From positions 1 to 64,000 of the forward strand of contig VBDR01000023.1 of NCBI GenBank assembly GCA_005882135.1: a stretch of 64,000 nucleotides of DNA. The letters run 5' to 3'. The stretch is from Chloroflexota bacterium (GTDB lineage Bacteria > Chloroflexota > Dormibacteria > Dormibacterales > Dormibacteraceae). Below are positions 1-64,000 of this stretch, in pieces. A program made the translations under genes and the position numbers. The notes beneath the pieces were generated by a model. That model was given only the letters and a program-made list of their open reading frames with translations. It did not search any database and had not been told where the DNA came from. The first letter of the stretch is position 1. Each line of letters begins with the position of its first letter.

Positions 1-1862
1 TGAAGAAGCGCCGTGCCGAGATTCAAGTACGACGTGCCCAGCTGCCAGCTCAAGCCGAGCTGCCGGCATATGGCGACCGATTCCTGGAAAGGATCCAGCG
101 CTTCCGCGTAGCGAGCCTGAACCATTGCGACCATGCCTCTGATCGTCAGAGCGTTGCGGAGGTCCATTGGGTCTGCGCTCTGGCTCGCCAGCTGCAGACC
201 CTCGGCACCAAGAGCGGCCATTCGTGCGTGATCGCCTTGCGGAAAAGCCAGAGCCCCGGCCGCCCACACGGCCTTGGCGCGAAGCGAGACTGGCGCCTGG
301 CCCGACATCGCAAGCGCAGCATCCGACCAACGACGGCCCTCCGCGAACTCACCCACCTGCCGCCAGTAACGCCACAGCGCAACGACGTATCGGAGCGCCA
401 GGACTGTATCGCCGCGGTCGATTGTCCAGGCCATGCCGCTCCGCATGTTCGCCCGCTCGAGATCAAGACGCCGGAACCAGATCTCGTGTCCCGACCGCAC
501 CAGGTTCGGCTCGGCGTCCTCCGCCAGTCCGAGGTAGTGGAGCGCGTGCCGCCGCCCGATTTCCTCGCTCTCGCCCGCCTCGAAGAGTCGCCGGGCCGCG
601 TACTCCTTGACGACGTCGAGCATGCCGTAGCGCGCTTCGGGATGGTTGCGATCGAGTAGAACCAGACTCTGATCGACCAGCCCGCTCACGCTTCCGAGCG
701 CATCCCCAGTTTCGGCACTCGGGCCGCAGACCGTGGCGATATCGTCAAGGCTCCATCCACCGGCGAAGACGGACAGGCGACGAAACACCTTTTGAGCTTG
801 ACCGTCGAGAAGGTCATGACTCCACGCAACCGTGTCACGGATCGCTCGCTGGCGCAGCGGTAGGTCGAACGCGCCGCCGACCAGGAGCTCGAGCCGATGC
901 TCGAGCTGGTCGCGTATGGCGGCCAGGGGCAGGTGCTTCACGCGGGCGGCGGCCAGCTCGATCGCCAGGGGAAGACCGTCCAGCCTGCGACAGATCTCGA
1001 CCACGAGCAAGGCGCTCTGGGTGTCGAGCTGCAAATCCGGCCTCACCGCCTGGGCCCGCTCCCAGAAGAGCGCCGTAGCAGGCCAGCGCACGATGTCTTC
1101 AAGGGCGTGCTCACCGATCTGCCCTGGCGACTCGAGGGGCGGCACCGGAAACTCGTGCTCTCCACGCAAACGCAGGGCGCTTCGACTAGTCACCAAGAAT
1201 GTGGTCTCAGGGCAACGGAGCAGAAGCGAGTACACAAGCGGCGCTGCAGGCGTCAGGTGCTCGAAGGTGTCCAGGACGACCAGCACGCGCCTTCCCGCCA
1301 GGCGTGCGGTCAAGAGTTCTTCGAGACCGGCACCGGTCTCGACGGCGCCGACCGATTTGGCAAGCTCTGGCGCGACGAGCGATGCATCCTTCAGCTCGCC
1401 CAGAGAGACAAAGAAGATCCCATCGGGGAATGACGCCTGAATCCCCGCTGCCGCCTCCAGCGCCAGGCGGGTCTTGCCGATGCCACCGGCGCCCGTCAGC
1501 GTGAGCAGCCGCACGTGGCTCGCCACGAGGGTGGATTTGACGCTCTCCAGCTCTCGCGATCGGCCGAAGAACGGCGTCGGCACAGCCGGTAATCCGCCTG
1601 GCGCTGGAGGCGATGACGGAACGAATGCGCGCCCGCGGGTGATCGCCTCAAACTTGCGACGCTGCTCCTCTCCAAGCTCGAGCGCCGACGCGAGCCTTCG
1701 AGCTGTGTCGTGATGGACGGTTGCCCTCAGGCCACGCTCGAGGTCACTGACGGTGCGCGCGCTGATCCCTGCTCGCTCCGCCAGCTCTTCCTGCGTCATC
1801 CCGGACGCCGTACGTAGGCTCTTCAGAGTCGCGCCGAGCCCGTTGTCGGTCTTTGGCGCCAC
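1..1862 (-). CDS. XRE-type HTH plus STAND NTPase transcriptional regulator (3' end beyond window)
   Basis: The reading frame is open from a GTG at 1862 to the left edge (about 620 codons), so the C-terminus is missing. Residues ~10-65 form a helix-turn-helix of the XRE/Cro type (MTQEELAERAGISARTVSDL). A STAND-type NTPase follows: Walker A GAGGIGKTRLAL near residue 125, a Walker B-like LVVLDTFEHL, and the GLPLAIELAAARVK motif. Tetratricopeptide-like helices come last. The family senses a ligand through the repeats and switches DNA binding with nucleotide. An in-frame TGA six codons upstream rules out a longer start. Divergent from the SnoaL gene. The cyclase-STAND protein at 19618 shares the same NTPase module. 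The ligand is unknown. Confidence 0.9.
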   Translation of the reverse strand, partial: MAPKTDNGLGATLKSLRTASGMTQEELAERAGISARTVSDLERGLRATVHHDTARRLASALELGEEQRRKFEAITRGRAFVPSSPPAPGGLPAVPTPFFGRSRELESVKSTLVASHVRLLTLTGAGGIGKTRLALEAAAGIQASFPDGIFFVSLGELKDASLVAPELAKSVGAVETGAGLEELLTARLAGRRVLVVLDTFEHLTPAAPLVYSLLLRCPETTFLVTSRSALRLRGEHEFPVPPLESPGQIGEHALEDIVRWPATALFWERAQAVRPDLQLDTQSALLVVEICRRLDGLPLAIELAAARVKHLPLAAIRDQLEHRLELLVGGAFDLPLRQRAIRDTVAWSHDLLDGQAQKVFRRLSVFAGGWSLDDIATVCGPSAETGDALGSVSGLVDQSLVLLDRNHPEARYGMLDVVKEYAARRLFEAGESEEIGRRHALHYLGLAEDAEPNLVRSGHEIWFRRLDLERANMRSGMAWTIDRGDTVLALRYVVALWRYWRQVGEFAEGRRWSDAALAMSGQAPVSLRAKAVWAAGALAFPQGDHARMAALGAEGLQLASQSADPMDLRNALTIRGMVAMVQARYAEALDPFQESVAICRQLGLSWQLGTSYLNLGTALL

Positions 1863-2002
1863 GGCTACACCGTCACCGCATCAATGTGACTCAAATCGGT
1901 GGCCCAAACGGTGGGTTAGTTTCATGGCGCCGCCGGCTGCTTGGCAACATCATTCGGTGCTGGGATTGACCGGGCGCGTTGAGTCCCGGGTTCGCATCAA
2001 CG

Positions 2003-2008
2003 AGGAGG
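2003..2008 (+). promoter_or_regulatory. Shine-Dalgarno AGGAGG of the SnoaL gene
   Basis: A perfect AGGAGG lies 8 nt before the ATG at 2017. It fixes the start of the SnoaL-like gene and shows that this gene, unlike several others here, uses canonical initiation. Confidence 0.75.
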
Positions 2009-2016
2009 ACGGCTGA

Positions 2017-2592
2017 ATGGCGGAACACGAGGAACAGAACAGGCGGACGGTCTTGCGGCTCTATCAGGAGGTTGGGAACGAGGGAAGGCTTGAGCTACTG
2101 GATGAGCTTGCCTGGCCCGACCACGTCGAACACAACCCGTTCCCGCAGCAGGGCCAGGGAGTCGAGGGCTTCAAGCAGCGCATCAGCATGATCCGCGCCG
2201 CATTCAATCCCCGCTTCACGATCGAGCACCTGATCGCGGAAGGCGACAAGGTGGCGGTCATGTGGTCAAACCACGGCACGCACGTTGGCGAGTGGTTTGG
2301 TTTTGCACCGACAGGCAAGACTGTCATCGCCCACGGGGTGGACATCCATCAGTTGCGGGATGGCCGGCTCGCTGAGCATTGGGACGTCGTCGACGTCACC
2401 CACTTCCTGTCTCAGGTCGGTGTGCTTCCGGCTCCTCCAGCGGCCGCGGGAAGCCAGCGACGATCGCCGTTGCGGGTGGCACCGGTCGGCTCGGAACCAA
2501 GGTGGTCACCCTGTTGCGGCAACGGGGCCAGGACGTTCGCGTGCTCACGCGCGATCACGGCCGGGCTGCCCACCTCTCCAGCGCAGGCGTAG
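2017..2592 (+). CDS. SnoaL-like ester cyclase/limonene-epoxide-hydrolase-fold protein
   Basis: Residues 1-140 match the SnoaL-like polyketide-cyclase fold: an N-terminal helix with NRRTVLRLYQEV, WPDHVEHNP, then the GEWFGFAPTGKTV and GVDIHQLRDGRLAEHWDVVD block typical of the predicted ester cyclase (COG5485-type) group. Such proteins bind small hydrophobic substrates in a cone-shaped pocket; the substrate here cannot be told. The family normally ends near the residue encoded at ~2446. The last ~48 codons (2447-2592) look like out-of-frame translation of the NmrA gene that starts in the same stretch, so the true end or a frameshift is uncertain. Start fixed by AGGAGG at 2003-2008. Confidence 0.75.
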   Translation: MAEHEEQNRRTVLRLYQEVGNEGRLELLDELAWPDHVEHNPFPQQGQGVEGFKQRISMIRAAFNPRFTIEHLIAEGDKVAVMWSNHGTHVGEWFGFAPTGKTVIAHGVDIHQLRDGRLAEHWDVVDVTHFLSQVGVLPAPPAAAGSQRRSPLRVAPVGSEPRWSPCCGNGARTFACSRAITAGLPTSPAQA

Positions 2593-3386
2593 AGATCGTC
2601 GAAGGTGACGTACGAGACTTCGCCGCGGTTCGTCGCGCGATGGCAGGCACCCGAACCGTGGTCTCCGCGATTCAGGGCTTCGCCGGCACCAAGGATGGCA
2701 TTCCCGCAACGATCGATCGCGACGGCAATCGCAACCTCATCCGGGCCGCGCATGAGGCCGGGGTCGAGCACCTCGTGCTCGTTTCCGTCAAAGACGCGTC
2801 GCCAAATCACCCCGCGGGCCTGATGAGGATGAAGTACGCAGCGGAGCAAGACCTCAGGGCCAGCGGCCTTGCGTGGACGATCATCCGGCCAACCGCCTAC
2901 ATGGAGACGTGGTGTGAGGTGCTCGGCCGCCCGCTTCTCGTCAAGGGCAAGACCCAGGTCTTCGGCCGCGGCCGCAATCCGATCAACTGGGTATCAGCGA
3001 CGGATGTCGCAGAGTTCGTCGTCAGGGCCATTGTCGACCCAGCCATGCGCGGCGAGATGATCGAGGTCGGAGGCCCGGAGAACCTGACGATGACAGCCTT
3101 CGTTGACAAGTTCCGAACCGAGACGGGATCGAGTGGCACAGTTGGTCACATTCCTCCAGTCGCCATGCGGCTTCTGGGGGTTGCGATGGGTCTCGTGAAC
3201 CCTGCGATGGCGAGACAAATCCAGATGGGCGTCATCATGGACGCCCGCCCGCAGGCTTTCGACGCCTCAGAGACGCGACAGCGCTATCCCTCGATCCCTG
3301 TTACCAGTCTCGACGAAGTTGTGAGGCGTGACTTTGCCGCTGCTCGAGGCATGGCTCATGGCTCTCCTTCGGTTGGTCATGTCTGA
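2379..3386 (+). CDS. NmrA/SDR-like NAD(P)-binding protein
   Basis: Homology begins at KPATIAVAGGTGRLG (about codon 25, near 2451), a Rossmann GGTGxxG dinucleotide motif. It continues with VVSAIQG, NLIRAAHEAGVEHLVLVS and a TIIRPTAYMETW segment, as in atypical SDRs of the NmrA/NAD(P)H-binding family. No ATG or GTG in frame lies between the SnoaL domain end and the Rossmann start. The only canonical-type start is the TTG at 2379, which puts ~210 bases in two frames with the SnoaL gene. Residues 1-24 (Arg/Ser-rich) are probably not real coding. Either it initiates at a non-canonical codon or a one-base indel has split a SnoaL-NmrA fusion. Confidence 0.8.
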   Translation: MGRRRRHPLPVSGRCASGSSSGRGKPATIAVAGGTGRLGTKVVTLLRQRGQDVRVLTRDHGRAAHLSSAGVEIVEGDVRDFAAVRRAMAGTRTVVSAIQGFAGTKDGIPATIDRDGNRNLIRAAHEAGVEHLVLVSVKDASPNHPAGLMRMKYAAEQDLRASGLAWTIIRPTAYMETWCEVLGRPLLVKGKTQVFGRGRNPINWVSATDVAEFVVRAIVDPAMRGEMIEVGGPENLTMTAFVDKFRTETGSSGTVGHIPPVAMRLLGVAMGLVNPAMARQIQMGVIMDARPQAFDASETRQRYPSIPVTSLDEVVRRDFAAARGMAHGSPSVGHV

Positions 3387-3542
3387 CGCAAACGATGTTG
3401 CGCGCGTCAGCCGCGGCACCTCACCAGAGAGGTCGATCACGGGACGCGCTTAGGAGACGATATTGTCACCCGGTTTCGCGCGAGGAAGCGGTGCCGGGTG
3501 GGTCTCATGCATCAGGAAGGGTGAACCTATGATTCCGGCGGA

Positions 3543-4892
3543 GTGAGCTCGGTTCGACCGACGACCCGATACGCCAAGAGCGACGACTACAGCATCGGAT
3601 ATCAGGTCGTCGGCGATGGCGCCCTCGATCTCGTCTACGTGCCAGGTTTTGTCTCGCATGTCGAACAAGCCTGGGAAGATCCTGATTTCGCTCGCTTTCT
3701 GAGCCGCCTCGCGTCTTTCAGCCGCCTGATCCTGTTCGACAAACGCGGCACCGGCCTCTCAGACAGGGTCCCGGTCAAGATGCTGCCCACGCTGGAAGAG
3801 CGAATGGATGACGTGCGCGCCGTCTTGGACGCCGCCGGCTCGGAGAGGGCTGCGCTCTTCGGCGTCTCCGAGGGCGGACCGATGACCATGCTGTTCGCCA
3901 CCACCTACCCCGAGCGCGTCGCAGCGCTTGTGCTTTACGGCACCTACGCGAAGCGTGTCCGCGACGCCGACTATCCGTGGGCGCCGACGGATGGCGCGTT
4001 CCGCGAGTTCGCTGCAGCCGTGGAGCGCGATTGGGGTGGTCCTGCGCAGCTCGATTCTTGGGCGCCGAGCGTTGCCAACGAGGCCCGATTCAAAGAGTGG
4101 TGGGCCAAATACCTGCGTCTCGGCGCCAGTCCGGCCGCGGCCCGCGCTGTCCTCGAGATGACCCGCGAGATCGACGTCCGGAGCATCCTTCCCGCGATCC
4201 GGACCCCGACGCTGATCCTGCATCGCTCGGGTGATCTCCGCATCGACGTCGGCGGAAGCCGCTACATGGCGCGACAGATCCCTGACGCGCGAATGGTCGA
4301 ACTTCCGGGGATCGACCATCTCCCGTGGGTCGGAGACGCGGACGCGATCGTCGACGAGATCGAGGAGTTCCTTACCGGCACCCGTCACAGCGCCGAGCCG
4401 GCCCGCGTCCTGGCGACCGTGCTGTTCACCGATATGGTCGAATCCACGAGCCGGGCCGTTCAGCTCGGCGACGCGCGGTGGCGCGCTCTGATCAGCGACC
4501 ATGACCGTCTCGTGCGCACCGAGCTCACGCGTTTTCGGGGCCGCGAGATCGATCGCCGCGGCGACGGGTTCCTGGCTATCTTCGACGGACCGGCGCGAGC
4601 GATCCGCTGCGCCTTTTCGATCGTCGAGCGGGTCCACGAGCTCGGGATCCAGGTCCGGGCCGGGCTTCACACCGGCGAGCTCGAGATCATCGAGCCCGGC
4701 ATCGCGGGCATCGCCGTGCACATCGGCGCGCGGGTCATGAGCCTCGCCGGCCCGGACGAGGTCTTGGTCTCGAGCACGGTGAAGGACCTGGTCGCCGGCT
4801 CGGGGTTGTCGTTTTCGGATCGCGGCATCCACGAGCTGAAGGGCGTGCCGGGCAGCTGGCGGATCCTGCGCGCCGAGCCGCCAACGGCGTGA
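3543..4892 (+). CDS. Alpha/beta hydrolase fused to class III adenylate/guanylate cyclase
   Basis: 449 aa from GTG. Residues ~10-275 are an alpha/beta hydrolase: oxyanion region VYVPGFVSHVE, nucleophile elbow GVSEGGPM (Ser), and ELPGIDHLPWVGD with the catalytic His. Residues ~285-445 are a class III cyclase: metal Asp in LFTDMVEST, second metal Asp in RRGDGFLAIFDGP, AGLHTGELE, VHIGARV with the transition-state Arg, and LKGVPGSW at the end. The fusion is common in actinobacteria; the hydrolase is thought to sense a small ligand that controls cAMP synthesis (inference). The stop overlaps the next gene's GTG by 4 nt, so the cyclase is translationally coupled to a cyclic-nucleotide-binding transporter. 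Confidence 0.9.
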   Translation: MSSVRPTTRYAKSDDYSIGYQVVGDGALDLVYVPGFVSHVEQAWEDPDFARFLSRLASFSRLILFDKRGTGLSDRVPVKMLPTLEERMDDVRAVLDAAGSERAALFGVSEGGPMTMLFATTYPERVAALVLYGTYAKRVRDADYPWAPTDGAFREFAAAVERDWGGPAQLDSWAPSVANEARFKEWWAKYLRLGASPAAARAVLEMTREIDVRSILPAIRTPTLILHRSGDLRIDVGGSRYMARQIPDARMVELPGIDHLPWVGDADAIVDEIEEFLTGTRHSAEPARVLATVLFTDMVESTSRAVQLGDARWRALISDHDRLVRTELTRFRGREIDRRGDGFLAIFDGPARAIRCAFSIVERVHELGIQVRAGLHTGELEIIEPGIAGIAVHIGARVMSLAGPDEVLVSSTVKDLVAGSGLSFSDRGIHELKGVPGSWRILRAEPPTA

Positions 4893-6787
4893 CTCCGACC
4901 GATGAGCATCCCGATGAAATCGCGGCTCAAGAGCAGTTGCTTCGAAGCATCGACTACCTGCGCGACCTCGACCGCGTCGATATCGCCCGACTGATCGGTT
5001 CGAGTGAGGACGCGCATTTCCAGATAGGCGCGGTCATCGTCAGCGAGGGCGAGGTCGCCGATTCGCTGTACCTGCTTGCGAGCGGCACGGTCGAGGTGAG
5101 CGTTCGCGTCGATGGGGCTGAGCGGTCGGTCAGGACGATCACGGCACCGGCCACATTCGGCGACCTCGGGCTACTCCTCCCTCAACGAACAGCGACCGTT
5201 CGCGCCCTGACGGATGTACAGGTGTGGCGGATTCCACGCCAGCACTTCGAGCGCCTGCTGCGCGAGCGGCCCGCGCTCGGCCTGGCCATCGCTCGCGGCC
5301 TCGCGAGCGCGATCGACCGGCGCGACCGCACCAGGGTGGGCGCTCCGCTCCAGCCGGCCGAGCCTCTGCGCGCGATGATGGCGGCTCCGCAGGCCCGGCG
5401 TTCAGGCCTCTCGCGCGTCCTCTCTATTGCCTTTGCCATCGGAGTCCCGGCCGCGCTCTGGCTGCTGCCTGCGCCGCAAGGCCTTACCAGTGCCGGTTGG
5501 CACATCGCGCTGGTCATGCTCGGCGGCGCGATCGCCTGGTTGCTCGAGCCCGTGCCCGACTTCGCGGTCGCTCTCGCCATGGCCGCGGCATGGTTGGCGA
5601 CGGGCCTCGCCCCGCCGGCAATCACTTTCGGCGGATTCACCACTTCCGCATGGGTGACGGCGGTCGCGGCCTTGGGGCTCAGCGCCTCGATGAGCGCATC
5701 AGGCCTGCTCTTCCGTGCCGCGTTGATGCTGCTGCGTGTTTTCCCACCGACACATCGCGGCCAGCTCGCCGCCCTGCTGGTCGGGGGCGTCGTCGTGACC
5801 CCGCTGGCGCCCACCGTGTTTGGCCGGGTCGCGACGATGGCGCCCGTCGCCCGCGATCTTTCGCTAGCCCTCGGTCATTCGAGGACGAGCGCAGGAAGCG
5901 CCGCGATCGCCTTCGCAGGGATTCTTGGCAACACCATCCTGGGCCCCATCTTCTTGACCGGCATGGTCACGAACTTCCTGATCATCGGCTTGCTGCCGGC
6001 AGCCGAGCAGGCGCGCTTGGGTTGGATGGGATGGCTGATCGCCGCCGCGCCGGCAGGACTGCTGCTGTTGGCCGGCTCAGCTTTGGCGGTGTTCGCGCTC
6101 AATCCGCGATCCCTGACGCGAGCCAGCAGTGTCGTCAGGCGAACACAGGAACGGTCGCTGGGTCGCCTTTCGCGCCACGAGCTGACCTCGCTGGTCGCGG
6201 TCGGCGTCTTCATCGCCGGCTTGCTGCTGCAGCCAGTCCTGCGGCTTGACATCGCCGTGGTCGGATTGGCCTCGCTCCTGGTCGCAATCGGGGGCGGTGC
6301 GCTCGATCGCCAGACGTTTCGCTCCGGGATCGATTGGGCGACGCTCATCCTGTTCGGTCTGCTGCTGGGCGCGGGCGGGGTCTTGCGGTCTGGAGGCGTC
6401 GACCGATGGATTGCGGATCTGATCACGCCGATGGCGCGAGCGCTCGGTCATCACACCTACGTGGTTCTCCTGTTGACCCTTCTCGTCATCTGCGTGCGTC
6501 TCGTGTTGCCGATGGTCCCCGCCGGATTTCTTCTGTTGGTCACGCTCGTGCCCGCCGCTCCGCAGCTGGGTTTGAGCGGCTGGGTCGTTGGCTTCGTCGT
6601 GTCGGTGCTGGTGCTGACCTGGGTGCTGCCGAGACAGTACGAGGTGCTCCGCATGGTGCGTGAGCTGACGGACGGCGAGCTGTTCAGCGACCGGCAAGCT
6701 CTGGCCATGGGGGTGGCGATCACGGTGATCGCTTCGCTGGCGATGCTGATCTGCGTGCCTTACTGGCGGGCGATCGGGATCCTTTAG
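4889..6787 (+). CDS. Cyclic-nucleotide-binding domain fused to SLC13/DASS-type transporter
   Basis: 632 aa. Residues ~15-150 are a CRP-like cNMP-binding domain (EDAHFQIGAVIVSEGEVADSLYLL, then FGDLGLLLPQRTATVRA, the phosphate-binding cassette region). Residues ~175-632 hold about a dozen hydrophobic segments with SLC13/divalent-anion-symporter-like features, e.g. FGGFTTSAWVTAVAALGLSA, SAAIAFAGILGNTILGP and ATLILFGLLLGAGGVLRSGGVDRW. It starts at GTG 4889 inside the cyclase stop codon (GTGA). The arrangement suggests a membrane carrier whose transport is gated by the nucleotide made by its operon partner (inference). The substrate is unknown; the family moves dicarboxylates, sulfate or similar anions. 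The stop overlaps the convergent recQ stop. Confidence 0.82.
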   Translation: MTPTDEHPDEIAAQEQLLRSIDYLRDLDRVDIARLIGSSEDAHFQIGAVIVSEGEVADSLYLLASGTVEVSVRVDGAERSVRTITAPATFGDLGLLLPQRTATVRALTDVQVWRIPRQHFERLLRERPALGLAIARGLASAIDRRDRTRVGAPLQPAEPLRAMMAAPQARRSGLSRVLSIAFAIGVPAALWLLPAPQGLTSAGWHIALVMLGGAIAWLLEPVPDFAVALAMAAAWLATGLAPPAITFGGFTTSAWVTAVAALGLSASMSASGLLFRAALMLLRVFPPTHRGQLAALLVGGVVVTPLAPTVFGRVATMAPVARDLSLALGHSRTSAGSAAIAFAGILGNTILGPIFLTGMVTNFLIIGLLPAAEQARLGWMGWLIAAAPAGLLLLAGSALAVFALNPRSLTRASSVVRRTQERSLGRLSRHELTSLVAVGVFIAGLLLQPVLRLDIAVVGLASLLVAIGGGALDRQTFRSGIDWATLILFGLLLGAGGVLRSGGVDRWIADLITPMARALGHHTYVVLLLTLLVICVRLVLPMVPAGFLLLVTLVPAAPQLGLSGWVVGFVVSVLVLTWVLPRQYEVLRMVRELTDGELFSDRQALAMGVAITVIASLAMLICVPYWRAIGIL

Positions 6788-8586
6788 CCGCCGGCGGCTG
6801 GCGTCCGCAGCACCTGGAGCACCTCTTCGCCGTATTTGCGCAGTTTCGAATCGCCAACGCCGGGGACACGAAGAAGGTCGGCCAGGCTCGCGGGTCGCGC
6901 CGCCGCGATCGCGTTGAGCGTGGAGTCGTGGAACACCACGTAGGCGGGAACGCTGGCGGCGCGGGCGGTTTCGAGGCGCCACCGCCTCAGTCGGTCCACC
7001 GTCTCGACCGGAGCGTCGGCCTGTGGCGTGGACCGCCGGCTGGCAGTCGAGGCCTCAGCCGGCAGCGTCAGCGGCGGCGGCGCCCCGCGCATCAACGCCT
7101 CGCGGCCAGATTGCGTGAGCTCGACGACGGGGTACTCACCCGAGCTCTGCCGACCGAGCCCCGCTCGCAGCAGCTCGGCCAGGAGCAGCCGGACTCGATC
7201 GTCGCTCCAAGACTTCAGCGTGCCGTGGAAGGGCAGCACCTCGACCCATGACTGCGCGGCCGACCACCTTGTCCGCCGGCCGCCGAGCACGGCGGCCACG
7301 TTGGCAAGTCCGACCCTCCCGCTGAAACGAGCGACGGCCGCAAGGCCGGCGATGATCGCGTCGACCGGCACTGGCTCCTCGGGCGGTCGCGCGGCAAGGC
7401 AGTTGTCACACGCACCACACCGCCGCGCCACGCCCTCCTCGCCGAAGTAGTCCGCGATCCGCGCATGCCTGCACTCGCGCATCTCGGCGTAGGCCATCAT
7501 CTGTCCGAGCCGCGCGTAGGCGTGGTCCCTCAGCGGCGATCCGTCCTCGAGACCGGATTGCTCGATGAAGAAGGCCTGAAGGTCACGGTCCGCCGGGCTG
7601 TAGAGGAGGGTGCATTCCGCCGGCTGCCCGTCGCGGCCCGCGCGGCCGGCCTCCTGGTAGTACGCCTCGACGCTGCCCGGCAATTGGTAGTGGATGACGC
7701 GCCGGATGTCGGCGATGTCCACCCCCATGCCGAACGCCGAAGTCGCGACCACCACGCGGCTGCGTCCCTGGGTGAAGTCCTCCTGGATGCGGCGGCGAAG
7801 CGCGGCGTCCTGCTGCCCGTGGTAGCAAACGGCGCCCAGGTCGGCGGCCACCTCCTCGGCCGCTTTGACCGTACCCACATAGACGAGCGCCCGCTGCGCT
7901 GGGTCGCGGAGCAGATGGCGCAGCTGCTCCCGCTTGGCACGCTCGCCGCGGCAGCGGACCACCGATAACGTAAGCGTCGGCCTGTTGAAGCCGGTGACCG
8001 AGATGAATGGATCCCTCAGGGCCAGCGACCGAGCTATGTCCGCGCGCACCTGGGGCGTCGCGGTCGCCGTGAACGCGGCCACCGGGGGCCGCCCGCAGGC
8101 CGCCACCGCGGCACTCAGGAGACGGTAATCAGGCCGGAAGTCGTGGCCCCAGGTGGAGATGCAGTGGGCCTCGTCGACGACCACCCGGCTGACTCGGAGC
8201 TCGGCCAGCCGCTCCAGGAATCCGGGACGCCCAAGCCGCTCCGGCGCGAGGAACAGCAGCCTGTATTCGCCTGCGATTGCCCTGCGCAGGCGATCGACCT
8301 GCTCCGGCCGCTCCACCGACGAGTTGATGAATGTCGCTGGAACGCCTCGTTGGGTGAGGCGGTCGACCTGATCTTTCATGAGGGCTATGAGTGGAGAGAC
8401 AACCATCGTCAGTCCGCCATCGACTACCGCCGGCACCCAGTAGCTGATGCTCTTGCCGGACCCGGTGGGCGCGACCGAGAGAACGTCGCGCCGGGCAAGC
8501 ATCGCCGCGACCACCTCTGCCTGCCCCGGCCGAAAGGCGTCGAGGCCGAAGACCTCCCGCAGCACCTGCTCTGCCCTTGCGATCAC
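6784..8586 (-). CDS. recQ: ATP-dependent DNA helicase RecQ
   Basis: 600 aa, normal RecQ length. Superfamily 2 helicase: FRPGQ Q-motif region, Walker A APTGSGKS (~40-46), DEAH box VVDEAHCISTWGHDFRPDY with the RecQ aromatic-rich loop, FTATATP motif III, and QEAGRAGRDG motif VI. The zinc-binding region follows (MRECRH...RRCGACDNCLA, four Cys), then a winged-helix segment and a C-terminal HRDC domain (ETARAASVPAYVVF to PGVGDSKLRKYG). It unwinds recombination and fork intermediates 3'-5'. Its TAA overlaps the convergent transporter's TAG. Divergent from the VOC gene at 8693. Confidence 0.96.
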   Translation of the reverse strand: MIARAEQVLREVFGLDAFRPGQAEVVAAMLARRDVLSVAPTGSGKSISYWVPAVVDGGLTMVVSPLIALMKDQVDRLTQRGVPATFINSSVERPEQVDRLRRAIAGEYRLLFLAPERLGRPGFLERLAELRVSRVVVDEAHCISTWGHDFRPDYRLLSAAVAACGRPPVAAFTATATPQVRADIARSLALRDPFISVTGFNRPTLTLSVVRCRGERAKREQLRHLLRDPAQRALVYVGTVKAAEEVAADLGAVCYHGQQDAALRRRIQEDFTQGRSRVVVATSAFGMGVDIADIRRVIHYQLPGSVEAYYQEAGRAGRDGQPAECTLLYSPADRDLQAFFIEQSGLEDGSPLRDHAYARLGQMMAYAEMRECRHARIADYFGEEGVARRCGACDNCLAARPPEEPVPVDAIIAGLAAVARFSGRVGLANVAAVLGGRRTRWSAAQSWVEVLPFHGTLKSWSDDRVRLLLAELLRAGLGRQSSGEYPVVELTQSGREALMRGAPPPLTLPAEASTASRRSTPQADAPVETVDRLRRWRLETARAASVPAYVVFHDSTLNAIAAARPASLADLLRVPGVGDSKLRKYGEEVLQVLRTPAAGG

Positions 8587-8666
8587 GCAGGGGAGTCTGA
8601 CGGAATCGGGGATTCCAGACCAGGCTCTTTACGACATCGTTGAGCCGGGCGGAATATGCGGTTTGA

Positions 8667-8686
8667 GCTCGAATTACACTTCGAGC
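8667..8686. repeat. Inverted repeat in the recQ/VOC divergent region
   Basis: GCTCGAA and TTCGAGC are perfect 7-bp arms around a 6-nt spacer, ending 6 nt before the VOC ATG. It could be an operator or a hairpin over the ribosome-binding region. No clear Shine-Dalgarno is visible here. Confidence 0.45.
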
Positions 8687-8692
8687 GTGGAC

Positions 8693-9058
8693 ATGAAACT
8701 CGAGCTCGTTGCGGTTCCCGTGACCGACGTCGACCGCGCCAAGTCGTTCTACGTCGAGCAGGTTGGCTTTCACGCTGACCACGACCAACAGGTGAACGAC
8801 CAGCTGCGCTTCGTGCAGCTCACACCGCCTGGATCCGCATGCTCGATCGTGATGGGCACCGGAATCACGGAGATGGCGCCTGGCTCCCAGAAAGGCCTGC
8901 AGGTCGTGGTCGAGGACGTCGAGACAGTCCGGCAGGAATTGAACAGCCGCGGAGTCGAGACCGGTGAGGTCGAGGTGCATCCCTGGGGATCGTTCATCTA
9001 CTTCACCGACCCCGACGGCAACACGTGGTCGGTCCAGCAGATCCCTCCTCGGTCGTAG
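8693..9058 (+). CDS. VOC (glyoxalase/bleomycin-resistance fold) family protein
   Basis: 121 aa from ATG 8693 (a GTG two codons earlier is also possible). Sequence runs LELVAVPVTDVDRAKSFYVE, then VQLTPPGSACSIVMGTGI, GLQVVVEDVETVRQELNSRG and FIYFTDPDGNTWSVQQIP: one complete pair of beta-alpha-beta-beta-beta modules as in glyoxalase-superfamily proteins of the PhnB/YaeR-like size. A metal-binding or antibiotic-sequestering role cannot be chosen from sequence. The upstream part of the open frame is antisense to recQ and not coding. Followed 20 nt later by the nitronate monooxygenase, probably the same transcript. Confidence 0.85.
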   Translation: MKLELVAVPVTDVDRAKSFYVEQVGFHADHDQQVNDQLRFVQLTPPGSACSIVMGTGITEMAPGSQKGLQVVVEDVETVRQELNSRGVETGEVEVHPWGSFIYFTDPDGNTWSVQQIPPRS

Positions 9059-9078
9059 TCCGCGGCGATGATCCGGCC

Positions 9079-10110
9079 ATGACGCGTGATCTGCGCACGC
9101 CGATCTGTGAGCAACTGGGCATCCACTACCCGATCTTTTCCGTGGGCTTCGGGGCTGCGGCGGGTCCCGAGCTGGCTTCAGCCGTCTCCAACGCCGGTGG
9201 CTTTGGAGTCCTCGGCGTTAGCGGAATGCCGGTCGGCGAAATCGAAAGGCGGATTGCGAACACGCGCAAGCTGACCGACAGGCCGATCGGGGTCAACATC
9301 ATCATCGGGGAGAGCGAAGAAGGCGATCGGGAATTGCTGACCGACATGGTTGCGGCGGCAAGTGCGTTGCGAATCGGAGCAGTGATCCTGTTCTGGGGCG
9401 ATCCGGCGCCATATATCGAGCCGGCGCACCGCCACGGGGTCAAAGTAATGATCCAGGTCGGCTCCGTCGAAGAGGCCCAGGCTGCCGCCGATGCCGGCGT
9501 CGACGCCGTGATCGCGCAGGGATTCGAGGCCGGCGGCCACGTCCGCGGGACGACCTCGATCTGGAAGCTGCTCCCGGCGACAGTCGATGCCGTCAAGCCG
9601 TTGCCTGTGCTGGCCTCAGGCGGCATCGGCGACGGGGCCGGCCTGGCCAAAGCGCTGCAGATGGGCGCGCAAGGCGTCTCGCTGGGAACGCGTTTTGTCG
9701 CTTGTGATGAAGCCTGGCTGCACCCCGCCTACAAGCAGCGGATCGTCGAGAGCACCGCCAAGGACACCGTCTACAACCAGCTCTATGACGTGTGGTGGCC
9801 TGACGCTCCACATCGGACGCTGCGCAACAAGACGTTGCAGGAATGGGAGGCGGCCGGACAGCCGCCCCCCGGGTCACGGCCTGGTGAAGGCACCTCGATC
9901 GGCAGGCGGCGCCTGAGCACCGGGGAATGGGTCGAATGGCCGCGGTACGCGGTTGGCAGCCCGCCCCCAGACTTCGACGGTGACATCGAATACGCGCCGC
10001 TTTGGGCGGGCGAGTCGTGCAGCGTCGTCAACGACATCAAGCCGGCCGCGGAGATCATTCACGACCTCGTCCGCGATGCGCAGGCCGCGCTTGAGCAGCC
10101 CGGCGCCTGA
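9079..10110 (+). CDS. Nitronate monooxygenase-like FMN flavoprotein
   Basis: 343 aa TIM-barrel of the 2-nitropropane dioxygenase/NMO family: N-terminal GAAAGPELASAVSNAGGFGVLG, KVMIQVGSVEEAQAAADAGVDAVIAQGFEAGGHVRG, and the FMN-phosphate region VLASGGIGDGAGLAKALQMGA followed by GTRF. The family oxidises alkyl nitronates with FMN and O2, removing toxic propionate-3-nitronate. Start chosen at ATG 9079 because homology begins at TPICEQLGIHYPI. The family also includes enoyl-ACP reductase FabK-like members, so the substrate is not certain. Confidence 0.9.
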   Translation: MTRDLRTPICEQLGIHYPIFSVGFGAAAGPELASAVSNAGGFGVLGVSGMPVGEIERRIANTRKLTDRPIGVNIIIGESEEGDRELLTDMVAAASALRIGAVILFWGDPAPYIEPAHRHGVKVMIQVGSVEEAQAAADAGVDAVIAQGFEAGGHVRGTTSIWKLLPATVDAVKPLPVLASGGIGDGAGLAKALQMGAQGVSLGTRFVACDEAWLHPAYKQRIVESTAKDTVYNQLYDVWWPDAPHRTLRNKTLQEWEAAGQPPPGSRPGEGTSIGRRRLSTGEWVEWPRYAVGSPPPDFDGDIEYAPLWAGESCSVVNDIKPAAEIIHDLVRDAQAALEQPGA

Positions 10111-10307
10111 TCTCACATCGCTCGCCGAAAGATCGGTGCTCGACCGGCGACTGTTCCAGCAGGAGCAAGGCACATGCCAGTTGGAAGCCTGGATTCGAAC
10201 GGCTTACCTCGCCGCCGGTTGACGGCCCGCAAAGCTTCGAATTTCGGTACGCACAGGTGCCGCGGAGTCCTCGTGCTGACGCGCAGACCGCCTCGCTGAC
10301 GAAGGGG

Positions 10308-10505
10308 TCAGCGGGCCGCAGCGAGCGCCGCGGCGAGGGCGCAGCCGGGACGGTGCCCATGGCCCTCCGGAGGTGCAACGCCTGCGCATTCCGGGCAGGC
10401 TCCAAATGAACCCACCGGCGTCAGACCGGCCCATTGATGTTTGTCCAGCAGACGGCGCAGCTCGGCAATCTCAGCCTGGAGGCGGCGGACCTCGTCGTCA
10501 CTCAT
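10308..10505 (-). CDS. Small protein with N-terminal coiled coil and CPEC zinc-ribbon-like motif
   Basis: 65 aa. Residues 1-22 (DDEVRRLQAEIAELRRLLDKH) form an amphipathic coiled-coil heptad pattern. The rest holds FGACPECAG, EGHGHRPGC: two Cys two residues apart, then His and Cys that could complete a metal site. I do not recognise a named family. Composition and the sensible ATG with good spacing from the divergent sigma factor make it a likely real gene. Function unknown. The remaining ~200 bases between it and 10110 hold nothing I can assign. Confidence 0.55.
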   Translation of the reverse strand: MSDDEVRRLQAEIAELRRLLDKHQWAGLTPVGSFGACPECAGVAPPEGHGHRPGCALAAALAAAR

Positions 10506-10639
10506 AGCTCAGACAGCTTAACGGCCAGACCTCACCCCTCCCTGAACCCATTCCGCCGTGGTCGTTCGTGCTGTGAGGGTCACATCCACGCGGATTGATC
10601 CGTCAGTTTGGTATCACGCCCCGACAGGAGAATTGCAAG

Positions 10640-11704
10640 ATGGACCTTGAGGACTGGCCCACCGAGCGGTTCGAGGAGAACCGCAGCCATCTTCGGGCCG
10701 TGGCCTACCGAATGCTCGGCTCGCTCGATGAGGCCGACGATGCCGTCCAGGAAGCGTGGCTGCGACTGAGCCGTGCCGACACCAGCCGCGTCGACAACCT
10801 GCGGGGATGGCTGACCACCGTCGTCGCGCGCGTGTGCCTCGACATGCTCCGCTCGCGTAAGTCGCGGCGAGAGGAGCCGCTGGGCGCGGAATTGCCAGAA
10901 CCGGTGCCAGGCCCCGAACACGAGGTGATGCTGGCCGACTCAGTCGGTCTGGCCCTGCTGGTGGTGCTCGAAACTCTTACACCGGCCGAGCGGGTGGCCT
11001 TCGTCCTGCACGACCTGTTCGACCTGCCCTTCGACGAGATCGCCCCGATCGTTGGCCGCACGCCCGCCGCCGCCAGGCAGCTCGCGAGCCGTGGACGGCG
11101 CCGGGTGCAGGGAGGCACCGCCGTTAGAGGCGGCAACCACACGCGCCAGCGCGAGGTCGTCGACGCCTTCCTTGCCGCTTCGCGCGGTGGTGAACTGGAC
11201 GCCCTGCTGGCGTTGCTCGATCCGGACGTCGTGCTGCGCTCAGACGGTGCCGCCGTGCGGGTCGGGGCGGCGAGCGAGGTCCGCGGAGCGGCGGCCGTGG
11301 CCGCCACCTTCTTCGGGCGGGCCAAAGGCGCGCAACCGGCTCTCGTCGACGGCTCCGCCGGACTCGTTTGGGCTCCGGGCGGAAGGCCGCGCATCGTGTT
11401 CGCCTTCACGATCGAAGGCGGAAGGATCGCCGCGGTCGATCTGATCGCCGACCCCGAGCGCCTCGACCGGCTCGAGCTGAAATTGATCCCGCCGTCGACC
11501 TGGCTTTCGATGCCATGTTCGTGCGCGGCTTCCATGACCGCGTCATCACCTCGTGGAACAGAGGTGCGGAACGACTGTACGGGTTCAGCCGGAACGAGGC
11601 CGTCGGCCGCCGGGCTGCCGACCTGCTCGGTTCCCAATATCCAATACCGCTGGAGCAGATCGAAGACGAGCTCCGACGCACGGGGCACTGGGAAGGTGAG
11701 CTGA
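10640..11704 (+). CDS. sigJ: ECF41-type RNA polymerase sigma factor SigJ with C-terminal SnoaL domain
   Basis: Start ATG 10640 with AGGAG 10 nt upstream. Residues ~5-85 are sigma-2 (FEENRSHLRAVAYRMLGSLDEADDAVQEAWLRL, NLRGWLTTVVARVCLDMLRSR). Residues ~100-165 are sigma-4 (LETLTPAERVAFVLHDLFDLPFDEIA, TPAAARQLASRGRRRV). Residues ~175-283 are the SnoaL-like regulatory domain ending DPERLDRLELKL (near 11488), typical of the SigJ/ECF41 group, where the C-terminal domain tunes activity instead of an anti-sigma factor. The ~70 codons after 11488 look like out-of-frame translation of the PAS kinase that follows, so the real C-terminus or a frameshift is in doubt. Confidence 0.88.
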   Translation: MDLEDWPTERFEENRSHLRAVAYRMLGSLDEADDAVQEAWLRLSRADTSRVDNLRGWLTTVVARVCLDMLRSRKSRREEPLGAELPEPVPGPEHEVMLADSVGLALLVVLETLTPAERVAFVLHDLFDLPFDEIAPIVGRTPAAARQLASRGRRRVQGGTAVRGGNHTRQREVVDAFLAASRGGELDALLALLDPDVVLRSDGAAVRVGAASEVRGAAAVAATFFGRAKGAQPALVDGSAGLVWAPGGRPRIVFAFTIEGGRIAAVDLIADPERLDRLELKLIPPSTWLSMPCSCAASMTASSPRGTEVRNDCTGSAGTRPSAAGLPTCSVPNIQYRWSRSKTSSDARGTGKVS

Positions 11705-12939
11705 GGCAGCACCGCAAGGACGGAACCCAGATCGTCGTCGCAGGGCGGTGGGGCTTGCAAACGGATGCCGGGCAGCCGCTGGCAATCCTCGAGATCAACT
11801 CCGACCTCACGCGTGAGCGAACGATCTCGGAGGAGCTGCTGCAGAGCGAGCAGCGATTCTCGCTGCTCGTTTCCGCGGTCGTCGATTACGCGATCTTCAT
11901 GCTCGATCCAGTCGGAACCGTCATCAGCTGGAACGAAGGTGCGCAGCGGATCAAGGGATATGCAGCCGATGAGATCATCGGCCGGCATTTCTCAAAGTTC
12001 TATCCGCCAGAAGACGTCGCGAAACACAAACCCGAGCACGCGCTGGAGGTCGCCCGGCGTGACGGACGGTACGAGGAGGAAGGCTGGCGCGTGCGCAAGG
12101 ATGGCAACCGCTTTTGGGCAAGTGTCATCATCACAGTGCTGCGCGACAGCTCAGGCCAGCTCCGCGGTTACGGCAAGGTCACCCGCGATATCACCCATCG
12201 GCGAAACGAGGACGAGAGGATTCGCACTCACGCCCAGCTCATGGCCGAGCTCGAGCACACCAAGACACAATTCCTGGACCTCGCCGCCCATGAGCTCCGA
12301 GGTCCGCTGACATTGATCCGCGGTTACAACTCCATGCTCGAGGACGGCGCCATCCCACCCGAGCGCATCCCGCAGGTCGCTCGTCTGCTGGAGGGCAGGC
12401 TGGCGCAGATCGACCTGCTCGTGGAGCAGATGCTGGAAATGGCGCGGCTTGAACACGATCGCGTCGAGCTGCACCTGGAATCGTTCGATTTGCGTCAGTT
12501 GACGCTGGAGGAGATCCGCAAGTTCCAGCCCGTGGCCAACGGCCACCACCTTTCGCTGACCGCCGACAGCGTGCCGGCCATGGTGATGGCGGACCGGTCG
12601 CGGATCGGGACGATCGTCGGCAACCTGATCGACAACGCGATCAAGTACTCCCCCGGGGGTGGCGAGATCCGGTGCAGCGTCGGCACCACGAATGGCCAGG
12701 CTTTCATCACCGTGAGCGATCCGGGACTCGGGATCGCCCCCGACCACATGCCCCTGCTGTTCAAACGCTTCAGCCGCCTGCCCACGGAGGAAAACAAGAG
12801 CATTTCCGGCACAGGTCTGGCCCTCTACCTGTGTCAGGAGATCGCGCATCGTCATGGCGGAGAGATCGTCGTGGCCTCGAAGCCCAGCGAGAGCAGCGAG
12901 TTCACTTTGAGGCTTCCAGGAGGGGAGGCCACGGCCTGA
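11515..12939 (+). CDS. PAS-PAS sensor histidine kinase
   Basis: First in-frame ATG is 11515, but PAS homology already begins just before it (DLAFDAMFVRGFHDRVITSWNRG), so a few N-terminal residues may be encoded upstream in a stretch shared with sigJ. PAS1 ~1-100, PAS2 ~115-225 (DYAIFMLDPVGTVISWNEGA, GRHFSKFYPPED, RDITHRRNEDE), HisKA with phospho-His in LDLAAHELRGPL (about residue 259), then HATPase_c (N-box NLIDNAIKYS, G-box DPGLGIAPDH, SGTGLALYLCQEIA). No membrane segment, so a cytoplasmic, redox/ligand-sensing kinase is likely. The receiver protein at 12993 is the obvious partner. Confidence 0.88.
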   Translation: MFVRGFHDRVITSWNRGAERLYGFSRNEAVGRRAADLLGSQYPIPLEQIEDELRRTGHWEGELRQHRKDGTQIVVAGRWGLQTDAGQPLAILEINSDLTRERTISEELLQSEQRFSLLVSAVVDYAIFMLDPVGTVISWNEGAQRIKGYAADEIIGRHFSKFYPPEDVAKHKPEHALEVARRDGRYEEEGWRVRKDGNRFWASVIITVLRDSSGQLRGYGKVTRDITHRRNEDERIRTHAQLMAELEHTKTQFLDLAAHELRGPLTLIRGYNSMLEDGAIPPERIPQVARLLEGRLAQIDLLVEQMLEMARLEHDRVELHLESFDLRQLTLEEIRKFQPVANGHHLSLTADSVPAMVMADRSRIGTIVGNLIDNAIKYSPGGGEIRCSVGTTNGQAFITVSDPGLGIAPDHMPLLFKRFSRLPTEENKSISGTGLALYLCQEIAHRHGGEIVVASKPSESSEFTLRLPGGEATA

Positions 12940-12957
12940 CGTAGGGTTGTAGGTGTT

Positions 12958-12974
12958 CAGGGCAAGACGCCCTG
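12958..12974 (+). repeat. Hairpin in the leader of the receiver gene
   Basis: CAGGGC and GCCCTG, perfect 6-bp arms around AAGAC, lie between the kinase stop and the GGGGAGGCGGGAGG ribosome-binding site of the response regulator. There is no U-tract, so a translation or mRNA-stability element is more likely than a terminator. Confidence 0.4.
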
Positions 12975-12992
12975 TCAGGGGAGGCGGGAGGC

Positions 12993-13409
12993 ATGGCGGG
13001 GGTGCCGTACGTGTTGCTGGTGGAGGACGACTCCGCCATGGCCGAAATGTATCGGCACGGATTGGAACGTTACGGATTTCGGGTCGCCGTGCTGCCGGAC
13101 GCCGGTGGCTTGAACCTGAGCGTCGAGAAGGACAGGCCAGACATCCTGGTCCTCGACTGGGAGTTGCCGATCGTCATGGGGGATGAAGCCCTCGAGCGGC
13201 TGCGCAAGGCCGACGGCGGCCGCGACCTTCCGGTCTTCATGCTCAGCAACTTCTCGGGGACCGGCAACGGCGCCATCGATCGGGCCTTTCGCGCCGGGGC
13301 CCTGGCATGGCTGGAAAAGGTGCACACGACGCCGGCCTTGCTGGCAACCAAACTTGCAGAGGCGCTCGGGACCGCAAGACCGGACCTCGCCGAGGAGGGG
13401 ATTCCCTAG
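12993..13409 (+). CDS. Single-domain response regulator (receiver)
   Basis: 138 aa, a stand-alone REC domain: acidic pocket EDD at residues 11-13, phospho-Asp D55 in LVLDWELP, Ser/Thr in MLSNFSG, Lys109 in AWLEKV. No DNA-binding output domain, so it probably acts by protein-protein contact or phosphotransfer, like CheY-type regulators. It sits 53 nt after the PAS kinase and has a strong purine-rich Shine-Dalgarno. Confidence 0.9.
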   Translation: MAGVPYVLLVEDDSAMAEMYRHGLERYGFRVAVLPDAGGLNLSVEKDRPDILVLDWELPIVMGDEALERLRKADGGRDLPVFMLSNFSGTGNGAIDRAFRAGALAWLEKVHTTPALLATKLAEALGTARPDLAEEGIP

Positions 13410-13424
13410 CCGTCGACCACAGCC

Positions 13425-14549
13425 TCAGATGGGGGGTGGCAGAGCCGCCAGGACCGCGGCCGCGGCGACCACGACCATCGCGATCCTGAACTCCGTCCGG
13501 TGGCGGCGGGCCACTGCCGCCACCAGCGCCACGCCGACGATGAGGACCTTGACCATCAGGACGCGCCCATACCCCGACGTGATCAGGGCGTCTCCGAAGT
13601 GCGTGTGCGCGAAAGCCAGCAGCAGCCCGCTCGCGATTGTCACCGTGAGCGTCCACGCCGCGTAGCGGCCGAAGCGCCGATCGGGCGCAATCAGGAAAGC
13701 GGCCAGTCCGCCTGCCCACAAACCCATCGAGCTCACATGAGCTGCCACCAGCACCTGACCCGCACCCGGCAGGCCGAGGATCGCATGCGCGCTGGCGCCG
13801 TCAAGGAGCGCGATGGCGGCGCCGGGCGCCAACAGCGGCCAGGCTCGCCGCGTCGCCAGCAGCGCCCACGTCAGCAACGCAGCGCCCAGGCGCAGCCCGA
13901 TCACTCGCCCGAAGCTCGAACCGAGGACCGCGAGAGCGGTGTCGCCGTCGAAGCTGAGGCTGGCGAGCTGGCCCAGCAAAGCGAGCGGTTCGGCGGCGAT
14001 GAGCAAGATCACACCCGATCCGACAACGCGCCGAAACGACTCCTGACGATGGGTTAGCAACGTGTAACCGATGACGCCGAACACGAGCGCAAAGCCGACC
14101 AGGTGCACCCACCGGGCGAGCGCCTGCAGCACCAACCCGGTCGGCGTCGCCGTGCCGATCTCGGGACCGTTCGCCAGCGCCGAGTAAGGATTGGGGCTCC
14201 CCCGTCCGACATTGAATTCAAAAGCGCCGCGGGATGGATGGGTGTCGGGGGCGAGGACCTGCCAGCTCACGACGTAGGTGCCGGTTTCGGTTGAATCAAT
14301 CGCGCTGGAGAGCACGGATCCTCTGGCGACTGGGGGCGCACCCACCTGCCGCCCCGAGGGGCTGAAAACCTTGATGCCGGCGCCCGCAGGCGCCACCGCC
14401 TCGCTGAAGATGAGGGTGACCGACGCAGGAACCGTCTGGAGCAGCGCGTTGGGCGCTGGGTCGGACTGAAGCAGCTGGGCGTGCGCGAGGACGACCTGTG
14501 GCGTCAACGACGCGGCAATCGCCAAACCCGCGACTGCAAGCCGGCGCAC
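13425..14549 (-). CDS. CopC-CopD fusion copper-resistance membrane protein
   Basis: 374 aa from GTG 14549, chosen because it gives an ideal signal peptide (RRLAVAGLAIAASLTPQVVLA) cleaved just before HAQLLQSDPAPNA, the CopC N-terminal copper-ligand His. The CopC domain (~25-125) has FSEAVAPAGAGIKVFSPSG and DTHPSRGAFEFNVG with further ligands. Residues ~155-374 are a CopD-like bundle of about eight membrane segments (ARWVHLVGFALVFG, AAHVSSMGLWAGGLAAF, GYGRVLMVKVLIV). Predicted periplasmic/exoplasmic copper binding and uptake or sequestration. It starts 5 nt after the MFS stop, so the two are co-transcribed. The open frame upstream of 14549 is antisense noise. Confidence 0.9.
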   Translation of the reverse strand: MRRLAVAGLAIAASLTPQVVLAHAQLLQSDPAPNALLQTVPASVTLIFSEAVAPAGAGIKVFSPSGRQVGAPPVARGSVLSSAIDSTETGTYVVSWQVLAPDTHPSRGAFEFNVGRGSPNPYSALANGPEIGTATPTGLVLQALARWVHLVGFALVFGVIGYTLLTHRQESFRRVVGSGVILLIAAEPLALLGQLASLSFDGDTALAVLGSSFGRVIGLRLGAALLTWALLATRRAWPLLAPGAAIALLDGASAHAILGLPGAGQVLVAAHVSSMGLWAGGLAAFLIAPDRRFGRYAAWTLTVTIASGLLLAFAHTHFGDALITSGYGRVLMVKVLIVGVALVAAVARRHRTEFRIAMVVVAAAAVLAALPPPI

Positions 14550-14554
14550 GAGCC

Positions 14555-15841
14555 TCAGGAGTAGGCGGGAGCCTCCATCCCCACACCGGGCTCCAGGTCC
14601 TCGACCGGGCCCGGCCGCTCGCGCGCGATCCGCAGCACGAGCCCGGCCGCCACCAGGCACAGCAAGCCCGAGCTCATGAAAGCGAGCTGATAGTCGCCGA
14701 AGAAAGTACGCACCGCTCCGGCCGCGAAGGCGATCGACGCCGCACCGAGCTGGTGGGAGGCAAAGATCCATCCGTAGACGATGGCGAAATTCTGCTGTCC
14801 GAAGACGCGTCGCGCCAGCTGAACGGTCGGCGGCACCGTCGCCACCCAATCGAGGCCGTAGAAGACGATGAACAGGATCAGGCCGAACTGCGGGCTTCCG
14901 AAGACATAAGGAAGAAGCAGCAGGGATAGACCGCGTAGTCCGTAGTAGGCGAAGAGAAGCCAGCGGCTGTCGAAGCGGTCGGTCAGATAACCCGAGGCGA
15001 GGGTGCCGATGACGTCGAAGATGCCGATCACCGCGAGCAGGCTCGCGGCCGTGACCTCCGCCATGCCGTGGTCCATGGAGGCCGGGATCAGGTGCGTGCC
15101 GATGAGGCCGTTGGTGGACGCTCCGCAGATGAAAAAGCTGCCCGCGAGAAGCCAGAAGTCGCGCGAGCGGACGCCCAGGCGCAGGCCCCTGAAGGCGTTG
15201 ACGATCGGGCTGCCGGTGGCCAGCGGCGCATTGTCCGCCTGCGTCGCGCCGTAAGCACGCAACCCGACGTCGCTCGGACGGTTGCGAAGAAAGATCGCGA
15301 CCACGGGCACGACGGTGAGCGCCGCGATCGCGACGGCGACTGCGGCGGTGCGCCAGCCGAGGTACTGCGCCAGCCATCCCAGTCCCGGCAGGAAGATCAG
15401 CTGCCCCGTGGCCCCGGCCGCGGTCAAGGCGCCCAACACCAGACCCCTGCGGTGCACAAACCAGCGACCGGCAACGGTCGCCGCGAGGACCGAGGCCATG
15501 CATCCCGTGCCCAGTCCGACCACCACGCCCCACAGCAGATAGAGCTGCCACGGGGAGTTCATGACCGTGGTCAGCAGCGCGCCGGTCGACACCGTGATCA
15601 GAGCGCCCAGGGTCACCGCGCGCAGGCCGAAGCGGTCCATGAGCGCCGCGGCAAACGGCCCGGTGAGGCCGAACAGGACGAGGTTGATCGAGACCGCGAT
15701 CGAGATGACCGCGCGGTTCCAACCAAATTCGTTCTGCAGCGGCACGATCAGCACGCTTGGCGTGGCGCGAAAGCCGGCCGCGCCCATCAGCGCGATGAAC
15801 GTGACGGCGGCGACGACCCAGGCGTAGTGGACGCGTTTCAC
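14555..15841 (-). CDS. Major facilitator superfamily transporter (monocarboxylate/oxalate-formate-like)
   Basis: 428 aa with 12 predicted membrane segments. MYAWVV-type start (MKRVHYAWVVAAVTF), GFRATPSVLIVPLQNEFGW, LTGPFAAALMDRFGLR (motif A region), and a second-half repeat GTLASGYLTDRFDSRW. These resemble the MCT/OFA carriers that move lactate, oxalate or similar acids by proton symport or exchange; substrate not determined. Followed by copCD on the same strand; divergent from the ABC-2-like gene at 15962. Confidence 0.85.
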   Translation of the reverse strand: MKRVHYAWVVAAVTFIALMGAAGFRATPSVLIVPLQNEFGWNRAVISIAVSINLVLFGLTGPFAAALMDRFGLRAVTLGALITVSTGALLTTVMNSPWQLYLLWGVVVGLGTGCMASVLAATVAGRWFVHRRGLVLGALTAAGATGQLIFLPGLGWLAQYLGWRTAAVAVAIAALTVVPVVAIFLRNRPSDVGLRAYGATQADNAPLATGSPIVNAFRGLRLGVRSRDFWLLAGSFFICGASTNGLIGTHLIPASMDHGMAEVTAASLLAVIGIFDVIGTLASGYLTDRFDSRWLLFAYYGLRGLSLLLLPYVFGSPQFGLILFIVFYGLDWVATVPPTVQLARRVFGQQNFAIVYGWIFASHQLGAASIAFAAGAVRTFFGDYQLAFMSSGLLCLVAAGLVLRIARERPGPVEDLEPGVGMEAPAYS

Positions 15842-15891
15842 GGATCTATTTGTAAGAGAACCGGCGCAGGCGACTCCGGATTCGCTGCTCC

Positions 15892-15920
15892 TTGACGAAG
15901 GAATTCACCAGCTGTAGAAT
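15892..15920 (+). promoter_or_regulatory. Sigma-70-type promoter of the membrane gene/TetR operon
   Basis: TTGACG at 15892-15897 and TAGAAT at 15915-15920 are separated by exactly 17 nt, 42 nt before the ATG at 15962 and ahead of a GGGAGG ribosome-binding site. This is one of the two best consensus promoters in the window. The 16-bp operator repeats overlap it. Confidence 0.8.
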
Positions 15921-15948
15921 TCAACAGGTGATGAATTCAACTGGTCCC
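15901..15948 (+). repeat. Three tandem 16-bp repeats, probable TetR operator
   Basis: GAATTC begins at 15901, 15917 and 15933, an exact 16-bp period; units read GAATTCACCAGCTGTA, GAATTCAACAGGTGAT, GAATTCAACTGGTCCC. Each GAATTC is itself palindromic and flanks show partial dyad symmetry (CTGT/ACAG). The array covers the spacer, the -10 box and the start site region, the expected place for a repressor. The TetR gene at 16971 is the likely binder. Confidence 0.65.
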
Positions 15949-15961
15949 GGGAGGTAGCTGG

Positions 15962-16960
15962 ATGGAAGATCGAACACGCGTACTTGAACCGGTCGTGGCG
16001 GCGCTCGCCGCGGGCCTCGTGGTGCTGGTCACGTTGCTCGGGCTGATCGGGACCGCGATCCGCGATCCGCGCCCGCATGACATCCCGGTCGGACTGGTCG
16101 GTCCGGCCCCCGCGCTTCAGCAGATGACCACCGGCTTCGACGCCAAGGCGCCGGGCACGTTCACATTCACGACCTATACCTCCGAGGACCAGGCCAGGGC
16201 AGGGATCGACGCCCGTGACGTCGACGCCGTCCTGGTGGTCGGCGCGGGGGCGCCTCATCTGATCGTTGCGGGCGCCGCCGGCGACGCCGTCACCGGTGTG
16301 ATCACCGCTGTTTTCACCGGCGCCTTCGCGGCCCAGGGCGCACAGCTGTCGGTCGAGGTGACGCATCCCTTCGCCGCCGGCGACCCTCATGGCCTCGTCC
16401 TCTTCTTTCTCGTCCTGGCCACGATCGTCTCCACCTTTGTCGCGCAGGTGGTCCTGTTCGTGCGCGGGAGGGCAGCCCGGCTTGCGCTGTGGCTCGCCGT
16501 GGTTGGCGGATGGTCGGTGTTGGCGGGACTGGTCGGCGTCGGCATGGCGGCCTGGATCGTCGGCGGATACGACACCACCGGCGCCGCGGCCATGGTCGGG
16601 CTGGTGGCGCTCGCCTCGCTGGCCGCCGGGGCAGTCATTGCCGGCCTTTCGCGACTTCTGGGAGCGCCTGGGATCGGGCTGGCGGGGCTCGTCGTCGTCC
16701 TGCTGAATCTGATCTCCTCGGGAGGGCCCGCCGGTGCGCAGTTCCTGCCCGACGCCTATCGCGCGCTCTCGCCCTGGATGCCCGCGGGACAGCTCTTCAG
16801 TGCGCTACGGGGAGCGCTCTACTTCGATGGCCAGGGCGCCGCGGCGCCCGTCCTGCTGATGGCCGGCTGGCTCGTTGTGGGTTTGCTCTTGATGCTGCTT
16901 GGCCAGGCCGTACGGGGCCGCGTCCACTCGGCCGCCGCGATGCCCGCGGTCGCCCGCTAG
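15962..16960 (+). CDS. ABC-2/YhgE-like membrane protein
   Basis: 332 aa. One N-terminal membrane segment (~8-32), an extracytoplasmic domain (~35-135, e.g. DIPVGLVGPAPALQQ and DVDAVLVVGAGAPHLIV), then five or six membrane segments, with LLNLISSGGPAGAQFLPDAYRALSPWMPAGQLFSALRGALYF near the end, as in YhgE/Pip and SNG1-type (DUF3533) ABC-2-like exporters. No ATPase is nearby. Likely an efflux or export component; cargo unknown. GGGAGG lies 7 nt before the ATG. Followed 10 nt later by a TetR repressor, the usual pairing for drug-responsive efflux. Confidence 0.75.
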   Translation: MEDRTRVLEPVVAALAAGLVVLVTLLGLIGTAIRDPRPHDIPVGLVGPAPALQQMTTGFDAKAPGTFTFTTYTSEDQARAGIDARDVDAVLVVGAGAPHLIVAGAAGDAVTGVITAVFTGAFAAQGAQLSVEVTHPFAAGDPHGLVLFFLVLATIVSTFVAQVVLFVRGRAARLALWLAVVGGWSVLAGLVGVGMAAWIVGGYDTTGAAAMVGLVALASLAAGAVIAGLSRLLGAPGIGLAGLVVVLLNLISSGGPAGAQFLPDAYRALSPWMPAGQLFSALRGALYFDGQGAAAPVLLMAGWLVVGLLLMLLGQAVRGRVHSAAAMPAVAR

Positions 16961-16970
16961 CTCGACTCGA

Positions 16971-17570
16971 ATGCCGCGCACCGGCCGGCGGCCTGGCATC
17001 GGCGGCACGCGGGACAAGATCCTCGCCGCCGCACGCGCGCGCTTCGGCGAGGAGGGCTACGACGGGGCCACGATCCGCGGCATCGCCTCGGCGGCGGGCG
17101 TCGACCCGGCCATGGTGCCTCATTATTTCGGGTCCAAGGAGGGCGTCTTTTTGGCCGCGGTCGAATTCCCCGTCGATCCGGCGGTATTCATTCCGCGACT
17201 GCTCGAGCCAGGCCTCGATGGGTTGGGCGAGCGCTTGGTGTCCTTCTTTCTGGAGACCTGGGACTCACCGGCGGGCGGATCGTTGCTGGCGCTGATCCGG
17301 TCAGTCGTGAGCAGCGACCTGGCCGCGGATCTGATGCGGGAGTTCGTCACCCGGGAGGTGCTCGGCCGGCTGGCGGTGGCGATCAAGCTCGACCATCCGC
17401 AGCTGCGCGCGGGCCTCGTCGCCACGCAGCTGGTCGGCCTGGCGATGCTGCGCTACGTCATCAAGGTGGAATCGCTCGCCGGCGCGTCGCGCGGAGAGCT
17501 CGCGCGATGGATCGGCCCGAGCATCCAGCGCTACCTCACCGACCGGGCGGTCACGGCTCGCCGGCGATGA
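16971..17570 (+). CDS. TetR-family transcriptional repressor
   Basis: 199 aa. TetR_N helix-turn-helix at ~10-60: TRDKILAAARARFGEEGYDGATIRGIASAAGVDPAMVPHYFGSKEGVFL. The C-terminal ligand domain (~75-190) includes FFLETWDSPAGGSLLALIRSVVSS, typical of the TetR_C_17-like group. Start ATG 16971 matches family length; the longer open frame lies inside the membrane gene. It probably represses its own operon through the 16-bp repeats at 15901-15948. Ligand unknown. Confidence 0.9.
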   Translation: MPRTGRRPGIGGTRDKILAAARARFGEEGYDGATIRGIASAAGVDPAMVPHYFGSKEGVFLAAVEFPVDPAVFIPRLLEPGLDGLGERLVSFFLETWDSPAGGSLLALIRSVVSSDLAADLMREFVTREVLGRLAVAIKLDHPQLRAGLVATQLVGLAMLRYVIKVESLAGASRGELARWIGPSIQRYLTDRAVTARRR

Positions 17571-17684
17571 CCACCGCCAACCGGGCAGGTCAGTAAAGCT
17601 CTCCCATTTCTGGCCTCGATCTGCGCCCGAGGCTCGGTGTCATCATGGTCGCGATGTGCGACGCGAGTGCTGGGGAGGCGAGGG

Positions 17685-18104
17685 GTGGCGGTAGGTGAGC
17701 TCGCTGACACGATCGCCGGGTTCGCCCTGTTCGCGGACCTGACCACGCCCCAGCGCGAGAACGTGGTCGACGTTTTCACCGAGCAGTGGTTTGCCGATGA
17801 AGAGAAAGTCCTCCGTCAGGGGTTCAGCGGCTCCGGCCTCTACATCGTGATCGACGGCGCGGCCGCAATCCGGATCGACGGGGTCGATCGAGCGACGCTG
17901 CGGGCCGGTGATTATTTCGGCGAGATCTCCTGCCTGCTTGGCGAGGCGCCGACGGCGGACATCGTTGCCATCGGAGCGCTGCGCTGCCTTGTCCTGCCCA
18001 GCACGCAGGTGGAGAGCTTCCTCAAGGCCAGTCCGAACATCATGTTCCGTCTCCTTCAGGGCGAAGCCCGCAAGGTGCGCACCACGACCAAGTGGCTGAG
18101 CTAG
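17685..18104 (+). CDS. Cyclic-nucleotide-binding domain protein
   Basis: 139 aa from GTG 17685 with GGGGAGG upstream. A single CNB fold: GFALFADLTTPQRENVVDVF, VLRQGFSGSGLYIVIDGAAAIRIDG, and a phosphate-binding-cassette-like GDYFGEISCLLGEAPTADIVA. The usual Arg of the cassette is replaced in this segment, so ligand binding is not assured. No HTH, so not a CRP regulator; a regulatory subunit for the co-transcribed flavoprotein is plausible (inference). Its stop overlaps the flavoprotein start by 13 nt. Confidence 0.8.
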   Translation: MAVGELADTIAGFALFADLTTPQRENVVDVFTEQWFADEEKVLRQGFSGSGLYIVIDGAAAIRIDGVDRATLRAGDYFGEISCLLGEAPTADIVAIGALRCLVLPSTQVESFLKASPNIMFRLLQGEARKVRTTTKWLS

Positions 18105-19621
18105 AGCCGAAGCCCTTTCCGCCAGGTCGCTACCCACTCATCGTCGTCGGCAGCGGGCCCGGCGGTCTGCAGCTGACCTACTGCCTCACGCGGCTCGGCG
18201 TCGATCACGCCGTGCTTTCGCAGGATGACGCCCCGGGCGGCATGTTTCGGCGCTGGCCGGTTTTCCAGCGCATGCTCAGCTGGACCAAGCCATACACGGG
18301 GTTCGACCGCAGCTCGCGCGAGTACGAGCGCTACGACTGGAACAGCCTGCTCGCCGAAGAGGAGTCCTGCCGAGGCGTCATGCCCGGGGTCATGGACGGC
18401 ACGTCCTACTTCCCATCGCGCCCGGAGATGGAGCGGGGGCTTGTGCTGTTCGCCGAGCGCACCGGAGTTCGCGTGCGGTATGGCTGCCGCTGGGAGACCA
18501 CACGCAAGGACGCCGGCGGTGACCTGGTGCTGGGCACCTCCGACGGCGAATATCGTGCGCCGATCGTGGTTTTCGCCGTCGGCGTGGCGCAACCATTCCG
18601 GCCACCGATACCCGGACTTGCCGACGTGCCCCACTACGGCGAGCTGCGGTCCGTGGAGACTTACGCCGACCGCCGCGTCTTCATCATCGGCAAGCAAAAC
18701 TCGGGATTCGAGATCGCCTCCGGCCTGCTCCCGTGGGCGAGGCAGATCATCCTGGCCTCGCCGAGCCCGGCCAAGCTGTCGGTCAACACCCACTCGCTGG
18801 TCGGCGTGCGCGCGCGGTACGTCCAGCCGTACGAGGATTCGGTGCTTGCGGGCGGCGTGATCATCCTCGACGCGTCGATCGAGGAGGTGAAGCTGGCCGG
18901 CACGGTGTACCAGGTCAGCACCCGGAACGCTCGTGAGAATCTGAGCCTCGTCGTCGAGGTCGACGATGTGATCGCGGCGACAGGTTTCACCGCTCCTCTG
19001 CGCGATCTGCCTGAGCTGGGCGTGAGGATCGTCGGCCAGAGCAGGTTGCCGGTCCAGACGCCATTCTGGGAAAGCGCATCGGTGCCCGGGATTTATTTCG
19101 CCGGCACGATCAACCAGGGCTCGCAGGGCATGATGAAGCACGGCATCCCAAGCAACTCCGGCGCGGTCCAGGGCTACCGCTACAACGCCCGCGTGCTGGC
19201 CCGCCACCTGGCTGAGGCCCATTTCGGCGTCAAGACCGCGAGACGGCCGATGGCCGCCGACGAGGTGATCCCGTTCATGTGCGCCGAGGCGCGATACGGG
19301 CCAGAGCTCTGGCATCAACGCTCGTACCTTGCCCACGTCATCTCGATCGACGCCGACCGCGGCATCGTGGACGAGGGCATCAGCCCGCTGGCCACGTTCG
19401 TCGACCTTGAAGGCCCTGACGGAGCCGCGATCGCTCTCGAGTCGAACGGGCACGACGACCTGTATCCGATCGTGTACGTCCGCCGCCACGGCGCAGCGGT
19501 CAAAGAGCACCTGTTGCCGGGTCATCCGCTCCTCGACTTCGAGCGCGACGAGCATCGTTCCGCGATCGCGGCTGCGCTGGAGCCGCTCTTGAGCCCCTCG
19601 CTGTCGCGGCCACGGAGTTGA
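18092..19621 (+). CDS. FAD-dependent pyridine nucleotide-disulfide-like/FMO-like oxidoreductase
   Basis: 509 aa. N-terminal Rossmann FAD motif VVGSGPGGLQLTYCL (~18-32), GGMFRRWPVF, second dinucleotide motif VFIIGKQNSGFEIASGL (~195-211), ATGF segment (DDVIAATGFTAPL) and the C-terminal PGIYFAGTINQGSQG. These are features of flavin monooxygenase/thioredoxin-reductase-like two-dinucleotide flavoproteins. Residues ~400-509 form an extra C-terminal region of unknown fold. Overlaps the cNMP-binding gene upstream and the cyclase-STAND gene downstream (TTGA), so all three are one translation-coupled unit. Substrate unknown. Confidence 0.85.
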   Translation: MAELEPKPFPPGRYPLIVVGSGPGGLQLTYCLTRLGVDHAVLSQDDAPGGMFRRWPVFQRMLSWTKPYTGFDRSSREYERYDWNSLLAEEESCRGVMPGVMDGTSYFPSRPEMERGLVLFAERTGVRVRYGCRWETTRKDAGGDLVLGTSDGEYRAPIVVFAVGVAQPFRPPIPGLADVPHYGELRSVETYADRRVFIIGKQNSGFEIASGLLPWARQIILASPSPAKLSVNTHSLVGVRARYVQPYEDSVLAGGVIILDASIEEVKLAGTVYQVSTRNARENLSLVVEVDDVIAATGFTAPLRDLPELGVRIVGQSRLPVQTPFWESASVPGIYFAGTINQGSQGMMKHGIPSNSGAVQGYRYNARVLARHLAEAHFGVKTARRPMAADEVIPFMCAEARYGPELWHQRSYLAHVISIDADRGIVDEGISPLATFVDLEGPDGAAIALESNGHDDLYPIVYVRRHGAAVKEHLLPGHPLLDFERDEHRSAIAAALEPLLSPSLSRPRS

Positions 19622-22245
19622 CCCTTCCGACCGGCACCGTGACCTTCCTCTTCACCGACATCGAGGGGTCGACGCGCCTGATGCAGCAGCTCGGCGAACA
19701 GTACGTGCAGCTGCAGATGGTGCATCACCAGATGCTGCGAGATGCATTTCGGAGCAACGAGGGACGGGAGCTCCGCACCGAAGGAGATTCGTTCTTCTGT
19801 GTATTCGCGAGCGCGATGGACGCTTGCCAGGCCGCGGCCAGCGCGCAGCGCTCCTTTGCCCAACATTCCTGGCCCGACGGCGCCGCGATACGGGTCAGGG
19901 TCGGCCTTCATACGGGCGAGGCGCCCCTGATGGGCGACGAGTACATCGGCCTGGACGTCCATCACGCGGCGCGGATCGCCGGTGCCGCGTACGGGGGCCA
20001 GATCCTCGTTTCCGAGAGCACCAAAGCGCTGGTCGTGGAAAGCCTGCCAGACGAGCTCGCGCTGCGGGACCTGGGCACCCATCGCCTGCGCGACCTGGCA
20101 AGGACTGAACGCCTCTTCCAGCTGATCGTGGCCGGCGTGCCTGATGAGTTCCCTGCCCTGCGCACGCTCGACAGGACGCCCAACAACCTGCCCACCCAGC
20201 TGACCAGCTTCGTCGGCCGCTCCGACACGGTCCTGCAGGCCAAACAGCTGCTGCAAGGCAAGCGCCTGCTGACGCTGACCGGCCCAGGCGGCATCGGCAA
20301 GACGCGGCTGAGCCTCCAGGTTGCGGCGGAGGCGTTCGACCAGTTTCCCGACGGCGTGTATTTCATCGCGTTGTCGGCGGTACGGGATCCGGATCTCGTT
20401 CCCTCCGTGATCGCCCAGGCCCTGAATCTGCAGCTGGTCGGCAACCGGCTGCCGCTGGACGGGCTGATCGAGCATCTCCGCAACAAGAAGCTGCTGTTGG
20501 TCCTGGACAACTTCGAGCAATTGCTCCCCGCCGCTGCGGGATTCCCGTCGACGCTGCTCCAGGCCGGGGCCGACTTGAAGGTGATCGTCAGCAGCCGCGC
20601 GGCCCTCCGCGCATATGGCGAGCAGGAGTTCGCGATCGAACCTCTTCACCTTCCCGACCCGAAGGTGCACCCTTCGCTGGAGGCCCTCTCGCAGTACGAG
20701 GCCGTGAAGCTTTTCATCGAGCGCGCGCTGGCCGCCAAGCCGGACTTCCAGGCCACGAACGAGAATGCCCCCGCCATCGCCGGCATCTGCGAGCGGGTGG
20801 ATGGCCTACCTCTCGCCATCGAGCTGGCCGCGGCACGAATCAAGCTCTACTCGCCGCAGGCGCTGTTGAGCCGACTCGAAAAGAGCCTGAGCGCGCTGGG
20901 TGCCGGAGCCCGCGACCTCCCAGGCCGGCAGCAGACCCTGACCGGCGCCATCGCCTGGAGCTACGACATGCTGGATCCTGCTTTCAAGCGCCTGCTGGCG
21001 CGCTTCTCCGTCTTCGCCCGCGGCGCCGGGCTCGAGCAGGCGGAAGCTGTGTGCGGACCGGCCGATGAGATCGGCGCCGATGTCCTGACCGGACTGGAAG
21101 AGCTGGCCGACCAGAGCCTCATCCGCCGCATGCCGGACTTCGACGAGCCCCGGCTGCTCATGCTGCAGACGATTCGAGAGTTCGCCGCTGAGCGTCTTCA
21201 GGAGAGCGACGATGCGGAAGTGATTCACGACCGCCACGCGGAGGCGTATGCGGCGATGGTAGAAGAGGCGCAGAAGCGACTTTTCGGCGGCGAGCGCAAG
21301 GCGCAGCTCGACCGGCTGGAGCGAGACCTCGACAACTTCCGCGCCGCGCTCGACTGGTGCATCTCGCTTCAGCGCACTGAGACGGCGCTGCGCCTCGGGG
21401 CGGCGATGTGGCGCTTCTGGCAGATGCGCGGTCACCTGCACGAAGGGCGCGGGCGGATCGAGGCCGTGCTGGCGCTCCCTGGCGTGGATAAGCATCCGGC
21501 CGCCCACCGCCGCGCGCTCGAGGCGGCCGGGGGCATCGCTTACTGGCAGGCAGACATGCGCGCGGCGCAGGCCTGGTACGACGACTGCCTTGTGCTGACG
21601 AGGGCAACCGGCGACAAACGGGCGATTGCAAATGCGATCTACAACGACTCTTTTCCCCACGTCGTCGGAAGGACCGACATGACAAAGGCGCTTCCCCTGC
21701 TCGACGAGGCACTGACTCTGTTTCGCGAGCTGGACGACCCACCCGGAATTGCCCGCTGCCTGTGGGGCATCGGCAACGTCCATCATTTTCTGCAGGAATA
21801 CACCGCGGCCGTGCCTCCACTCGACGAGTCGATCAACCTGTTTCGAAAGCTCGGCGAGAGCTTCGGGCTCGGATGGTCTCTGCACACGCGAGCCCTGGTC
21901 GCCATCAATCTCGGTGACCCCGCCACCGCGGAGCCCCTCGTGACCGAGGCCTTGGGCCTGTTCTCCAAGGCCGGTGACATATCGGGTGTCACGATCCTTC
22001 TCGATGATTCCGCGCAGATCGCGCGGCTGCGCGAGCACCGGTTGCGCTCTCTCCGGCTCGCCGGCGCGGCGGCCGCGATGCAGGCCAAGAGTGGGGCCCA
22101 GATCGCGACTCTGGCCAACGCGATCGGTGGCAGACCGGTGGCCGCCGCCGAAGACGAGGAGGAGAGGAGGGCGTTTGAGGCTGGCCAGGCGATGAGCCCT
22201 GACGAGGCCGTCGCCTACGCGTTGAATCAAGAGACCCACGCGTGA
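19618..22245 (+). CDS. Class III adenylate cyclase - STAND NTPase - TPR signalling protein
   Basis: 875 aa from TTG 19618, overlapping the previous stop. Cyclase domain ~1-175: LFTDIEGSTRLM and RTEGDSFFCVFAS carry the metal Asp residues, VGLHTGEAPL, LDVHHAARIAG with the catalytic Arg. NTPase ~200-480: FVGRSDTVLQAKQLL, Walker A LTGPGGIGKTRLS, Walker B LLLVLDNFEQLL, GLPLAIELAAARIKL. The rest is TPR-like (~560-870). Such fusions are frequent in mycobacteria and Terrabacteria and are thought to couple ligand sensing by the repeats to cAMP synthesis. No C-terminal LuxR HTH is present, unlike MalT/AfsR relatives. Confidence 0.9.
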   Translation: MTLPTGTVTFLFTDIEGSTRLMQQLGEQYVQLQMVHHQMLRDAFRSNEGRELRTEGDSFFCVFASAMDACQAAASAQRSFAQHSWPDGAAIRVRVGLHTGEAPLMGDEYIGLDVHHAARIAGAAYGGQILVSESTKALVVESLPDELALRDLGTHRLRDLARTERLFQLIVAGVPDEFPALRTLDRTPNNLPTQLTSFVGRSDTVLQAKQLLQGKRLLTLTGPGGIGKTRLSLQVAAEAFDQFPDGVYFIALSAVRDPDLVPSVIAQALNLQLVGNRLPLDGLIEHLRNKKLLLVLDNFEQLLPAAAGFPSTLLQAGADLKVIVSSRAALRAYGEQEFAIEPLHLPDPKVHPSLEALSQYEAVKLFIERALAAKPDFQATNENAPAIAGICERVDGLPLAIELAAARIKLYSPQALLSRLEKSLSALGAGARDLPGRQQTLTGAIAWSYDMLDPAFKRLLARFSVFARGAGLEQAEAVCGPADEIGADVLTGLEELADQSLIRRMPDFDEPRLLMLQTIREFAAERLQESDDAEVIHDRHAEAYAAMVEEAQKRLFGGERKAQLDRLERDLDNFRAALDWCISLQRTETALRLGAAMWRFWQMRGHLHEGRGRIEAVLALPGVDKHPAAHRRALEAAGGIAYWQADMRAAQAWYDDCLVLTRATGDKRAIANAIYNDSFPHVVGRTDMTKALPLLDEALTLFRELDDPPGIARCLWGIGNVHHFLQEYTAAVPPLDESINLFRKLGESFGLGWSLHTRALVAINLGDPATAEPLVTEALGLFSKAGDISGVTILLDDSAQIARLREHRLRSLRLAGAAAAMQAKSGAQIATLANAIGGRPVAAAEDEEERRAFEAGQAMSPDEAVAYALNQETHA

Positions 22246-22571
22246 GCAATGAACCCGTCCCCGTGACCGGGGTCTGCGAGATCGCGCTCGAGATGGCCGA
22301 CCTGGAGGCGGGCGAAAGGTTTTACGCCGGACTGCTCGGCCTGCCGGTGGTCGAGACGTGGTCGGACCGAGGCGGCGCGATCTGGTTGATGGCGGGAGAC
22401 CAGACCCGGATCGGGCTGTGGCGCCCGCAGCTGGGGCTCGGTGGCGGGCGGGGTGGCGTGCATGTCCACTACGCGATGCACCTGCCGGCTGCGGCCTACC
22501 AGGCGGCGGTCGATCGACTGCGCGCGGAGTCCCGGCAGCAATTGAGGGGGATCTATAGATGCGATTTGTGA
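22242..22571 (+). CDS. Truncated VOC/glyoxalase-like protein
   Basis: 109 aa from GTG overlapping the previous stop (GTGA). The first module is intact: VCEIALEMADLEAGERFYAGLLGLPVVETWSDRGGAIWLMAGDQTRIGLW, then VHVHYAMHLPAAAYQAAVDRLRAE. The frame then turns into SRQQLRGIYRCDL and stops, where family members continue with a GPxxFxxGxxSxYFxDPxGNxxEL segment carrying the last strands and a metal-ligand Glu. So the final ~25-30 residues are missing or replaced and overlap the next gene's start. Possibly a degraded gene or a recent junction with the ChrB-like gene. Confidence 0.65.
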   Translation: MSNEPVPVTGVCEIALEMADLEAGERFYAGLLGLPVVETWSDRGGAIWLMAGDQTRIGLWRPQLGLGGGRGGVHVHYAMHLPAAAYQAAVDRLRAESRQQLRGIYRCDL

Positions 22572-22999
22572 CCCGGAAGAACGCCGCCGTCGACCGGATC
22601 GCGTGCCCGTGGCTGATCCGGCGATTCCTCGACAAGGAGGCCGAGTTCCTGTACGTCGACCCGCAAGAGGTCGCTCGTGTGGCCCGGGAAAAGGACGCTG
22701 TGCCGTTCGACGTCGACGGGGCCGAGCTTGGCCATGTCGACGGGCGGTGCTCGTTCGAGTCCATCTTGCTCAAGTACGGCCTCGACGACCCCGCCCTCGG
22801 CCGCCTGGCCAGGATCGTGCACGGTGCCGACATCGAAGCGGACGTAGCCCAAACACCTGAGGCCGCCGGCCTGAAATCGATCGCGATGGGATTCCGCAGC
22901 ATTTACGGCGACCGCGACCACGAAAAGCTGGAGGCTCAGATGCCGATGTACGACGCCCTGTACGCGTGGTGTCGCGAGGGGCTGGCCTCAGAGGTGTAA
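22559..22999 (+). CDS. ChrB C-terminal-domain protein (chromate-resistance-like)
   Basis: 146 aa. MRFVTRKNAAVDRIACPWLIRRFLDKEAEFLYVDPQEV and DGAELGHVDGRCSFESILLKYGL, GRLARIVHGADIE are the hallmark of the ChrB_C domain (chromate resistance exported protein). In proteobacteria this domain regulates chromate efflux; here it stands alone without the N-terminal ChrB domain or a ChrA transporter, so a role in chromate defence is only family-based. ATG preceded by GAGGGGG. It overlaps the truncated VOC gene by 13 nt. Confidence 0.88.
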   Translation: MRFVTRKNAAVDRIACPWLIRRFLDKEAEFLYVDPQEVARVAREKDAVPFDVDGAELGHVDGRCSFESILLKYGLDDPALGRLARIVHGADIEADVAQTPEAAGLKSIAMGFRSIYGDRDHEKLEAQMPMYDALYAWCREGLASEV

Positions 23000-23008
23000 C
23001 CGGCGGTC

Positions 23009-23062
23009 ATATCGTCTTGACAATCTCACTATATCGCGTCACGATATAGCGAAGGACGATAT
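23009..23062. promoter_or_regulatory. Nested palindromic PadR operator
   Basis: Inner dyad: CTATATCG (23029-23036) and CGATATAG (23042-23049), perfect 8-bp arms, 5-nt spacer. Outer dyad: ATATCGTC (23009-23016) and GACGATAT (23055-23062), also perfect and almost concentric. TTGACA at 23017-23022 is a -35 candidate between left half-sites, and the right outer arm runs into the ATG at 23063. Four GATAT half-sites suit two PadR dimers controlling their own operon. Confidence 0.75.
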
Positions 23063-23359
23063 ATGGGACTTCGCGACGACGCCGATCTGCTGATTCTCAC
23101 CAGCCTCGCCGGGGGGGCAAGGCACGGCTACGCGATGATCGAGGACATCGCGTCGATCACCGGCATCCGCCTGGGGCCGGGCACCCTCTACGGCGCGATC
23201 GGCCGCCTCGAAGCGGAGGGCATGATCGAGGCGCTGGAGATCGACGACCGGCGCCGGCCCTACCAGATCACGCCGCAGGGCCGCCGGCGGCTGGAGACCG
23301 AGATCGGCGGTATGAAGGGCCTCATCGCGGCCGGGCTGCGACGGCTCAAGCGGGCCTGA
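23063..23359 (+). CDS. PadR-family transcriptional repressor
   Basis: 98 aa, the short PadR form without the Vir C-terminal domain. Winged helix: LLILTSLAGGARHGYAMIEDIA, GIRLGPGTLYGAIGRLEAEGMIEAL, RRPYQITPQGRRRLETEI. It leads a four-gene unit whose members overlap by 1-4 nt (PadR, 23359, 23643, 24110), an arrangement in which PadR represses a membrane-stress or toxic-compound response system. The operator at 23009-23062 fits autoregulation. Confidence 0.93.
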   Translation: MGLRDDADLLILTSLAGGARHGYAMIEDIASITGIRLGPGTLYGAIGRLEAEGMIEALEIDDRRRPYQITPQGRRRLETEIGGMKGLIAAGLRRLKRA

Positions 23360-23646
23360 TGCGAAAGCCGGCCGCGGTGGTTTCTGTGCTGCTCCTGGGC
23401 CTGCTCGCGGTCGGGGTCGCCGAAGCGACACTGGCGGCTCTCATCGTCCTGTTCAGCACGATCCTCAAGCTCAACCTGTCGGTCGAGCTGGGACCCCACT
23501 ACCTGCAACTGACCATGCCCGCTGCTCCGTTCCGGCCAGCGCTTGCTGTCTACAGCGCGGGTTGGATCGCATCGGTCGCATTCACCGCCCTCTGTGGACT
23601 GGCCGCGGCCACATGGAAATTCCGTCGCTGGAGGCCATCCCGATGA
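23359..23646 (+). CDS. Small membrane protein of the PadR operon
   Basis: 95 aa. A membrane segment or cleavable signal at ~5-35 (VVSVLLLGLLAVGVAEATLAALIVLF), an extracytoplasmic loop, and a second segment ~66-86 (VYSAGWIASVAFTALCGLAA) followed by the basic tail WKFRRWRPSR, giving an N-in/C-in hairpin. No family recognised. ATG overlaps the PadR stop (TGATG) and the gene ends in ATGA with the next one. Confidence 0.7.
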   Translation: MRKPAAVVSVLLLGLLAVGVAEATLAALIVLFSTILKLNLSVELGPHYLQLTMPAAPFRPALAVYSAGWIASVAFTALCGLAAATWKFRRWRPSR

Positions 23647-24113
23647 AGGGCCTCCTGCTCCTCTATCCCAGGTCGTGGCGCGAGCGGTACGGCCGCGAGC
23701 TGGAAGCTCTCGTCGACGACCTGCCAGGCAGGACCGGCGTTGCCTTCGACCTTTTGCTTGGCGCTGCCATGGCGTACGCGGCGGTGATACGGGGCAACCG
23801 GATCCTGAGCTCCGCGGGCGCATACCTGCATGGGGTCTGCGTGGCGGTCCTGCTCCAGGCGATCGCTTTCGTACTCCTCGTGCTGTCCTCGCAGCGGTCG
23901 CCAGACGGCGTCAACACCGATGTCGCGCTCGGGTCCTTGCGTTTCGCCGCCATCGTGTGGCCCGTTTACCTGGGACCTCAATCGCTAGGCGCATTTGTGC
24001 TGACGAGGTGGCTCCTGGACGCCTGGTTGCCTGAACTCGGTCTGTTGGCGGTGCTGGTGGCGGCCCTGGCGGTTGTCCTGGCGGCGCCGCGACTGCTCCG
24101 AGAATCGCGATGA
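23643..24113 (+). CDS. Membrane protein with permease-prefix-like N-terminus
   Basis: 156 aa from ATG 23643, chosen for its ATGA overlap with the preceding stop. Residues 1-25 (LLLLYPRSWRERYGRELEAL) match the short LYPxxWRxRYGxEL motif common at the N-terminus of PadR-linked membrane proteins. Three or four membrane segments follow (~45-68, 93-115, 118-145). No catalytic motif. Probably acts with its operon neighbours at the membrane; function unknown. Confidence 0.72.
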   Translation: MKGLLLLYPRSWRERYGRELEALVDDLPGRTGVAFDLLLGAAMAYAAVIRGNRILSSAGAYLHGVCVAVLLQAIAFVLLVLSSQRSPDGVNTDVALGSLRFAAIVWPVYLGPQSLGAFVLTRWLLDAWLPELGLLAVLVAALAVVLAAPRLLRESR

Positions 24114-24505
24114 GGCTCCGTGCCGTGGCCCTGCTCGTCGCAACGTTGACCACGCTGCTGACCGTCGCCGTTCTGACCGGATACCGCAACGACCAGCAGG
24201 TCATCCGCTGGTTCCCCGGCACCGGCATTGCGGGCAAGCTCGACGTCCGCGGCGCGCAACCCGCGTACCTAGCCATCGAGAACGAGACCACCGGTGCGGC
24301 GGCAACTGTCGCCGTGCTGGCCGACGGCGCCTTCATCGCGCCGCTCGACCCTGGGACCTACCGACTTCAGCCGGCCGGCGACGCGCGGTCAGTCGAAGTC
24401 CTCGTGCCGGACGGCCATTGTGTCGACCTGGTGCTCGACTTCCGAATCCCGATGCTCGTGCTCAGCGTTCCGGGTGAAGGCCCGCCTGTCCCCTGGCCGG
24501 CCTGA
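24110..24505 (+). CDS. Membrane-anchored extracytoplasmic protein of the PadR operon
   Basis: 131 aa. N-terminal hydrophobic anchor/signal (~4-22, AVALLVATLTTLLTVAVLTG), then a beta-rich domain (GIAGKLDVRGAQPAYLAIENE, GTYRLQPAGDARSVEVLVPD, VDLVLDFRIPMLVLSV) that resembles carboxypeptidase-regulatory-like beta sandwiches. Last gene of the overlapping PadR unit. No named family; role unknown. Confidence 0.68.
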   Translation: MRLRAVALLVATLTTLLTVAVLTGYRNDQQVIRWFPGTGIAGKLDVRGAQPAYLAIENETTGAAATVAVLADGAFIAPLDPGTYRLQPAGDARSVEVLVPDGHCVDLVLDFRIPMLVLSVPGEGPPVPWPA

Positions 24506-24526
24506 GCACGAGGCGAGCGCCTGGAC

Positions 24527-24985
24527 TCAGGCTGCGCGCAGCTCGAACACCGGCCGGTGCGCGGCCGCAGCGGCTGGGTCTTCGAGGATGTCCTTGGCCC
24601 CCAGGATCGACACCAGCAGAGGGCCTGCCGGCAGCCGCCGCACGTAGGGCCCGAGCGTGTCGCGGAAGAAGGCGGCTCCGGCGTCGCCGGTCAGCTCGCT
24701 GGCCCCGACCTCCTCGCGCCGGCGTCCCACTGAGAGCGTCGCCTCGCCTGCCTCCCGGAGGTTGCGAACCCAGTTGGTCTCACCGAACGTTCCGATCACC
24801 CACCGCCTGCCATCGATCTCGACCAGCGCGACGGGCGTGGTTCGAGGCAGCCCGCTCTTCCGTCCTCGCACGGTGATGAGCGCGTTCGGCCCCAGCAGAG
24901 ATCCCACCTTCAGGACCCGCCGCGCGATGGGGTTGAAAAATCCGACCAGTGAAGGGACATGTGTCGTTTCAACGCGAGCAGCCAA
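24527..24985 (-). CDS. Deazaflavin-dependent nitroreductase-family (Ddn-like, DUF385) protein
   Basis: 152 aa from TTG 24985, preferred over the TTG at 25006 because a perfect AGGAGG (24996-25001) lies 10 nt before it. The split-barrel Ddn fold is clear: FFNPIARRVLKVGSLLGPNALITVRGRKSGLPRTTPVALVEIDGRRWVIGTFGETNWVRNLREAGEA. Mycobacterial homologues use F420 to reduce nitroaromatics or quinones; F420 use here is inferred. Downstream of and probably controlled by the TetR gene at 25059. Confidence 0.88.
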   Translation of the reverse strand: MAARVETTHVPSLVGFFNPIARRVLKVGSLLGPNALITVRGRKSGLPRTTPVALVEIDGRRWVIGTFGETNWVRNLREAGEATLSVGRRREEVGASELTGDAGAAFFRDTLGPYVRRLPAGPLLVSILGAKDILEDPAAAAAHRPVFELRAA

Positions 24986-25002
24986 CTTTCGATTTCCTCC
25001 TG

Positions 25003-25018
25003 TCAATCAAGTGATTGA
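25003..25018. promoter_or_regulatory. Perfect palindrome before the Ddn-like gene, probable TetR operator
   Basis: TCAATCA-AG-TGATTGA: 7-bp perfect arms, directly upstream of the AGGAGG. On the minus strand TTGATT then TAAAGT with 16-nt spacing lies just upstream, so the site would sit at the transcription start. The core ATCAAGTG is repeated before the TetR gene (25674-25681). Confidence 0.65.
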
Positions 25019-25058
25019 CTTTAGCATAGCAGGCTAATCAATCAATTGCTTGGTCTGC

Positions 25059-25661
25059 TCAGGACTTCGGGCTGGTGACCCCTAGCCATCGTTCCAGCTG
25101 GCGAAGAGCCTGGTCACCGCGCCTCGCGTCGCTCATCACGGGCAAGGTCATCGAGGTGAGCGTGGCGATGATCAGCGCGGCGACCGCGTCGCTGTCGAGC
25201 TCGGGTCGCAGGTTGCCTTCCCGCGCCGCCCTCTTCAGCAGTCCTCGCAGCGTGGCGTGCCAGACGTCGTACATCTCGTTCATGATCGAGCCGATCGAGT
25301 CGTCGCGGACCGAGCGCAGGGCCAGCTCCGCCATCACGGCGCCAAGCTCCGGCTCTTCGAGGAGCAGCTTCCGCGTGGCGCGCAGGTAGTTGCGCAGCTG
25401 GTCCGCCGGCGACCCATGGGGGGCCAGCGTGGTACGGAACCGGTCCATCGCGTGATCCAGCACCGCCCGGATCAGCGACTCCTTGGTCGGAAAGTAATAG
25501 TGGAGGGTCGCGATGTTGACGCCCACCCCGGCCGCCACCTCGCGCGTACGCAAACCCTCGAATCCGCGCTCCGCGAGCTCGCCGTAGGCAGCCAGCACCA
25601 GCTGCTGCCGCCTCTTCTCGCTGACGGCGCCTGGCTGGCGCGACGCGGCCCGTGTCGCCAC
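25059..25661 (-). CDS. TetR-family transcriptional regulator
   Basis: 200 aa. TetR_N HTH ~18-65: RRQQLVLAAYGELAERGFEGLRTREVAAGVGVNIATLHYYFPTKESLI. C-terminal domain ~85-195 includes ELALRSVRDDSIGSIMNEMYDVWHATLRGLL. GTG start with no Shine-Dalgarno; a TTAATT box 6 nt before the start suggests a leaderless message. An ATCAAGTG motif in the promoter matches half of the palindrome ahead of the Ddn-like gene, implying that it controls itself and that gene. Confidence 0.9.
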   Translation of the reverse strand: MATRAASRQPGAVSEKRRQQLVLAAYGELAERGFEGLRTREVAAGVGVNIATLHYYFPTKESLIRAVLDHAMDRFRTTLAPHGSPADQLRNYLRATRKLLLEEPELGAVMAELALRSVRDDSIGSIMNEMYDVWHATLRGLLKRAAREGNLRPELDSDAVAALIIATLTSMTLPVMSDARRGDQALRQLERWLGVTSPKS

Positions 25662-25668
25662 GGGCTAA

Positions 25669-26025
25669 TTAAACACTTGATGGAGACGGGGCCCCGCCAG
25701 ACGCGTTCAGAGCGCGTTTCTCGGTGTAGCGGTCGTACTGCATCCGGAAGAGCTCGATCACGCCGGCGACGTCGTGCGGCCCGTCGATCCAGACGCTCAC
25801 CCATCCGGTCTCAGGCAGGACGTGGTGCGGCTGCGCCCGGCCCGACGCGATCATCTCGTCGCGCAGGCGTCGCGGCAGGGGCATGTCGACGAGGCGGTCG
25901 CCATGGACGTGGCCCATCTCCTTTTTGCCAAAGAGGTATTCGGTGCCGCCGAACCTGTGGGGCACGGTGGTGACGCCGGGCCACGATCCGACCGCCTCCC
26001 GGATCAGCTCACTTGCGGTCTTCAT
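25669..26025 (-). CDS. Luciferase-domain (DUF5519-type) protein
   Basis: 118 aa from ATG 26025. RIV-like core TVPHRFGGTEYLFGKKEMGHVHGDRLVDMPLPRRLRDEMIASGRAQPHHVLPETGWVSVWIDGPHDVAGVIELFRMQYDR is characteristic of the DUF5519/luciferase-like small domain (nucleic-acid or small-ligand function unproven; the name comes from similarity to a segment near fungal luciferases). It starts 29 nt after the GCS2 ligase gene and may be the last gene of that operon. Its 3' end contains the TetR promoter. Confidence 0.75.
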   Translation of the reverse strand: MKTASELIREAVGSWPGVTTVPHRFGGTEYLFGKKEMGHVHGDRLVDMPLPRRLRDEMIASGRAQPHHVLPETGWVSVWIDGPHDVAGVIELFRMQYDRYTEKRALNASGGAPSPSSV

Positions 26026-26053
26026 GTAGACAGGAACCGCGCCAACCGCCGTG

Positions 26054-27166
26054 CTAATCCGGGACGGTGACCCCCATCGTCTCCGCCGCCAGCAGCTCGA
26101 CGACCGCGCGGGTGTCGCCACCGTTCTTCACGACCCGCAGCTGGCGGTCCGCGCTCGTGCCCTCGGTGAGGATCGTGTTCAAGTACGCCACCGCTTTCCG
26201 CGAGCCCAGGTCGTCCACCACGTCGTCGACGAACTCGAGCAGCTCGACGGCGAGGTCGCGCATCGGAACCTCGGCCTGCTTGCCGAAGTCGATGAGCTTG
26301 CCATCGAGCCCGTACCGGATCGCGCGCCACTTGTTTTCGGCGATGAGCGCGGGCATGTACTTGCGAAATCCGAGGTTGCGGGCGCGCAGCTGCAGCAGCT
26401 TGGCGCAGATCGCCTGCATCAGGGCCGCGAGGCAGATGGTCTCCTCGAGCCGGGTCGGCATATCGCAGACGCGGAACTCGAGCGTCGGAAAGGTCGGGTG
26501 CGCGCGTAGGTCCCACCAGATCTTCTTGCCGTTGTCGATCGAGCCGGTCTTGACCAGGAGCTCGACGTAGTTCTGGTACTCGTCGTAGGAGCTGATGTCC
26601 GGGGGTATGCCGGTGCGCGGAAAGTTCGACCAGATCACGCTGCGGTACGACTTCAAGCCGGTGTTGCGTCCCATCCAGAAGGGACTCGAGGTGCTCAGGG
26701 CAAGGAGGTGCGGCAGGAAGTAGCGCGCCTCGTTGAGGACCTCGATCCGGAGCTCGGGATTCGGGATCGCGACGTGCACGTGCAGGCCGAAGATCACGAG
26801 CGAGCGGACGACGTCCTGCAGCTCCTCCTCGAGCATCTTGTACCGCTCGTGGTCTGTGATCTGCTGCTCCTGCCAGCTCGAGAACGGGTGCGTGCCCGCG
26901 CAGGCGATGCGAAGACCCTCCGGTTGGAGCAGCTCGGCCAGCGTGCCGCGCATCTCGCCCAGCTGGTCGCGCGCCTCGCCGACGTTCGCGCAGATGGTGG
27001 TGCCGACCTCGACCACCGACTGCATCATCTCCCGCTTGACCTTGTCGCCCAGCCTGGGGGCCGCCCTCGCGAGCAGAGAGTCGATGTGCGCGTGGAGCTG
27101 ACCAGACGCGTCGATGATCTGGTACTCCTCCTCGACGCCGATCGTGAGCAAGCCCTCGCGACTCAT
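26054..27166 (-). CDS. Carboxylate-amine ligase, YbdK/GCS2 family
   Basis: 370 aa, the usual YbdK length. N-terminal TIGVEEEYQIIDASGQL (acidic metal-binding VEEEYQ), ASVVEVGT-type helix (MMQSVVEVGTTICANV), AGTHPFSSWQEQQIT, the core LVIFGLHVHVAIPNPEL with HVH, FWMGRNTGLKSYRSVIWSNFPRTGIP, and LRAHPTFPTLEFRVCDMPT. The fold is that of glutamate-cysteine ligase type 2, which joins a gamma-carboxyl to an amine with ATP. ATG overlaps the CP-ATP-grasp stop (ATGA). With two ATP-grasp ligases it likely assembles an amide-linked small molecule. Confidence 0.92.
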   Translation of the reverse strand: MSREGLLTIGVEEEYQIIDASGQLHAHIDSLLARAAPRLGDKVKREMMQSVVEVGTTICANVGEARDQLGEMRGTLAELLQPEGLRIACAGTHPFSSWQEQQITDHERYKMLEEELQDVVRSLVIFGLHVHVAIPNPELRIEVLNEARYFLPHLLALSTSSPFWMGRNTGLKSYRSVIWSNFPRTGIPPDISSYDEYQNYVELLVKTGSIDNGKKIWWDLRAHPTFPTLEFRVCDMPTRLEETICLAALMQAICAKLLQLRARNLGFRKYMPALIAENKWRAIRYGLDGKLIDFGKQAEVPMRDLAVELLEFVDDVVDDLGSRKAVAYLNTILTEGTSADRQLRVVKNGGDTRAVVELLAAETMGVTVPD

Positions 27167-28467
27167 GCCGGACCCTCGATCACGAATGTTGGCACGACGC
27201 TGCCCGCTCCGGCGGTCACGTTGAGCAAGGCGGCGGCCGAGACGCGGGTCATGAACCCACCGGCCCTGCCGTTGAACAGGTAGGGATCGAGGTCGACGGC
27301 AAGGTCGAGGTAACGGATGCCGTCAAGGGCGACCGGGAAAGGCACCCGAGGGATCTCCACCGCCTCCTGGACGACGTAGCTCTGGGTGGTCGCCACGTCG
27401 ATCGCGGATTCCCATTCCGCCTGGTCGACGGTCCATCCCAGGACGACGCCCTTGCCACCGTACTCGTCGTTCGGCTTCAGCACCAGCGTTTCCCGGCGCC
27501 GGGCGATCTCCTCAGCGAGCTCCGGGCGCACGCGCCTGGTCCAGGGGATGTGGCGCTGGATCGCGGTCCTCTGGGCCGGCGTGTACAGGCGCTGATAGCG
27601 GTCATCTGACAGCAGGGCAAGGCTCATCTTCTTGTGAAGCAGCTTGGCCCGAAAGCTGTTGACGACGCACACCGCCCCGGCCATGTATGCCTCGCGCAAT
27701 GCCCGGGTGCCATCCCCGCGGGCGAGCAGCTCGCTGGTCAGGACGCGCCGGTACACGAGGTTGACCGCCGCGCCCTGCGCGTAGAGCTTGCCGCGCCGGA
27801 ACTCGAGCGCCCGGGGGTCGCAGATCACCGTCTTGATCCCCGCCTCCTCGAAGAACGCCTTGAACATCTCAAACTCCGGCGCCGTCGGCAGGCCCTCCCA
27901 GTCGATGATGCCGATCACAGGCGTGGCGCTCCCTCCCCACTGCTTGAAAGCGTGGAGCATCGCCCTGAGCTGCCTGCGGCGCGTCGGAATGAACCGGCCG
28001 CGGAACAGCTTGCGAAAGGCCTTCATCACGGGGAGGCGCGCGAAAACGGCGGTGAGGTTGTCGCTATAGGCCATCCCCGCCGGCGACTCGGCGTTGTACT
28101 CGACGAAGCGGACCTCGTCCGCAAAAAAGCTGTCCAGGCGCACCGAAGGCGAGGAGAACTTGAAGCCTGGGTCCGCCATCGCCAGGCGCTCTTCCTCGGT
28201 TTCGAGCCCGAGCTCGGCGCGAAGGTCGGCGTCCTCCAGCACGGCTCGCTCGAGACTCGCGAGGGCGGCGGCGACCCCCTCCGCCGCCGAAACCGCCTGC
28301 TCGTAGCGCCGGCGGGTCAGCAGCTGCGGCCGGATGGCCACGCACAGCGGCCGTTCGCCAAAGGTCAGCCGGCGGGCACGCTGACCCTCGACCAGCGCTT
28401 CGGCGCTGGAGGCGGCCAGCCGCTCGTCGTCGAGCAGGCCGTGAAAGGCGGCGACGGGATCCTTCAC
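27163..28467 (-). CDS. Circularly permuted ATP-grasp ligase
   Basis: 434 aa from GTG 28467, whose codon overlaps the upstream TGA (GTGA). Features: EYNAESPAGMAYSDNL, GIIDWEGLPTAPEFEMFKAFFEEAGIKTVICDP, NLVYRRVLTSELL, NSFRAKLLHKKMSLALLSDD and the ATP-grasp lysine/glycine-rich segment LVLKPNDEYGGKGVVLG. This order (N-terminal part carrying the normally C-terminal half) is that of circularly permuted ATP-grasp proteins, which form amide bonds via acyl phosphates. Its operon place between another ATP-grasp and GCS2 points to a stepwise ligase pathway. Confidence 0.85.
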   Translation of the reverse strand: MKDPVAAFHGLLDDERLAASSAEALVEGQRARRLTFGERPLCVAIRPQLLTRRRYEQAVSAAEGVAAALASLERAVLEDADLRAELGLETEEERLAMADPGFKFSSPSVRLDSFFADEVRFVEYNAESPAGMAYSDNLTAVFARLPVMKAFRKLFRGRFIPTRRRQLRAMLHAFKQWGGSATPVIGIIDWEGLPTAPEFEMFKAFFEEAGIKTVICDPRALEFRRGKLYAQGAAVNLVYRRVLTSELLARGDGTRALREAYMAGAVCVVNSFRAKLLHKKMSLALLSDDRYQRLYTPAQRTAIQRHIPWTRRVRPELAEEIARRRETLVLKPNDEYGGKGVVLGWTVDQAEWESAIDVATTQSYVVQEAVEIPRVPFPVALDGIRYLDLAVDLDPYLFNGRAGGFMTRVSAAALLNVTAGAGSVVPTFVIEGPA

Positions 28468-29441
28468 GCCTGAACGGGATTCGGCGCCGCCGTCCTCTCC
28501 ACGTGCTTCCACCAGCGCTGCTCATCTCGCCACGGAGGGGTCGCGTCGCCGCGTGCATACGCGAGCACGAGGTCGCTCATCTTCTCGAGGACCCAGCGGA
28601 AGTTGTCCTCCTTGATCGAGAAGTTGTCGAAATCAGGCGCCGGGTTCAGAAAGTCGATCGCATAGAGGACGCCGTCCTTGACCGCGAACTCGACCGTGTC
28701 CATGTCATAGCCGAGCGCATCCACGAGGGTTCGCGCGTCATTGATGGCTTGTTCGCGAAGGCTGCCCTCGACCGGGTTCGAGATCTGGTACCGCTGCTCG
28801 AACGGAGCACGCGGGTTGTACCGGATCGGGAGGACGTCCTGGCGCCCGATGCAGATGCAGCGGACGTAGTCGTCCCAGTCGATGAACTCCTGCAGGATCA
28901 TCGTCTTCAATCCCGTCTGGTCGTAGGCCGTGATCAGGTCCTCCAGCGTGTGCACGATGTAGACGTCCTTCCACCCGCCGCCGGTGTTGGGTTTGAGGAC
29001 CGCGGGCAGCCCCGTGTAACCAAGGATGTGCTCCCAGTCGAGAGGAAACTGCAGGTTGCTGAGCGAGCGGACGTGGTCGATCTCGGGGATGTACTGCTTG
29101 TTGGGAAGGACCACCGTCTTGGGCACCGCCACCCCGAGCTTGCGCGCGAGCGTGCACTCGAAAAACTTCTCGTCGGCCTCCCACCAGAAGGGGTCGTTGA
29201 TCACAGTGGTGCCAAGGAGGACCGCGCTCTTGAGGTGGGCCCGGTAGTACGGGACCTCGTGCGAGATGCGGTCGACGAGCACGGCGTGGTACTGCTCGGC
29301 GAGCTCGGTGGTGCCGCCCAGGACGGCGAGCTCGGCTGTGATGCCGTCCGCCCTGCCCTTTTGATTGACGATGTCGAGAAAGGGGCCTGGAAAAGTGTTC
29401 TCGCGTCCGACGAGCAGTCCGATGATCTTCTTTCGGGCCAT
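28464..29441 (-). CDS. ATP-grasp amide ligase (RimK/DdlA-like)
   Basis: 325 aa. Pre-ATP-grasp domain ~1-100 (KKIIGLLVGRENTFPGPFLD, INDPFWWEADEKFFECTLARKLGVAVPKTVVLPNK). ATP-grasp core: PAVLKPNTGGGWKDVYIVHTLEDL (ATP-binding Lys and Gly-rich loop), MILQEFIDWDDYVRCICIG, and FAVKDGVLYAIDFLNPAPDF with the metal-binding Asp/Asn. A GGAAGG site precedes the ATG. It begins 24 nt after the esterase gene and overlaps the next ligase by 4 nt. Confidence 0.9.
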   Translation of the reverse strand: MARKKIIGLLVGRENTFPGPFLDIVNQKGRADGITAELAVLGGTTELAEQYHAVLVDRISHEVPYYRAHLKSAVLLGTTVINDPFWWEADEKFFECTLARKLGVAVPKTVVLPNKQYIPEIDHVRSLSNLQFPLDWEHILGYTGLPAVLKPNTGGGWKDVYIVHTLEDLITAYDQTGLKTMILQEFIDWDDYVRCICIGRQDVLPIRYNPRAPFEQRYQISNPVEGSLREQAINDARTLVDALGYDMDTVEFAVKDGVLYAIDFLNPAPDFDNFSIKEDNFRWVLEKMSDLVLAYARGDATPPWRDEQRWWKHVERTAAPNPVQA

Positions 29442-29465
29442 CTTCCTTCCTCTTTTCTTAGGCGG

Positions 29466-30167
29466 TCAGCCGGTGATGTAGCGCCGGATCATGTCCTTCC
29501 AGTAAGGCCAATCGTGCGCCCATCCGGGCCAGATTTCGAGCCCCACCTCCACGCCCTTGTCGCGTAGAAGGGCGGCGAGCTTGACCGAGTCGTCCACGTT
29601 CGGGTCCCCCTCGCCGGTGACCACCACCTTGGGGTGCATCGCGCGGAGCGGGGAAAGGTACGCCTCGTCTGTCAGGCCAGGCAGAAACGCCATCAGGTTC
29701 GTGAAGTAGGTGCTGTCGTCGTGGTATCCCTCCAGCCAGCGCGCGGTGTCGAACGCGCCGCTCAGCGCGATGAAACCGAGGACCCGCGTCGGGTGCCTCG
29801 CGGCCAGGAGCACCGCGTGCAGCGCGCCGAAGGATGCCCCGCTGACCACCGGCCGCTCCGGGATTCGCGGCAGGATCTCGTCCACGATGTACGCCTCGTA
29901 CTGAAGGTGACGCGCGACCCGGTCGGCCACAGGCCTGTCCCTGGCGTACCACGACTCGCCGTCCACACTGTCGACGCAGATCAGCTGGACGGCGCCCGAC
30001 TGAAGGAGGTCGCTGAGCGCCTCCACCATGCCGAAGTCCTCCCACTGGTAAAAGCGGCCCATGGACGTCGGGAATGCGAGCAGGGGCGTGCCCGCGTGGC
30101 CGAAGTGGAGGAGCTCCATGTCCCGGCCGAGCGAATGGCTGTATTCCTTGATGTAGTCGCGCTGCAC
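29466..30167 (-). CDS. Alpha/beta-fold esterase (COG4947-like)
   Basis: 233 aa from GTG 30167, which lies one base after the permease stop; the longer frame would be antisense-like Thr repeats from the His tail. Nucleophile elbow SGASFGALHAVLLAARHP with Ser in GASFG, VVVTGEGDPNVDDSVKLA (acid region) and PGWAHDWPYWKDMI with the catalytic His. It resembles the uncharacterised esterase family that neighbours ATP-grasp/GCS2 genes. A role in hydrolysing or transesterifying the product or a precursor is inferred. Cytoplasmic: no signal peptide. Confidence 0.85.
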   Translation of the reverse strand: MQRDYIKEYSHSLGRDMELLHFGHAGTPLLAFPTSMGRFYQWEDFGMVEALSDLLQSGAVQLICVDSVDGESWYARDRPVADRVARHLQYEAYIVDEILPRIPERPVVSGASFGALHAVLLAARHPTRVLGFIALSGAFDTARWLEGYHDDSTYFTNLMAFLPGLTDEAYLSPLRAMHPKVVVTGEGDPNVDDSVKLAALLRDKGVEVGLEIWPGWAHDWPYWKDMIRRYITG

Positions 30168-30168
30168 G

Positions 30169-31377
30169 TCAGTGCTGGTGGTGCTCGTGGTGGTCGTGAT
30201 GTTCATGGTCGTGATGGTGAACCATCTCATGACCGGGGGTGGCCGGGGCTTCCATCGCCCTCAGCATCTCCCTGCCGCCGGTGCGCAAGAAGCGCCACCC
30301 TAGGACGCCCGCCAGTGCGAGCGCGGCCAGGTCGAGAAACGTCGTGTAGTTCCATGACGGCGGCGTTTGGAAGGCCGCGATGAAGTGGTGGGCGGGGACG
30401 AGGCCGAGGAGCTGGAAGAGACCGCCGATGACCAGCCCGGCCAGCACCATCGCAGCGTAGGACGCCCCGAGCAGGTAAAGACTCATACGACCGCCGTAGT
30501 ACCTCCGGTAGATGTCGAGGATGGGGATGATGATCAGGTCGGCGAAGATGAAGCTGATCACCCCGCCGAAGCTGATGCCGCCGTTCCAGAGCACGGCCGC
30601 CAGCGGAACGTTGCCCACTGAGCACACAAAGCTCAGCAGCGAGATCACCGGGCCGATGATCGGTCCCCACACCGTTCCCAGGGTCGGATTGTTGGCGATG
30701 AACAGCGTCTGCCAGAAGCTGTTCGGCACCCAGGCCGCCAGCGCGCCGGCGATGAGAAATCCGAGCACCAGGTCCTGGGCCAGGCTCGCCAGGTCCATGT
30801 AAAAGAAGTGGCTGATCGCGGTGAAGCCGCGCGACGAAAAGAGACGGGCGAGGAAGGGTCCATCGGTGATCGACATGTCCATCTCGCCGTGCCCTTCCAT
30901 CCGCCCGCGAAGCCCCTTCTCCGCCTGAGCTTTGGCCACTTCGACCATGCGGGCACGCAACGTGTACTTGAAGATCACCGCCAGGATCGCGATCATCAAC
31001 AGCCCACCGGCAAACTCCGCGGCGAGGAACTGCCAGCCGAGCAGCACGAGGATCACCAGGCCCAGCTCGAAGACTAGATTCGTGCTGGCGAACTCGAAGA
31101 GGATCGCGTTCGCGAAGGTTGCGCCCTTGCGGAACAGGCCGCGGCCCACAGCCACCGCGGCGTAGGAGCAGCTGGAGCTCGCCGCTCCGAGGACGGTGGC
31201 GAACGTCACCCCGCGCAGGTCGTCCCTACCCAGAACTCGGACGACAGCCTCGCGCGAAACGAGCGACTGCACGATGGCGGAGATCAAAAAGCCGAGCACG
31301 AGCGGCCACAGGACCTCCCAGAACATGAAGAAGGCCATCTGGAGCGCTTCCAAGATTGCAGAGAGCACGCCTGTCAT
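30169..31377 (-). CDS. COG0701/DUF318-family permease with histidine-rich tail
   Basis: 402 aa, 8-10 membrane segments in two repeats. Family signatures: GAASSSCSYAAVAVGRGLFRKGA and VCSVGNVPLAAVLWNGGISFGGVISFIFADLI. ArsP-type members export organoarsenicals; others move unknown metals or anions. The last 18 residues are nearly all His/Asp/Glu (MVHHHDHEHHDHHEHHQH), a probable metal-binding tail on the cytoplasmic side. First gene of the ligase operon (esterase starts 1 nt after its stop), so it may export the operon product or a metal complex of it. Divergent from the gene at 31434. Confidence 0.85.
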   Translation of the reverse strand: MTGVLSAILEALQMAFFMFWEVLWPLVLGFLISAIVQSLVSREAVVRVLGRDDLRGVTFATVLGAASSSCSYAAVAVGRGLFRKGATFANAILFEFASTNLVFELGLVILVLLGWQFLAAEFAGGLLMIAILAVIFKYTLRARMVEVAKAQAEKGLRGRMEGHGEMDMSITDGPFLARLFSSRGFTAISHFFYMDLASLAQDLVLGFLIAGALAAWVPNSFWQTLFIANNPTLGTVWGPIIGPVISLLSFVCSVGNVPLAAVLWNGGISFGGVISFIFADLIIIPILDIYRRYYGGRMSLYLLGASYAAMVLAGLVIGGLFQLLGLVPAHHFIAAFQTPPSWNYTTFLDLAALALAGVLGWRFLRTGGREMLRAMEAPATPGHEMVHHHDHEHHDHHEHHQH

Positions 31378-31433
31378 CGGAGGATTTATACCGCCATCGA
31401 GAAACCGAACCGAGTAAGGCAGGAGGATCGCTG

Positions 31434-31925
31434 ATGTCCGTAAGAGTTCTCGTCCTGTCGCTGCTCCTCTTCATGGTGGCTTTCGGCGCCCACGAAGTGA
31501 TGCACCTGCTTTTGATATTTGCGGTCGGCGCGGACGGCTCGATCATCGCCCGCCCGTGGCGGCTGGGCTACGTGGACCTCACGATCTACGCGCTCCACGC
31601 GCAGCCGGCGCATCCACTCGATGCCGTGCGGCAAGCTGTCGTGAACTTTTTCGGGCCGTTCCTGGCGGCGATTCCGCTTGCGGGCCTGCTGCTCTACGTC
31701 AGGGAACCGATACCGTTTGCTGCACTGGCGGCCAACGTCGTGATCCTGGTCTTCTACGCGATCATCGAGCTGGCCGACCTGCTGCTGGAGGCGGTGTGGA
31801 ACGTAGACATTCCGCTTCTGACCACGCCGGAGTTCAACTACGGGGTCCCCGCGCTGGTCATCGTGCTGACGACGCTGACCGTGGCGCTGATGTCAGCCGT
31901 TCGCGGCCGGCGCATCCCCGAGTGA
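31434..31925 (+). CDS. Membrane protein with HEVMH (HExxH) motif
   Basis: 163 aa with AGGAGG 7 nt before the ATG. Four or five membrane segments. The first contains AFGAHEVMHLLLIF, an HExxH zinc motif inside the membrane, and the third is VVNFFGPFLAAIPLAGLLLY. This recalls intramembrane metalloproteases (M50/S2P), which pair an in-membrane HExxH with a later NxxP/DG motif, but the second motif is not convincing. Listed as a possible metallopeptidase-like membrane protein. The 3' end overlaps the convergent kelch gene by 33 nt. Confidence 0.65.
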   Translation: MSVRVLVLSLLLFMVAFGAHEVMHLLLIFAVGADGSIIARPWRLGYVDLTIYALHAQPAHPLDAVRQAVVNFFGPFLAAIPLAGLLLYVREPIPFAALAANVVILVFYAIIELADLLLEAVWNVDIPLLTTPEFNYGVPALVIVLTTLTVALMSAVRGRRIPE

Positions 31926-32888
31926 TGTGCACGTCGTGACCGGGTGAAGCCCTGGCGCGCTGCCCCCGCCGCAGGCCCACGCTCGTCGTTCAAAAACAGC
32001 CAGCTCGAAGCCGTGCCGTGGCGACATCATGGTGTCGCTGGTCTTCCACCCTCCGCCGCGAGTGTAGAAGGCGAGCTGGTCGACGATTCGAGTTTCGCTC
32101 GCGTCCTGGCCGCCAGTCATCACCACGTCGCCGCTGTCGAACGTGGTCGCGCCACCACCGCTTGTGGGCTTCAGTAGATCGGAAAGACGCGACCAGGTGC
32201 CGGTCGCCGGGTCGAAGCAGTCGACGCGGGCGGTCGTCGGTGAGCGGCCACCGGCGATGCATGCAGCTCCTCCGGCAACGAAACCGGAGACGTGGTTGCG
32301 TGCCACAGGGAGCGCGGGCAGCACGGTCCATGCATTGGAGCCGGGATCGAAGGCTTCGATCGGCCCGATGTTGCCACGGGAGCTGTTGCCGCCGATTGCG
32401 TAAAGCCTGCCCGCGGCCGCGACCAGCGCATGACCGCCGCGCGCGAAATGCATGGCCGCAAGCTCCGTCCAGTGGTCCGAGTCGAGCCTGAACAGACGAG
32501 CGCTGTCGCGACCGTTGGTGTGCCCGCCGGCCAGGTAGACCCGATCCTCCATAGTCGCCGCGGAGGGATGGTCGACCGGGAGGGGCAGGCGGGGACCGGC
32601 TGCCCACGTGCTGCCGTCGAACACGTACACCGAGTCGAGGCTGGCCCCGGCCGCGTTGAAGCCGCCGATCACGTAGAGCTTGCCACCGGCGGCCGCCGCG
32701 CCCGTCTCCTCGACCGGCGTGGGGAGCGACGCCTCCATCCGCTGGACCGGCGCCACCGCCGTGGGCAAACTCGACGTCGCCGGTGAAACCACCGGGCTGG
32801 GCCTGACGGGGACCGCCGCCTGGTTGGGGCCGCACGCCGCCACCAGGAACGACGCGGCGATGCCGGCGAACCGGCTGGTCCGTTTCAT
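31893..32888 (-). CDS. Kelch-repeat lipoprotein
   Basis: 331 aa. Lipoprotein signal MKRTSRFAGIAASFLVAAC with lipobox VAAC (Cys19). Six kelch blades follow, each with a GG and a W/Y strand: LYVIGGFNAAG, VYLAGGHTNGRDSARLF, LYAIGGNSSRGNIGPIEAFDP, ACIAGGRSPTTARVDCFDP, VVMTGGQDASETRIVDQ, AWACGGGSAPG. Kelch propellers mediate binding; an extracytoplasmic, membrane-anchored binding or sensing role is likely. Start chosen at the lipoprotein Met; an ATG 21 nt upstream is possible. Divergent from deoC with only 19 nt between starts. Confidence 0.85.
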   Translation of the reverse strand: MKRTSRFAGIAASFLVAACGPNQAAVPVRPSPVVSPATSSLPTAVAPVQRMEASLPTPVEETGAAAAGGKLYVIGGFNAAGASLDSVYVFDGSTWAAGPRLPLPVDHPSAATMEDRVYLAGGHTNGRDSARLFRLDSDHWTELAAMHFARGGHALVAAAGRLYAIGGNSSRGNIGPIEAFDPGSNAWTVLPALPVARNHVSGFVAGGAACIAGGRSPTTARVDCFDPATGTWSRLSDLLKPTSGGGATTFDSGDVVMTGGQDASETRIVDQLAFYTRGGGWKTSDTMMSPRHGFELAVFERRAWACGGGSAPGLHPVTTCTSLGDAPAANG

Positions 32889-32895
32889 ACCGTCG

Positions 32896-32901
32896 CATAA
32901 T
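32896..32901 (+). promoter_or_regulatory. Likely leaderless -10 box of deoC
   Basis: CATAAT sits 6 nt before the deoC ATG and there is no Shine-Dalgarno, so transcription would begin at or next to the start codon. The same 19-nt gap also serves the divergent kelch gene. Confidence 0.4.
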
Positions 32902-32907
32902 CCCAGC

Positions 32908-33831
32908 ATGGCCACCGCCCTCTCCCTGACCCACCTCGGTTCGCTGATGCGCGGAGTCCGGAGCGTGGACGAGGTCGGGGCGGAGGAGCGGGCCGCCTCG
33001 CTGGCGAAGCGCTCGATCAAGAAGTCATCCAAGCTCTGGGCGCTCGACCTCGCCGTGCGCTGCATGGATCTCACCACCCTGGAAGGCGCCGACACCCCGG
33101 GCAAGGTCGCGGCCATGTGCGCCAAAGCCATCCGGCCCAAGCCCGGCGATGCCACCATCCCCTCGGTCGCGGCGGTGTGCGTCTACCCGCTGCGCATCGC
33201 CGACTGCGTGGAGCACCTGCGCGGAAGCACGGTGCGGATCGCCTCGGTCGCGACCGCGTTTCCGTCGGGACAGAGCTTCACCTCGGTCAAGATCGCCGAA
33301 ACCGAGGAGGCGGTGCGCGTGGGCGCGCACGAGATCGACATGGTGATCGACCGCGGCGCGTTCCTGTCCGGCGATTACCAGCGTGTCTACGACGAGATCG
33401 TCGCCGTCAAGGAGGCATGCGGCCCCGCCCACCTCAAGGTCATCCTCGAGACCGGCGAGCTCGGCACCTATGACGCGGTTCGGCGCGCGAGCATCCTGGC
33501 CATGGCGGCCGGCGCCGACTTCATCAAGACCTCGACCGGCAAGGTGCAGCCGGCGGCCACGCTGCCCGTTGCCCTGGTCATGATGGAATCCATCCGCGAC
33601 TTCGTCCGCGAGACGGGCAGTCCCGTCGGCTTCAAGGCCGCGGGCGGAATTCGCACCGCGAAGCAGGCGATTGCATATCTCGTGCTCACCTATGAGACGC
33701 TCGGACCCGACTGGATGACGCCCGACCGCCTGCGCCTCGGCGCGTCGACGCTCCTCAATGACGTCCTGATGCAGATCGGCAAGGAGCGTACCGGCGCCTA
33801 CCAATCCGCCGACTACTTCACGATCGACTGA
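32908..33831 (+). CDS. deoC: Deoxyribose-phosphate aldolase
   Basis: 307 aa, class I aldolase of the longer DeoC type. Schiff-base Lys207 in ADFIKTSTGK, catalytic Asp in LDLAVRCMDLTTLEG (~47-60), VCVYPLRI, DMVIDRGAF, LKVILETGELG and GFKAAGGIRTAKQA. Splits 2-deoxyribose-5-phosphate into acetaldehyde and glyceraldehyde-3-phosphate, the last step of deoxynucleoside breakdown. Stop overlaps the next ATG (TGATG), coupling it to the aldehyde dehydrogenase that would remove the acetaldehyde. Confidence 0.96.
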   Translation: MATALSLTHLGSLMRGVRSVDEVGAEERAASLAKRSIKKSSKLWALDLAVRCMDLTTLEGADTPGKVAAMCAKAIRPKPGDATIPSVAAVCVYPLRIADCVEHLRGSTVRIASVATAFPSGQSFTSVKIAETEEAVRVGAHEIDMVIDRGAFLSGDYQRVYDEIVAVKEACGPAHLKVILETGELGTYDAVRRASILAMAAGADFIKTSTGKVQPAATLPVALVMMESIRDFVRETGSPVGFKAAGGIRTAKQAIAYLVLTYETLGPDWMTPDRLRLGASTLLNDVLMQIGKERTGAYQSADYFTID

Positions 33832-35303
33832 TGGCGATCACCAAGAAGCAATCCGCCGAGCTCGCCAGGCAGGTTTTCGAGTATGCGCCGGCGCCCGAGG
33901 CGATCGACCACGTCAAGATCCAGCCCCATTACGGCCTGTTCATCGGCGGACGGATGGTGGAGGGCCACAGCAAGAAGCGTTTCCCGACCATCAACCCGGC
34001 CACTGAGAGGAAGCTGGCCGAGGTGGTGGAGGCCGACGAGGTCGATGTCGACCGCGCCGTCAAGGCCGCGGGCAAGGCCTTCGATTCGTGGGCCCGCCTG
34101 GCGCCGTCGCGCCGGGCACGCTACCTCTTTCGGATCTCGCGTCTCCTCCAGGAGCGGTCGCGTGAGCTTGCCGTCGTCGAGACGATGGACGGCGGCAAGC
34201 CGATCAAGGAGTCGCGTGACGTCGACATCCCGCTGAGCGCCGCCCACTTCTTCTATTACGCGGGTTGGGCGGACAAGCTCGAGTGGGCGTTCCCCAATCG
34301 CAAGCCGCGGCCTCTCGGCGTCGCGGGCCAGGTCATCCCGTGGAACTTCCCGCTGCTGATGCTGGCGTGGAAGATCGCCCCCGCGCTCGCCGCCGGCAAC
34401 ACCGTCGTGCTCAAGCCGGCCGAAACGACGCCGCTGTCGGCGATGTTGTTCGCCGAGATCTGCATGCAGGCGGAGCTGCCGCCGGGGGTGGTCAACATCG
34501 TGACCGGCGCGGGCAAGACCGGCTCGCTTGTCGTCTCGCACCCGGACGTGAAGAAGGTCGCGTTCACCGGCTCGACCGAGGTCGGCAAGCTCATCCAGCG
34601 CTCGATCGCAGGCTCCGGCAAGCGGCTGACGCTCGAGCTCGGCGGCAAGGCCGCCAACATCGTCTTCGACGACGCACCGCTCGACCAGGCGGTCGAGGGC
34701 ATCGTCAACGGCATCTACTTCAACCAGGGCCACGTGTGCTGCGCGGGCAGCCGGCTGCTCGTGCAGGAATCGATCGCCGAGCCGCTGCTGGAGAAGCTGA
34801 AGCGAAGGCTCTCGACGCTGCGCCTCGGCGATCCTCTCGACAAGAACACGGACATCGGCGCCATCAACTCGCGCGCGCAGCTCGAGAAGATCCGGGGCCT
34901 GGTCGAGTCGGGAATCGAGGAGGGCGCCGAGCTCTACCAGCCCGAGTGCGTTCTGCCCGAGCGCGGCTTCTGGTTCCCGCCCACACTTTTCACCAACGTC
35001 TCGCAGTCGTACCGGATCGCCCGCGAGGAAATCTTCGGCCCGGTGCTGTCGGTGCTGACATTCCGGACCCCGAACGAGGCGGTCGAAAAGGCGAACAACA
35101 CGCCATACGGGCTGTCCGCCGGCGTGTGGACAGACAAGGGCTCGCGCATCTTGTGGATGGCCGAGCGCATGCGCGCCGGCGTCGTCTGGGCGAACACGTT
35201 CAACCGCTTCGACCCGACCTCGCCTTTCGGCGGCTACAAGGAATCGGGATACGGGCGCGAGGGCGGTGTGCATGGCTTGCTGCCCTACCTCGAGCTCAAC
35301 TGA
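33831..35303 (+). CDS. NAD(P)-dependent aldehyde dehydrogenase
   Basis: 490 aa, full-length ALDH. VIPWNFPLLMLAWKIAPALAAGNTVVLKPAE (oxyanion Asn and cofactor Lys), FTGSTEVGK, general-base Glu in LTLELGGKAANIV, catalytic Cys in FNQGHVCCAGSR (His replaces the usual Gln/Glu), EIFGPVLSVLTF and NTFNRFDPTSPFGGYKESGYGREGG. Downstream of deoC, so acetaldehyde is the likely substrate. Pairs with the truncated ALDH-like gene two bases later. Confidence 0.94.
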   Translation: MAITKKQSAELARQVFEYAPAPEAIDHVKIQPHYGLFIGGRMVEGHSKKRFPTINPATERKLAEVVEADEVDVDRAVKAAGKAFDSWARLAPSRRARYLFRISRLLQERSRELAVVETMDGGKPIKESRDVDIPLSAAHFFYYAGWADKLEWAFPNRKPRPLGVAGQVIPWNFPLLMLAWKIAPALAAGNTVVLKPAETTPLSAMLFAEICMQAELPPGVVNIVTGAGKTGSLVVSHPDVKKVAFTGSTEVGKLIQRSIAGSGKRLTLELGGKAANIVFDDAPLDQAVEGIVNGIYFNQGHVCCAGSRLLVQESIAEPLLEKLKRRLSTLRLGDPLDKNTDIGAINSRAQLEKIRGLVESGIEEGAELYQPECVLPERGFWFPPTLFTNVSQSYRIAREEIFGPVLSVLTFRTPNEAVEKANNTPYGLSAGVWTDKGSRILWMAERMRAGVVWANTFNRFDPTSPFGGYKESGYGREGGVHGLLPYLELN

Positions 35304-35304
35304 G

Positions 35305-36111
35305 TTGGACGTCCGCAAGACCTACAAGCTTTTCGTGAACGGCGAGTTCGTGCGCTCCGAGTCCGGGCGCGCCTACCGTCCCGACGGCAAGGTCAACGTG
35401 CCACGCGGCTCGCGCAAGGACCTTCGCGACGCGGTTCGCGCCTCGCGCACTGCTTTTCCGGGCTGGGCTGGACGGACGGCCATGAACCGCGGCCAGATCC
35501 TGTATCGGGCCGCCGAGATGCTGGACGGCAGGGCAGCGCAGTTCGTCCAGCTGCTCGGCGGCGGCGCGCGGGCGCGCCGAGAGCTGGACCAGGCGGTGGA
35601 GACGCTGGTCTGGTACGCGGGCTGGACCGACAAGCTGTCCCAGGTCACCGGCACTGTCAACCCGGTGGCCGGGCCCTACTTCAACTTCACGATCCCCGAG
35701 CCGACAGGCGTGGTGGCCATCACCGCGCCCGAGGTGGCTCCGCTCAGCGGTCTCGTGCGCCGCCTCGCCCCCGCCCTGTGTGGCGGCAACGTCGTGGTCG
35801 CGCTCGCAGCTGAGTCGCAGCCGCTTGCCGCACTGACGCTGGCCGAGGTCCTGGCCACGAGCGACGTGCCGGCCGGCGTGGTCAACATCATCAGCGGCCA
35901 GCGGAAAGAGCTCCTGCCCTGGCTCGCGTCCCACATGGACATCAACGCGATCGACACGGCCGGGTGCAGCGCCGACGAAATCAAAGCAATCGAGGAATCA
36001 GCGGCAGGCAACGTCAAGCGTGTGATCAAAGTGACATCGGACGAGCAGAGTCCTTATCTCGTCGCCGCTTTCATGGAAATGAAGACCGTGTGGCATCCAA
36101 TAGGTGTGTGA
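35305..36111 (+). CDS. Half-length aldehyde dehydrogenase-like protein lacking the catalytic domain
   Basis: 268 aa from TTG 35305, immediately after the ALDH stop. Aligns to the N-terminal, NAD-binding half of ALDH: YKLFVNGEFVRSESGRAY, FPGWAGRTAMNRGQILYRAAEML, GPYFNFTIPEPTGVVAITAPEVAPL, ALCGGNVVVALAAESQPLA, VPAGVVNIISGQRKELLPWLASH. The PWNFP motif is APEVAP and the VLKPAE lysine is replaced (VALAAE); the catalytic Cys domain is absent. It cannot be an active dehydrogenase, so a structural or regulatory partner of the full-length enzyme is the best guess. A normal stop at 36111 and clean codon use argue against recent decay. Confidence 0.8.
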   Translation: MDVRKTYKLFVNGEFVRSESGRAYRPDGKVNVPRGSRKDLRDAVRASRTAFPGWAGRTAMNRGQILYRAAEMLDGRAAQFVQLLGGGARARRELDQAVETLVWYAGWTDKLSQVTGTVNPVAGPYFNFTIPEPTGVVAITAPEVAPLSGLVRRLAPALCGGNVVVALAAESQPLAALTLAEVLATSDVPAGVVNIISGQRKELLPWLASHMDINAIDTAGCSADEIKAIEESAAGNVKRVIKVTSDEQSPYLVAAFMEMKTVWHPIGV

Positions 36112-36118
36112 GCCCTCT

Positions 36119-36124
36119 TAGAAT
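36119..36124 (+). promoter_or_regulatory. -10 box of hpt, possibly leaderless
   Basis: TAGAAT lies 9 nt before the hpt ATG with no Shine-Dalgarno between, consistent with an internal, leaderless promoter in the deo-add run. Confidence 0.35.
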
Positions 36125-36133
36125 TGCACTTGC

Positions 36134-36709
36134 ATGACTGAGGTACTGACCAGGTCGGCCCCGAGCGAGATATCGGGACTTGGACTGGACAGGCCCGTCA
36201 CGCCGATGATCAACTCGGCACGGATCGCCCGTCGCGTGCGCCAGCTTGGACGCCAGATCTCCGAGGTCTACGCGGACATCGACACTCCGCTCGTCATGGT
36301 CGTCATCCTCAAAGGCGCGACCGTGTTCGCCGCCGACCTGTTGCGCAGCCTGAGCATCCCGGCTGAGCTCGAGTTCGTGCGGGCTTCCAGCTATCCGACC
36401 GGGACGTCGAGCAACGGGCGCCTGCGGCTCGCCCACATGGTCGAAGGTCCGCTCGTCGGTCGCCACGTGGTTCTGGTCGAGGACATCATCGACTCCGGCG
36501 TCACGGTGAACGCGGTGGCGAAGCGGATCCGCAAGCTGGGCGCGGCCTCGGTCAAGCTCGCGGCGCTGCTCGACCGCCCGGCGCGACGCGAGGTCGAGGT
36601 GAAGATCGACTTCACGGGGTTCGTCATCCCCGACCGATTCGTGATCGGCTACGGCCTGGACTACGCCGGCCTGTATCGCGAGCTGCCTCATATTTATTCG
36701 CTGACATAG
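36134..36709 (+). CDS. hpt: Hypoxanthine (guanine) phosphoribosyltransferase
   Basis: 191 aa. PRPP-binding motif HVVLVEDIIDSGVTVNAV, LVMVVILKGATVFAADLLR near the N-terminus, and VIPDRFVIGYGLDYAGLYRELPHIYSL at the C-terminus, as in bacterial HPRT. It converts hypoxanthine/guanine plus PRPP to IMP/GMP, recovering bases released by the neighbouring deaminase and phosphorylases. The first ~25 residues are an unconserved extension. Confidence 0.94.
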   Translation: MTEVLTRSAPSEISGLGLDRPVTPMINSARIARRVRQLGRQISEVYADIDTPLVMVVILKGATVFAADLLRSLSIPAELEFVRASSYPTGTSSNGRLRLAHMVEGPLVGRHVVLVEDIIDSGVTVNAVAKRIRKLGAASVKLAALLDRPARREVEVKIDFTGFVIPDRFVIGYGLDYAGLYRELPHIYSLT

Positions 36710-36741
36710 CCTCTCCGTATCTCGGCTGGAAGAAAGCCGAG

Positions 36742-37614
36742 CTGCATTCGCATCTGGATGGTGCGGTGCGTCCCTCGACCGCCGAAGAGCTGGCCGGCAA
36801 AAGCGGGCTTTCCATGGTCGCCCCGGACGACTGCCCCAGCCAGGCCGAGTACATCAAGTACTTCGACGCGGCAATTGCTGTAATGCAGACCGAGGAAGCT
36901 CTCGAGCGCATCGCATACGAGCTTTGCGTCGATTCCTCGGCCGAGAACATCGACTACCTCGAGGTGCGGTGGGCGCCACGGCTGCACCTGCGGCGCGGTC
37001 TCACGGTGGAACAGGTGATCCGGGCCGTCCTTTCGGGGCTGGACTCCGGCCCGATCGAGGCGGTCGCGATCGTGTGCGCGATGCGTCAGCACACTCCTGA
37101 TGAAAACGTGGAGCTCGCGCGCCTCGCGGGAAATTTCGCCGGCCGCGACGTCGTCGGCTTCGACCTGGCCGGTGACGAGGCGCACTTTGCGGCGTCCCCG
37201 CATCGCCCTGCCTTCGAGGCCGCGAAGGCGGCCGGCCTCCACCTCACTTGTCACGCGGGCGAGGCCGGCAATCCATTGAGTGTCGAGGAAGCCCTTGGGC
37301 TCGGGGTAGAGCGCATCGCGCACGGTGTCATCGGCGCGCGTGATCAGCGCATCGTCGAGCGCATCCGCGGCGAAGGCATCGTTCTGGACATGTGCCCCAC
37401 CGCGAACTGGAAGACCAAGGCGGTGGCGACCCTGTCAGATCACCCGCTGCCGCGGCTGGTGCGTACGGGTGTGCGTTGCACGATCAGCACCGACTCGCGC
37501 ACCGTGGCGGAAACGACCCTGAGCCGCGAGTTCGCGCTGATGTCGGAAGCCGGCATGACCGACGAGGAACTTCAACGCTGCAACCAGACTGCTTACGAGG
37601 CGAAGTTCGGTTAG
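36742..37614 (+). CDS. add: Adenosine deaminase with near-cognate start
   Basis: The frame encodes KAELHSHLDGAVRPSTAEEL before any ATG, GTG or TTG. The first canonical start, GTG 36766, would remove HSH, the HxH zinc ligands that open every adenosine deaminase. I therefore place the start at CTG 36742 (GGAAG nearby); ATA 36706 is an alternative. Other active-site motifs are intact: LTCHAGEAG (zinc His, catalytic Glu), RIAHGV, MCPTANWKTKAV, STDSRTVAETTLSREF (zinc Asp; SR replaces the usual DP). Converts (deoxy)adenosine to (deoxy)inosine. Co-directional with hpt, 32 nt downstream. A sequencing indel upstream is the other explanation. Confidence 0.85.
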   Translation: MHSHLDGAVRPSTAEELAGKSGLSMVAPDDCPSQAEYIKYFDAAIAVMQTEEALERIAYELCVDSSAENIDYLEVRWAPRLHLRRGLTVEQVIRAVLSGLDSGPIEAVAIVCAMRQHTPDENVELARLAGNFAGRDVVGFDLAGDEAHFAASPHRPAFEAAKAAGLHLTCHAGEAGNPLSVEEALGLGVERIAHGVIGARDQRIVERIRGEGIVLDMCPTANWKTKAVATLSDHPLPRLVRTGVRCTISTDSRTVAETTLSREFALMSEAGMTDEELQRCNQTAYEAKFG

Positions 37615-37627
37615 CGGACGTCCCCAC

Positions 37628-37669
37628 CCTGGCCCTCCCCGGCAAGCGCGGAGGGGAAAGACTCAGCCT
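37628..37669. repeat. GC-rich imperfect hairpin between convergent add and upp
   Basis: The gap between convergent genes holds CCCTCCCCGG and GCGGAGGGGA arms around CAAG, a probable transcription terminator or REP-like palindrome. It ends 10 nt before the upp stop. Confidence 0.4.
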
Positions 37670-38293
37670 CTAGTTTCCGGTTCCGAACAGGCGGTCGCCG
37701 AAGTCGCCCAGGCCCGGCACGATGTACGCCTTGTCGTTGAGACGCTCGTCCAGCGCCGCGGTGTAGACGTCGACCTCGCGATGGCGCTGCTCGAGCACCC
37801 TCACGCCTTCCGGCGCGGCCACGATGCAGACCATCCGTGTGTCGCGGCCGCCCGCCTCCTTGATCAGGTCCAGGGCCTGGGCGGCCGAGCCTCCCGTGGC
37901 GAGCATCGGGTCGAGCAGCAGCGGGATCTTGCCCTGCAGCCGCGGCAGCTTGTTGTAGTAGATGCGGGCGACCGCGGTCTCCTCATCCCGCTCGAGACCG
38001 ATGTAACCGACGCTGACGCGGGGAAGCAGGTCGAGCACTGGAGCCAGAAGACCGAGACCGGCGCGAAGCACGGGGATGGCGACCACCTCGACCTCGACCG
38101 CGAGGGCTTCGGCTTCCGCGAGCGGCGTGCGGACGGTGCCGTGACGTACCGGCAGGTCGGCCGTCGCTTCGTAAAGGAGCATCGTGATCACCTTGCGCGC
38201 GAGCGTCCTGAATTCCTCCGGCGGCGTCGTGCTGTCGCGCAGCCCGCGCAGGCTGTCCGCGACGAGGGGGTGCTTACTGACGCTGAGCGGCAT
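37670..38293 (-). CDS. upp: Uracil phosphoribosyltransferase
   Basis: 207 aa. PRPP site LLLDPMLATGGSAAQALDLI, VEVVAIPVLRAGLGLLAPVLDLLPR, uracil-specific C-terminal YTAALDERLNDKAYIVPGLGDFGDRLFG. Converts uracil and PRPP to UMP, using the base released by the uridine phosphorylase encoded just upstream, with which it overlaps by 20 nt. Confidence 0.97.
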   Translation of the reverse strand: MPLSVSKHPLVADSLRGLRDSTTPPEEFRTLARKVITMLLYEATADLPVRHGTVRTPLAEAEALAVEVEVVAIPVLRAGLGLLAPVLDLLPRVSVGYIGLERDEETAVARIYYNKLPRLQGKIPLLLDPMLATGGSAAQALDLIKEAGGRDTRMVCIVAAPEGVRVLEQRHREVDVYTAALDERLNDKAYIVPGLGDFGDRLFGTGN

Positions 38294-39044
38294 GGGCGTC
38301 GCGCGCGATAAGCCGCCGGACGGCGTCGACGGCCACCTTCAGCATCCGGTCCATGTAAGAGGGGTCGAGATGATGGATCTCACCAGAGCCGAGCTCATCG
38401 ACGCACAGGTTGATCGTGCCCGCCCGCATCTTCCGCAGCCGCGAAACGATCAGAAGTGTCGACGTCTCCATATCGTTGCTGATGATTCCTGCCTTCGACC
38501 ACATTTCCAGCTCATCACGCAGGTGCGGTCGCGGCATCTGATCCGGCAGCAAGTCGGAGTAGAGCGCGTCAACGGATCGCAGGAGCCCGACGTGATACGG
38601 CGCGCCGGACGCCTGCGCCGCCTCGATCAGCGCGTTCACGACATCTAGGGACGCAATGGCTGGATATTCCTTCGGGATGTATCCGTCCGGGGTACCTTCC
38701 GTACGCACCGCTCCAATCGCGATGACGAGGTCGCCCATCTTGACCTCTGGTTGCGACGCCCCACAGGTTCCGACCCGGAGCAGCGTATGCACCCCGAGCT
38801 CATGCAGCTCCTCGACTCCGATCGCCACCGAAGGGCCGCCCATGCCGGTGGACATCGTCGACACCGGAACCCTGTCGAGCGTGCCCGTGAACGTCCTGTA
38901 TTCGCGGCTGAACGCGACCTCGCGCGCATCGTCCAGATACTTGGAGATGAGCGGCGTCCGGAAAGGGTCGCCCGGCACGAGCACGTAATCGCCGACATCA
39001 CCAGGCCCCAATCCGACGTGGTATTTCTTCTCGGTCACCGCCAT
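38274..39044 (-). CDS. udp: Uridine phosphorylase-type nucleoside phosphorylase
   Basis: 256 aa. NP-I family: YHVGLGPGDVGDYVLVPGDPFRT, phosphate-site MGGPSVAIGVEELHELGVHTLLRVGTCG, and the catalytic/ribose-binding NDMETSTLLIVSRL (METS). Overall closest to uridine phosphorylases rather than DeoD. Cleaves uridine (and possibly deoxyuridine) to uracil and ribose-1-phosphate. Lies between deoA and upp in a minus-strand run that starts at the BMP lipoprotein. Confidence 0.92.
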   Translation of the reverse strand: MAVTEKKYHVGLGPGDVGDYVLVPGDPFRTPLISKYLDDAREVAFSREYRTFTGTLDRVPVSTMSTGMGGPSVAIGVEELHELGVHTLLRVGTCGASQPEVKMGDLVIAIGAVRTEGTPDGYIPKEYPAIASLDVVNALIEAAQASGAPYHVGLLRSVDALYSDLLPDQMPRPHLRDELEMWSKAGIISNDMETSTLLIVSRLRKMRAGTINLCVDELGSGEIHHLDPSYMDRMLKVAVDAVRRLIARDAHAAQRQ

Positions 39045-39056
39045 CTCTGGCGAATA

Positions 39057-40349
<1,293 letters not shown>

Positions 40350-40352
40350 CGG

Positions 40353-41288
40353 CTAACCCTTCTTGTAGGGAATCCCCACCGCCGCCGGGGCCACGGCACG
40401 GCCCATGGCTCCTGCCACGACGATGATCGTCAGCACGTACGGGATCATGCCCAGGAACTGGAGCGGTATCGGCACGTGGAACACGCTCTGCAGACGGCTT
40501 CCCACCTGGTCCGAGCCCGAAAAAAGCAGCGATGCCGCAAACGCACCCAGCGGCGTCCACTTGCCGAAGATCATCGCGGCCAGGGCGATGTAGCCGCGGC
40601 CGCCGGTCATGTTGGGTAGGAAGTTGCCGATCTGCTGGAGGCTGAAGTAGGCGCCGCCCAGGCCCGCCAGCGCCCCGCTCGCGATGACGTTGACATAGCG
40701 GACGAAATAGACGTTGATGCCCGCGGTCTCCGCCGCTCGCGGGTGCTCGCCGCACGCGCGCGTCCGCAGACCCCAGACGGTCCTGAAGAGAATGAAATGG
40801 ACGACGAAGATCAGAATCAGCATGGCGTAGGTCACGAACTGGTTCTGGAAGAAGATCGGGCCGATCACCGGGATCGCTGAGAGGACAGGCACATCCCAGT
40901 GAGGAAAGGTCCCCGGGCCGACCGTGGTCGCGGACTCGAGGTAGGTTCGGTAGAACACCCCGGTGATGCCTACGGCCAGGATGTTGATCACCATCCCGCT
41001 CACGATCTGGTCGACCAGAAACGAGATCGAAAGGACAGCGTGCAGGGTGGCGATCAGCATCCCCGAGACGATCGCCGCAGCGAGCCCGATCCACACGCTG
41101 TGGGTGAAGAAGGCCACGCCGTAGCCGATGAACGCGCCGGTCAACATGATCCCCTCGAGGGCGATGTTCACCACGCCGGAGCGCTCGCACATCATGCCTC
41201 CCATCGCGGCCAGCACCAGCGGCGTCGCAGTGATGAGCGTGATGCTCAGAAGGCTGACGGGGTCGAGCTGGCTGAGGAAGTCGGTCAC
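40353..41288 (-). CDS. Nucleoside ABC transporter permease (second)
   Basis: 311 aa from GTG 41288 overlapping the upstream stop (GTGA). 8-10 membrane segments of the BPD_transp_2 type: TPLVLAAMGGMMCERSGVVNIALEGIMLTGAF, LVDQIVSGMVINILAVGITG, GLRTRACGEHPRAAETAGINV (ATPase-contact loop), LAALAMIFGKWTPLGAFAASLLF-like end. Homologous to NupQ/YufQ. Pairs with the permease at 41285 and the ATPase at 42385. The longer open frame upstream is antisense noise. Confidence 0.94.
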   Translation of the reverse strand: MTDFLSQLDPVSLLSITLITATPLVLAAMGGMMCERSGVVNIALEGIMLTGAFIGYGVAFFTHSVWIGLAAAIVSGMLIATLHAVLSISFLVDQIVSGMVINILAVGITGVFYRTYLESATTVGPGTFPHWDVPVLSAIPVIGPIFFQNQFVTYAMLILIFVVHFILFRTVWGLRTRACGEHPRAAETAGINVYFVRYVNVIASGALAGLGGAYFSLQQIGNFLPNMTGGRGYIALAAMIFGKWTPLGAFAASLLFSGSDQVGSRLQSVFHVPIPLQFLGMIPYVLTIIVVAGAMGRAVAPAAVGIPYKKG

Positions 41289-42385
41289 GTTACTGGCGCA
41301 TCGACCTCTCGCTGAGTGATGTGCACCGTCTCCGCCGGCGCTCTCCGCAGCCGGAACAGCCATCCCACGATGACGGGCGCGGCCACGAAGATGATCACGG
41401 ACGCCTGGACGATCGAGATCAGGTCGGAGGAGATCTGGGTCTCCAGCTGCATGAAGCCGGCGCCGTTGTGCAGCGCCCCAAACAGGAACGCGGCGGGCAG
41501 CACGCCCCATGGATTGCTTCGCGCAAGCAGGGCGACGGCGATCGCATCGAAGCCGTAGCCCGCCGCCACCGTGTCGGTCATGTGGTAGTTGACGCCGAGC
41601 ACCTCGACGATGCCCGCAAACCCGGCGAGCGCGCCCGATAGCGCCATCGTGAGCACGATCGTCCGACCCACGGAGATGCCCGCCGCGCGGGCGGCGCCCT
41701 GGCTGAAACCAACCGCCCGCAGCCGGAACCCGATGGTCGTCCGCTCGATCAGGAACCAGACCACGGGGACCGCGAGCAGGGCGAGGATGAAACCGACATG
41801 GAGGCGGCTCCCCGCCAGGATGACGGGAAGCACCGCGCTCGGGTCGACATCAGGCGTGCGCGGCGTGGAGACGTCCGGCGCGAGCATCAGGCCCTTCGTG
41901 TCGACCAGGTAGCTCGCGACCAGGAAGGAAACGTAGTTGAGCATGATCGTGGTGATGACCTCGTGGGCGCCGAAGCGGGCTTTTAGGCCCCCGGCGATCG
42001 AGGCCCATAACGCCCCCCCCGCCATCCCGGCAATCAAGCCGAGGGGCACCTCCAGCACCGGCGGCAGGCCATGGATGCTGTAGGCGACAAAGGTGCCGGC
42101 GAGGGAGCCGATGTAAAACTGCCCCTCGGCGCCGATGTTGAACAAACCGGCGCGAAACCCCAATGCGACCGCCAGCCCGAGGCCCAGGTACGGGGTCGTG
42201 CTGACCAGCGTCTCGGCCAGAGCGTTGTGGTTCGTGAAGGCGCCTGCGAACAGGGCCCCGTAGGCAACCAGGGGATCGGCGCCCGCGGCGACGATCGCGA
42301 TGGCGCCGACGAGAAAGCCGCAGACCACCGAAACCAGGGGGACCAGGACCGTGGTGACGACCCGGCCACGCCAGGCGGCTGCCAT
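41285..42385 (-). CDS. Nucleoside ABC transporter permease (first)
   Basis: 366 aa, about ten membrane segments. YLGLGLAVALGFRAGLFNIGAEGQFYIGS and FGAHEVITTIMLNYVSFLVASYL are family signatures (NupP/YufP, BPD_transp_2). The loop FRLRAVGFSQGAARAAGISV would contact the ATPase. Start ATG overlaps the ATPase stop by one base; the end overlaps the next permease by 4 nt. Together these form the heterodimeric membrane channel. Confidence 0.94.
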   Translation of the reverse strand: MAAAWRGRVVTTVLVPLVSVVCGFLVGAIAIVAAGADPLVAYGALFAGAFTNHNALAETLVSTTPYLGLGLAVALGFRAGLFNIGAEGQFYIGSLAGTFVAYSIHGLPPVLEVPLGLIAGMAGGALWASIAGGLKARFGAHEVITTIMLNYVSFLVASYLVDTKGLMLAPDVSTPRTPDVDPSAVLPVILAGSRLHVGFILALLAVPVVWFLIERTTIGFRLRAVGFSQGAARAAGISVGRTIVLTMALSGALAGFAGIVEVLGVNYHMTDTVAAGYGFDAIAVALLARSNPWGVLPAAFLFGALHNGAGFMQLETQISSDLISIVQASVIIFVAAPVIVGWLFRLRRAPAETVHITQREVDAPVT

Positions 42386-43878
42386 CAGGCGGCGCCGGCC
42401 ATGAGCAGGCCGACTCGCTCGCGATCGGCGTCCTTGGCGTCGATGACGGCGACGATGTGGCCTCGGTAGATCACCGCCACGCGATCCGCCAGCGACAGCA
42501 CCTCGTCAAGCTCTGACGAGACCAGCAGCACCGCGAGCCCCCGATCCCTCTCGCTCACGATCTGGCGGTGGATGAACTCGATTGACCCGACATCGACACC
42601 GCGCGTCGGCTGGCTGGCGATGAGGACCTTGGGCAAGGTGCCCAGCTGGCGGGCCACCACCAGCTTCTGCTGGTTTCCACCTGAAAGCGAGCTCACAGGC
42701 TGTTCGGGGTTCTGGACCCTGATGTCGAAAGTCTTGATCAACCGCTCGGCGTATTCCCTGATGGCGCTGAACTGGCGAACGAGCCAGCGCGCGAAGGGCG
42801 GCCGGTCGTAGTCGTCGAGCACCAGGTTGTCGGCCACGGAAAGCTCCAGCACGACGCCCATCCGATGCCGGTCCGGCGGAATCAAGCCCAGCCCGCGGTG
42901 AAGGCGACTTCGCGTGGTGGCACGCCCGATTTCGTGTCCCTCCAAGAGGACACGTCCCCCCTTCATAGGGCGCAAGCCCATGATCGCCTCCACGAGCTCG
43001 TTCTGGCCGTTGCCCTCCACTCCCGCGATGCCGACGATCTCGCCCGCCCGCACCTCCAGGTTGACTTTGTCGACCGCGACATGCCGGCGGTCGTCGAGCA
43101 CGACCAGGTCCTCGACGGCCAACGACCTGGCGCCAGGTTCGGCCGGCTTCTTCTCCACCCGGAGCAGCACCGGCCGGCCCACCATCATCCGGGCGAGGTC
43201 CGCCGACGAAGATTCCTTGGGCGTCGTGGTGGCGACCACCTGGCCCCTGCGCATCACAGTGATCACGTCTGCGATTTGCGCGACCTCGGCAAGCTTATGG
43301 GTGATGAAGATCACGGCGTTGCCTTCGGCGACAAGGGCTCGAACGATCGCGAAAAGGCCGTCGATCTCCTGCGGGGTGAGCACCGCGGTGGGCTCGTCGA
43401 GGATGAGCAGGCGCGCGCCGCGATAGAGCGCCTTGAGAATCTCGACCCGCTGCTGCGTGCCTACTGACAGATCCGCGATACGTTCACGGGGATTCACGTC
43501 GAGACCGAAACGCTGAGACAGCTCATGGACCCGGCTGCTCGCGCCCGCCAGGTCGATGACGCCCCTATTGGCGATCTCATGGCCCAGGACGATGTTCTCG
43601 GCAACCGTCAGCGGAGGAATCAGCATGAAGTGTTGGTGGACCATGCCGATGCCAAGCCGGATGGCGTCGAGGGGACTGCGGATCTCGACGCGCTGGCCGT
43701 CGAAGCTGATCTCGCCCGCGTCTGGCCGCAGCAGGCCATAGACGACGTTCATCAGAGTGGACTTGCCGGCGCCGTTCTCGCCCAGTAATGCGTGGACCTG
43801 GCGCCAGCTGACGTCCAGGTCCACGCGGTCGTTTGCCTTCAGCTCTCCAAAGGTCTTGACGATCCCGTGGAGCTGCAG
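42385..43878 (-). CDS. Nucleoside ABC transporter ATP-binding protein (two NBDs), near-cognate start
   Basis: About 497 aa with two ABC modules. NBD1: Walker A GENGAGKST, HQHFMLIPPLTVAENI, degenerate signature LSVGTQQRVEI, Walker B LLILDEPTAVL. NBD2: degenerate Walker A GVEGNGQNEL, LSGGNQQKLVVARQL, LIASQPTRGVDVG. This matches NupO/YufO and RbsA-like ATPases. Family members begin about 18 residues before the first canonical start (GTG 43824); here those residues (LQLHGIVKTFGELKANDR) are in frame but have no ATG, GTG or TTG, so CTG 43878 is proposed. An ATG at 43879-43881 is one frame off, so an indel is the alternative. Confidence 0.9.
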   Translation of the reverse strand: MQLHGIVKTFGELKANDRVDLDVSWRQVHALLGENGAGKSTLMNVVYGLLRPDAGEISFDGQRVEIRSPLDAIRLGIGMVHQHFMLIPPLTVAENIVLGHEIANRGVIDLAGASSRVHELSQRFGLDVNPRERIADLSVGTQQRVEILKALYRGARLLILDEPTAVLTPQEIDGLFAIVRALVAEGNAVIFITHKLAEVAQIADVITVMRRGQVVATTTPKESSSADLARMMVGRPVLLRVEKKPAEPGARSLAVEDLVVLDDRRHVAVDKVNLEVRAGEIVGIAGVEGNGQNELVEAIMGLRPMKGGRVLLEGHEIGRATTRSRLHRGLGLIPPDRHRMGVVLELSVADNLVLDDYDRPPFARWLVRQFSAIREYAERLIKTFDIRVQNPEQPVSSLSGGNQQKLVVARQLGTLPKVLIASQPTRGVDVGSIEFIHRQIVSERDRGLAVLLVSSELDEVLSLADRVAVIYRGHIVAVIDAKDADRERVGLLMAGAA

Positions 43879-43895
43879 GGCATGCCGTTCGGTAT

Positions 43896-52129: not shown

Positions 52130-52933
52130 CTAAGCCGCGCCGCGCTTCTGACGCTCGTAGCTCACGAGGACCTCATCGCGGAGGTCCTTCCAGATCTCTT
52201 CGTAAATCTCGACAAAGCGGGGTTGAAAACGGATCTCGGCGACGTTGCGAGGACGCGGCAGGTCGACCTTGTAAGTGCTCTTGACCGTGCCCGGTCCAGC
52301 CGTGATGACGAACACGCGGTCGCTGAGCGAGATCGCCTCTTCGAGGTCATGGGTCACGAAGACGACCGACGCGGAGGTGGCCGACCACAGGTTGAGCAGC
52401 TCGTTTTCCATCAGCGTCCGCGTCTGCACATCGAGGGCGCTGAAGGGTTCGTCCATGAGCAGGATCCGGGGCCCGTTGATCAGGCTCTGAGCGAGGGCGA
52501 CGCGCTTGCGCATGCCGCCCGACAGCTGATACGGGTAGCGGTCCTCGAAGCCGGCGAGGCCAACACGCGTGATCCAGTCGCGAGCCCGCTCCCGCGCGTC
52601 GCGGTTGGAAACACCCCGATAGCGAGGCCCCGCCGCCACGTTCTCTAGCACGGTCTTCCAGGGGAAGACCGCGTCGGATTGGAACACGTAACCGATGCCC
52701 TCGGCGATGCCGCCAACCGACTGGCCGAAGACCTCGACCTCACCCTCGCTCGGCGGCTCCAAGCCGGAGATGAGAGCGAGCGTCGTCGACTTCCCGCATC
52801 CGGTGGGCCCGACCACGGCGCAGAACTCGCCAGGCTCAACCTCGAAGTTCAGGTCTCGCAGCGCGGTGTAAATGCCGCCCGAGGGCGCGAGGAATCGCTT
52901 GGTGACACCGCGAAGCTCGATGGCGGGGGTCAT
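52130..52933 (-). CDS. ABC transporter ATP-binding protein (SsuB/TauB type)
   Basis: 267 aa. Walker A GPTGCGKSTT, signature LSGGMRKRVALAQ, Walker B ILLMDEPFSALD, and switch His in FVTHDLEEAISL. Note LSGGMRKR in place of LSGGMRQR. First gene of the importer operon. Divergent from a CitA/CitB-like two-component system across a 120-nt gap carrying the palindrome at 53015. Confidence 0.95.
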   Translation of the reverse strand: MTPAIELRGVTKRFLAPSGGIYTALRDLNFEVEPGEFCAVVGPTGCGKSTTLALISGLEPPSEGEVEVFGQSVGGIAEGIGYVFQSDAVFPWKTVLENVAAGPRYRGVSNRDARERARDWITRVGLAGFEDRYPYQLSGGMRKRVALAQSLINGPRILLMDEPFSALDVQTRTLMENELLNLWSATSASVVFVTHDLEEAISLSDRVFVITAGPGTVKSTYKVDLPRPRNVAEIRFQPRFVEIYEEIWKDLRDEVLVSYERQKRGAA

Positions 52934-52989
52934 CTCTTCGCACTGTGCGAGGCATGTCCGGTGGGTTCAAGGCATGCGGTCGTTATGGC

Positions 52990-53008
52990 CGTTTTGGTCG
53001 TTTTGGTC
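52990..53008 (+). repeat. Tandem GTTTTGGTC repeats
   Basis: Two consecutive copies of GTTTTGGTC lie in the gap between the divergent ABC importer and two-component system, just upstream of the CGTCACCG palindrome. Could be a regulator half-site pair. Confidence 0.35.
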
Positions 53009-53014
53009 GCCGGC

Positions 53015-53030
53015 CGTCACCGCGGTGACG
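53015..53030. promoter_or_regulatory. Perfect 16-bp palindrome between importer and two-component genes
   Basis: CGTCACCG followed directly by CGGTGACG. It sits 26 nt before the kinase start and 82 nt before the ATPase start, a likely operator for the CitB-type regulator at 54657 on both transcripts. Confidence 0.55.
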
Positions 53031-53055
53031 TACTACGATCACGAGCAAGCAGGCT

Positions 53056-54660
53056 GTGAAGACCCGGTTACCTCTCGCCTACCAGATCCTGGTTTTCCAG
53101 GCCGCGATCATCTTGCTGTCGGCGCTCATCGGCGCCGCGGCGGCCGTCTGGCAGGCGAGCCAGGAGCTCGACCGGCAGTCGGAGCAGCGCTCGCTTGCGA
53201 TCGCCGAGTCGGTCGCCAGCAACGCCTCGATCCAGCAGGCGCTGCTCGCCGGCGACCCGGGGGCGGCGATCCAGCAGACGGCCGAGACCATCCGCCGCTC
53301 GACCAGCGCCAGCTACGTGGTCGTGACCGACGCCCGGGGCATCCGCTACTCGCATCCGAACGCGGCCTTGATCGGCAAGCCGGTCGACGAGGATCCCGGC
53401 CCGGTGCTGGCGGGTCAGACGTGGGTCGGCGTGCAGCGAGGCACGCTCGGGGTCTCCGCCAGGGGCAAGGCACCCATCTTCGACCAGGGCCAGGTCATCG
53501 GCATGGTTTCGGTGGGATTCCTGGAGCCGCCACTGGCCGAGCGTTTGCTGGGCGAGCTCCCCGGTTTCGCGACCAGCCTGCTGCCGTCGCTCGCGATCGG
53601 GGTGATCGCATCCTGGGTGCTCGCCTGGCGGTTGAAGCGCCAGACGTTCGGCCTCGAGCCGTACGAGATCGCGGGCCTGCTGGAGGAGCGAGAAGCCAGC
53701 CTCCAGGGCATCCATGAAGGCGCGATCGCGACCGACAGCGACGGCACCATCACGCTGGCGAACGATGAGGCCAGGCGGCTGCTCATGCTTCCGGACAACT
53801 GCGTCGGAAGGAAGGTCGCCCAGGTGCTTCCGCAGGGCCGGCTGCTGAAGTTTCTCTCCGGCGGGCTGAAAGACGAGGACGAAGTCTTGCTCGCCGGCGA
53901 GCGCGTGCTGGTCGCGAGCCGCCGCGCCATCCTCGTCCGCGGTCGGGAGATCGGCCACGTGGCGACGCTGCGCGACACCACAGAGCTGACCGGCCTGGCG
54001 CGGGGGCTTGGCGTCGACAGCCTCACCGACGCGCTTCGGGCCCAGGCGCACGAGTTCGCAAACCGGCTGCACACAATCGCGGGCCTGATGCAGATGGGGC
54101 GCGTCGAAGACGCCATGGAGCTCATCGCCCAGACGTCGGGCCTCCACCAGGAGCTGACCGAGTCCTTGCTCGAGCGCGTCGGCGACCCGGTGCTCGGCGC
54201 CCTGCTGCTGGCCAAGGCGGCGATCGCCTCCGAGCGTGGAATCGAGCTCCGCGTCAGCGACGACACGGTGATGACGCGCAGCTCGGCCGGGCGTGCGCAG
54301 GGCGCTCGTTCTATTGGCAGCGAGGACCTGATCACGCTCCTGGGCAACCTCATCGACAACGCCCTCGACGCCGCCGCTGCGTCCAGCGAGCGTTGGGTCA
54401 GCGTCTCGGTCAACGAGCAGGATGGCGAGCTGGTGATCAATGTGCACGATTCCGGCGCGGGGATCCCCGCCGGGGTCGACGGCCAGATCTTCCAGGAAGG
54501 TTTCAGCACCAAGGCCGGACCCAACCGAAAGCGACGCGGCTTCGGGCTTGCTCTCGTCCGGCAGGTCGCCCGCCGCAACGGCGGCGATGTCAGCGTGACC
54601 AACGACGGCGGCGCTCACTTCACGGTTCGCGTTCCGTTGCAGGTCGGGGCGGCGCGATGA
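53056..54660 (+). CDS. CitA/DcuS-type sensor histidine kinase
   Basis: 534 aa. Membrane segments at ~5-30 and ~170-192 flank an extracytoplasmic PDC/Cache sensor (~35-165) with SASYVVVTDARGIRYSHPNAALIGKPVDEDPGPVLAG, the classic CitA-like cache. PAS ~210-310 (LQGIHEGAIATDSDGTITLANDEARRLL). Phosphoacceptor helix LRAQAHEFANRLHTIAGLMQMG of the SPOB_a/CitA type, then HATPase_c (NLIDNALDAAA, VHDSGAGIPAGVDGQIFQEGFSTK, RRGFGLALVRQVARRNGG). Senses a small carboxylate or similar ligand outside the cell. Overlaps its regulator by 4 nt (ATGA). Confidence 0.93.
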   Translation: MKTRLPLAYQILVFQAAIILLSALIGAAAAVWQASQELDRQSEQRSLAIAESVASNASIQQALLAGDPGAAIQQTAETIRRSTSASYVVVTDARGIRYSHPNAALIGKPVDEDPGPVLAGQTWVGVQRGTLGVSARGKAPIFDQGQVIGMVSVGFLEPPLAERLLGELPGFATSLLPSLAIGVIASWVLAWRLKRQTFGLEPYEIAGLLEEREASLQGIHEGAIATDSDGTITLANDEARRLLMLPDNCVGRKVAQVLPQGRLLKFLSGGLKDEDEVLLAGERVLVASRRAILVRGREIGHVATLRDTTELTGLARGLGVDSLTDALRAQAHEFANRLHTIAGLMQMGRVEDAMELIAQTSGLHQELTESLLERVGDPVLGALLLAKAAIASERGIELRVSDDTVMTRSSAGRAQGARSIGSEDLITLLGNLIDNALDAAAASSERWVSVSVNEQDGELVINVHDSGAGIPAGVDGQIFQEGFSTKAGPNRKRRGFGLALVRQVARRNGGDVSVTNDGGAHFTVRVPLQVGAAR

Positions 54661-55346
54661 TCCGCACCCTGGTCGTCGACGACGATTTTCGCGTGGCCGA
54701 GCTTCACTGTGCGTACGTCGAGCGGGTGCCCGGCTTTGAGGTGGTCGGACAGGCGCATTCAGGCGCTGCTGCGCTGGCAGACGTCGACCAGATGCGCCCG
54801 GACCTCATCCTTCTCGACATCTACCTGCCCGACATCTCCGGCCTGGAGGTGCTGCAGCGCCTACGCGAGGACGCGCAGGCGCCTGTGGACGTGATCGCGA
54901 TCACGGCGGCGCGCGACGTCGAGAGCCTGCGGGCCGCGATGCGCGGCGGCGTCGTCCATTACCTGATCAAGCCGTTCCTGTTTCCCACCTTCGAGGAGAA
55001 GCTTTTGTCCTACGCGGCCGCCCGCGACCGGATGACCCGCCTCGGGCGGGCCGAGCAAGGTGACGTGGACCGCATCTTCAGCGCCCTGCGCACGGCGCGT
55101 AAGGAGGCGTTGCCCAAAGGTCTTTCGGACGCAACCCTGGAGCTGATCGTCCAGGCCCTGGGACGCTCCCTGTCAGGCCTCCCCGCGACGACCGTCGCGG
55201 AGGCGGCGGGCGTGAGCCGCGTGACCGCGCGCAGGTACCTCGACCATCTGTGCCAGATCGGACGCGTCGAGCTGACCCTGCGCTATGGCGGCCCCGGCCG
55301 CCCCGAACATCGCTACCGCCTGGTGTCGAGCCCAGTTAGCGGCTAG
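54657..55346 (+). CDS. CitB/DcuR-type response regulator
   Basis: 229 aa. Receiver with acidic DDD at 8-10, phospho-Asp54 in ILLDIYLPD, Lys105 in YLIKPFLFPTFEEKL. C-terminal HTH of the CitB kind: TVAEAAGVSRVTARRYLDHLCQIGRVELTLRYGGPGRPEHRYRL. Starts inside the kinase stop codon. Probably binds the palindrome at 53015-53030 to control the divergent ABC importer (inference from divergence). Confidence 0.94.
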   Translation: MIRTLVVDDDFRVAELHCAYVERVPGFEVVGQAHSGAAALADVDQMRPDLILLDIYLPDISGLEVLQRLREDAQAPVDVIAITAARDVESLRAAMRGGVVHYLIKPFLFPTFEEKLLSYAAARDRMTRLGRAEQGDVDRIFSALRTARKEALPKGLSDATLELIVQALGRSLSGLPATTVAEAAGVSRVTARRYLDHLCQIGRVELTLRYGGPGRPEHRYRLVSSPVSG

Positions 55347-55615
55347 CGCGTGCTCCTACCGGCAGGATCCCGGCGGCATGGGCGACCACCGGTCCCAGCA
55401 CGACCAGCACATCGGCGAGAAAGAACAGCCCCAGCATCTCCCAGTCCAACGGTTGGCCAGCCCCAGCCAGCCAGCCGCGTTTTGCGCTCCTTCGGGCGAA
55501 TTCACAGGCACTCCCCCTTTTGAGCGTGTAGTTCGACCCCTTTCGGAACCAATACGCCCGAGTACTGCTTTTTACCCGGGCCGGGTCCGATCGGGACGGC
55601 GGCTATGGTTGCCGC

Positions 55616-56272
55616 GTGAGGCTCGTCGCCGAGTCGTTCGCCTGGCCCTTTCGCGGCCGGTGGCGATCCCCCTTGGCGGCCGGCATCGTGGTCACGGCCC
55701 TGCTGCCCCTTCTCTTCGTCGTCTGGCTGGGATACGCGATCGCCGCCACGCGGGCGGCGGAGGAGGACCCGTCGCAAGGACCGCCGGCGTGGCGGCTGTC
55801 TGGGCGTCTGCTGACCGACGGGGTTTGGGCTTCCCTCGCTGTCGCCCTGACGGTGGCTCCCTTTGCGCTCGCCTGGAATCCGCTCGCCGCGCTGCTGCTG
55901 AGCGCCGGGGTTGGGCCGGCCGGCGATGCGGCCCTGGCCCAGCTCTACGCGCACGTCTTCGCGTTGCTCGCTCTGGCCCTCCCCTGGGGGCTCGTCGCGC
56001 TGCTCGTGCTGCCGCACTCGATCGCTGCCTTTGCCGCCAGCGGCAAGCCGGCGGATCTCTTCAACTTCGCCGAAGCCGTCCGCGACGTGCGCCGCGACTT
56101 CGTGACCTGGAACGTAGCGGCGGCGGCCATCGTCACGGGGTGGGCCGTCGGGCTGGCGTGCGCCGGGCTGCTGTGCGTCGGAATCGTGCCCGGCATCTTC
56201 TACGCCATCCTTGTGAGCGCACATGCCGCCGCAGCGCTCCACGGTCAAGGTCCGCATCCATCCGCTGGGTGA
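55616..56272 (+). CDS. DUF4013-like multispanning membrane protein
   Basis: 218 aa from GTG. Residues ~10-25 then about five membrane segments (SPLAAGIVVTALLPLLFVVWLGYAIAATR; PAWRLSGRLLTDGVWASLAVALTVAPF; AAFAASGKPADLFNFAEAVRDVRRDFVTWNVAAAAIV; GIVPGIFYAILVSAHAAAALHGQG). The FNFAEA-like pattern with N-terminal R-LLxDGxW resembles DUF4013 membrane proteins. Function unknown. Overlaps pxpB by 50 nt. The 270-nt gap before it contains no convincing gene. Confidence 0.72.
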   Translation: MRLVAESFAWPFRGRWRSPLAAGIVVTALLPLLFVVWLGYAIAATRAAEEDPSQGPPAWRLSGRLLTDGVWASLAVALTVAPFALAWNPLAALLLSAGVGPAGDAALAQLYAHVFALLALALPWGLVALLVLPHSIAAFAASGKPADLFNFAEAVRDVRRDFVTWNVAAAAIVTGWAVGLACAGLLCVGIVPGIFYAILVSAHAAAALHGQGPHPSAG

Positions 56273-56879
56273 TACGGCACTCCTCGCCGAGCTCGGCACG
56301 CGGCTCGACACCGCCGTCAACACCCGCTCGATCGCACTCGCCTCTGCCCTGAAAAAGCGGCGCGACGTGCGGCAGGCCGTCGCCGGAGCCGCCAGCGTCA
56401 CCGTGCAGTTCGACCCCGACCAGGTGACCCACGTCGCGCTGGCGGCCGCCATCCGGCGGCTCGCGAGCAAACGCCCACCGATGGAGGAGCCAGGACGCCT
56501 GCACCGCATCCCCGTTGTCTACGACGGCCCCGACCTCCAGGCCGTCGCTTCCGCCCTGGGCCTGTCCCAGCAGAAGGTGGTCGAGATCCACAGCCGGCCG
56601 ATCTACCGGGCCTTCCTGATCGGCTTCGTTCCTGGATGGGCGTACCTCGGACCGCTGCCTGACGAGCTCGTGCTTCCGCGCAGGCCAGATCCGCGGCGGC
56701 AGGTCCCCGCGGGGTCGGTGGCGATCGCCGGCCACCAGACCGGCATCTATCCGCTGAACTCGCCGGGAGGGTGGCACCTCATCGGGCGCACGTCGGTGAG
56801 GCTCTTCCTGCCGGATTCGGATCCACCCTCGCTCTTCCGGGCCGGCGACCGGGTGAAGTTCTTCCCGATCGCTGAATGA
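56223..56879 (+). CDS. pxpB: 5-oxoprolinase subunit B (KipI-like)
   Basis: 218 aa, KipI/allophanate hydrolase subunit-1 fold. HPLGDTALLAELGTRLD, VTVQFDPDQV, RLHRIPVVYDGPDL, then IYRAFLIGFVPGWAYLGPLPDELVLPRRPDPRRQVPAGSVAIAGHQTGIYPLNSPGGWHLIGRT. With PxpA and PxpC it hydrolyses 5-oxoproline (pyroglutamate) to glutamate using ATP. PxpC overlaps by 4 nt. PxpA lies 3.5 kb away on the other strand. Confidence 0.94.
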   Translation: MPPQRSTVKVRIHPLGDTALLAELGTRLDTAVNTRSIALASALKKRRDVRQAVAGAASVTVQFDPDQVTHVALAAAIRRLASKRPPMEEPGRLHRIPVVYDGPDLQAVASALGLSQQKVVEIHSRPIYRAFLIGFVPGWAYLGPLPDELVLPRRPDPRRQVPAGSVAIAGHQTGIYPLNSPGGWHLIGRTSVRLFLPDSDPPSLFRAGDRVKFFPIAE

Positions 56880-57808
56880 CCGAGGTTCTGCGCGTCCACG
56901 AACCTGGCCTCTTCACCACTATCCAGGACACCGGGCGACTGCATGCAATCGCATCAGGGGTGCCGCCCGGCGGCGCCATGGACCGCTTCGCCCACTCGGC
57001 CGCCAACCTGATCGTGGGCAACGATCGCAGCGCCGCAACGCTCGAATGCACGCTGACCGGACCGGGTCTTCTGATCGAGGCGCCTTGCCTGGTCGCGGTC
57101 ACCGGCGCCGACTTCGACCTGCGCGTCAACGGCGCACCGGCCCCGGCGTGGATCGCGATATCTCTGCGCGCCGGCGATGAGCTGGCTTTCGCAGGCCGGC
57201 GCAGCGGCGCGCGGGCGTACCTCGCGGTCGCGGGCGGCGTCCTGGGCGATCGATGGCTCGGGTCGATGTCGACCAACGTGATGGCCGCCCGCGGCGGAAT
57301 GCACGGACGCCCCCTGGCGACGGGCGATGTGATAGCGGCCGGGCAATCCGCGATGGCTGCGGTCACGGGCCGGGGCCTGGCCCGACAGCTGCGGCCGCGT
57401 TACGACGAGCACACGCTCCACCTCGTCGCGGGGCCGCACATCAGCCGTCTTGGTGCGGATGCCCGCGCCGCGCTGTTCAGCTCGGCGTTTGTGGTGAGCC
57501 CCGATTCCAACCGCATGGGCTACCGGCTGGAAGGCCCTGGCCTCGAGACGTCAGGCGAGGAGCTGCTCTCCTTCGGCCTCGTCGCCGGAGCCCTGCAGCT
57601 GCCGTCCAGCGGGCAGCCGATCCTGCTCATGGCCGACCACCAGACCGCCGGCGGCTACCCTGTCGTGGCGACCGTGGTCAGCGCGTCCATGGCTGTGGCG
57701 GCCCAGCTGGCGCCGGGCGATGAGGTGCGTTTTGCGGAGACGTCGATCGAAACCGCGCTTCAGATGCGCGCGGTTCAGCGCGAGGCGCTCGAGTCCCTGA
57801 CCAGCTGA
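56876..57808 (+). CDS. pxpC: 5-oxoprolinase subunit C
   Basis: 310 aa, allophanate hydrolase subunit-2/biotin-dependent carboxyltransferase fold. VHEPGLFTTIQDTGRLHAIASGVPPGGAMDRFAHSAANLIVGN, ECTLTGPGLLIEAPCLVAVTGAD, and SPDSNRMGYRLEGP near the end are diagnostic. The 3' 34 nt overlap the convergent DinB gene. Confidence 0.94.
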   Translation: MTEVLRVHEPGLFTTIQDTGRLHAIASGVPPGGAMDRFAHSAANLIVGNDRSAATLECTLTGPGLLIEAPCLVAVTGADFDLRVNGAPAPAWIAISLRAGDELAFAGRRSGARAYLAVAGGVLGDRWLGSMSTNVMAARGGMHGRPLATGDVIAAGQSAMAAVTGRGLARQLRPRYDEHTLHLVAGPHISRLGADARAALFSSAFVVSPDSNRMGYRLEGPGLETSGEELLSFGLVAGALQLPSSGQPILLMADHQTAGGYPVVATVVSASMAVAAQLAPGDEVRFAETSIETALQMRAVQREALESLTS

Positions 57809-58284
57809 TTGATCCAGGCGATGTGCTCCGCGTAGTGCTCCCAGGTGTTGCCCGCCACCCAATCGACCGCAGGCCGGTCGTCGTTGGGATCGCGCGGATC
57901 ATTCGGTTGGTAGTGGTTGTACGAGAGCTGCAGGTCGTCATCGCTCAGCCTGCCCAGGCGCTGCGACAGCGCGGCATGGGTGTCGCGAAAATACGCAAGC
58001 GCCTGCTCGGGAGTCTTGTCTCGGTGCAGCGCCCAGACCGCGGCGTTGATCGCGTCCGTCTCCTCATCAGCCGCAGGCACGCCCATCGCGGAGCGCCGGT
58101 CACCTCCGTCGAGGAGGGCCAGGAGCGAATGCTCCCAGGCGGCGATGTGAACGAGGTGATCCTTGACCGCCCAGCCGTCGGCGCCGCTCAGCGTGAGACC
58201 GGCAGGACCGAGGGACTCGACAAGTGCGGTGAGCTCCTGCCAACCCGCCTCGATGGGCTCGATGACGCCGTTGGGTGTGGTCAC
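57775..58284 (-). CDS. DinB/maleylpyruvate-isomerase-fold protein
   Basis: 169 aa four-helix-bundle protein: metal His candidates in WAVKDHLVHIAAWEHSL and NTWEHYAEHIAWINQLV. GTG start overlaps the peroxiredoxin stop (GTGA). The family includes mycothiol/bacillithiol-dependent transferases and DinB damage-inducible proteins; substrate unknown. Last gene of the moaC operon. Confidence 0.85.
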   Translation of the reverse strand: MTTPNGVIEPIEAGWQELTALVESLGPAGLTLSGADGWAVKDHLVHIAAWEHSLLALLDGGDRRSAMGVPAADEETDAINAAVWALHRDKTPEQALAYFRDTHAALSQRLGRLSDDDLQLSYNHYQPNDPRDPNDDRPAVDWVAGNTWEHYAEHIAWINQLVRDSSASR

Positions 58285-58763
58285 TCGCTTCCCGCGATAC
58301 CCTTCGCCTCGCCGATCACCGCGTCGTAATCTGGCTGCGGTCGCTCACGCGACGCGACCCACGTCCACCTGATGACGCCTTGCCTGTCGATTATGAAAAT
58401 CGTGCGCCGGGCCATGCCGGAGTAGCCGGCGACGTCATCGCGTCGCACCCCGTAATCGGTCACCATCTTGCGCTCGAAGTCGCCGATCAGGTCGAACGGC
58501 AGGCCACCGAGCTCCTTGGCAAACGCCTGATGAGAGAAGACGGAGTCGACGCTGATTCCGTAGATGCCGACGCCGTTGGCAACCGCGTCCTCGTACCTTG
58601 ACCGAAACTCGGTCAGCTCGGTTCTTCAACCACCCGTGAAGTCGAGAACATAGAAAAGGAATATGAGGGCTCGATATTTCTGAAGGGCATCGCCCAGCGT
58701 CAGCTCCTGGCCGCCCGTCGTGGGCAGCTTGAAATCGGGAGCCTTCTCCCCGACCTGCAGCAC
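58281..58763 (-). CDS. prxU: Selenocysteine peroxiredoxin, in-frame UGA at codon 46
   Basis: 160 aa if UGA 58626-58628 is read as Sec. N-half: VLQVGEKAPDFKLPTTGG, ALIFLFYVLDFTGG. The UGA follows, then RTELTEFRSRYEDAVANGVG, IYGISVDSVFSHQAFAKELG, RRTIFIIDRQGVIRWTW. AhpC/TSA peroxiredoxins have their peroxidatic Cys at this exact spot (FYPxDFT..C..E...F). No other Cys exists in the protein, so it would be a 1-Sec type enzyme. Starting 11 nt 3' of the UGA is a perfect stem-loop (58599-58615). The stop overlaps the DinB start, so translation of the C-half is needed for coupling. A sense-to-nonsense mutation is the alternative. Confidence 0.85.
58599..58615 (-). promoter_or_regulatory. Bacterial SECIS-like stem-loop after the peroxiredoxin UGA
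   Basis: On the coding strand TGACCGA-GTT-TCGGTCA: seven perfect pairs and a three-base loop beginning with G. The loop starts 17 nt after the UGA, within the 16-37 nt window of the bacterial SECIS consensus, which asks for a G in the first loop positions. Coding constraint and RNA fold coincide. Confidence 0.75.
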
Positions 58764-58773
58764 GCGAAAGAGT

Positions 58774-59571
58774 TTATTCGGCTCGGCGCTCCAGCACGTA
58801 CCAGCCGGAGCGCGTGGCGCCGGCGATGATGTAGCCCGCGCTCAGCGATCCGCCGAGCGCATTGCGCAGCGCGATGCGCCATCCGCGCGCAAGCGCCGGG
58901 GCAGAGCGTCTCAACGCGACGATGTCCGCCGGCGTCTGGCATAAAAGGACGCGCGCGGACGAGGTGGCCGCAATTGGCTCCTGGTCCGCGCCGGCGGAGA
59001 GGATCGTTTCACCTCCGGCTGTTGCAAGATCGGGGTCCGGTGCATCGCCGGCGGCCGCCGCCTCGGCCTGGCGCGAGTCGAGTTCCCAGCGGATGAGCAG
59101 GCGGTCCGATTCGTCCCCGGCGTTGATCCCATCCCGCATCTCCCCATAGAAATCGACCAGGTAGCGCGGCGCCACGGCGCCGAGCTTGGTGAGGTTGAAG
59201 TAGGCGTTCCGGCGCACAAGGGGGTCGGTCGTCCACTCCATCGATGTGACCCCACGCGCGAGGCACCACCGCCTCTGATGCTGCTTGAGCTCGAATCCAA
59301 GGCCGTGCGCCTCGCTGCCCGGGAGCACGCCAAGGATGTGCGAGTGCATGTGCAGGTGTTCGGAGGGATCGCGGCCCAGCCAGCCCACGAGGCCACCGAT
59401 GAGGCGTCCGTCCAGGAATGCGCCCGCAACGTAATTCCCCGAATGGGCGAGCGCCTTGAGGATGTCCGAGCTGATCGGCGGCTCACCAGGGCGACCCCAC
59501 ACGACCGCAAAGAGTTCGGCCAGCCGGCGCAGGTCCGCGAGCTCGCTCAACCCGGAGATCTCGTACTTCAT
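58774..59571 (-). CDS. GNAT-family N-acetyltransferase
   Basis: 265 aa from ATG 59571. MKYEISGLSELADLRRLAELFAVVWG, then YVAGAFLDGRLIGGLVGWLGRDPSEHLHMHSHILGVLPGSEAHGLGFELKQHQRRWCLARGVTSMEWTTDPLVRRNAYFNLTKLGAVAPRYLVDFYG: the acetyl-CoA loop with QHQRRW and the NAYFNLxKLGA segment, as in the COG3375-type predicted acetyltransferases. C-terminal ~90 residues are extra. ATG overlaps the upstream stop by 4 nt; the peroxiredoxin starts 11 nt later. Confidence 0.85.
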   Translation of the reverse strand: MKYEISGLSELADLRRLAELFAVVWGRPGEPPISSDILKALAHSGNYVAGAFLDGRLIGGLVGWLGRDPSEHLHMHSHILGVLPGSEAHGLGFELKQHQRRWCLARGVTSMEWTTDPLVRRNAYFNLTKLGAVAPRYLVDFYGEMRDGINAGDESDRLLIRWELDSRQAEAAAAGDAPDPDLATAGGETILSAGADQEPIAATSSARVLLCQTPADIVALRRSAPALARGWRIALRNALGGSLSAGYIIAGATRSGWYVLERRAE

Positions 59572-60347
59572 GCCAGACCGAGGCGGCGGCCGACCAGGAG
59601 CGAGGCAGCCTGTACTAAGAGCGCGCAGACGATCGCCGAGATGAAGGCGAAAACGATGCCGTTGGGCAACAGCAGCGCCAGGACCAGGAAGAACGAAGCG
59701 AACGCGAAAAGCCCGAACAACAGCCCGCGCAGCACGCCGACGGCTGAAGCCGGGCCCTGGATCCGGTGCGCGAATGCGGCGAGCACGGTCGCGTAAAGGG
59801 GGAACGGAGCGAGGAGGCCGGCGAGGCGCGGACCGAGAAGAGGCGCCGCCGTCGTCAACGCGACTACGAACGCGGTGGCGACGAACATGCGAGCAGGGAT
59901 GTCCCAACGCGGGAAATCGACCTGCCTGGCGCTGCGGGTGGCCTGACCAGGCATCAAGAACAAAGAGACCACCAGAACCACGATCGTGACGACAAAGAAT
60001 GCAGGCGCCGGCAGGATGAAGGTGTCGAGCACGATCGTGGCGGCGGCGAACGCGATCGCCGCCGCCGCCAGCGAGGCCGCCCAACCAGATCGTTGAGCCA
60101 CCCACGAGTAGGCCAGGCAGAACGCAGCCTGCGAAGCGGTGCCGGCCATGATCCCGGCGGCCGCGCCGGCGGCAAAACGCGGCCCTGGATCGAGGGCAAG
60201 AAAAAATGCGATCGGGGCTGAGGTGAACGGCATCCCGATCAGCCACCCACCGACGCCTGATCCCCACCTTCGGCCGGCGAGGCTTGCGCCGCCGACGAGC
60301 ACGGGCGTCAGGATGAGCTTGAGGGCCAGGGCGCCGGCCGGAGTCAC
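59568..60347 (-). CDS. Membrane protein of unknown function
   Basis: 259 aa with about eight membrane segments: LALKLILTPVLVGGASLAGRRWGSGVGGWLIGMPFTSAPIAFFLAL at the N-terminus, then IVLDTFILPAPAFFVVTIVVLVVSLFL, RMFVATAFVVALTTAAPLLGPRLAGLLAPFPLYATVLAAF and a C-terminal pair. No family I can name; resembles small permease-like integral proteins. Overlaps pxpA and the GNAT gene by 4 nt each. Confidence 0.72.
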   Translation of the reverse strand: MTPAGALALKLILTPVLVGGASLAGRRWGSGVGGWLIGMPFTSAPIAFFLALDPGPRFAAGAAAGIMAGTASQAAFCLAYSWVAQRSGWAASLAAAAIAFAAATIVLDTFILPAPAFFVVTIVVLVVSLFLMPGQATRSARQVDFPRWDIPARMFVATAFVVALTTAAPLLGPRLAGLLAPFPLYATVLAAFAHRIQGPASAVGVLRGLLFGLFAFASFFLVLALLLPNGIVFAFISAIVCALLVQAASLLVGRRLGLA

Positions 60348-61021
60348 CGCGTCAGCTGGGTCGTCTCGATGCCGGCGTCGCGGAGCGCCTGCCGGACCGT
60401 CGCCGCGACCTGGGCCGCGCCTTTGGTGTCGCCGTGGACGCAGATCGTGTCGTAGCGGCCCGACTTGGCGAGAGCGACGGCCTGCTGCGCCGCCCGCGGC
60501 GGGTTCAAGAGCGCGCCTGACTCGCTGCGGGGCGCCAGGCTGCCGTCCGGCAGCATGAGGCGGTCCGCGAAGCCTTCGCGGTAAGCCGGGATGCCGGCCC
60601 GCTCGGCCGCAGCCCGGATCTCGAATTCCGGTTGCCCGACCAGGCCCACGCCGTGCGCCTTCGCGACCCGGGCGAGCGCATCTGCCGCGGCCGCGTCGCG
60701 CTGGCAGCGGTGATAGAGCGCGCCGTGTGGCTTGACATAGGCGATGGGCGCGATCGCGGCCAAACCCGCGACCTGAAACGCGATCAGCGCCTCGATCTCA
60801 TCCGCCGAAAGCGATCGCTCGTGGCGGCCGAAGCCGGCGCGATCGTCATAGCCGGGGTGCGCGCCAACCTCCACCCCGAGCTTGCGGCAGCGCCAGGCGG
60901 TCGCGATCGTGATCGTGGCCGAGCCGGCGTGGACGCCACACGCCACGTTGGCGCTGTCGACGCAGGCGAGGATCGCCTCGTCTTCGCCGGCGCCCTCACC
61001 GATATCGGCGTTGAGATTCAC
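60344..61021 (-). CDS. pxpA: 5-oxoprolinase subunit A (LamB/YcsF)
   Basis: 225 aa from GTG 61021 inside the upstream stop (GTGA). LNADIGEGAGEDEAILACVDSANVACGVHAGSATIT, GAHPGYDDRAGFGRHERSL, PIAYVKPHGALYHRCQRDAAAADALARVA, FADRLMLPDGSLAPRSESGALL, ICVHGDTKGAAQVAATVRQAL: all PxpA motifs with the metal/catalytic His and Asp. Slightly short (usual ~250). Completes the PxpABC enzyme with the + strand genes at 56223 and 56876. Confidence 0.93.
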   Translation of the reverse strand: MNLNADIGEGAGEDEAILACVDSANVACGVHAGSATITIATAWRCRKLGVEVGAHPGYDDRAGFGRHERSLSADEIEALIAFQVAGLAAIAPIAYVKPHGALYHRCQRDAAAADALARVAKAHGVGLVGQPEFEIRAAAERAGIPAYREGFADRLMLPDGSLAPRSESGALLNPPRAAQQAVALAKSGRYDTICVHGDTKGAAQVAATVRQALRDAGIETTQLTR

Positions 61022-61500
61022 TCGTGGTGCGTGTCGCCGTGGAGCAGCTGAATCGCGTGCGGCAGCGCAGGCATCACAGCTTGAAGTGATTCGGTGGCGC
61101 CGTTGACGCTGCCTGGCACGTTGAGGATCAGGGACTGGCCGCGCACGCCCGCGCCCCCGCGAGAGAGCGCCGCCATCGGCGTGCTCGACGAACCGGCCCT
61201 GCGCATCAGCTCGCCGAGACCAGGCACCTCGTAGTCGATGAGCATCGCCGTCGCCTGGGGGGTCACGTCTCTCGGACCCAGGCCGGTGCCGCCTGTCGTC
61301 ACCACAAGGTCCTGGCCGTCGACGACTGCGGCCGCGATCGCGTCGGAGATGCGTTCCTGTTTGTCCGGCACGACCTCGGGACCGGAGACCTGGAAGCCGG
61401 CTGCCTTCAACAGCTCGATCACAGCGGGGCCGCTGATATCGTCGCGGGTCCCTGCCGACACGCCGTCGCTGACGGTGATCACATGCGCGCGGGGATTCAT
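61018..61500 (-). CDS. mog: Molybdopterin adenylyltransferase-type protein (MoaB/Mog)
   Basis: 160 aa from ATG 61500, which overlaps the moaC stop (ATGA). [102 protein letters not shown]. The TGGTG and LPGSP-like NVPGS motifs define the MPT-binding MogA/MoaB fold, which adenylates molybdopterin. A TTG 15 nt upstream is a less likely start. Confidence 0.93.
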
Positions 61501-61976
61501 TCCCTTCTTTTCCAAGTGCCCGAGCGTCCGCCGGATTTCTCGAGCAGGCGAATCCTTTCGAGAAAGACGCCACGCTCGACACCCTTGATCATGTCGATCA
61601 GCGTCAACCCCGCGACCGCGGCCGCGGTGAGCGCTTCCATCTCGACCCCCGTCTGACCGACGACGCGCGCCCTGGTCAGGATCCGCACACCGCCGGCGAC
61701 GAACTCGAAGTCGACGCTCACGCTTGTCAGCGGCAGTGGGTGGCAGAGGGGAATGAGGTCCGCCGTCCGTTTCGCGGCCATGATGCCGGCGATCCGCGCG
61801 ACCTGTAGGGCATCGCCCTTGGCCGTCCCTTCACGCACCGCCTGCACGGTTTCTGCCTCCATGCGCACCATGCACTCGGCAGTCGCCTCGCGCACGGTTG
61901 CGGTCTTGTCCGCGACGTCGACCATCCGCGCAGCACCCTTCTCATCGAGATGAGTCAGTCGTTTCGCCACCGGCAT
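61497..61976 (-). CDS. moaC: Cyclic pyranopterin monophosphate synthase
   Basis: 159 aa. [93 protein letters not shown]: the full MoaC signature. With MoaA makes cPMP for the molybdenum cofactor. First gene of the moaC-mog-pxpA run. Its start is 6 nt from the divergent HAD gene, so both must use leaderless or internal promoters. Confidence 0.97.
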
Positions 61977-61982
61977 CAGGAT

Positions 61983-62696
61983 ATGCGGATGTCCGGCACC
62001 GACGGCGTGCTGTTCGACTACGGCCGCACCTTGGTCACGTTCGCTTATCCGACAGACGAGCTTCTGCGTGTGCTCGGCGAGTTCCGCCCCAGAATCGAGG
62101 CCGCCCTCGGCGTTCCGTCACCGGAGGCAAGAACGATCCTCCACGACGTGCTGCTGCCCATGGAGAAATACGTCGAGAGCAAGAGTGAGGACGAGGTCGA
62201 TTACGCCGGCGTCTACCGCGATTCATGGGGCCGCGCGGGATTGCGGCTGCCGGACGCCCTGCTGAGCGAGATCCTCGACGCCGAGCAGCAGTGCTGGGAC
62301 CGTGCGGTCGAGGTCGACCGCGACGCGCTGCGCGTGCTCCGATGGCTTCGTGAACGCGGAATCAAGCGGGGCGTCTGCTCCAACGCTCCGTTTCCGCCGG
62401 AGATGATGCGTCGCCAGGTCAAGAGCAACGGTATCGCCGGGCTGGTCGATGCGATCGTCTTCTCCAGTGAGGTCGGTCGGCGCAAGCCGGCGCCGGAGGT
62501 CTATCAAGCCGCGCTGGATGCGATCGCGACGACAGCTGATCGAACGCTTTTTGTTGGCGACCGCGTGCGCGAGGACTACGAAGGGCCGCGCGCGCTGGGC
62601 ATGCGCGCGGTGATCGTCACCAGGCACGCCGACGAGCATCCACCGAAGGGCGTCCCCATCCTCGGATCACTGGCCGAGGTGCCGTCGCTGCTGTGA
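61983..62696 (+). CDS. HAD-superfamily hydrolase
   Basis: 237 aa from ATG 61983 (61989 also possible). Motif [17 protein letters not shown] (nucleophile Asp; acid residue shifted to Tyr-Gly-Arg in place of DxDGT, i.e. DYGRT), motif [10 protein letters not shown], motif III Lys in [13 protein letters not shown], motif [21 protein letters not shown]. Typical HAD-1 with a helical cap, predicted phosphatase; substrate unknown. Confidence 0.88.
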
Positions 62697-62935
62697 GCGA
62701 GCCGAAAAAGCGACCGAGCGCGCTGTGGCTCTTGTTCTACGGGCGCCGGCGTCGCGGTTTTCCGTGGCTGCTGGCAGCCGTCCTGGTCGTGATCTTCGGC
62801 TTTGGCGCTCTCTTCGCGATTCCGGGCGGCGCGGATGCATCACGCACAGTCGCCGGCGTGGTGTTTGGCTTGCTGATCGCGGGGGCGATCGTGCTGGCCA
62901 TCGTCGCCGTGCTGCGGCCTCGGCGCCGCCCCTGA
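62693..62935 (+). CDS. Small membrane protein, antisense to the larB tail
   Basis: 80 aa from GTG overlapping the HAD stop (GTGA). Basic N-terminus (KKRPSALWLLFYGRRRRGFPW) then two membrane segments (~24-42 LLAAVLVVIFGFGALFAIP; ~52-73 VAGVVFGLLIAGAIVLAIVAVL) and basic tail RPRRRP. Plausible positive-inside hairpin. All but its first 44 nt are antisense to the extra C-terminal tail of larB, so one of the two readings is probably not translated. Confidence 0.6.
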   Translation: MSEPKKRPSALWLLFYGRRRRGFPWLLAAVLVVIFGFGALFAIPGGADASRTVAGVVFGLLIAGAIVLAIVAVLRPRRRP

Positions 62936-63690
62936 GCCACGCGCCCCGCGATCAGCGCCGCGGCGGCGCCCGCGCCCACCCCGTTGTCGATGTTGACCAC
63001 GGTCAGACCGGTCGAGCACGACTGGAGCATGGTGGTGAGCGCGGCCTCGCCTGCGCCCCCGCGACCGTATCCGGTCGACACCGGAAGCCCGATCACCGGG
63101 AGCTCGATGAGTCCCGCGACGAGACCGGGCAGCACGCCATCCATGCCGGCCGCGACGACGATCACATCGGCGCCCCATTCGAGCATCCCGGCAAGCGGGC
63201 CCACGAATCGGTGCAGGCCCGCAACCCCGAGGTCGGCCTCCAACCGCGCCTGGATGCCACACGCCTCGACGACCATGCGGGCCTCGTCGGCCACCGGGAC
63301 GTCCGAGGTGCCGGCGGTGAGAATGCCGGCTTTCGCCGCCACCCGCTCGGGTGTGAATCCCTCTCGGATCACGCGCGCCGAGCTGTGGTATCGGACCAGG
63401 GCCATGCTTGCGCGCGCCGCGGCATCGCGCAGCGCTGACTCATGTGCGTCACTCATGCGACTGACCAGGCCCTGGCCCTGGCGCTCCGCCAGCGCAACCG
63501 CCAGCCGGCCTGTTTCCTCGGGCGACTTGCCGGTGGCCAGGACGACTTCCGGGATGCCGCGCCGCAGGTAGCGTCCGAGGTCGAGGCGCGCCCGCCCGCC
63601 AAGCTCGTCGAGCTGAAGGCGCCGCAGCTCAGCCAGCGCGTCTTCCTCGCTGAGCTCGCCCGCGATGAGCCGGCGCAGCACGTCTCTCAC
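62737..63690 (-). CDS. larB: Nickel-pincer cofactor biosynthesis protein LarB
   Basis: 317 aa from GTG 63690 (GTGA with the upstream gene). LRRLIAGELSEEDALAELRRLQ, GIPEVVLATGKSPEETGRLAVALAERQGQGLVSRMS, ILTAGTSDVPVADEARMVVEACGIQARLEADLGVAGLHRFVGPLAGMLEWGADVIVVAAGMDGVLPGLVAGLIELPVIGLPVSTGYGRGGAGEAALTTML, and NIDNGVGAGAAAALIAGRVA, where LarB normally ends (~62935). LarB carboxylates nicotinic acid adenine dinucleotide for lactate racemase cofactor. The last ~66 residues (Thr/Arg/Pro-rich) are an antisense read-through, so the natural stop is missing. No larC or larE lies in the window. Confidence 0.9.
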   Translation of the reverse strand: MRDVLRRLIAGELSEEDALAELRRLQLDELGGRARLDLGRYLRRGIPEVVLATGKSPEETGRLAVALAERQGQGLVSRMSDAHESALRDAAARASMALVRYHSSARVIREGFTPERVAAKAGILTAGTSDVPVADEARMVVEACGIQARLEADLGVAGLHRFVGPLAGMLEWGADVIVVAAGMDGVLPGLVAGLIELPVIGLPVSTGYGRGGAGEAALTTMLQSCSTGLTVVNIDNGVGAGAAAALIAGRVAQGRRRGRSTATMASTIAPAISKPNTTPATVRDASAPPGIAKRAPKPKITTRTAASSHGKPRRRRP

Positions 63691-64000
63691 AGCCCGAGCA
63701 GGACCTCGCGCATGCGCTGCCAGTGGGTGCCGGCCCAGTAGATGCGGCCGCAGTCGGGGCATTCGGAGTAGCGCGACTGCGTGCGCCGGACGTAGGGCGG
63801 CACGCGCTCCGCGACCACCGCCGGTACCCGCGATTCCAGCTCGGAGTTGCATTCGATGCAGCGTGTCAGCGCCTCTTTGAGCTCGAGGCCGAGCTCGGCA
63901 AAGACCTGCCGCAGCTGCTTGGTCACCTCGTCGTCGCGGATCAGAATTGCGCGCACCACGCCGGTCTGGATCACGCGCCTTCGGGTGAGGTCTCGGTCGC
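63687..64000 (-). CDS. Mut7-C RNase-domain protein (5' end beyond window)
   Basis: The frame is open to the right edge. DRDLTRRRVIQTGVVRAILIRDDEVTKQLRQVFAELGLEL, then zinc site LTRCIECNSELES ... YSECPDCGRIYWAGTHWQRM with two CxxC pairs. These match the PIN-like Mut7-C RNase domain with its C-terminal zinc ribbon. The N-terminal part is outside the window. Its stop overlaps the larB start by 4 nt. Confidence 0.85.
   Translation of the reverse strand, partial: DRDLTRRRVIQTGVVRAILIRDDEVTKQLRQVFAELGLELKEALTRCIECNSELESRVPAVVAERVPPYVRRTQSRYSECPDCGRIYWAGTHWQRMREVLLGL

Follow-up and report, generated by a model that had tools for sequence, protein, structure and literature searches.

A stand-alone cyclic-nucleotide-binding-type domain (CNB1) and a two-dinucleotide flavoprotein (FLAV) constitute an obligate unit, and a class III cyclase fused to STAND and TPR regions is their frequent partner. 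Each part is of a known family; the new element is the obligate pairing of a flavoprotein with a CNB domain that is devoid of the phosphate-binding Arg. The arrangement can be explained by a CNB1-FLAV redox unit with an altered CNB1 pocket, coupled in Chloroflexota with a cyclase under STAND control, and in our estimate this explanation, taken as a whole, stands about evenly between holding and failing. The gene set was not described in the open-licence PMC literature searched. Its features in the window, the whole stretch of 64,000 nucleotides analysed, are as follows.

17685..18104, plus strand: CNB1, a stand-alone cyclic-nucleotide-binding-type domain of 139 aa, partner of FLAV (ORF, Pfam, structure model).
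17916..17960, plus strand: phosphate-binding cassette of CNB1 (FGEISCLLGEAPTAD) (alignment); codon 17949-17951 encodes Pro where Arg is expected.
18092..19621, plus strand: FLAV, an NAD(P)H/FAD two-dinucleotide flavoprotein of 509 aa (Pfam, structure model).
18149..18166, plus strand: FAD-binding glycine motif of FLAV, GSGPGG (alignment, sequence).
18683..18706, plus strand: second dinucleotide motif of FLAV, IIGKQNSG, atypical at the second glycine position (alignment, sequence).
19244..19591, plus strand: C-terminal alpha/beta region of FLAV, approximately residues 385-500, past the portion with which most solved structures align (model).
19618..22245, plus strand: class III cyclase-STAND-TPR protein of 875 aa (Pfam; nearest solved cyclase Ma1120).
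19618..20112, plus strand: cyclase catalytic domain, with both metal Asp and the Arg kept and the changes K->R, D->E and N->H (alignment).
20185..21297, plus strand: STAND/NB-ARC NTPase region with P-loop GPGGIGKT (Pfam, sequence).
21490..22035, plus strand: TPR repeats, extent approximate (Pfam).

The reading frames of CNB1 and FLAV overlap by 13 nt and those of FLAV and the cyclase by 4 nt (ORF coordinates); ORFs, frames and domain calls were all as the original prediction had described them. Both CNB1, with a GGGGAGG stretch just 5′ of it, and FLAV start with GTG, and the cyclase with a TTG within TTGA. In Pfam searches, CNB1 matched PF00027 (8.6e-13; 48.5 bits against a cut-off of 27.5) and FLAV matched PF13738 (Pyr_redox_3, 2.7e-29). 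The cyclase protein matched PF00211 (Guanylate_cyc, 6.4e-12), NB-ARC (7.7e-7) and TPR_12 (9.2e-12), its STAND part scoring 29.0 bits with NB-ARC (cut-off 23.5) and 31.8 with AAA_22 (cut-off 27). The dN/dS values against close relatives were low, ~0.08/1.09, 0.075/0.87 and 0.10/1.01 for CNB1, FLAV and cyclase respectively. Thus, all three genes are real and under purifying selection.

CNB1 was located directly upstream of FLAV in 65/65 loci with upstream sequence. These are among 67 loci counted once each, of which 66 are from genomes of Chloroflexota type and the other is L059; they include L066, where only the last 23 residues of CNB1 are on the contig. The same order was found in 14/14 further Actinomycetota loci with upstream sequence, locus L169 being cut by a contig end. 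Loci on repeat contigs (L001-L004, L006, L007, L011, L013, L023, L024, L026, L029, L129, L133 and L134) were left out of the counts, for the remaining loci of the genome search, longer regions covering the same places (L062-L079) were used instead, and L077 and L078, two contig ends of one genome, were counted as two loci. Full-length-type FLAV (E 1e-101 or better) was present in 29/110 genomes of the class and in 9/17 of the genus, and FLAV matches with E up to 1e-40 in 37/400 genomes of the phylum. A separate search for FLAV returned 28 genome records, 27 of them Chloroflexi/Chloroflexota/Dormibacteraeota and one Actinomycetota. Among 396 genomes of the Actinomycetota phylum, 21 had FLAV matches of 1e-30 or better, 16 close and 5 distant. 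The host lineages, from two groups (Chloroflexota and Actinomycetota), are mostly uncultured and are represented here almost entirely by metagenome-assembled genomes.

When the CNB1 profile was run on the 110 class genomes, 28 strong matches (166 bits or more) were obtained, followed by a gap down to 112 bits. All 28 come from the 29 genomes that have a FLAV orthologue; the one FLAV genome without a strong CNB1 match is G109, in which FLAV is cut by a contig end. In G081, the CNB1 and FLAV halves are on separate contigs. The 13-nt overlap itself recurs in 32 of 57 assessable junctions. Chance adjacency of the genes is ruled out by this conservation of the arrangement across loci. Beyond the core genes no further conserved neighbour was trusted in a search blurred by the shadow ORFs of GC-rich genomes.

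The structure model of CNB1 (pLDDT 92) gave its best Foldseek matches with PKA RI-alpha CNB-B (9.4e-11), CRP and GlxR. As stated in the portion of the review PMC5872366 available, cNMP-binding cassettes carry a phosphate-binding Arg and a Glu, and Popeye-domain proteins bind cAMP through a non-canonical cassette. The CNB1 cassette has the consensus FGE-x-S-x-LL-x-x-x-P-[VTI]-A-D, and its FGE-S-LL---P-AD residues are among the most conserved CNB1 stretches in the alignment. The Arg was present in 0/78 CNB1 sequences. Its position is occupied by Pro in 75, Ala in 1 and Ser in 2 (Pro 63 and Ala 1 in the set of 64; Pro 12 and Ser 2 in the 14 Actinomycetota). The ribose-binding acidic residue was kept in every one of the 78 (Glu 75, Asp 3), as was the Asp after the cassette. 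Retention of these residues in the absence of the Arg points to a pocket that is maintained but altered, not decayed. Domain annotation would label such a protein a cAMP receptor; with the Arg missing throughout, cAMP binding, on which the local circuit of the original prediction was based, becomes doubtful, and ordinary cAMP sensing by CNB1 is at best possible.

Other CNB domains were compared at the same position. CNB2-type matches keep the Arg in 22/22, whereas CNB1 is without it; most of them are encoded at other Chloroflexota loci, on the strand of the cyclase. Judged by these residues, the two CNBs look like different jobs. In the source genome, the Arg is kept by the CNB-DASS protein and by the C16 and C73 CNBs, and in the C7 CNB, which neighbours the other STAND-cyclase, it is replaced by Ala. 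Copies of the C7 type in the genus are without the Arg in 11/11; the query matched 14 sequences, the 3 that keep the Arg being weak matches (46-50 bits) to other CNBs, outside the 11. The CNB1 family thus has a maintained pocket without the usual cyclic-phosphate residue, and some of its loci also encode CNBs that do have the Arg, so that it lends itself naturally to testing the sensing range of CNB domains.

A precedent for an altered ligand after loss of the Arg is trypanosomatid PKAR, also a CNB fold with the phosphate-binding Arg replaced. According to the part of PMC10959531 available, the ligands of this Arg-less protein are nucleosides, with Glu at position 202 as their main determinant. 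It differs from CNB1 in having Thr/Asn, and Glu at 202, where CNB1 has Pro, and Ser at 202 (Ser in 63/64 CNB1 sequences). Two observations at the pocket count against the proposed unit: loss of the Arg alone need not abolish cAMP binding, as the account of the Popeye-domain proteins (PMC5872366) indicates, and CNB1 is without the main nucleoside determinant described for trypanosomatid PKAR (PMC10959531).

In the mechanism proposed, CNB1 and FLAV would be one two-protein redox unit with CNB1 as the dedicated regulatory subunit, and the filled CNB1 pocket would gate electron passage from NAD(P)H, by way of FAD, to an acceptor. The acidic residue kept for ribose binding, together with the change of Arg to Pro, suggests a ligand other than ordinary cAMP; a ribose molecule without the cyclic phosphate or a cyclic nucleotide held non-canonically would be likelier. 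In Chloroflexota, the TPR/STAND NTPase would sense a cue and activate its class III cyclase; where the cyclase strand has an Arg-bearing CNB2, this would read the output. At loci without CNB2, the output might be read in trans, or weakly by CNB1; reading of the cyclase product by CNB1 is possible and is not the best-supported step. A bolder form of this mechanism is put forward tentatively, as we consider it unlikely in full: CNB1 would found a CNB family that abandoned phosphate binding in favour of sensing a non-cyclic ribose ligand, and would supply a new family of flavoproteins with its allosteric subunit. Such a ligand could perhaps be a nucleoside or part of FLAV's own NAD(P)H/FAD. If true, the system would be a bacterial counterpart of the trypanosome cAMP-independent PKA, here wired to a STAND-controlled cyclase. 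In either form, the operon offers a concrete, expressible three-gene system in which a STAND sensor is connected with nucleotide signalling and with redox chemistry.

The original prediction was of a self-contained local cNMP circuit, in which the nucleotide made by the STAND-cyclase would bind CNB1, non-canonically, and switch FLAV. The positions of the cyclase favour it. A cyclase is found within 2.4 kb in 53 of the 61 assessable Chloroflexota loci (of 66), collinear and downstream in 26 and divergent in 27; among the rest, 3 have a cyclase only at 4.3-5.3 kb and 5 have no cyclase match (architecture labels were assigned by eye and then tallied). The linkage is therefore strongly conserved in Chloroflexota, and it persists through a switch between divergent and collinear order; on this point the original prediction clearly withstands the refutation that it named. 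The cyclase is divergent in most families and collinear in one clade, which includes the window. The window cyclase shares 45% identity over ~890 aa with the divergent cyclases; the best value with other cyclases of its own genome is 32% over 161 aa. From this comparison, the collinear and divergent cyclases look like the same gene, rearranged. In the FLAV tree (81 sequences), the sequences from collinear loci form a single clade (support 0.991) among those from divergent loci, nested in a Chloroflexota clade (support 0.994), some deeper nodes being below 0.8.

The catalytic residues also speak for a nucleotide-producing partner. The metal-binding Asp at both positions is present in 54/54 aligned cyclase domains and the transition-state Arg in 53/53 with the column present, with one gap. 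The base-specifying Lys and Asp and the transition-state Asn are not kept in the window cyclase and its collinear clade, which have R, E and H at these positions; divergent cyclases vary there, with mainly R or G, D, and N or H. Class III cyclases of the Ma1120/LipJ type are the closest solved, Ma1120 being nearest to the window protein (1.7e-21), and they have both metal Asp and the Arg in common with it. Unlike them, the window cyclase is fused to STAND and TPR regions, and carries the three substitutions of its clade. The available part of PMC4215837 describes Ma1120 as an active adenylyl cyclase despite Ala in place of the Asn, so that this residue is dispensable. With both metal Asp kept, the cyclase is predicted to be probably active.

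Retention in CNB1 of the fold and of the ribose-binding acidic residue, and the binding of cAMP by Popeye domains without a canonical cassette (PMC5872366, in the part available), are also in keeping with the circuit. Against it stands the missing Arg in the whole set of CNB1 sequences. Moreover, the base-pocket residues of the cyclase differ between the collinear and divergent forms but the CNB1 cassette is constant, so that the CNB1 pocket does not track the product. Finally, most Actinomycetota loci have the CNB1-FLAV pair but no similar cyclase: one was near only 4/15, as read by eye with four cyclase queries, by which diverged cyclases may be missed. One Actinomycetota locus, L184, has as neighbours of the pair an AAA_16/TPR protein of 1118 aa, with no cyclase domain, and a CNB2 of the Arg type. 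Thus, of the cyclase and cNMP-receptor circuit the conserved linkage stood, but the most conserved pair proved to be CNB1-FLAV, and the circuit itself is rather improbable. The 5 Chloroflexota loci without a cyclase, the 3 with one at 4.3-5.3 kb and the Actinomycetota count of 4/15 count against the proposed unit as well.

CNB1 could instead be a structural subunit that takes no small ligand, its CNB fold being only a scaffold or stability partner for FLAV. The lost Arg would agree with this, and so would the obligate pairing and the overlapping reading frames, which are typical of subunits. A ligand-free scaffold would not obviously need the highly conserved cassette with its Glu/Asp in 78/78, and we regard this possibility as quite unlikely. 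Membership in Pycsar was rejected, and a Pycsar-like defence module, with the cyclase signalling to a CNB effector and FLAV draining NAD(P)H, is very improbable. In its favour, the cyclase adjoins the CNB gene, as in the Pycsar systems described in the accessible part of PMC11224242, PADLOC returned weak matches of CNB1 to PycTIR (1.1e-6), and the CNB1 fold matches that of the PycTIR CNB. Unlike those systems, the three proteins have no TIR or TM effector domain and the cyclase is fused to STAND and TPR. In PADLOC, FLAV gave no match and the cyclase reached only 0.0076 to PycC, and the single Chloroflexota clade of the FLAV tree, with its single collinear subclade, is not scattered like a mobile defence island.

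The flavoprotein of the proposed redox unit has a core fold (residues 11-379; Pyr_redox_3) like that of the YpdA/flavin-containing monooxygenase/TrxR group. In structure comparison, this part resembled YpdA 7a7b (Z 25.9, 18% identity) and FMO 4a9w (Z 24.8) and also matched TrxR, the matches having ~20% identity. Unlike that group, FLAV has an extra C-terminal region, which after residue 385 is outside most structural matches (together spanning residues 10-410), and it scores far below every NCBIfam cut-off, including ArsO (NF040505, 53 of 425 bits) and YpdA (TIGR04018, 39 of 339.9). A PDB sequence search with FLAV gave weak TrxR/FNR matches only. Model confidence was moderate (pLDDT 79), and this too counts against the proposed unit. 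Class B flavin monooxygenases have a signature of the FxGxxxHxxxY type; FLAV has a loosely similar HY stretch, the His of which is not invariant in the alignment. FLAV presumably resembles FOXRED2/ERFAD.

No CxxC occurs anywhere in the FLAV sequence, and its identification as a thioredoxin reductase was rejected on that ground. The joining of a CNB to a two-dinucleotide flavoprotein has a precedent in CNB-TrxR fusions such as ATII-TrxR, for which the available part of PMC6544261 reports cysteine redox centres. As in the operon, the CNB comes first, followed by a two-dinucleotide FAD/NAD(P) flavoprotein; the fusions are one chain, whereas CNB1 and FLAV are two overlapping genes, with no CxxC and with the extra C-terminal region. 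Distant FLAV relatives (32-33% identity), often paired, occur in large actinomycete genomes without a CNB, and one of them adjoins AMP-binding and FMN-dehydrogenase genes. A plasmid search returned one distant full-length relative, from Nonomuraea (34%, H1), with no annotation; proteins of its kind are those seen again in the CNB-free large actinomycete genomes. The wider flavoprotein family is therefore not tied to CNBs.

The operon had been regarded as the second cyclase/CNB coupling in 64 kb. The other pair is real: 3543-4892 (alpha/beta hydrolase and cyclase) overlaps 4889-6787 (CNB and DASS transporter) by 4 nt, and the domains are supported. A genome-wide count of such pairs, proposed as a check on the original prediction, bore out the association. 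In the source genome (2.7 Mb, 91 contigs, 85% complete), profile searches gave 9 CNB and 9 cyclase domain matches; three pairs lie no more than 4 kb apart, where random placement would give 0.24, namely the CNB1 operon, the hydrolase-cyclase with CNB-DASS at 3543-6787, and a divergent STAND-cyclase/CNB on contig C7 (L031). Across 17 genomes of the genus, at least 29 pairs were counted against a random expectation of 3.3 among the matches used (the 128 of 143 CNB matches that exceeded the cut-off and the 150 of 158 cyclase matches that were listed); as the genomes are related and not independent, no P value was given and the excess represents enrichment, not independent events. At least one pair was present in 13/17 of these genomes. 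A Crp-type HTH match coincided with only one CNB of the source genome, a weak one (C49).

In the window, a hydrolase-cyclase gene overlaps that of a transporter carrying a cyclic-nucleotide-binding (CNB) domain, and a STAND-TPR cyclase other than that of the operon lies beside a CNB gene elsewhere in the same genome.

Window 3543-6787: LipJ-like hydrolase-cyclase and CNB-DASS transporter, 4-nt overlap.
L031 2026-5309 (G000:C7): another STAND-TPR cyclase and 142-aa CNB, divergent.
L184 46-6340 (Actinomycetota locus): CNB1-FLAV, Arg-type CNB2 and AAA_16/TPR protein, side by side.
Window 22242-22999: short ORF overlapping a ChrB_C-domain gene, immediately downstream of the CNB1-FLAV-cyclase operon.

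Cyclase-CNB pairs spaced similarly to that at 3543-6787 were found at G075:C102, G077:C47 and G083:C118. The cassette Arg is retained in the CNB of the CNB-DASS transporter. In the 142-aa CNB of L031 it is replaced by Ala or Gly in all 11 copies within the genus. At L184, the AAA_16/TPR protein adjoining CNB1-FLAV is devoid of a cyclase domain.

The CNB1 copy at L034 (5570-6010) has an internal gap of ~30 residues beyond residue 103. At L061 (2395-3839; contig shared with L029), FLAV, the two-dinucleotide flavoprotein, is divided among three reading frames, reflecting either a broken gene or an assembly error; the flanking CNB1 and cyclase are both intact.

Distant FLAV homologues lacking a CNB occur at L089, L196, L197 and L198, as pairs at L196-L198; those at L197 neighbour AMP-binding and FMN-dependent dehydrogenase genes. 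The short ORF downstream of the operon gives a weak FosA-like match.

Follow-up and report, generated by a model that had tools for sequence, protein, structure and literature searches.

How should a gene be read when its frame is broken only once, by a stop codon lying exactly at the catalytic position of the enzyme it appears to encode? The question is raised by a locus in the window analyzed here (64,000 nt of contig VBDR01000023.1), which belongs to a MAG (2.71 Mb, 85% complete, 91 contigs) of Candidatus Dormibacterota, a lineage known from soil MAGs. Translation of the minus strand from 58763 to 58281 gives one continuous peroxiredoxin frame of 160 residues (VLQVGEKAPDF...FYVLDFTGG-U-RTELTEF...IAGSE), as the first-pass annotation had claimed, with the TGA of residue 46 (58628-58626) as its sole interruption and without a single Cys in the predicted protein (Table 1). 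The Pfam AhpC-TSA profile covers residues 4-133, crossing the TGA, with 115.5 bits against a cut-off of 26, and the internal codon aligns with the peroxidatic Cys of distant homologues. The described overlap between the end of this gene and the start codon of a DinB gene is also found, the terminal TGA (58283-58281) sharing two bases with the DinB GTG (58284-58282). This neighbour adjoins the peroxiredoxin gene in most loci of the same genus and in some others of the family, and it is at most a possible functional partner, the adjacency not being maintained through the family. In most family genomes the peroxiredoxin gene sits between those for PxpB/PxpC (5-oxoprolinase) and LamB/YcsF (PxpA), as it does at 56223-61090 of the window. 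An AT-rich stretch preceding the TGA had been singled out as well; it is real (62% AT in nt -51 to -10 versus 39% in the whole gene) but ordinary, because it encodes the hydrophobic beta-strand IFLFYVLDF, and it is weaker in relatives (on average 48% versus 36%).

Table 1. Features of the selenocysteine peroxiredoxin locus in window coordinates.
Feature	Position	Strand	Basis or remark
Sec peroxiredoxin gene (putative)	58281..58763	(-)	160 codons, GTG start, TGA stop; frame, Pfam match, AF2 model
In-frame TGA, predicted Sec codon, residue 46	58626..58628	(-)	Peroxidatic position; orthologue conservation
Val39, replacing Pro of the motif Pxxx(T/S)xxC	58647..58649	(-)	f1 and f3 orthologues have Val, the 37 Cys homologues all have Pro
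Thr43 of motif TxxU (here TGGU)	58635..58637	(-)	Homologue alignment
Arg120, catalytic Arg of peroxiredoxins	58404..58406	(-)	Homologue alignment
SECIS-like hairpin UGACCGA-GUU-UCGGUCA	58599..58615	(-)	10 nt after UGA; bSECIS model, compensatory changes
Apical loop GUU with loop G of bSECIS model	58606..58608	(-)	
Terminal TGA of the peroxiredoxin gene	58283-58281	(-)	
DinB/DUF1706 family gene	57775..58284	(-)	Start codon overlaps peroxiredoxin stop codon
GNAT acetyltransferase-like gene	58774..59571	(-)	Same strand, directly upstream of peroxiredoxin

The distribution of the internal codon among relatives goes a long way towards an answer. Orthologues were collected from 36 of the 37 genomes of the window's family (f1) and, in a second family of the class (f3), from 11 out of 12 genomes sampled, and all 47 carry TGA at the peroxidatic column, down to about 35% identity. 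Their terminal stops, in turn, are distributed among TGA (27), TAG (16) and TAA (4), and the internal codon is therefore not simply the preferred stop. The same codon is TGA in 38/38 Dormibacterota loci of a second public genome collection, whose organisms overlap with those of the first. Named matches with identities of 70-93% come from MAGs deposited as Chloroflexi or Candidatus Dormibacterota and for the most part recovered from soil, and no relative was found among viral contigs. The first-pass annotation had looked to close relatives for a Cys at this column, but there is none: the family is uniformly of the Sec type and Cys forms appear only in more distant proteins. Elsewhere in the protein, Cys is sporadic in a few orthologues and no resolving Cys is conserved. 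Purifying selection is strong and acts equally on the two halves, with median pairwise dN/dS values within the genus of 0.07 before the TGA and 0.08 after it, in agreement with the idea that both halves are conserved. A nonsense mutation or sequencing mistake splitting a dead gene, for which only the two fragments that standard annotation would yield could be adduced, deserves practically no credence and is, on this comparative record, already refuted by conservation, for the identical TGA recurs in orthologues from separately assembled genomes, none of which has a further stop or frameshift, and either half is under strong selection. A split gene coding for two proteins was likewise discarded, as the next frame to open with ATG does so at residue 100, within the fold. 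Reading of the UGA as an ordinary amino acid, be it through a reassigned code or general near-cognate tRNA readthrough, would accommodate an in-frame UGA followed by a sequence under selection. Nonetheless, UGA ends both this same gene and the neighbouring PxpC gene, the internal UGA is confined to the catalytic chalcogen column, the host genome holds genes for selenocysteine decoding, and the hairpin downstream of the codon covaries, all of which makes this reading scarcely credible.

The search for selenocysteine machinery suggested in the first-pass annotation succeeded in all but one respect. The host genome encodes a tRNA-Sec with UCA anticodon (72.5 bits) and, side by side on contig C6, selA (506 bits) and selB (350 bits), but no match to selD exceeds the cut-off in this 85%-complete MAG. 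The gene is nevertheless detected over cut-off in 31/37 family genomes, and in 29 of these it bears an in-frame TGA of its own, which is an independent sign of selenocysteine decoding in the family. Such a TGA is seen in selD of nearly all family and f3 genomes (L051-L056 among them), and is absent from two family members (G010, G022). The tRNA-Sec was detected in 29/37 family genomes. Six family MAGs carrying the peroxiredoxin gene lack both selA and selB, one of them (G007) being rated 95% complete; since these genes are neighbours, their joint absence could come from a single assembly gap. The four sampled class members without selA (G037, G043, G047, G057) have no TGA-bearing peroxiredoxin. 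Further redoxins with UGA were observed in sister genomes, some with the UxxC motif GDWUPYC (L077-L081 and L086, in G014, G023, G013, G010, G019 and G021) and others of a GGAUGAC type (L090/L091, in G003 and G010), and the lineage seems rich in selenoproteins.

A local signal for selenocysteine insertion can be recognized downstream of the codon. According to PMC13188914, the bacterial SECIS model comprises a loop of 3-9 nt with G in one of its first two positions, a stem of 4-16 bp, a spacing of 16-37 nt and a folding energy of at most -7.5 kcal/mol; the window hairpin, with 7 bp, a GUU loop, 17 nt between UGA and apical loop and -8.4 kcal/mol, fits this model as given there. The short hairpin folds better than shuffled sequences (z = -2.4) and it alone stands out, the longer stretch after the UGA being no different from shuffles (z -0.04). 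Across the family, the loop G is invariant in 36/36 f1 sequences, where it doubles as the third position of an invariant Glu codon, and only 16/36 f1 hairpins reach the energy limit of -7.5 kcal/mol. In f3 (L063-L073) the candidate element, CACCUC-CUUGC-GAGGUG, is well paired, lies in a different register and has its G at loop position 4, outside the published rule. Parts of the stem, moreover, fall on the conserved residues ELTEFRSR, and together with the shifted register in f3 this could suggest that the hairpin is a mere by-product of protein sequence and that selenocysteine is inserted without a local element. Against it, synonymous sites are constrained at the hairpin, synonymous divergence (pS) over codons +1 to +9 after the TGA being 0.31 versus 0.51 further on in f1, and 0.18 versus 0.55 in f3; the same 5-bp stem is present in 34/36 f1 sequences and in just 10% of synonymous randomisations; and double compensatory changes (G-C to U-A and A-U to U-A) have occurred at two stem pairs across the family. 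The covariation score of the stem was reached by 0/500 shuffles, a control that ignores relatedness, with changes stemming from few lineages, and covariation is hence to be understood as support for the hairpin, not as proof. We consider the by-product reading very unlikely.

With the frame, the conserved UGA, selection on its two sides, the hairpin, the machinery genes and the motif residues observed as described, it is almost certain, as far as sequence can tell, that selenocysteine would be inserted at codon 46 and that the gene encodes a selenocysteine peroxiredoxin. This supports the reading put forward in the first-pass annotation; an absence of sel genes and a decay of sister orthologues, either of which it had named as grounds for abandoning that reading, were both looked at and neither overturned it. 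The protein is predicted to adopt a peroxiredoxin fold (AlphaFold2, pLDDT 94.8), and at the Arg120 column every Sec row (117/117) and every Cys row (37/37) of the alignment shows Arg. In the mechanism that we propose, SelB and charged tRNA-Sec, with the hairpin just downstream, would decode UGA codon 46 as selenocysteine in the cell; the Sec selenolate would then attack the peroxide, aided by Thr43 and Arg120, and the resulting selenenic acid would be reduced by an external thiol. Such a 1-Sec cycle is likely because the protein has no resolving Cys. The Pro of the active-site motif is replaced, by Val in the window protein, and the presence of selenocysteine may have rendered it dispensable. 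The host genome contains five other AhpC-TSA matches, all without TGA; since the readable ones look like thioredoxin/TlpA-like proteins or MerR-fused redoxins, the Sec enzyme may be the main peroxiredoxin of its host. The latter likely respires aerobically, as a haem-copper oxidase subunit I is present in the MAG, in two pieces on two contigs. It can be argued that the protein is made with selenocysteine and is no longer a peroxidase, having taken up some other redox job (chemistry of sulfur species or thiols, a chaperone or a sensor), and the Pro-to-Val substitution within a motif that is otherwise strict, the lack of Cys and the failure of every specific NCBIfam peroxiredoxin model to reach its cut-off all lend some weight to this notion. 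We deem it unlikely, though worth entertaining, given that Thr43, Sec46 and Arg120, the residues with which peroxiredoxins bind and activate peroxide, are retained on an overall peroxiredoxin fold, albeit a modelled one, in what may be the main peroxiredoxin of the genome.

Selenocysteine peroxiredoxins are a known kind of enzyme, and more notable than finding one in this lineage is the loss of the motif Pro, which the first-pass annotation had missed. The definition of peroxiredoxins combines an absolutely conserved Arg, distant in sequence, with the motif Pxxx(T/S)xxC, which has been called definitive (PMC5302317), and for Sec peroxiredoxins PMC13188914 gives PxxxTxxU, with a Pro described as highly conserved. 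The window motif, VLDFTGGU, reads VxxxTxxU: Thr is kept, Pro has become Val and Cys has become Sec, so that it fits TxxU and departs from both longer forms. In homologues gathered across 400 genomes of Chloroflexota, with a small number of further phyla, Pro is absent in 81 of the 94 distinct Sec proteins of the tree set (mostly replaced by Val) and retained in 13, versus 0/37 losses among Cys proteins, in a set that is centred on Chloroflexota and whose Sec part is enriched for Pro loss by a sampling that began from a Pro-less query. The pattern FYV(L/F)DF(T/S)xx is followed by TGA in 37/400 genomes and by TGY in one; FYVxDF(T/S)xx-Cys was rejected as a Cys counterpart, its single match in the 400 genomes not being a peroxiredoxin. 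On a tree built without the Pro and Sec/Cys columns, Pro changes 10 times, well-supported branches making 5 of these changes unavoidable, and Sec/Cys 11 times, and the f1 and f3 proteins of the class fall in separate Sec clades. A phylogenetic sign test of Sec against Pro finds the direction always the same, with at most 5 well-supported pairs, short of significance; a causal link between selenocysteine and Pro loss is suggestive rather than proven, the independent losses being few (5-10).

Related variants were seen elsewhere. Some Sec peroxiredoxins carry the motif FDFGRxU (L160, L167, L173, L174), in which both Pro and Thr/Ser are replaced and Arg is kept. Peroxiredoxins with FYVL(D/A)FT before Sec occur outside Chloroflexota, in Acidobacteria gp13 (L137) and Binatota (L146 and L149), reflecting either a Pro-less group that extends beyond one phylum or mixed bins. 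On balance, we lean slightly towards a distinct and widespread group of seleno-peroxiredoxins in which the substitution of Sec for Cys removed the need for Pro, leaving Val, His, Leu, Tyr, Glu or Ser in its place. Under this reading, repeated loss of Pro among Sec lineages, with no loss in the sampled Cys proteins, would mean that selenocysteine chemistry reshapes a motif regarded as universal. No report of a missing Pro in Sec peroxiredoxins was found in the open-access papers searched and, within these bounds, the group lacking the motif Pro is what is new here, Sec peroxiredoxins as such being already known.

At a practical level, any database in which UGA terminates a gene will store this Dormibacterota enzyme as two fragments. 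More generally, retention of selenoproteins is described as rare among aerobic bacteria in a 2026 review (PMC13188914), while an earlier survey reported both aerobic and anaerobic users of selenocysteine (PMC5029168). A selenocysteine enzyme of presumably antioxidant activity, kept family-wide in bacteria with haem-copper oxidase, adds to one side of this open argument. The loss of Pro makes the sharper point, for it allows a direct test of the role of this residue through Sec/Val, Sec/Pro, Cys/Pro and Cys/Val enzymes.

Several known systems provide a frame for comparison. Sec peroxiredoxins are a listed selenoprotein family, recorded in 78 organisms (PMC5029168). The TxxU family of Sec peroxiredoxins (PF00578 / COG1225), which includes the Sargasso Sea peroxiredoxin (PMC1088965) and the proteins listed in PMC13188914, resembles the window protein in its fold, peroxidatic Sec, TxxU motif and in-frame UGA with a nearby hairpin, and differs from it at the Pro of PxxxTxxU, which is Val39 here; those two sources, in the portions available, make no mention of Chloroflexi or Dormibacterota, and no paper bringing together Dormibacter and selenocysteine was found among the open-access papers searched. 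PrxU of Eubacterium acidaminophilum (NCBIfam NF040737) is a homologous Sec peroxiredoxin, but with 61 bits the window protein stays below its cut-off of 270 and does not belong to the same subfamily; it likewise falls below the cut-offs for Prx-SUH (NF045827; 39.9 bits versus 298) and for the PrxQ/BCP equivalogs PRK09437 (52.1 versus 140) and PerredPrxQDein (51.7 versus 260). A resolving Cys is usual in PrxQ proteins and absent from the window protein. The closest solved structures in both fold and sequence are the Bcp4/peroxiredoxin Q proteins of Sulfolobus and Aeropyrum (3hjp, 2cx3, 4gqf), with Foldseek placing the predicted model nearest to Sulfolobus Bcp4 (3hjp, TM 0.88) and an E value of 1e-25 to 2cx3; where the window protein has Val39 these have Pro, and their active site is of the Cys type, with Ser in its place in 3hjp. 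The peroxiredoxin-like UxxC thiol:disulfide oxidoreductase (GDWUPYC type) found in several sister genomes is a Sec protein of the same superfamily, yet it bears its Sec three residues earlier, together with a partner Cys, and constitutes a separate family. Among all these systems, the window protein is homologous to the Sec peroxiredoxins and probably works like them, departing from the strict motif at one position.
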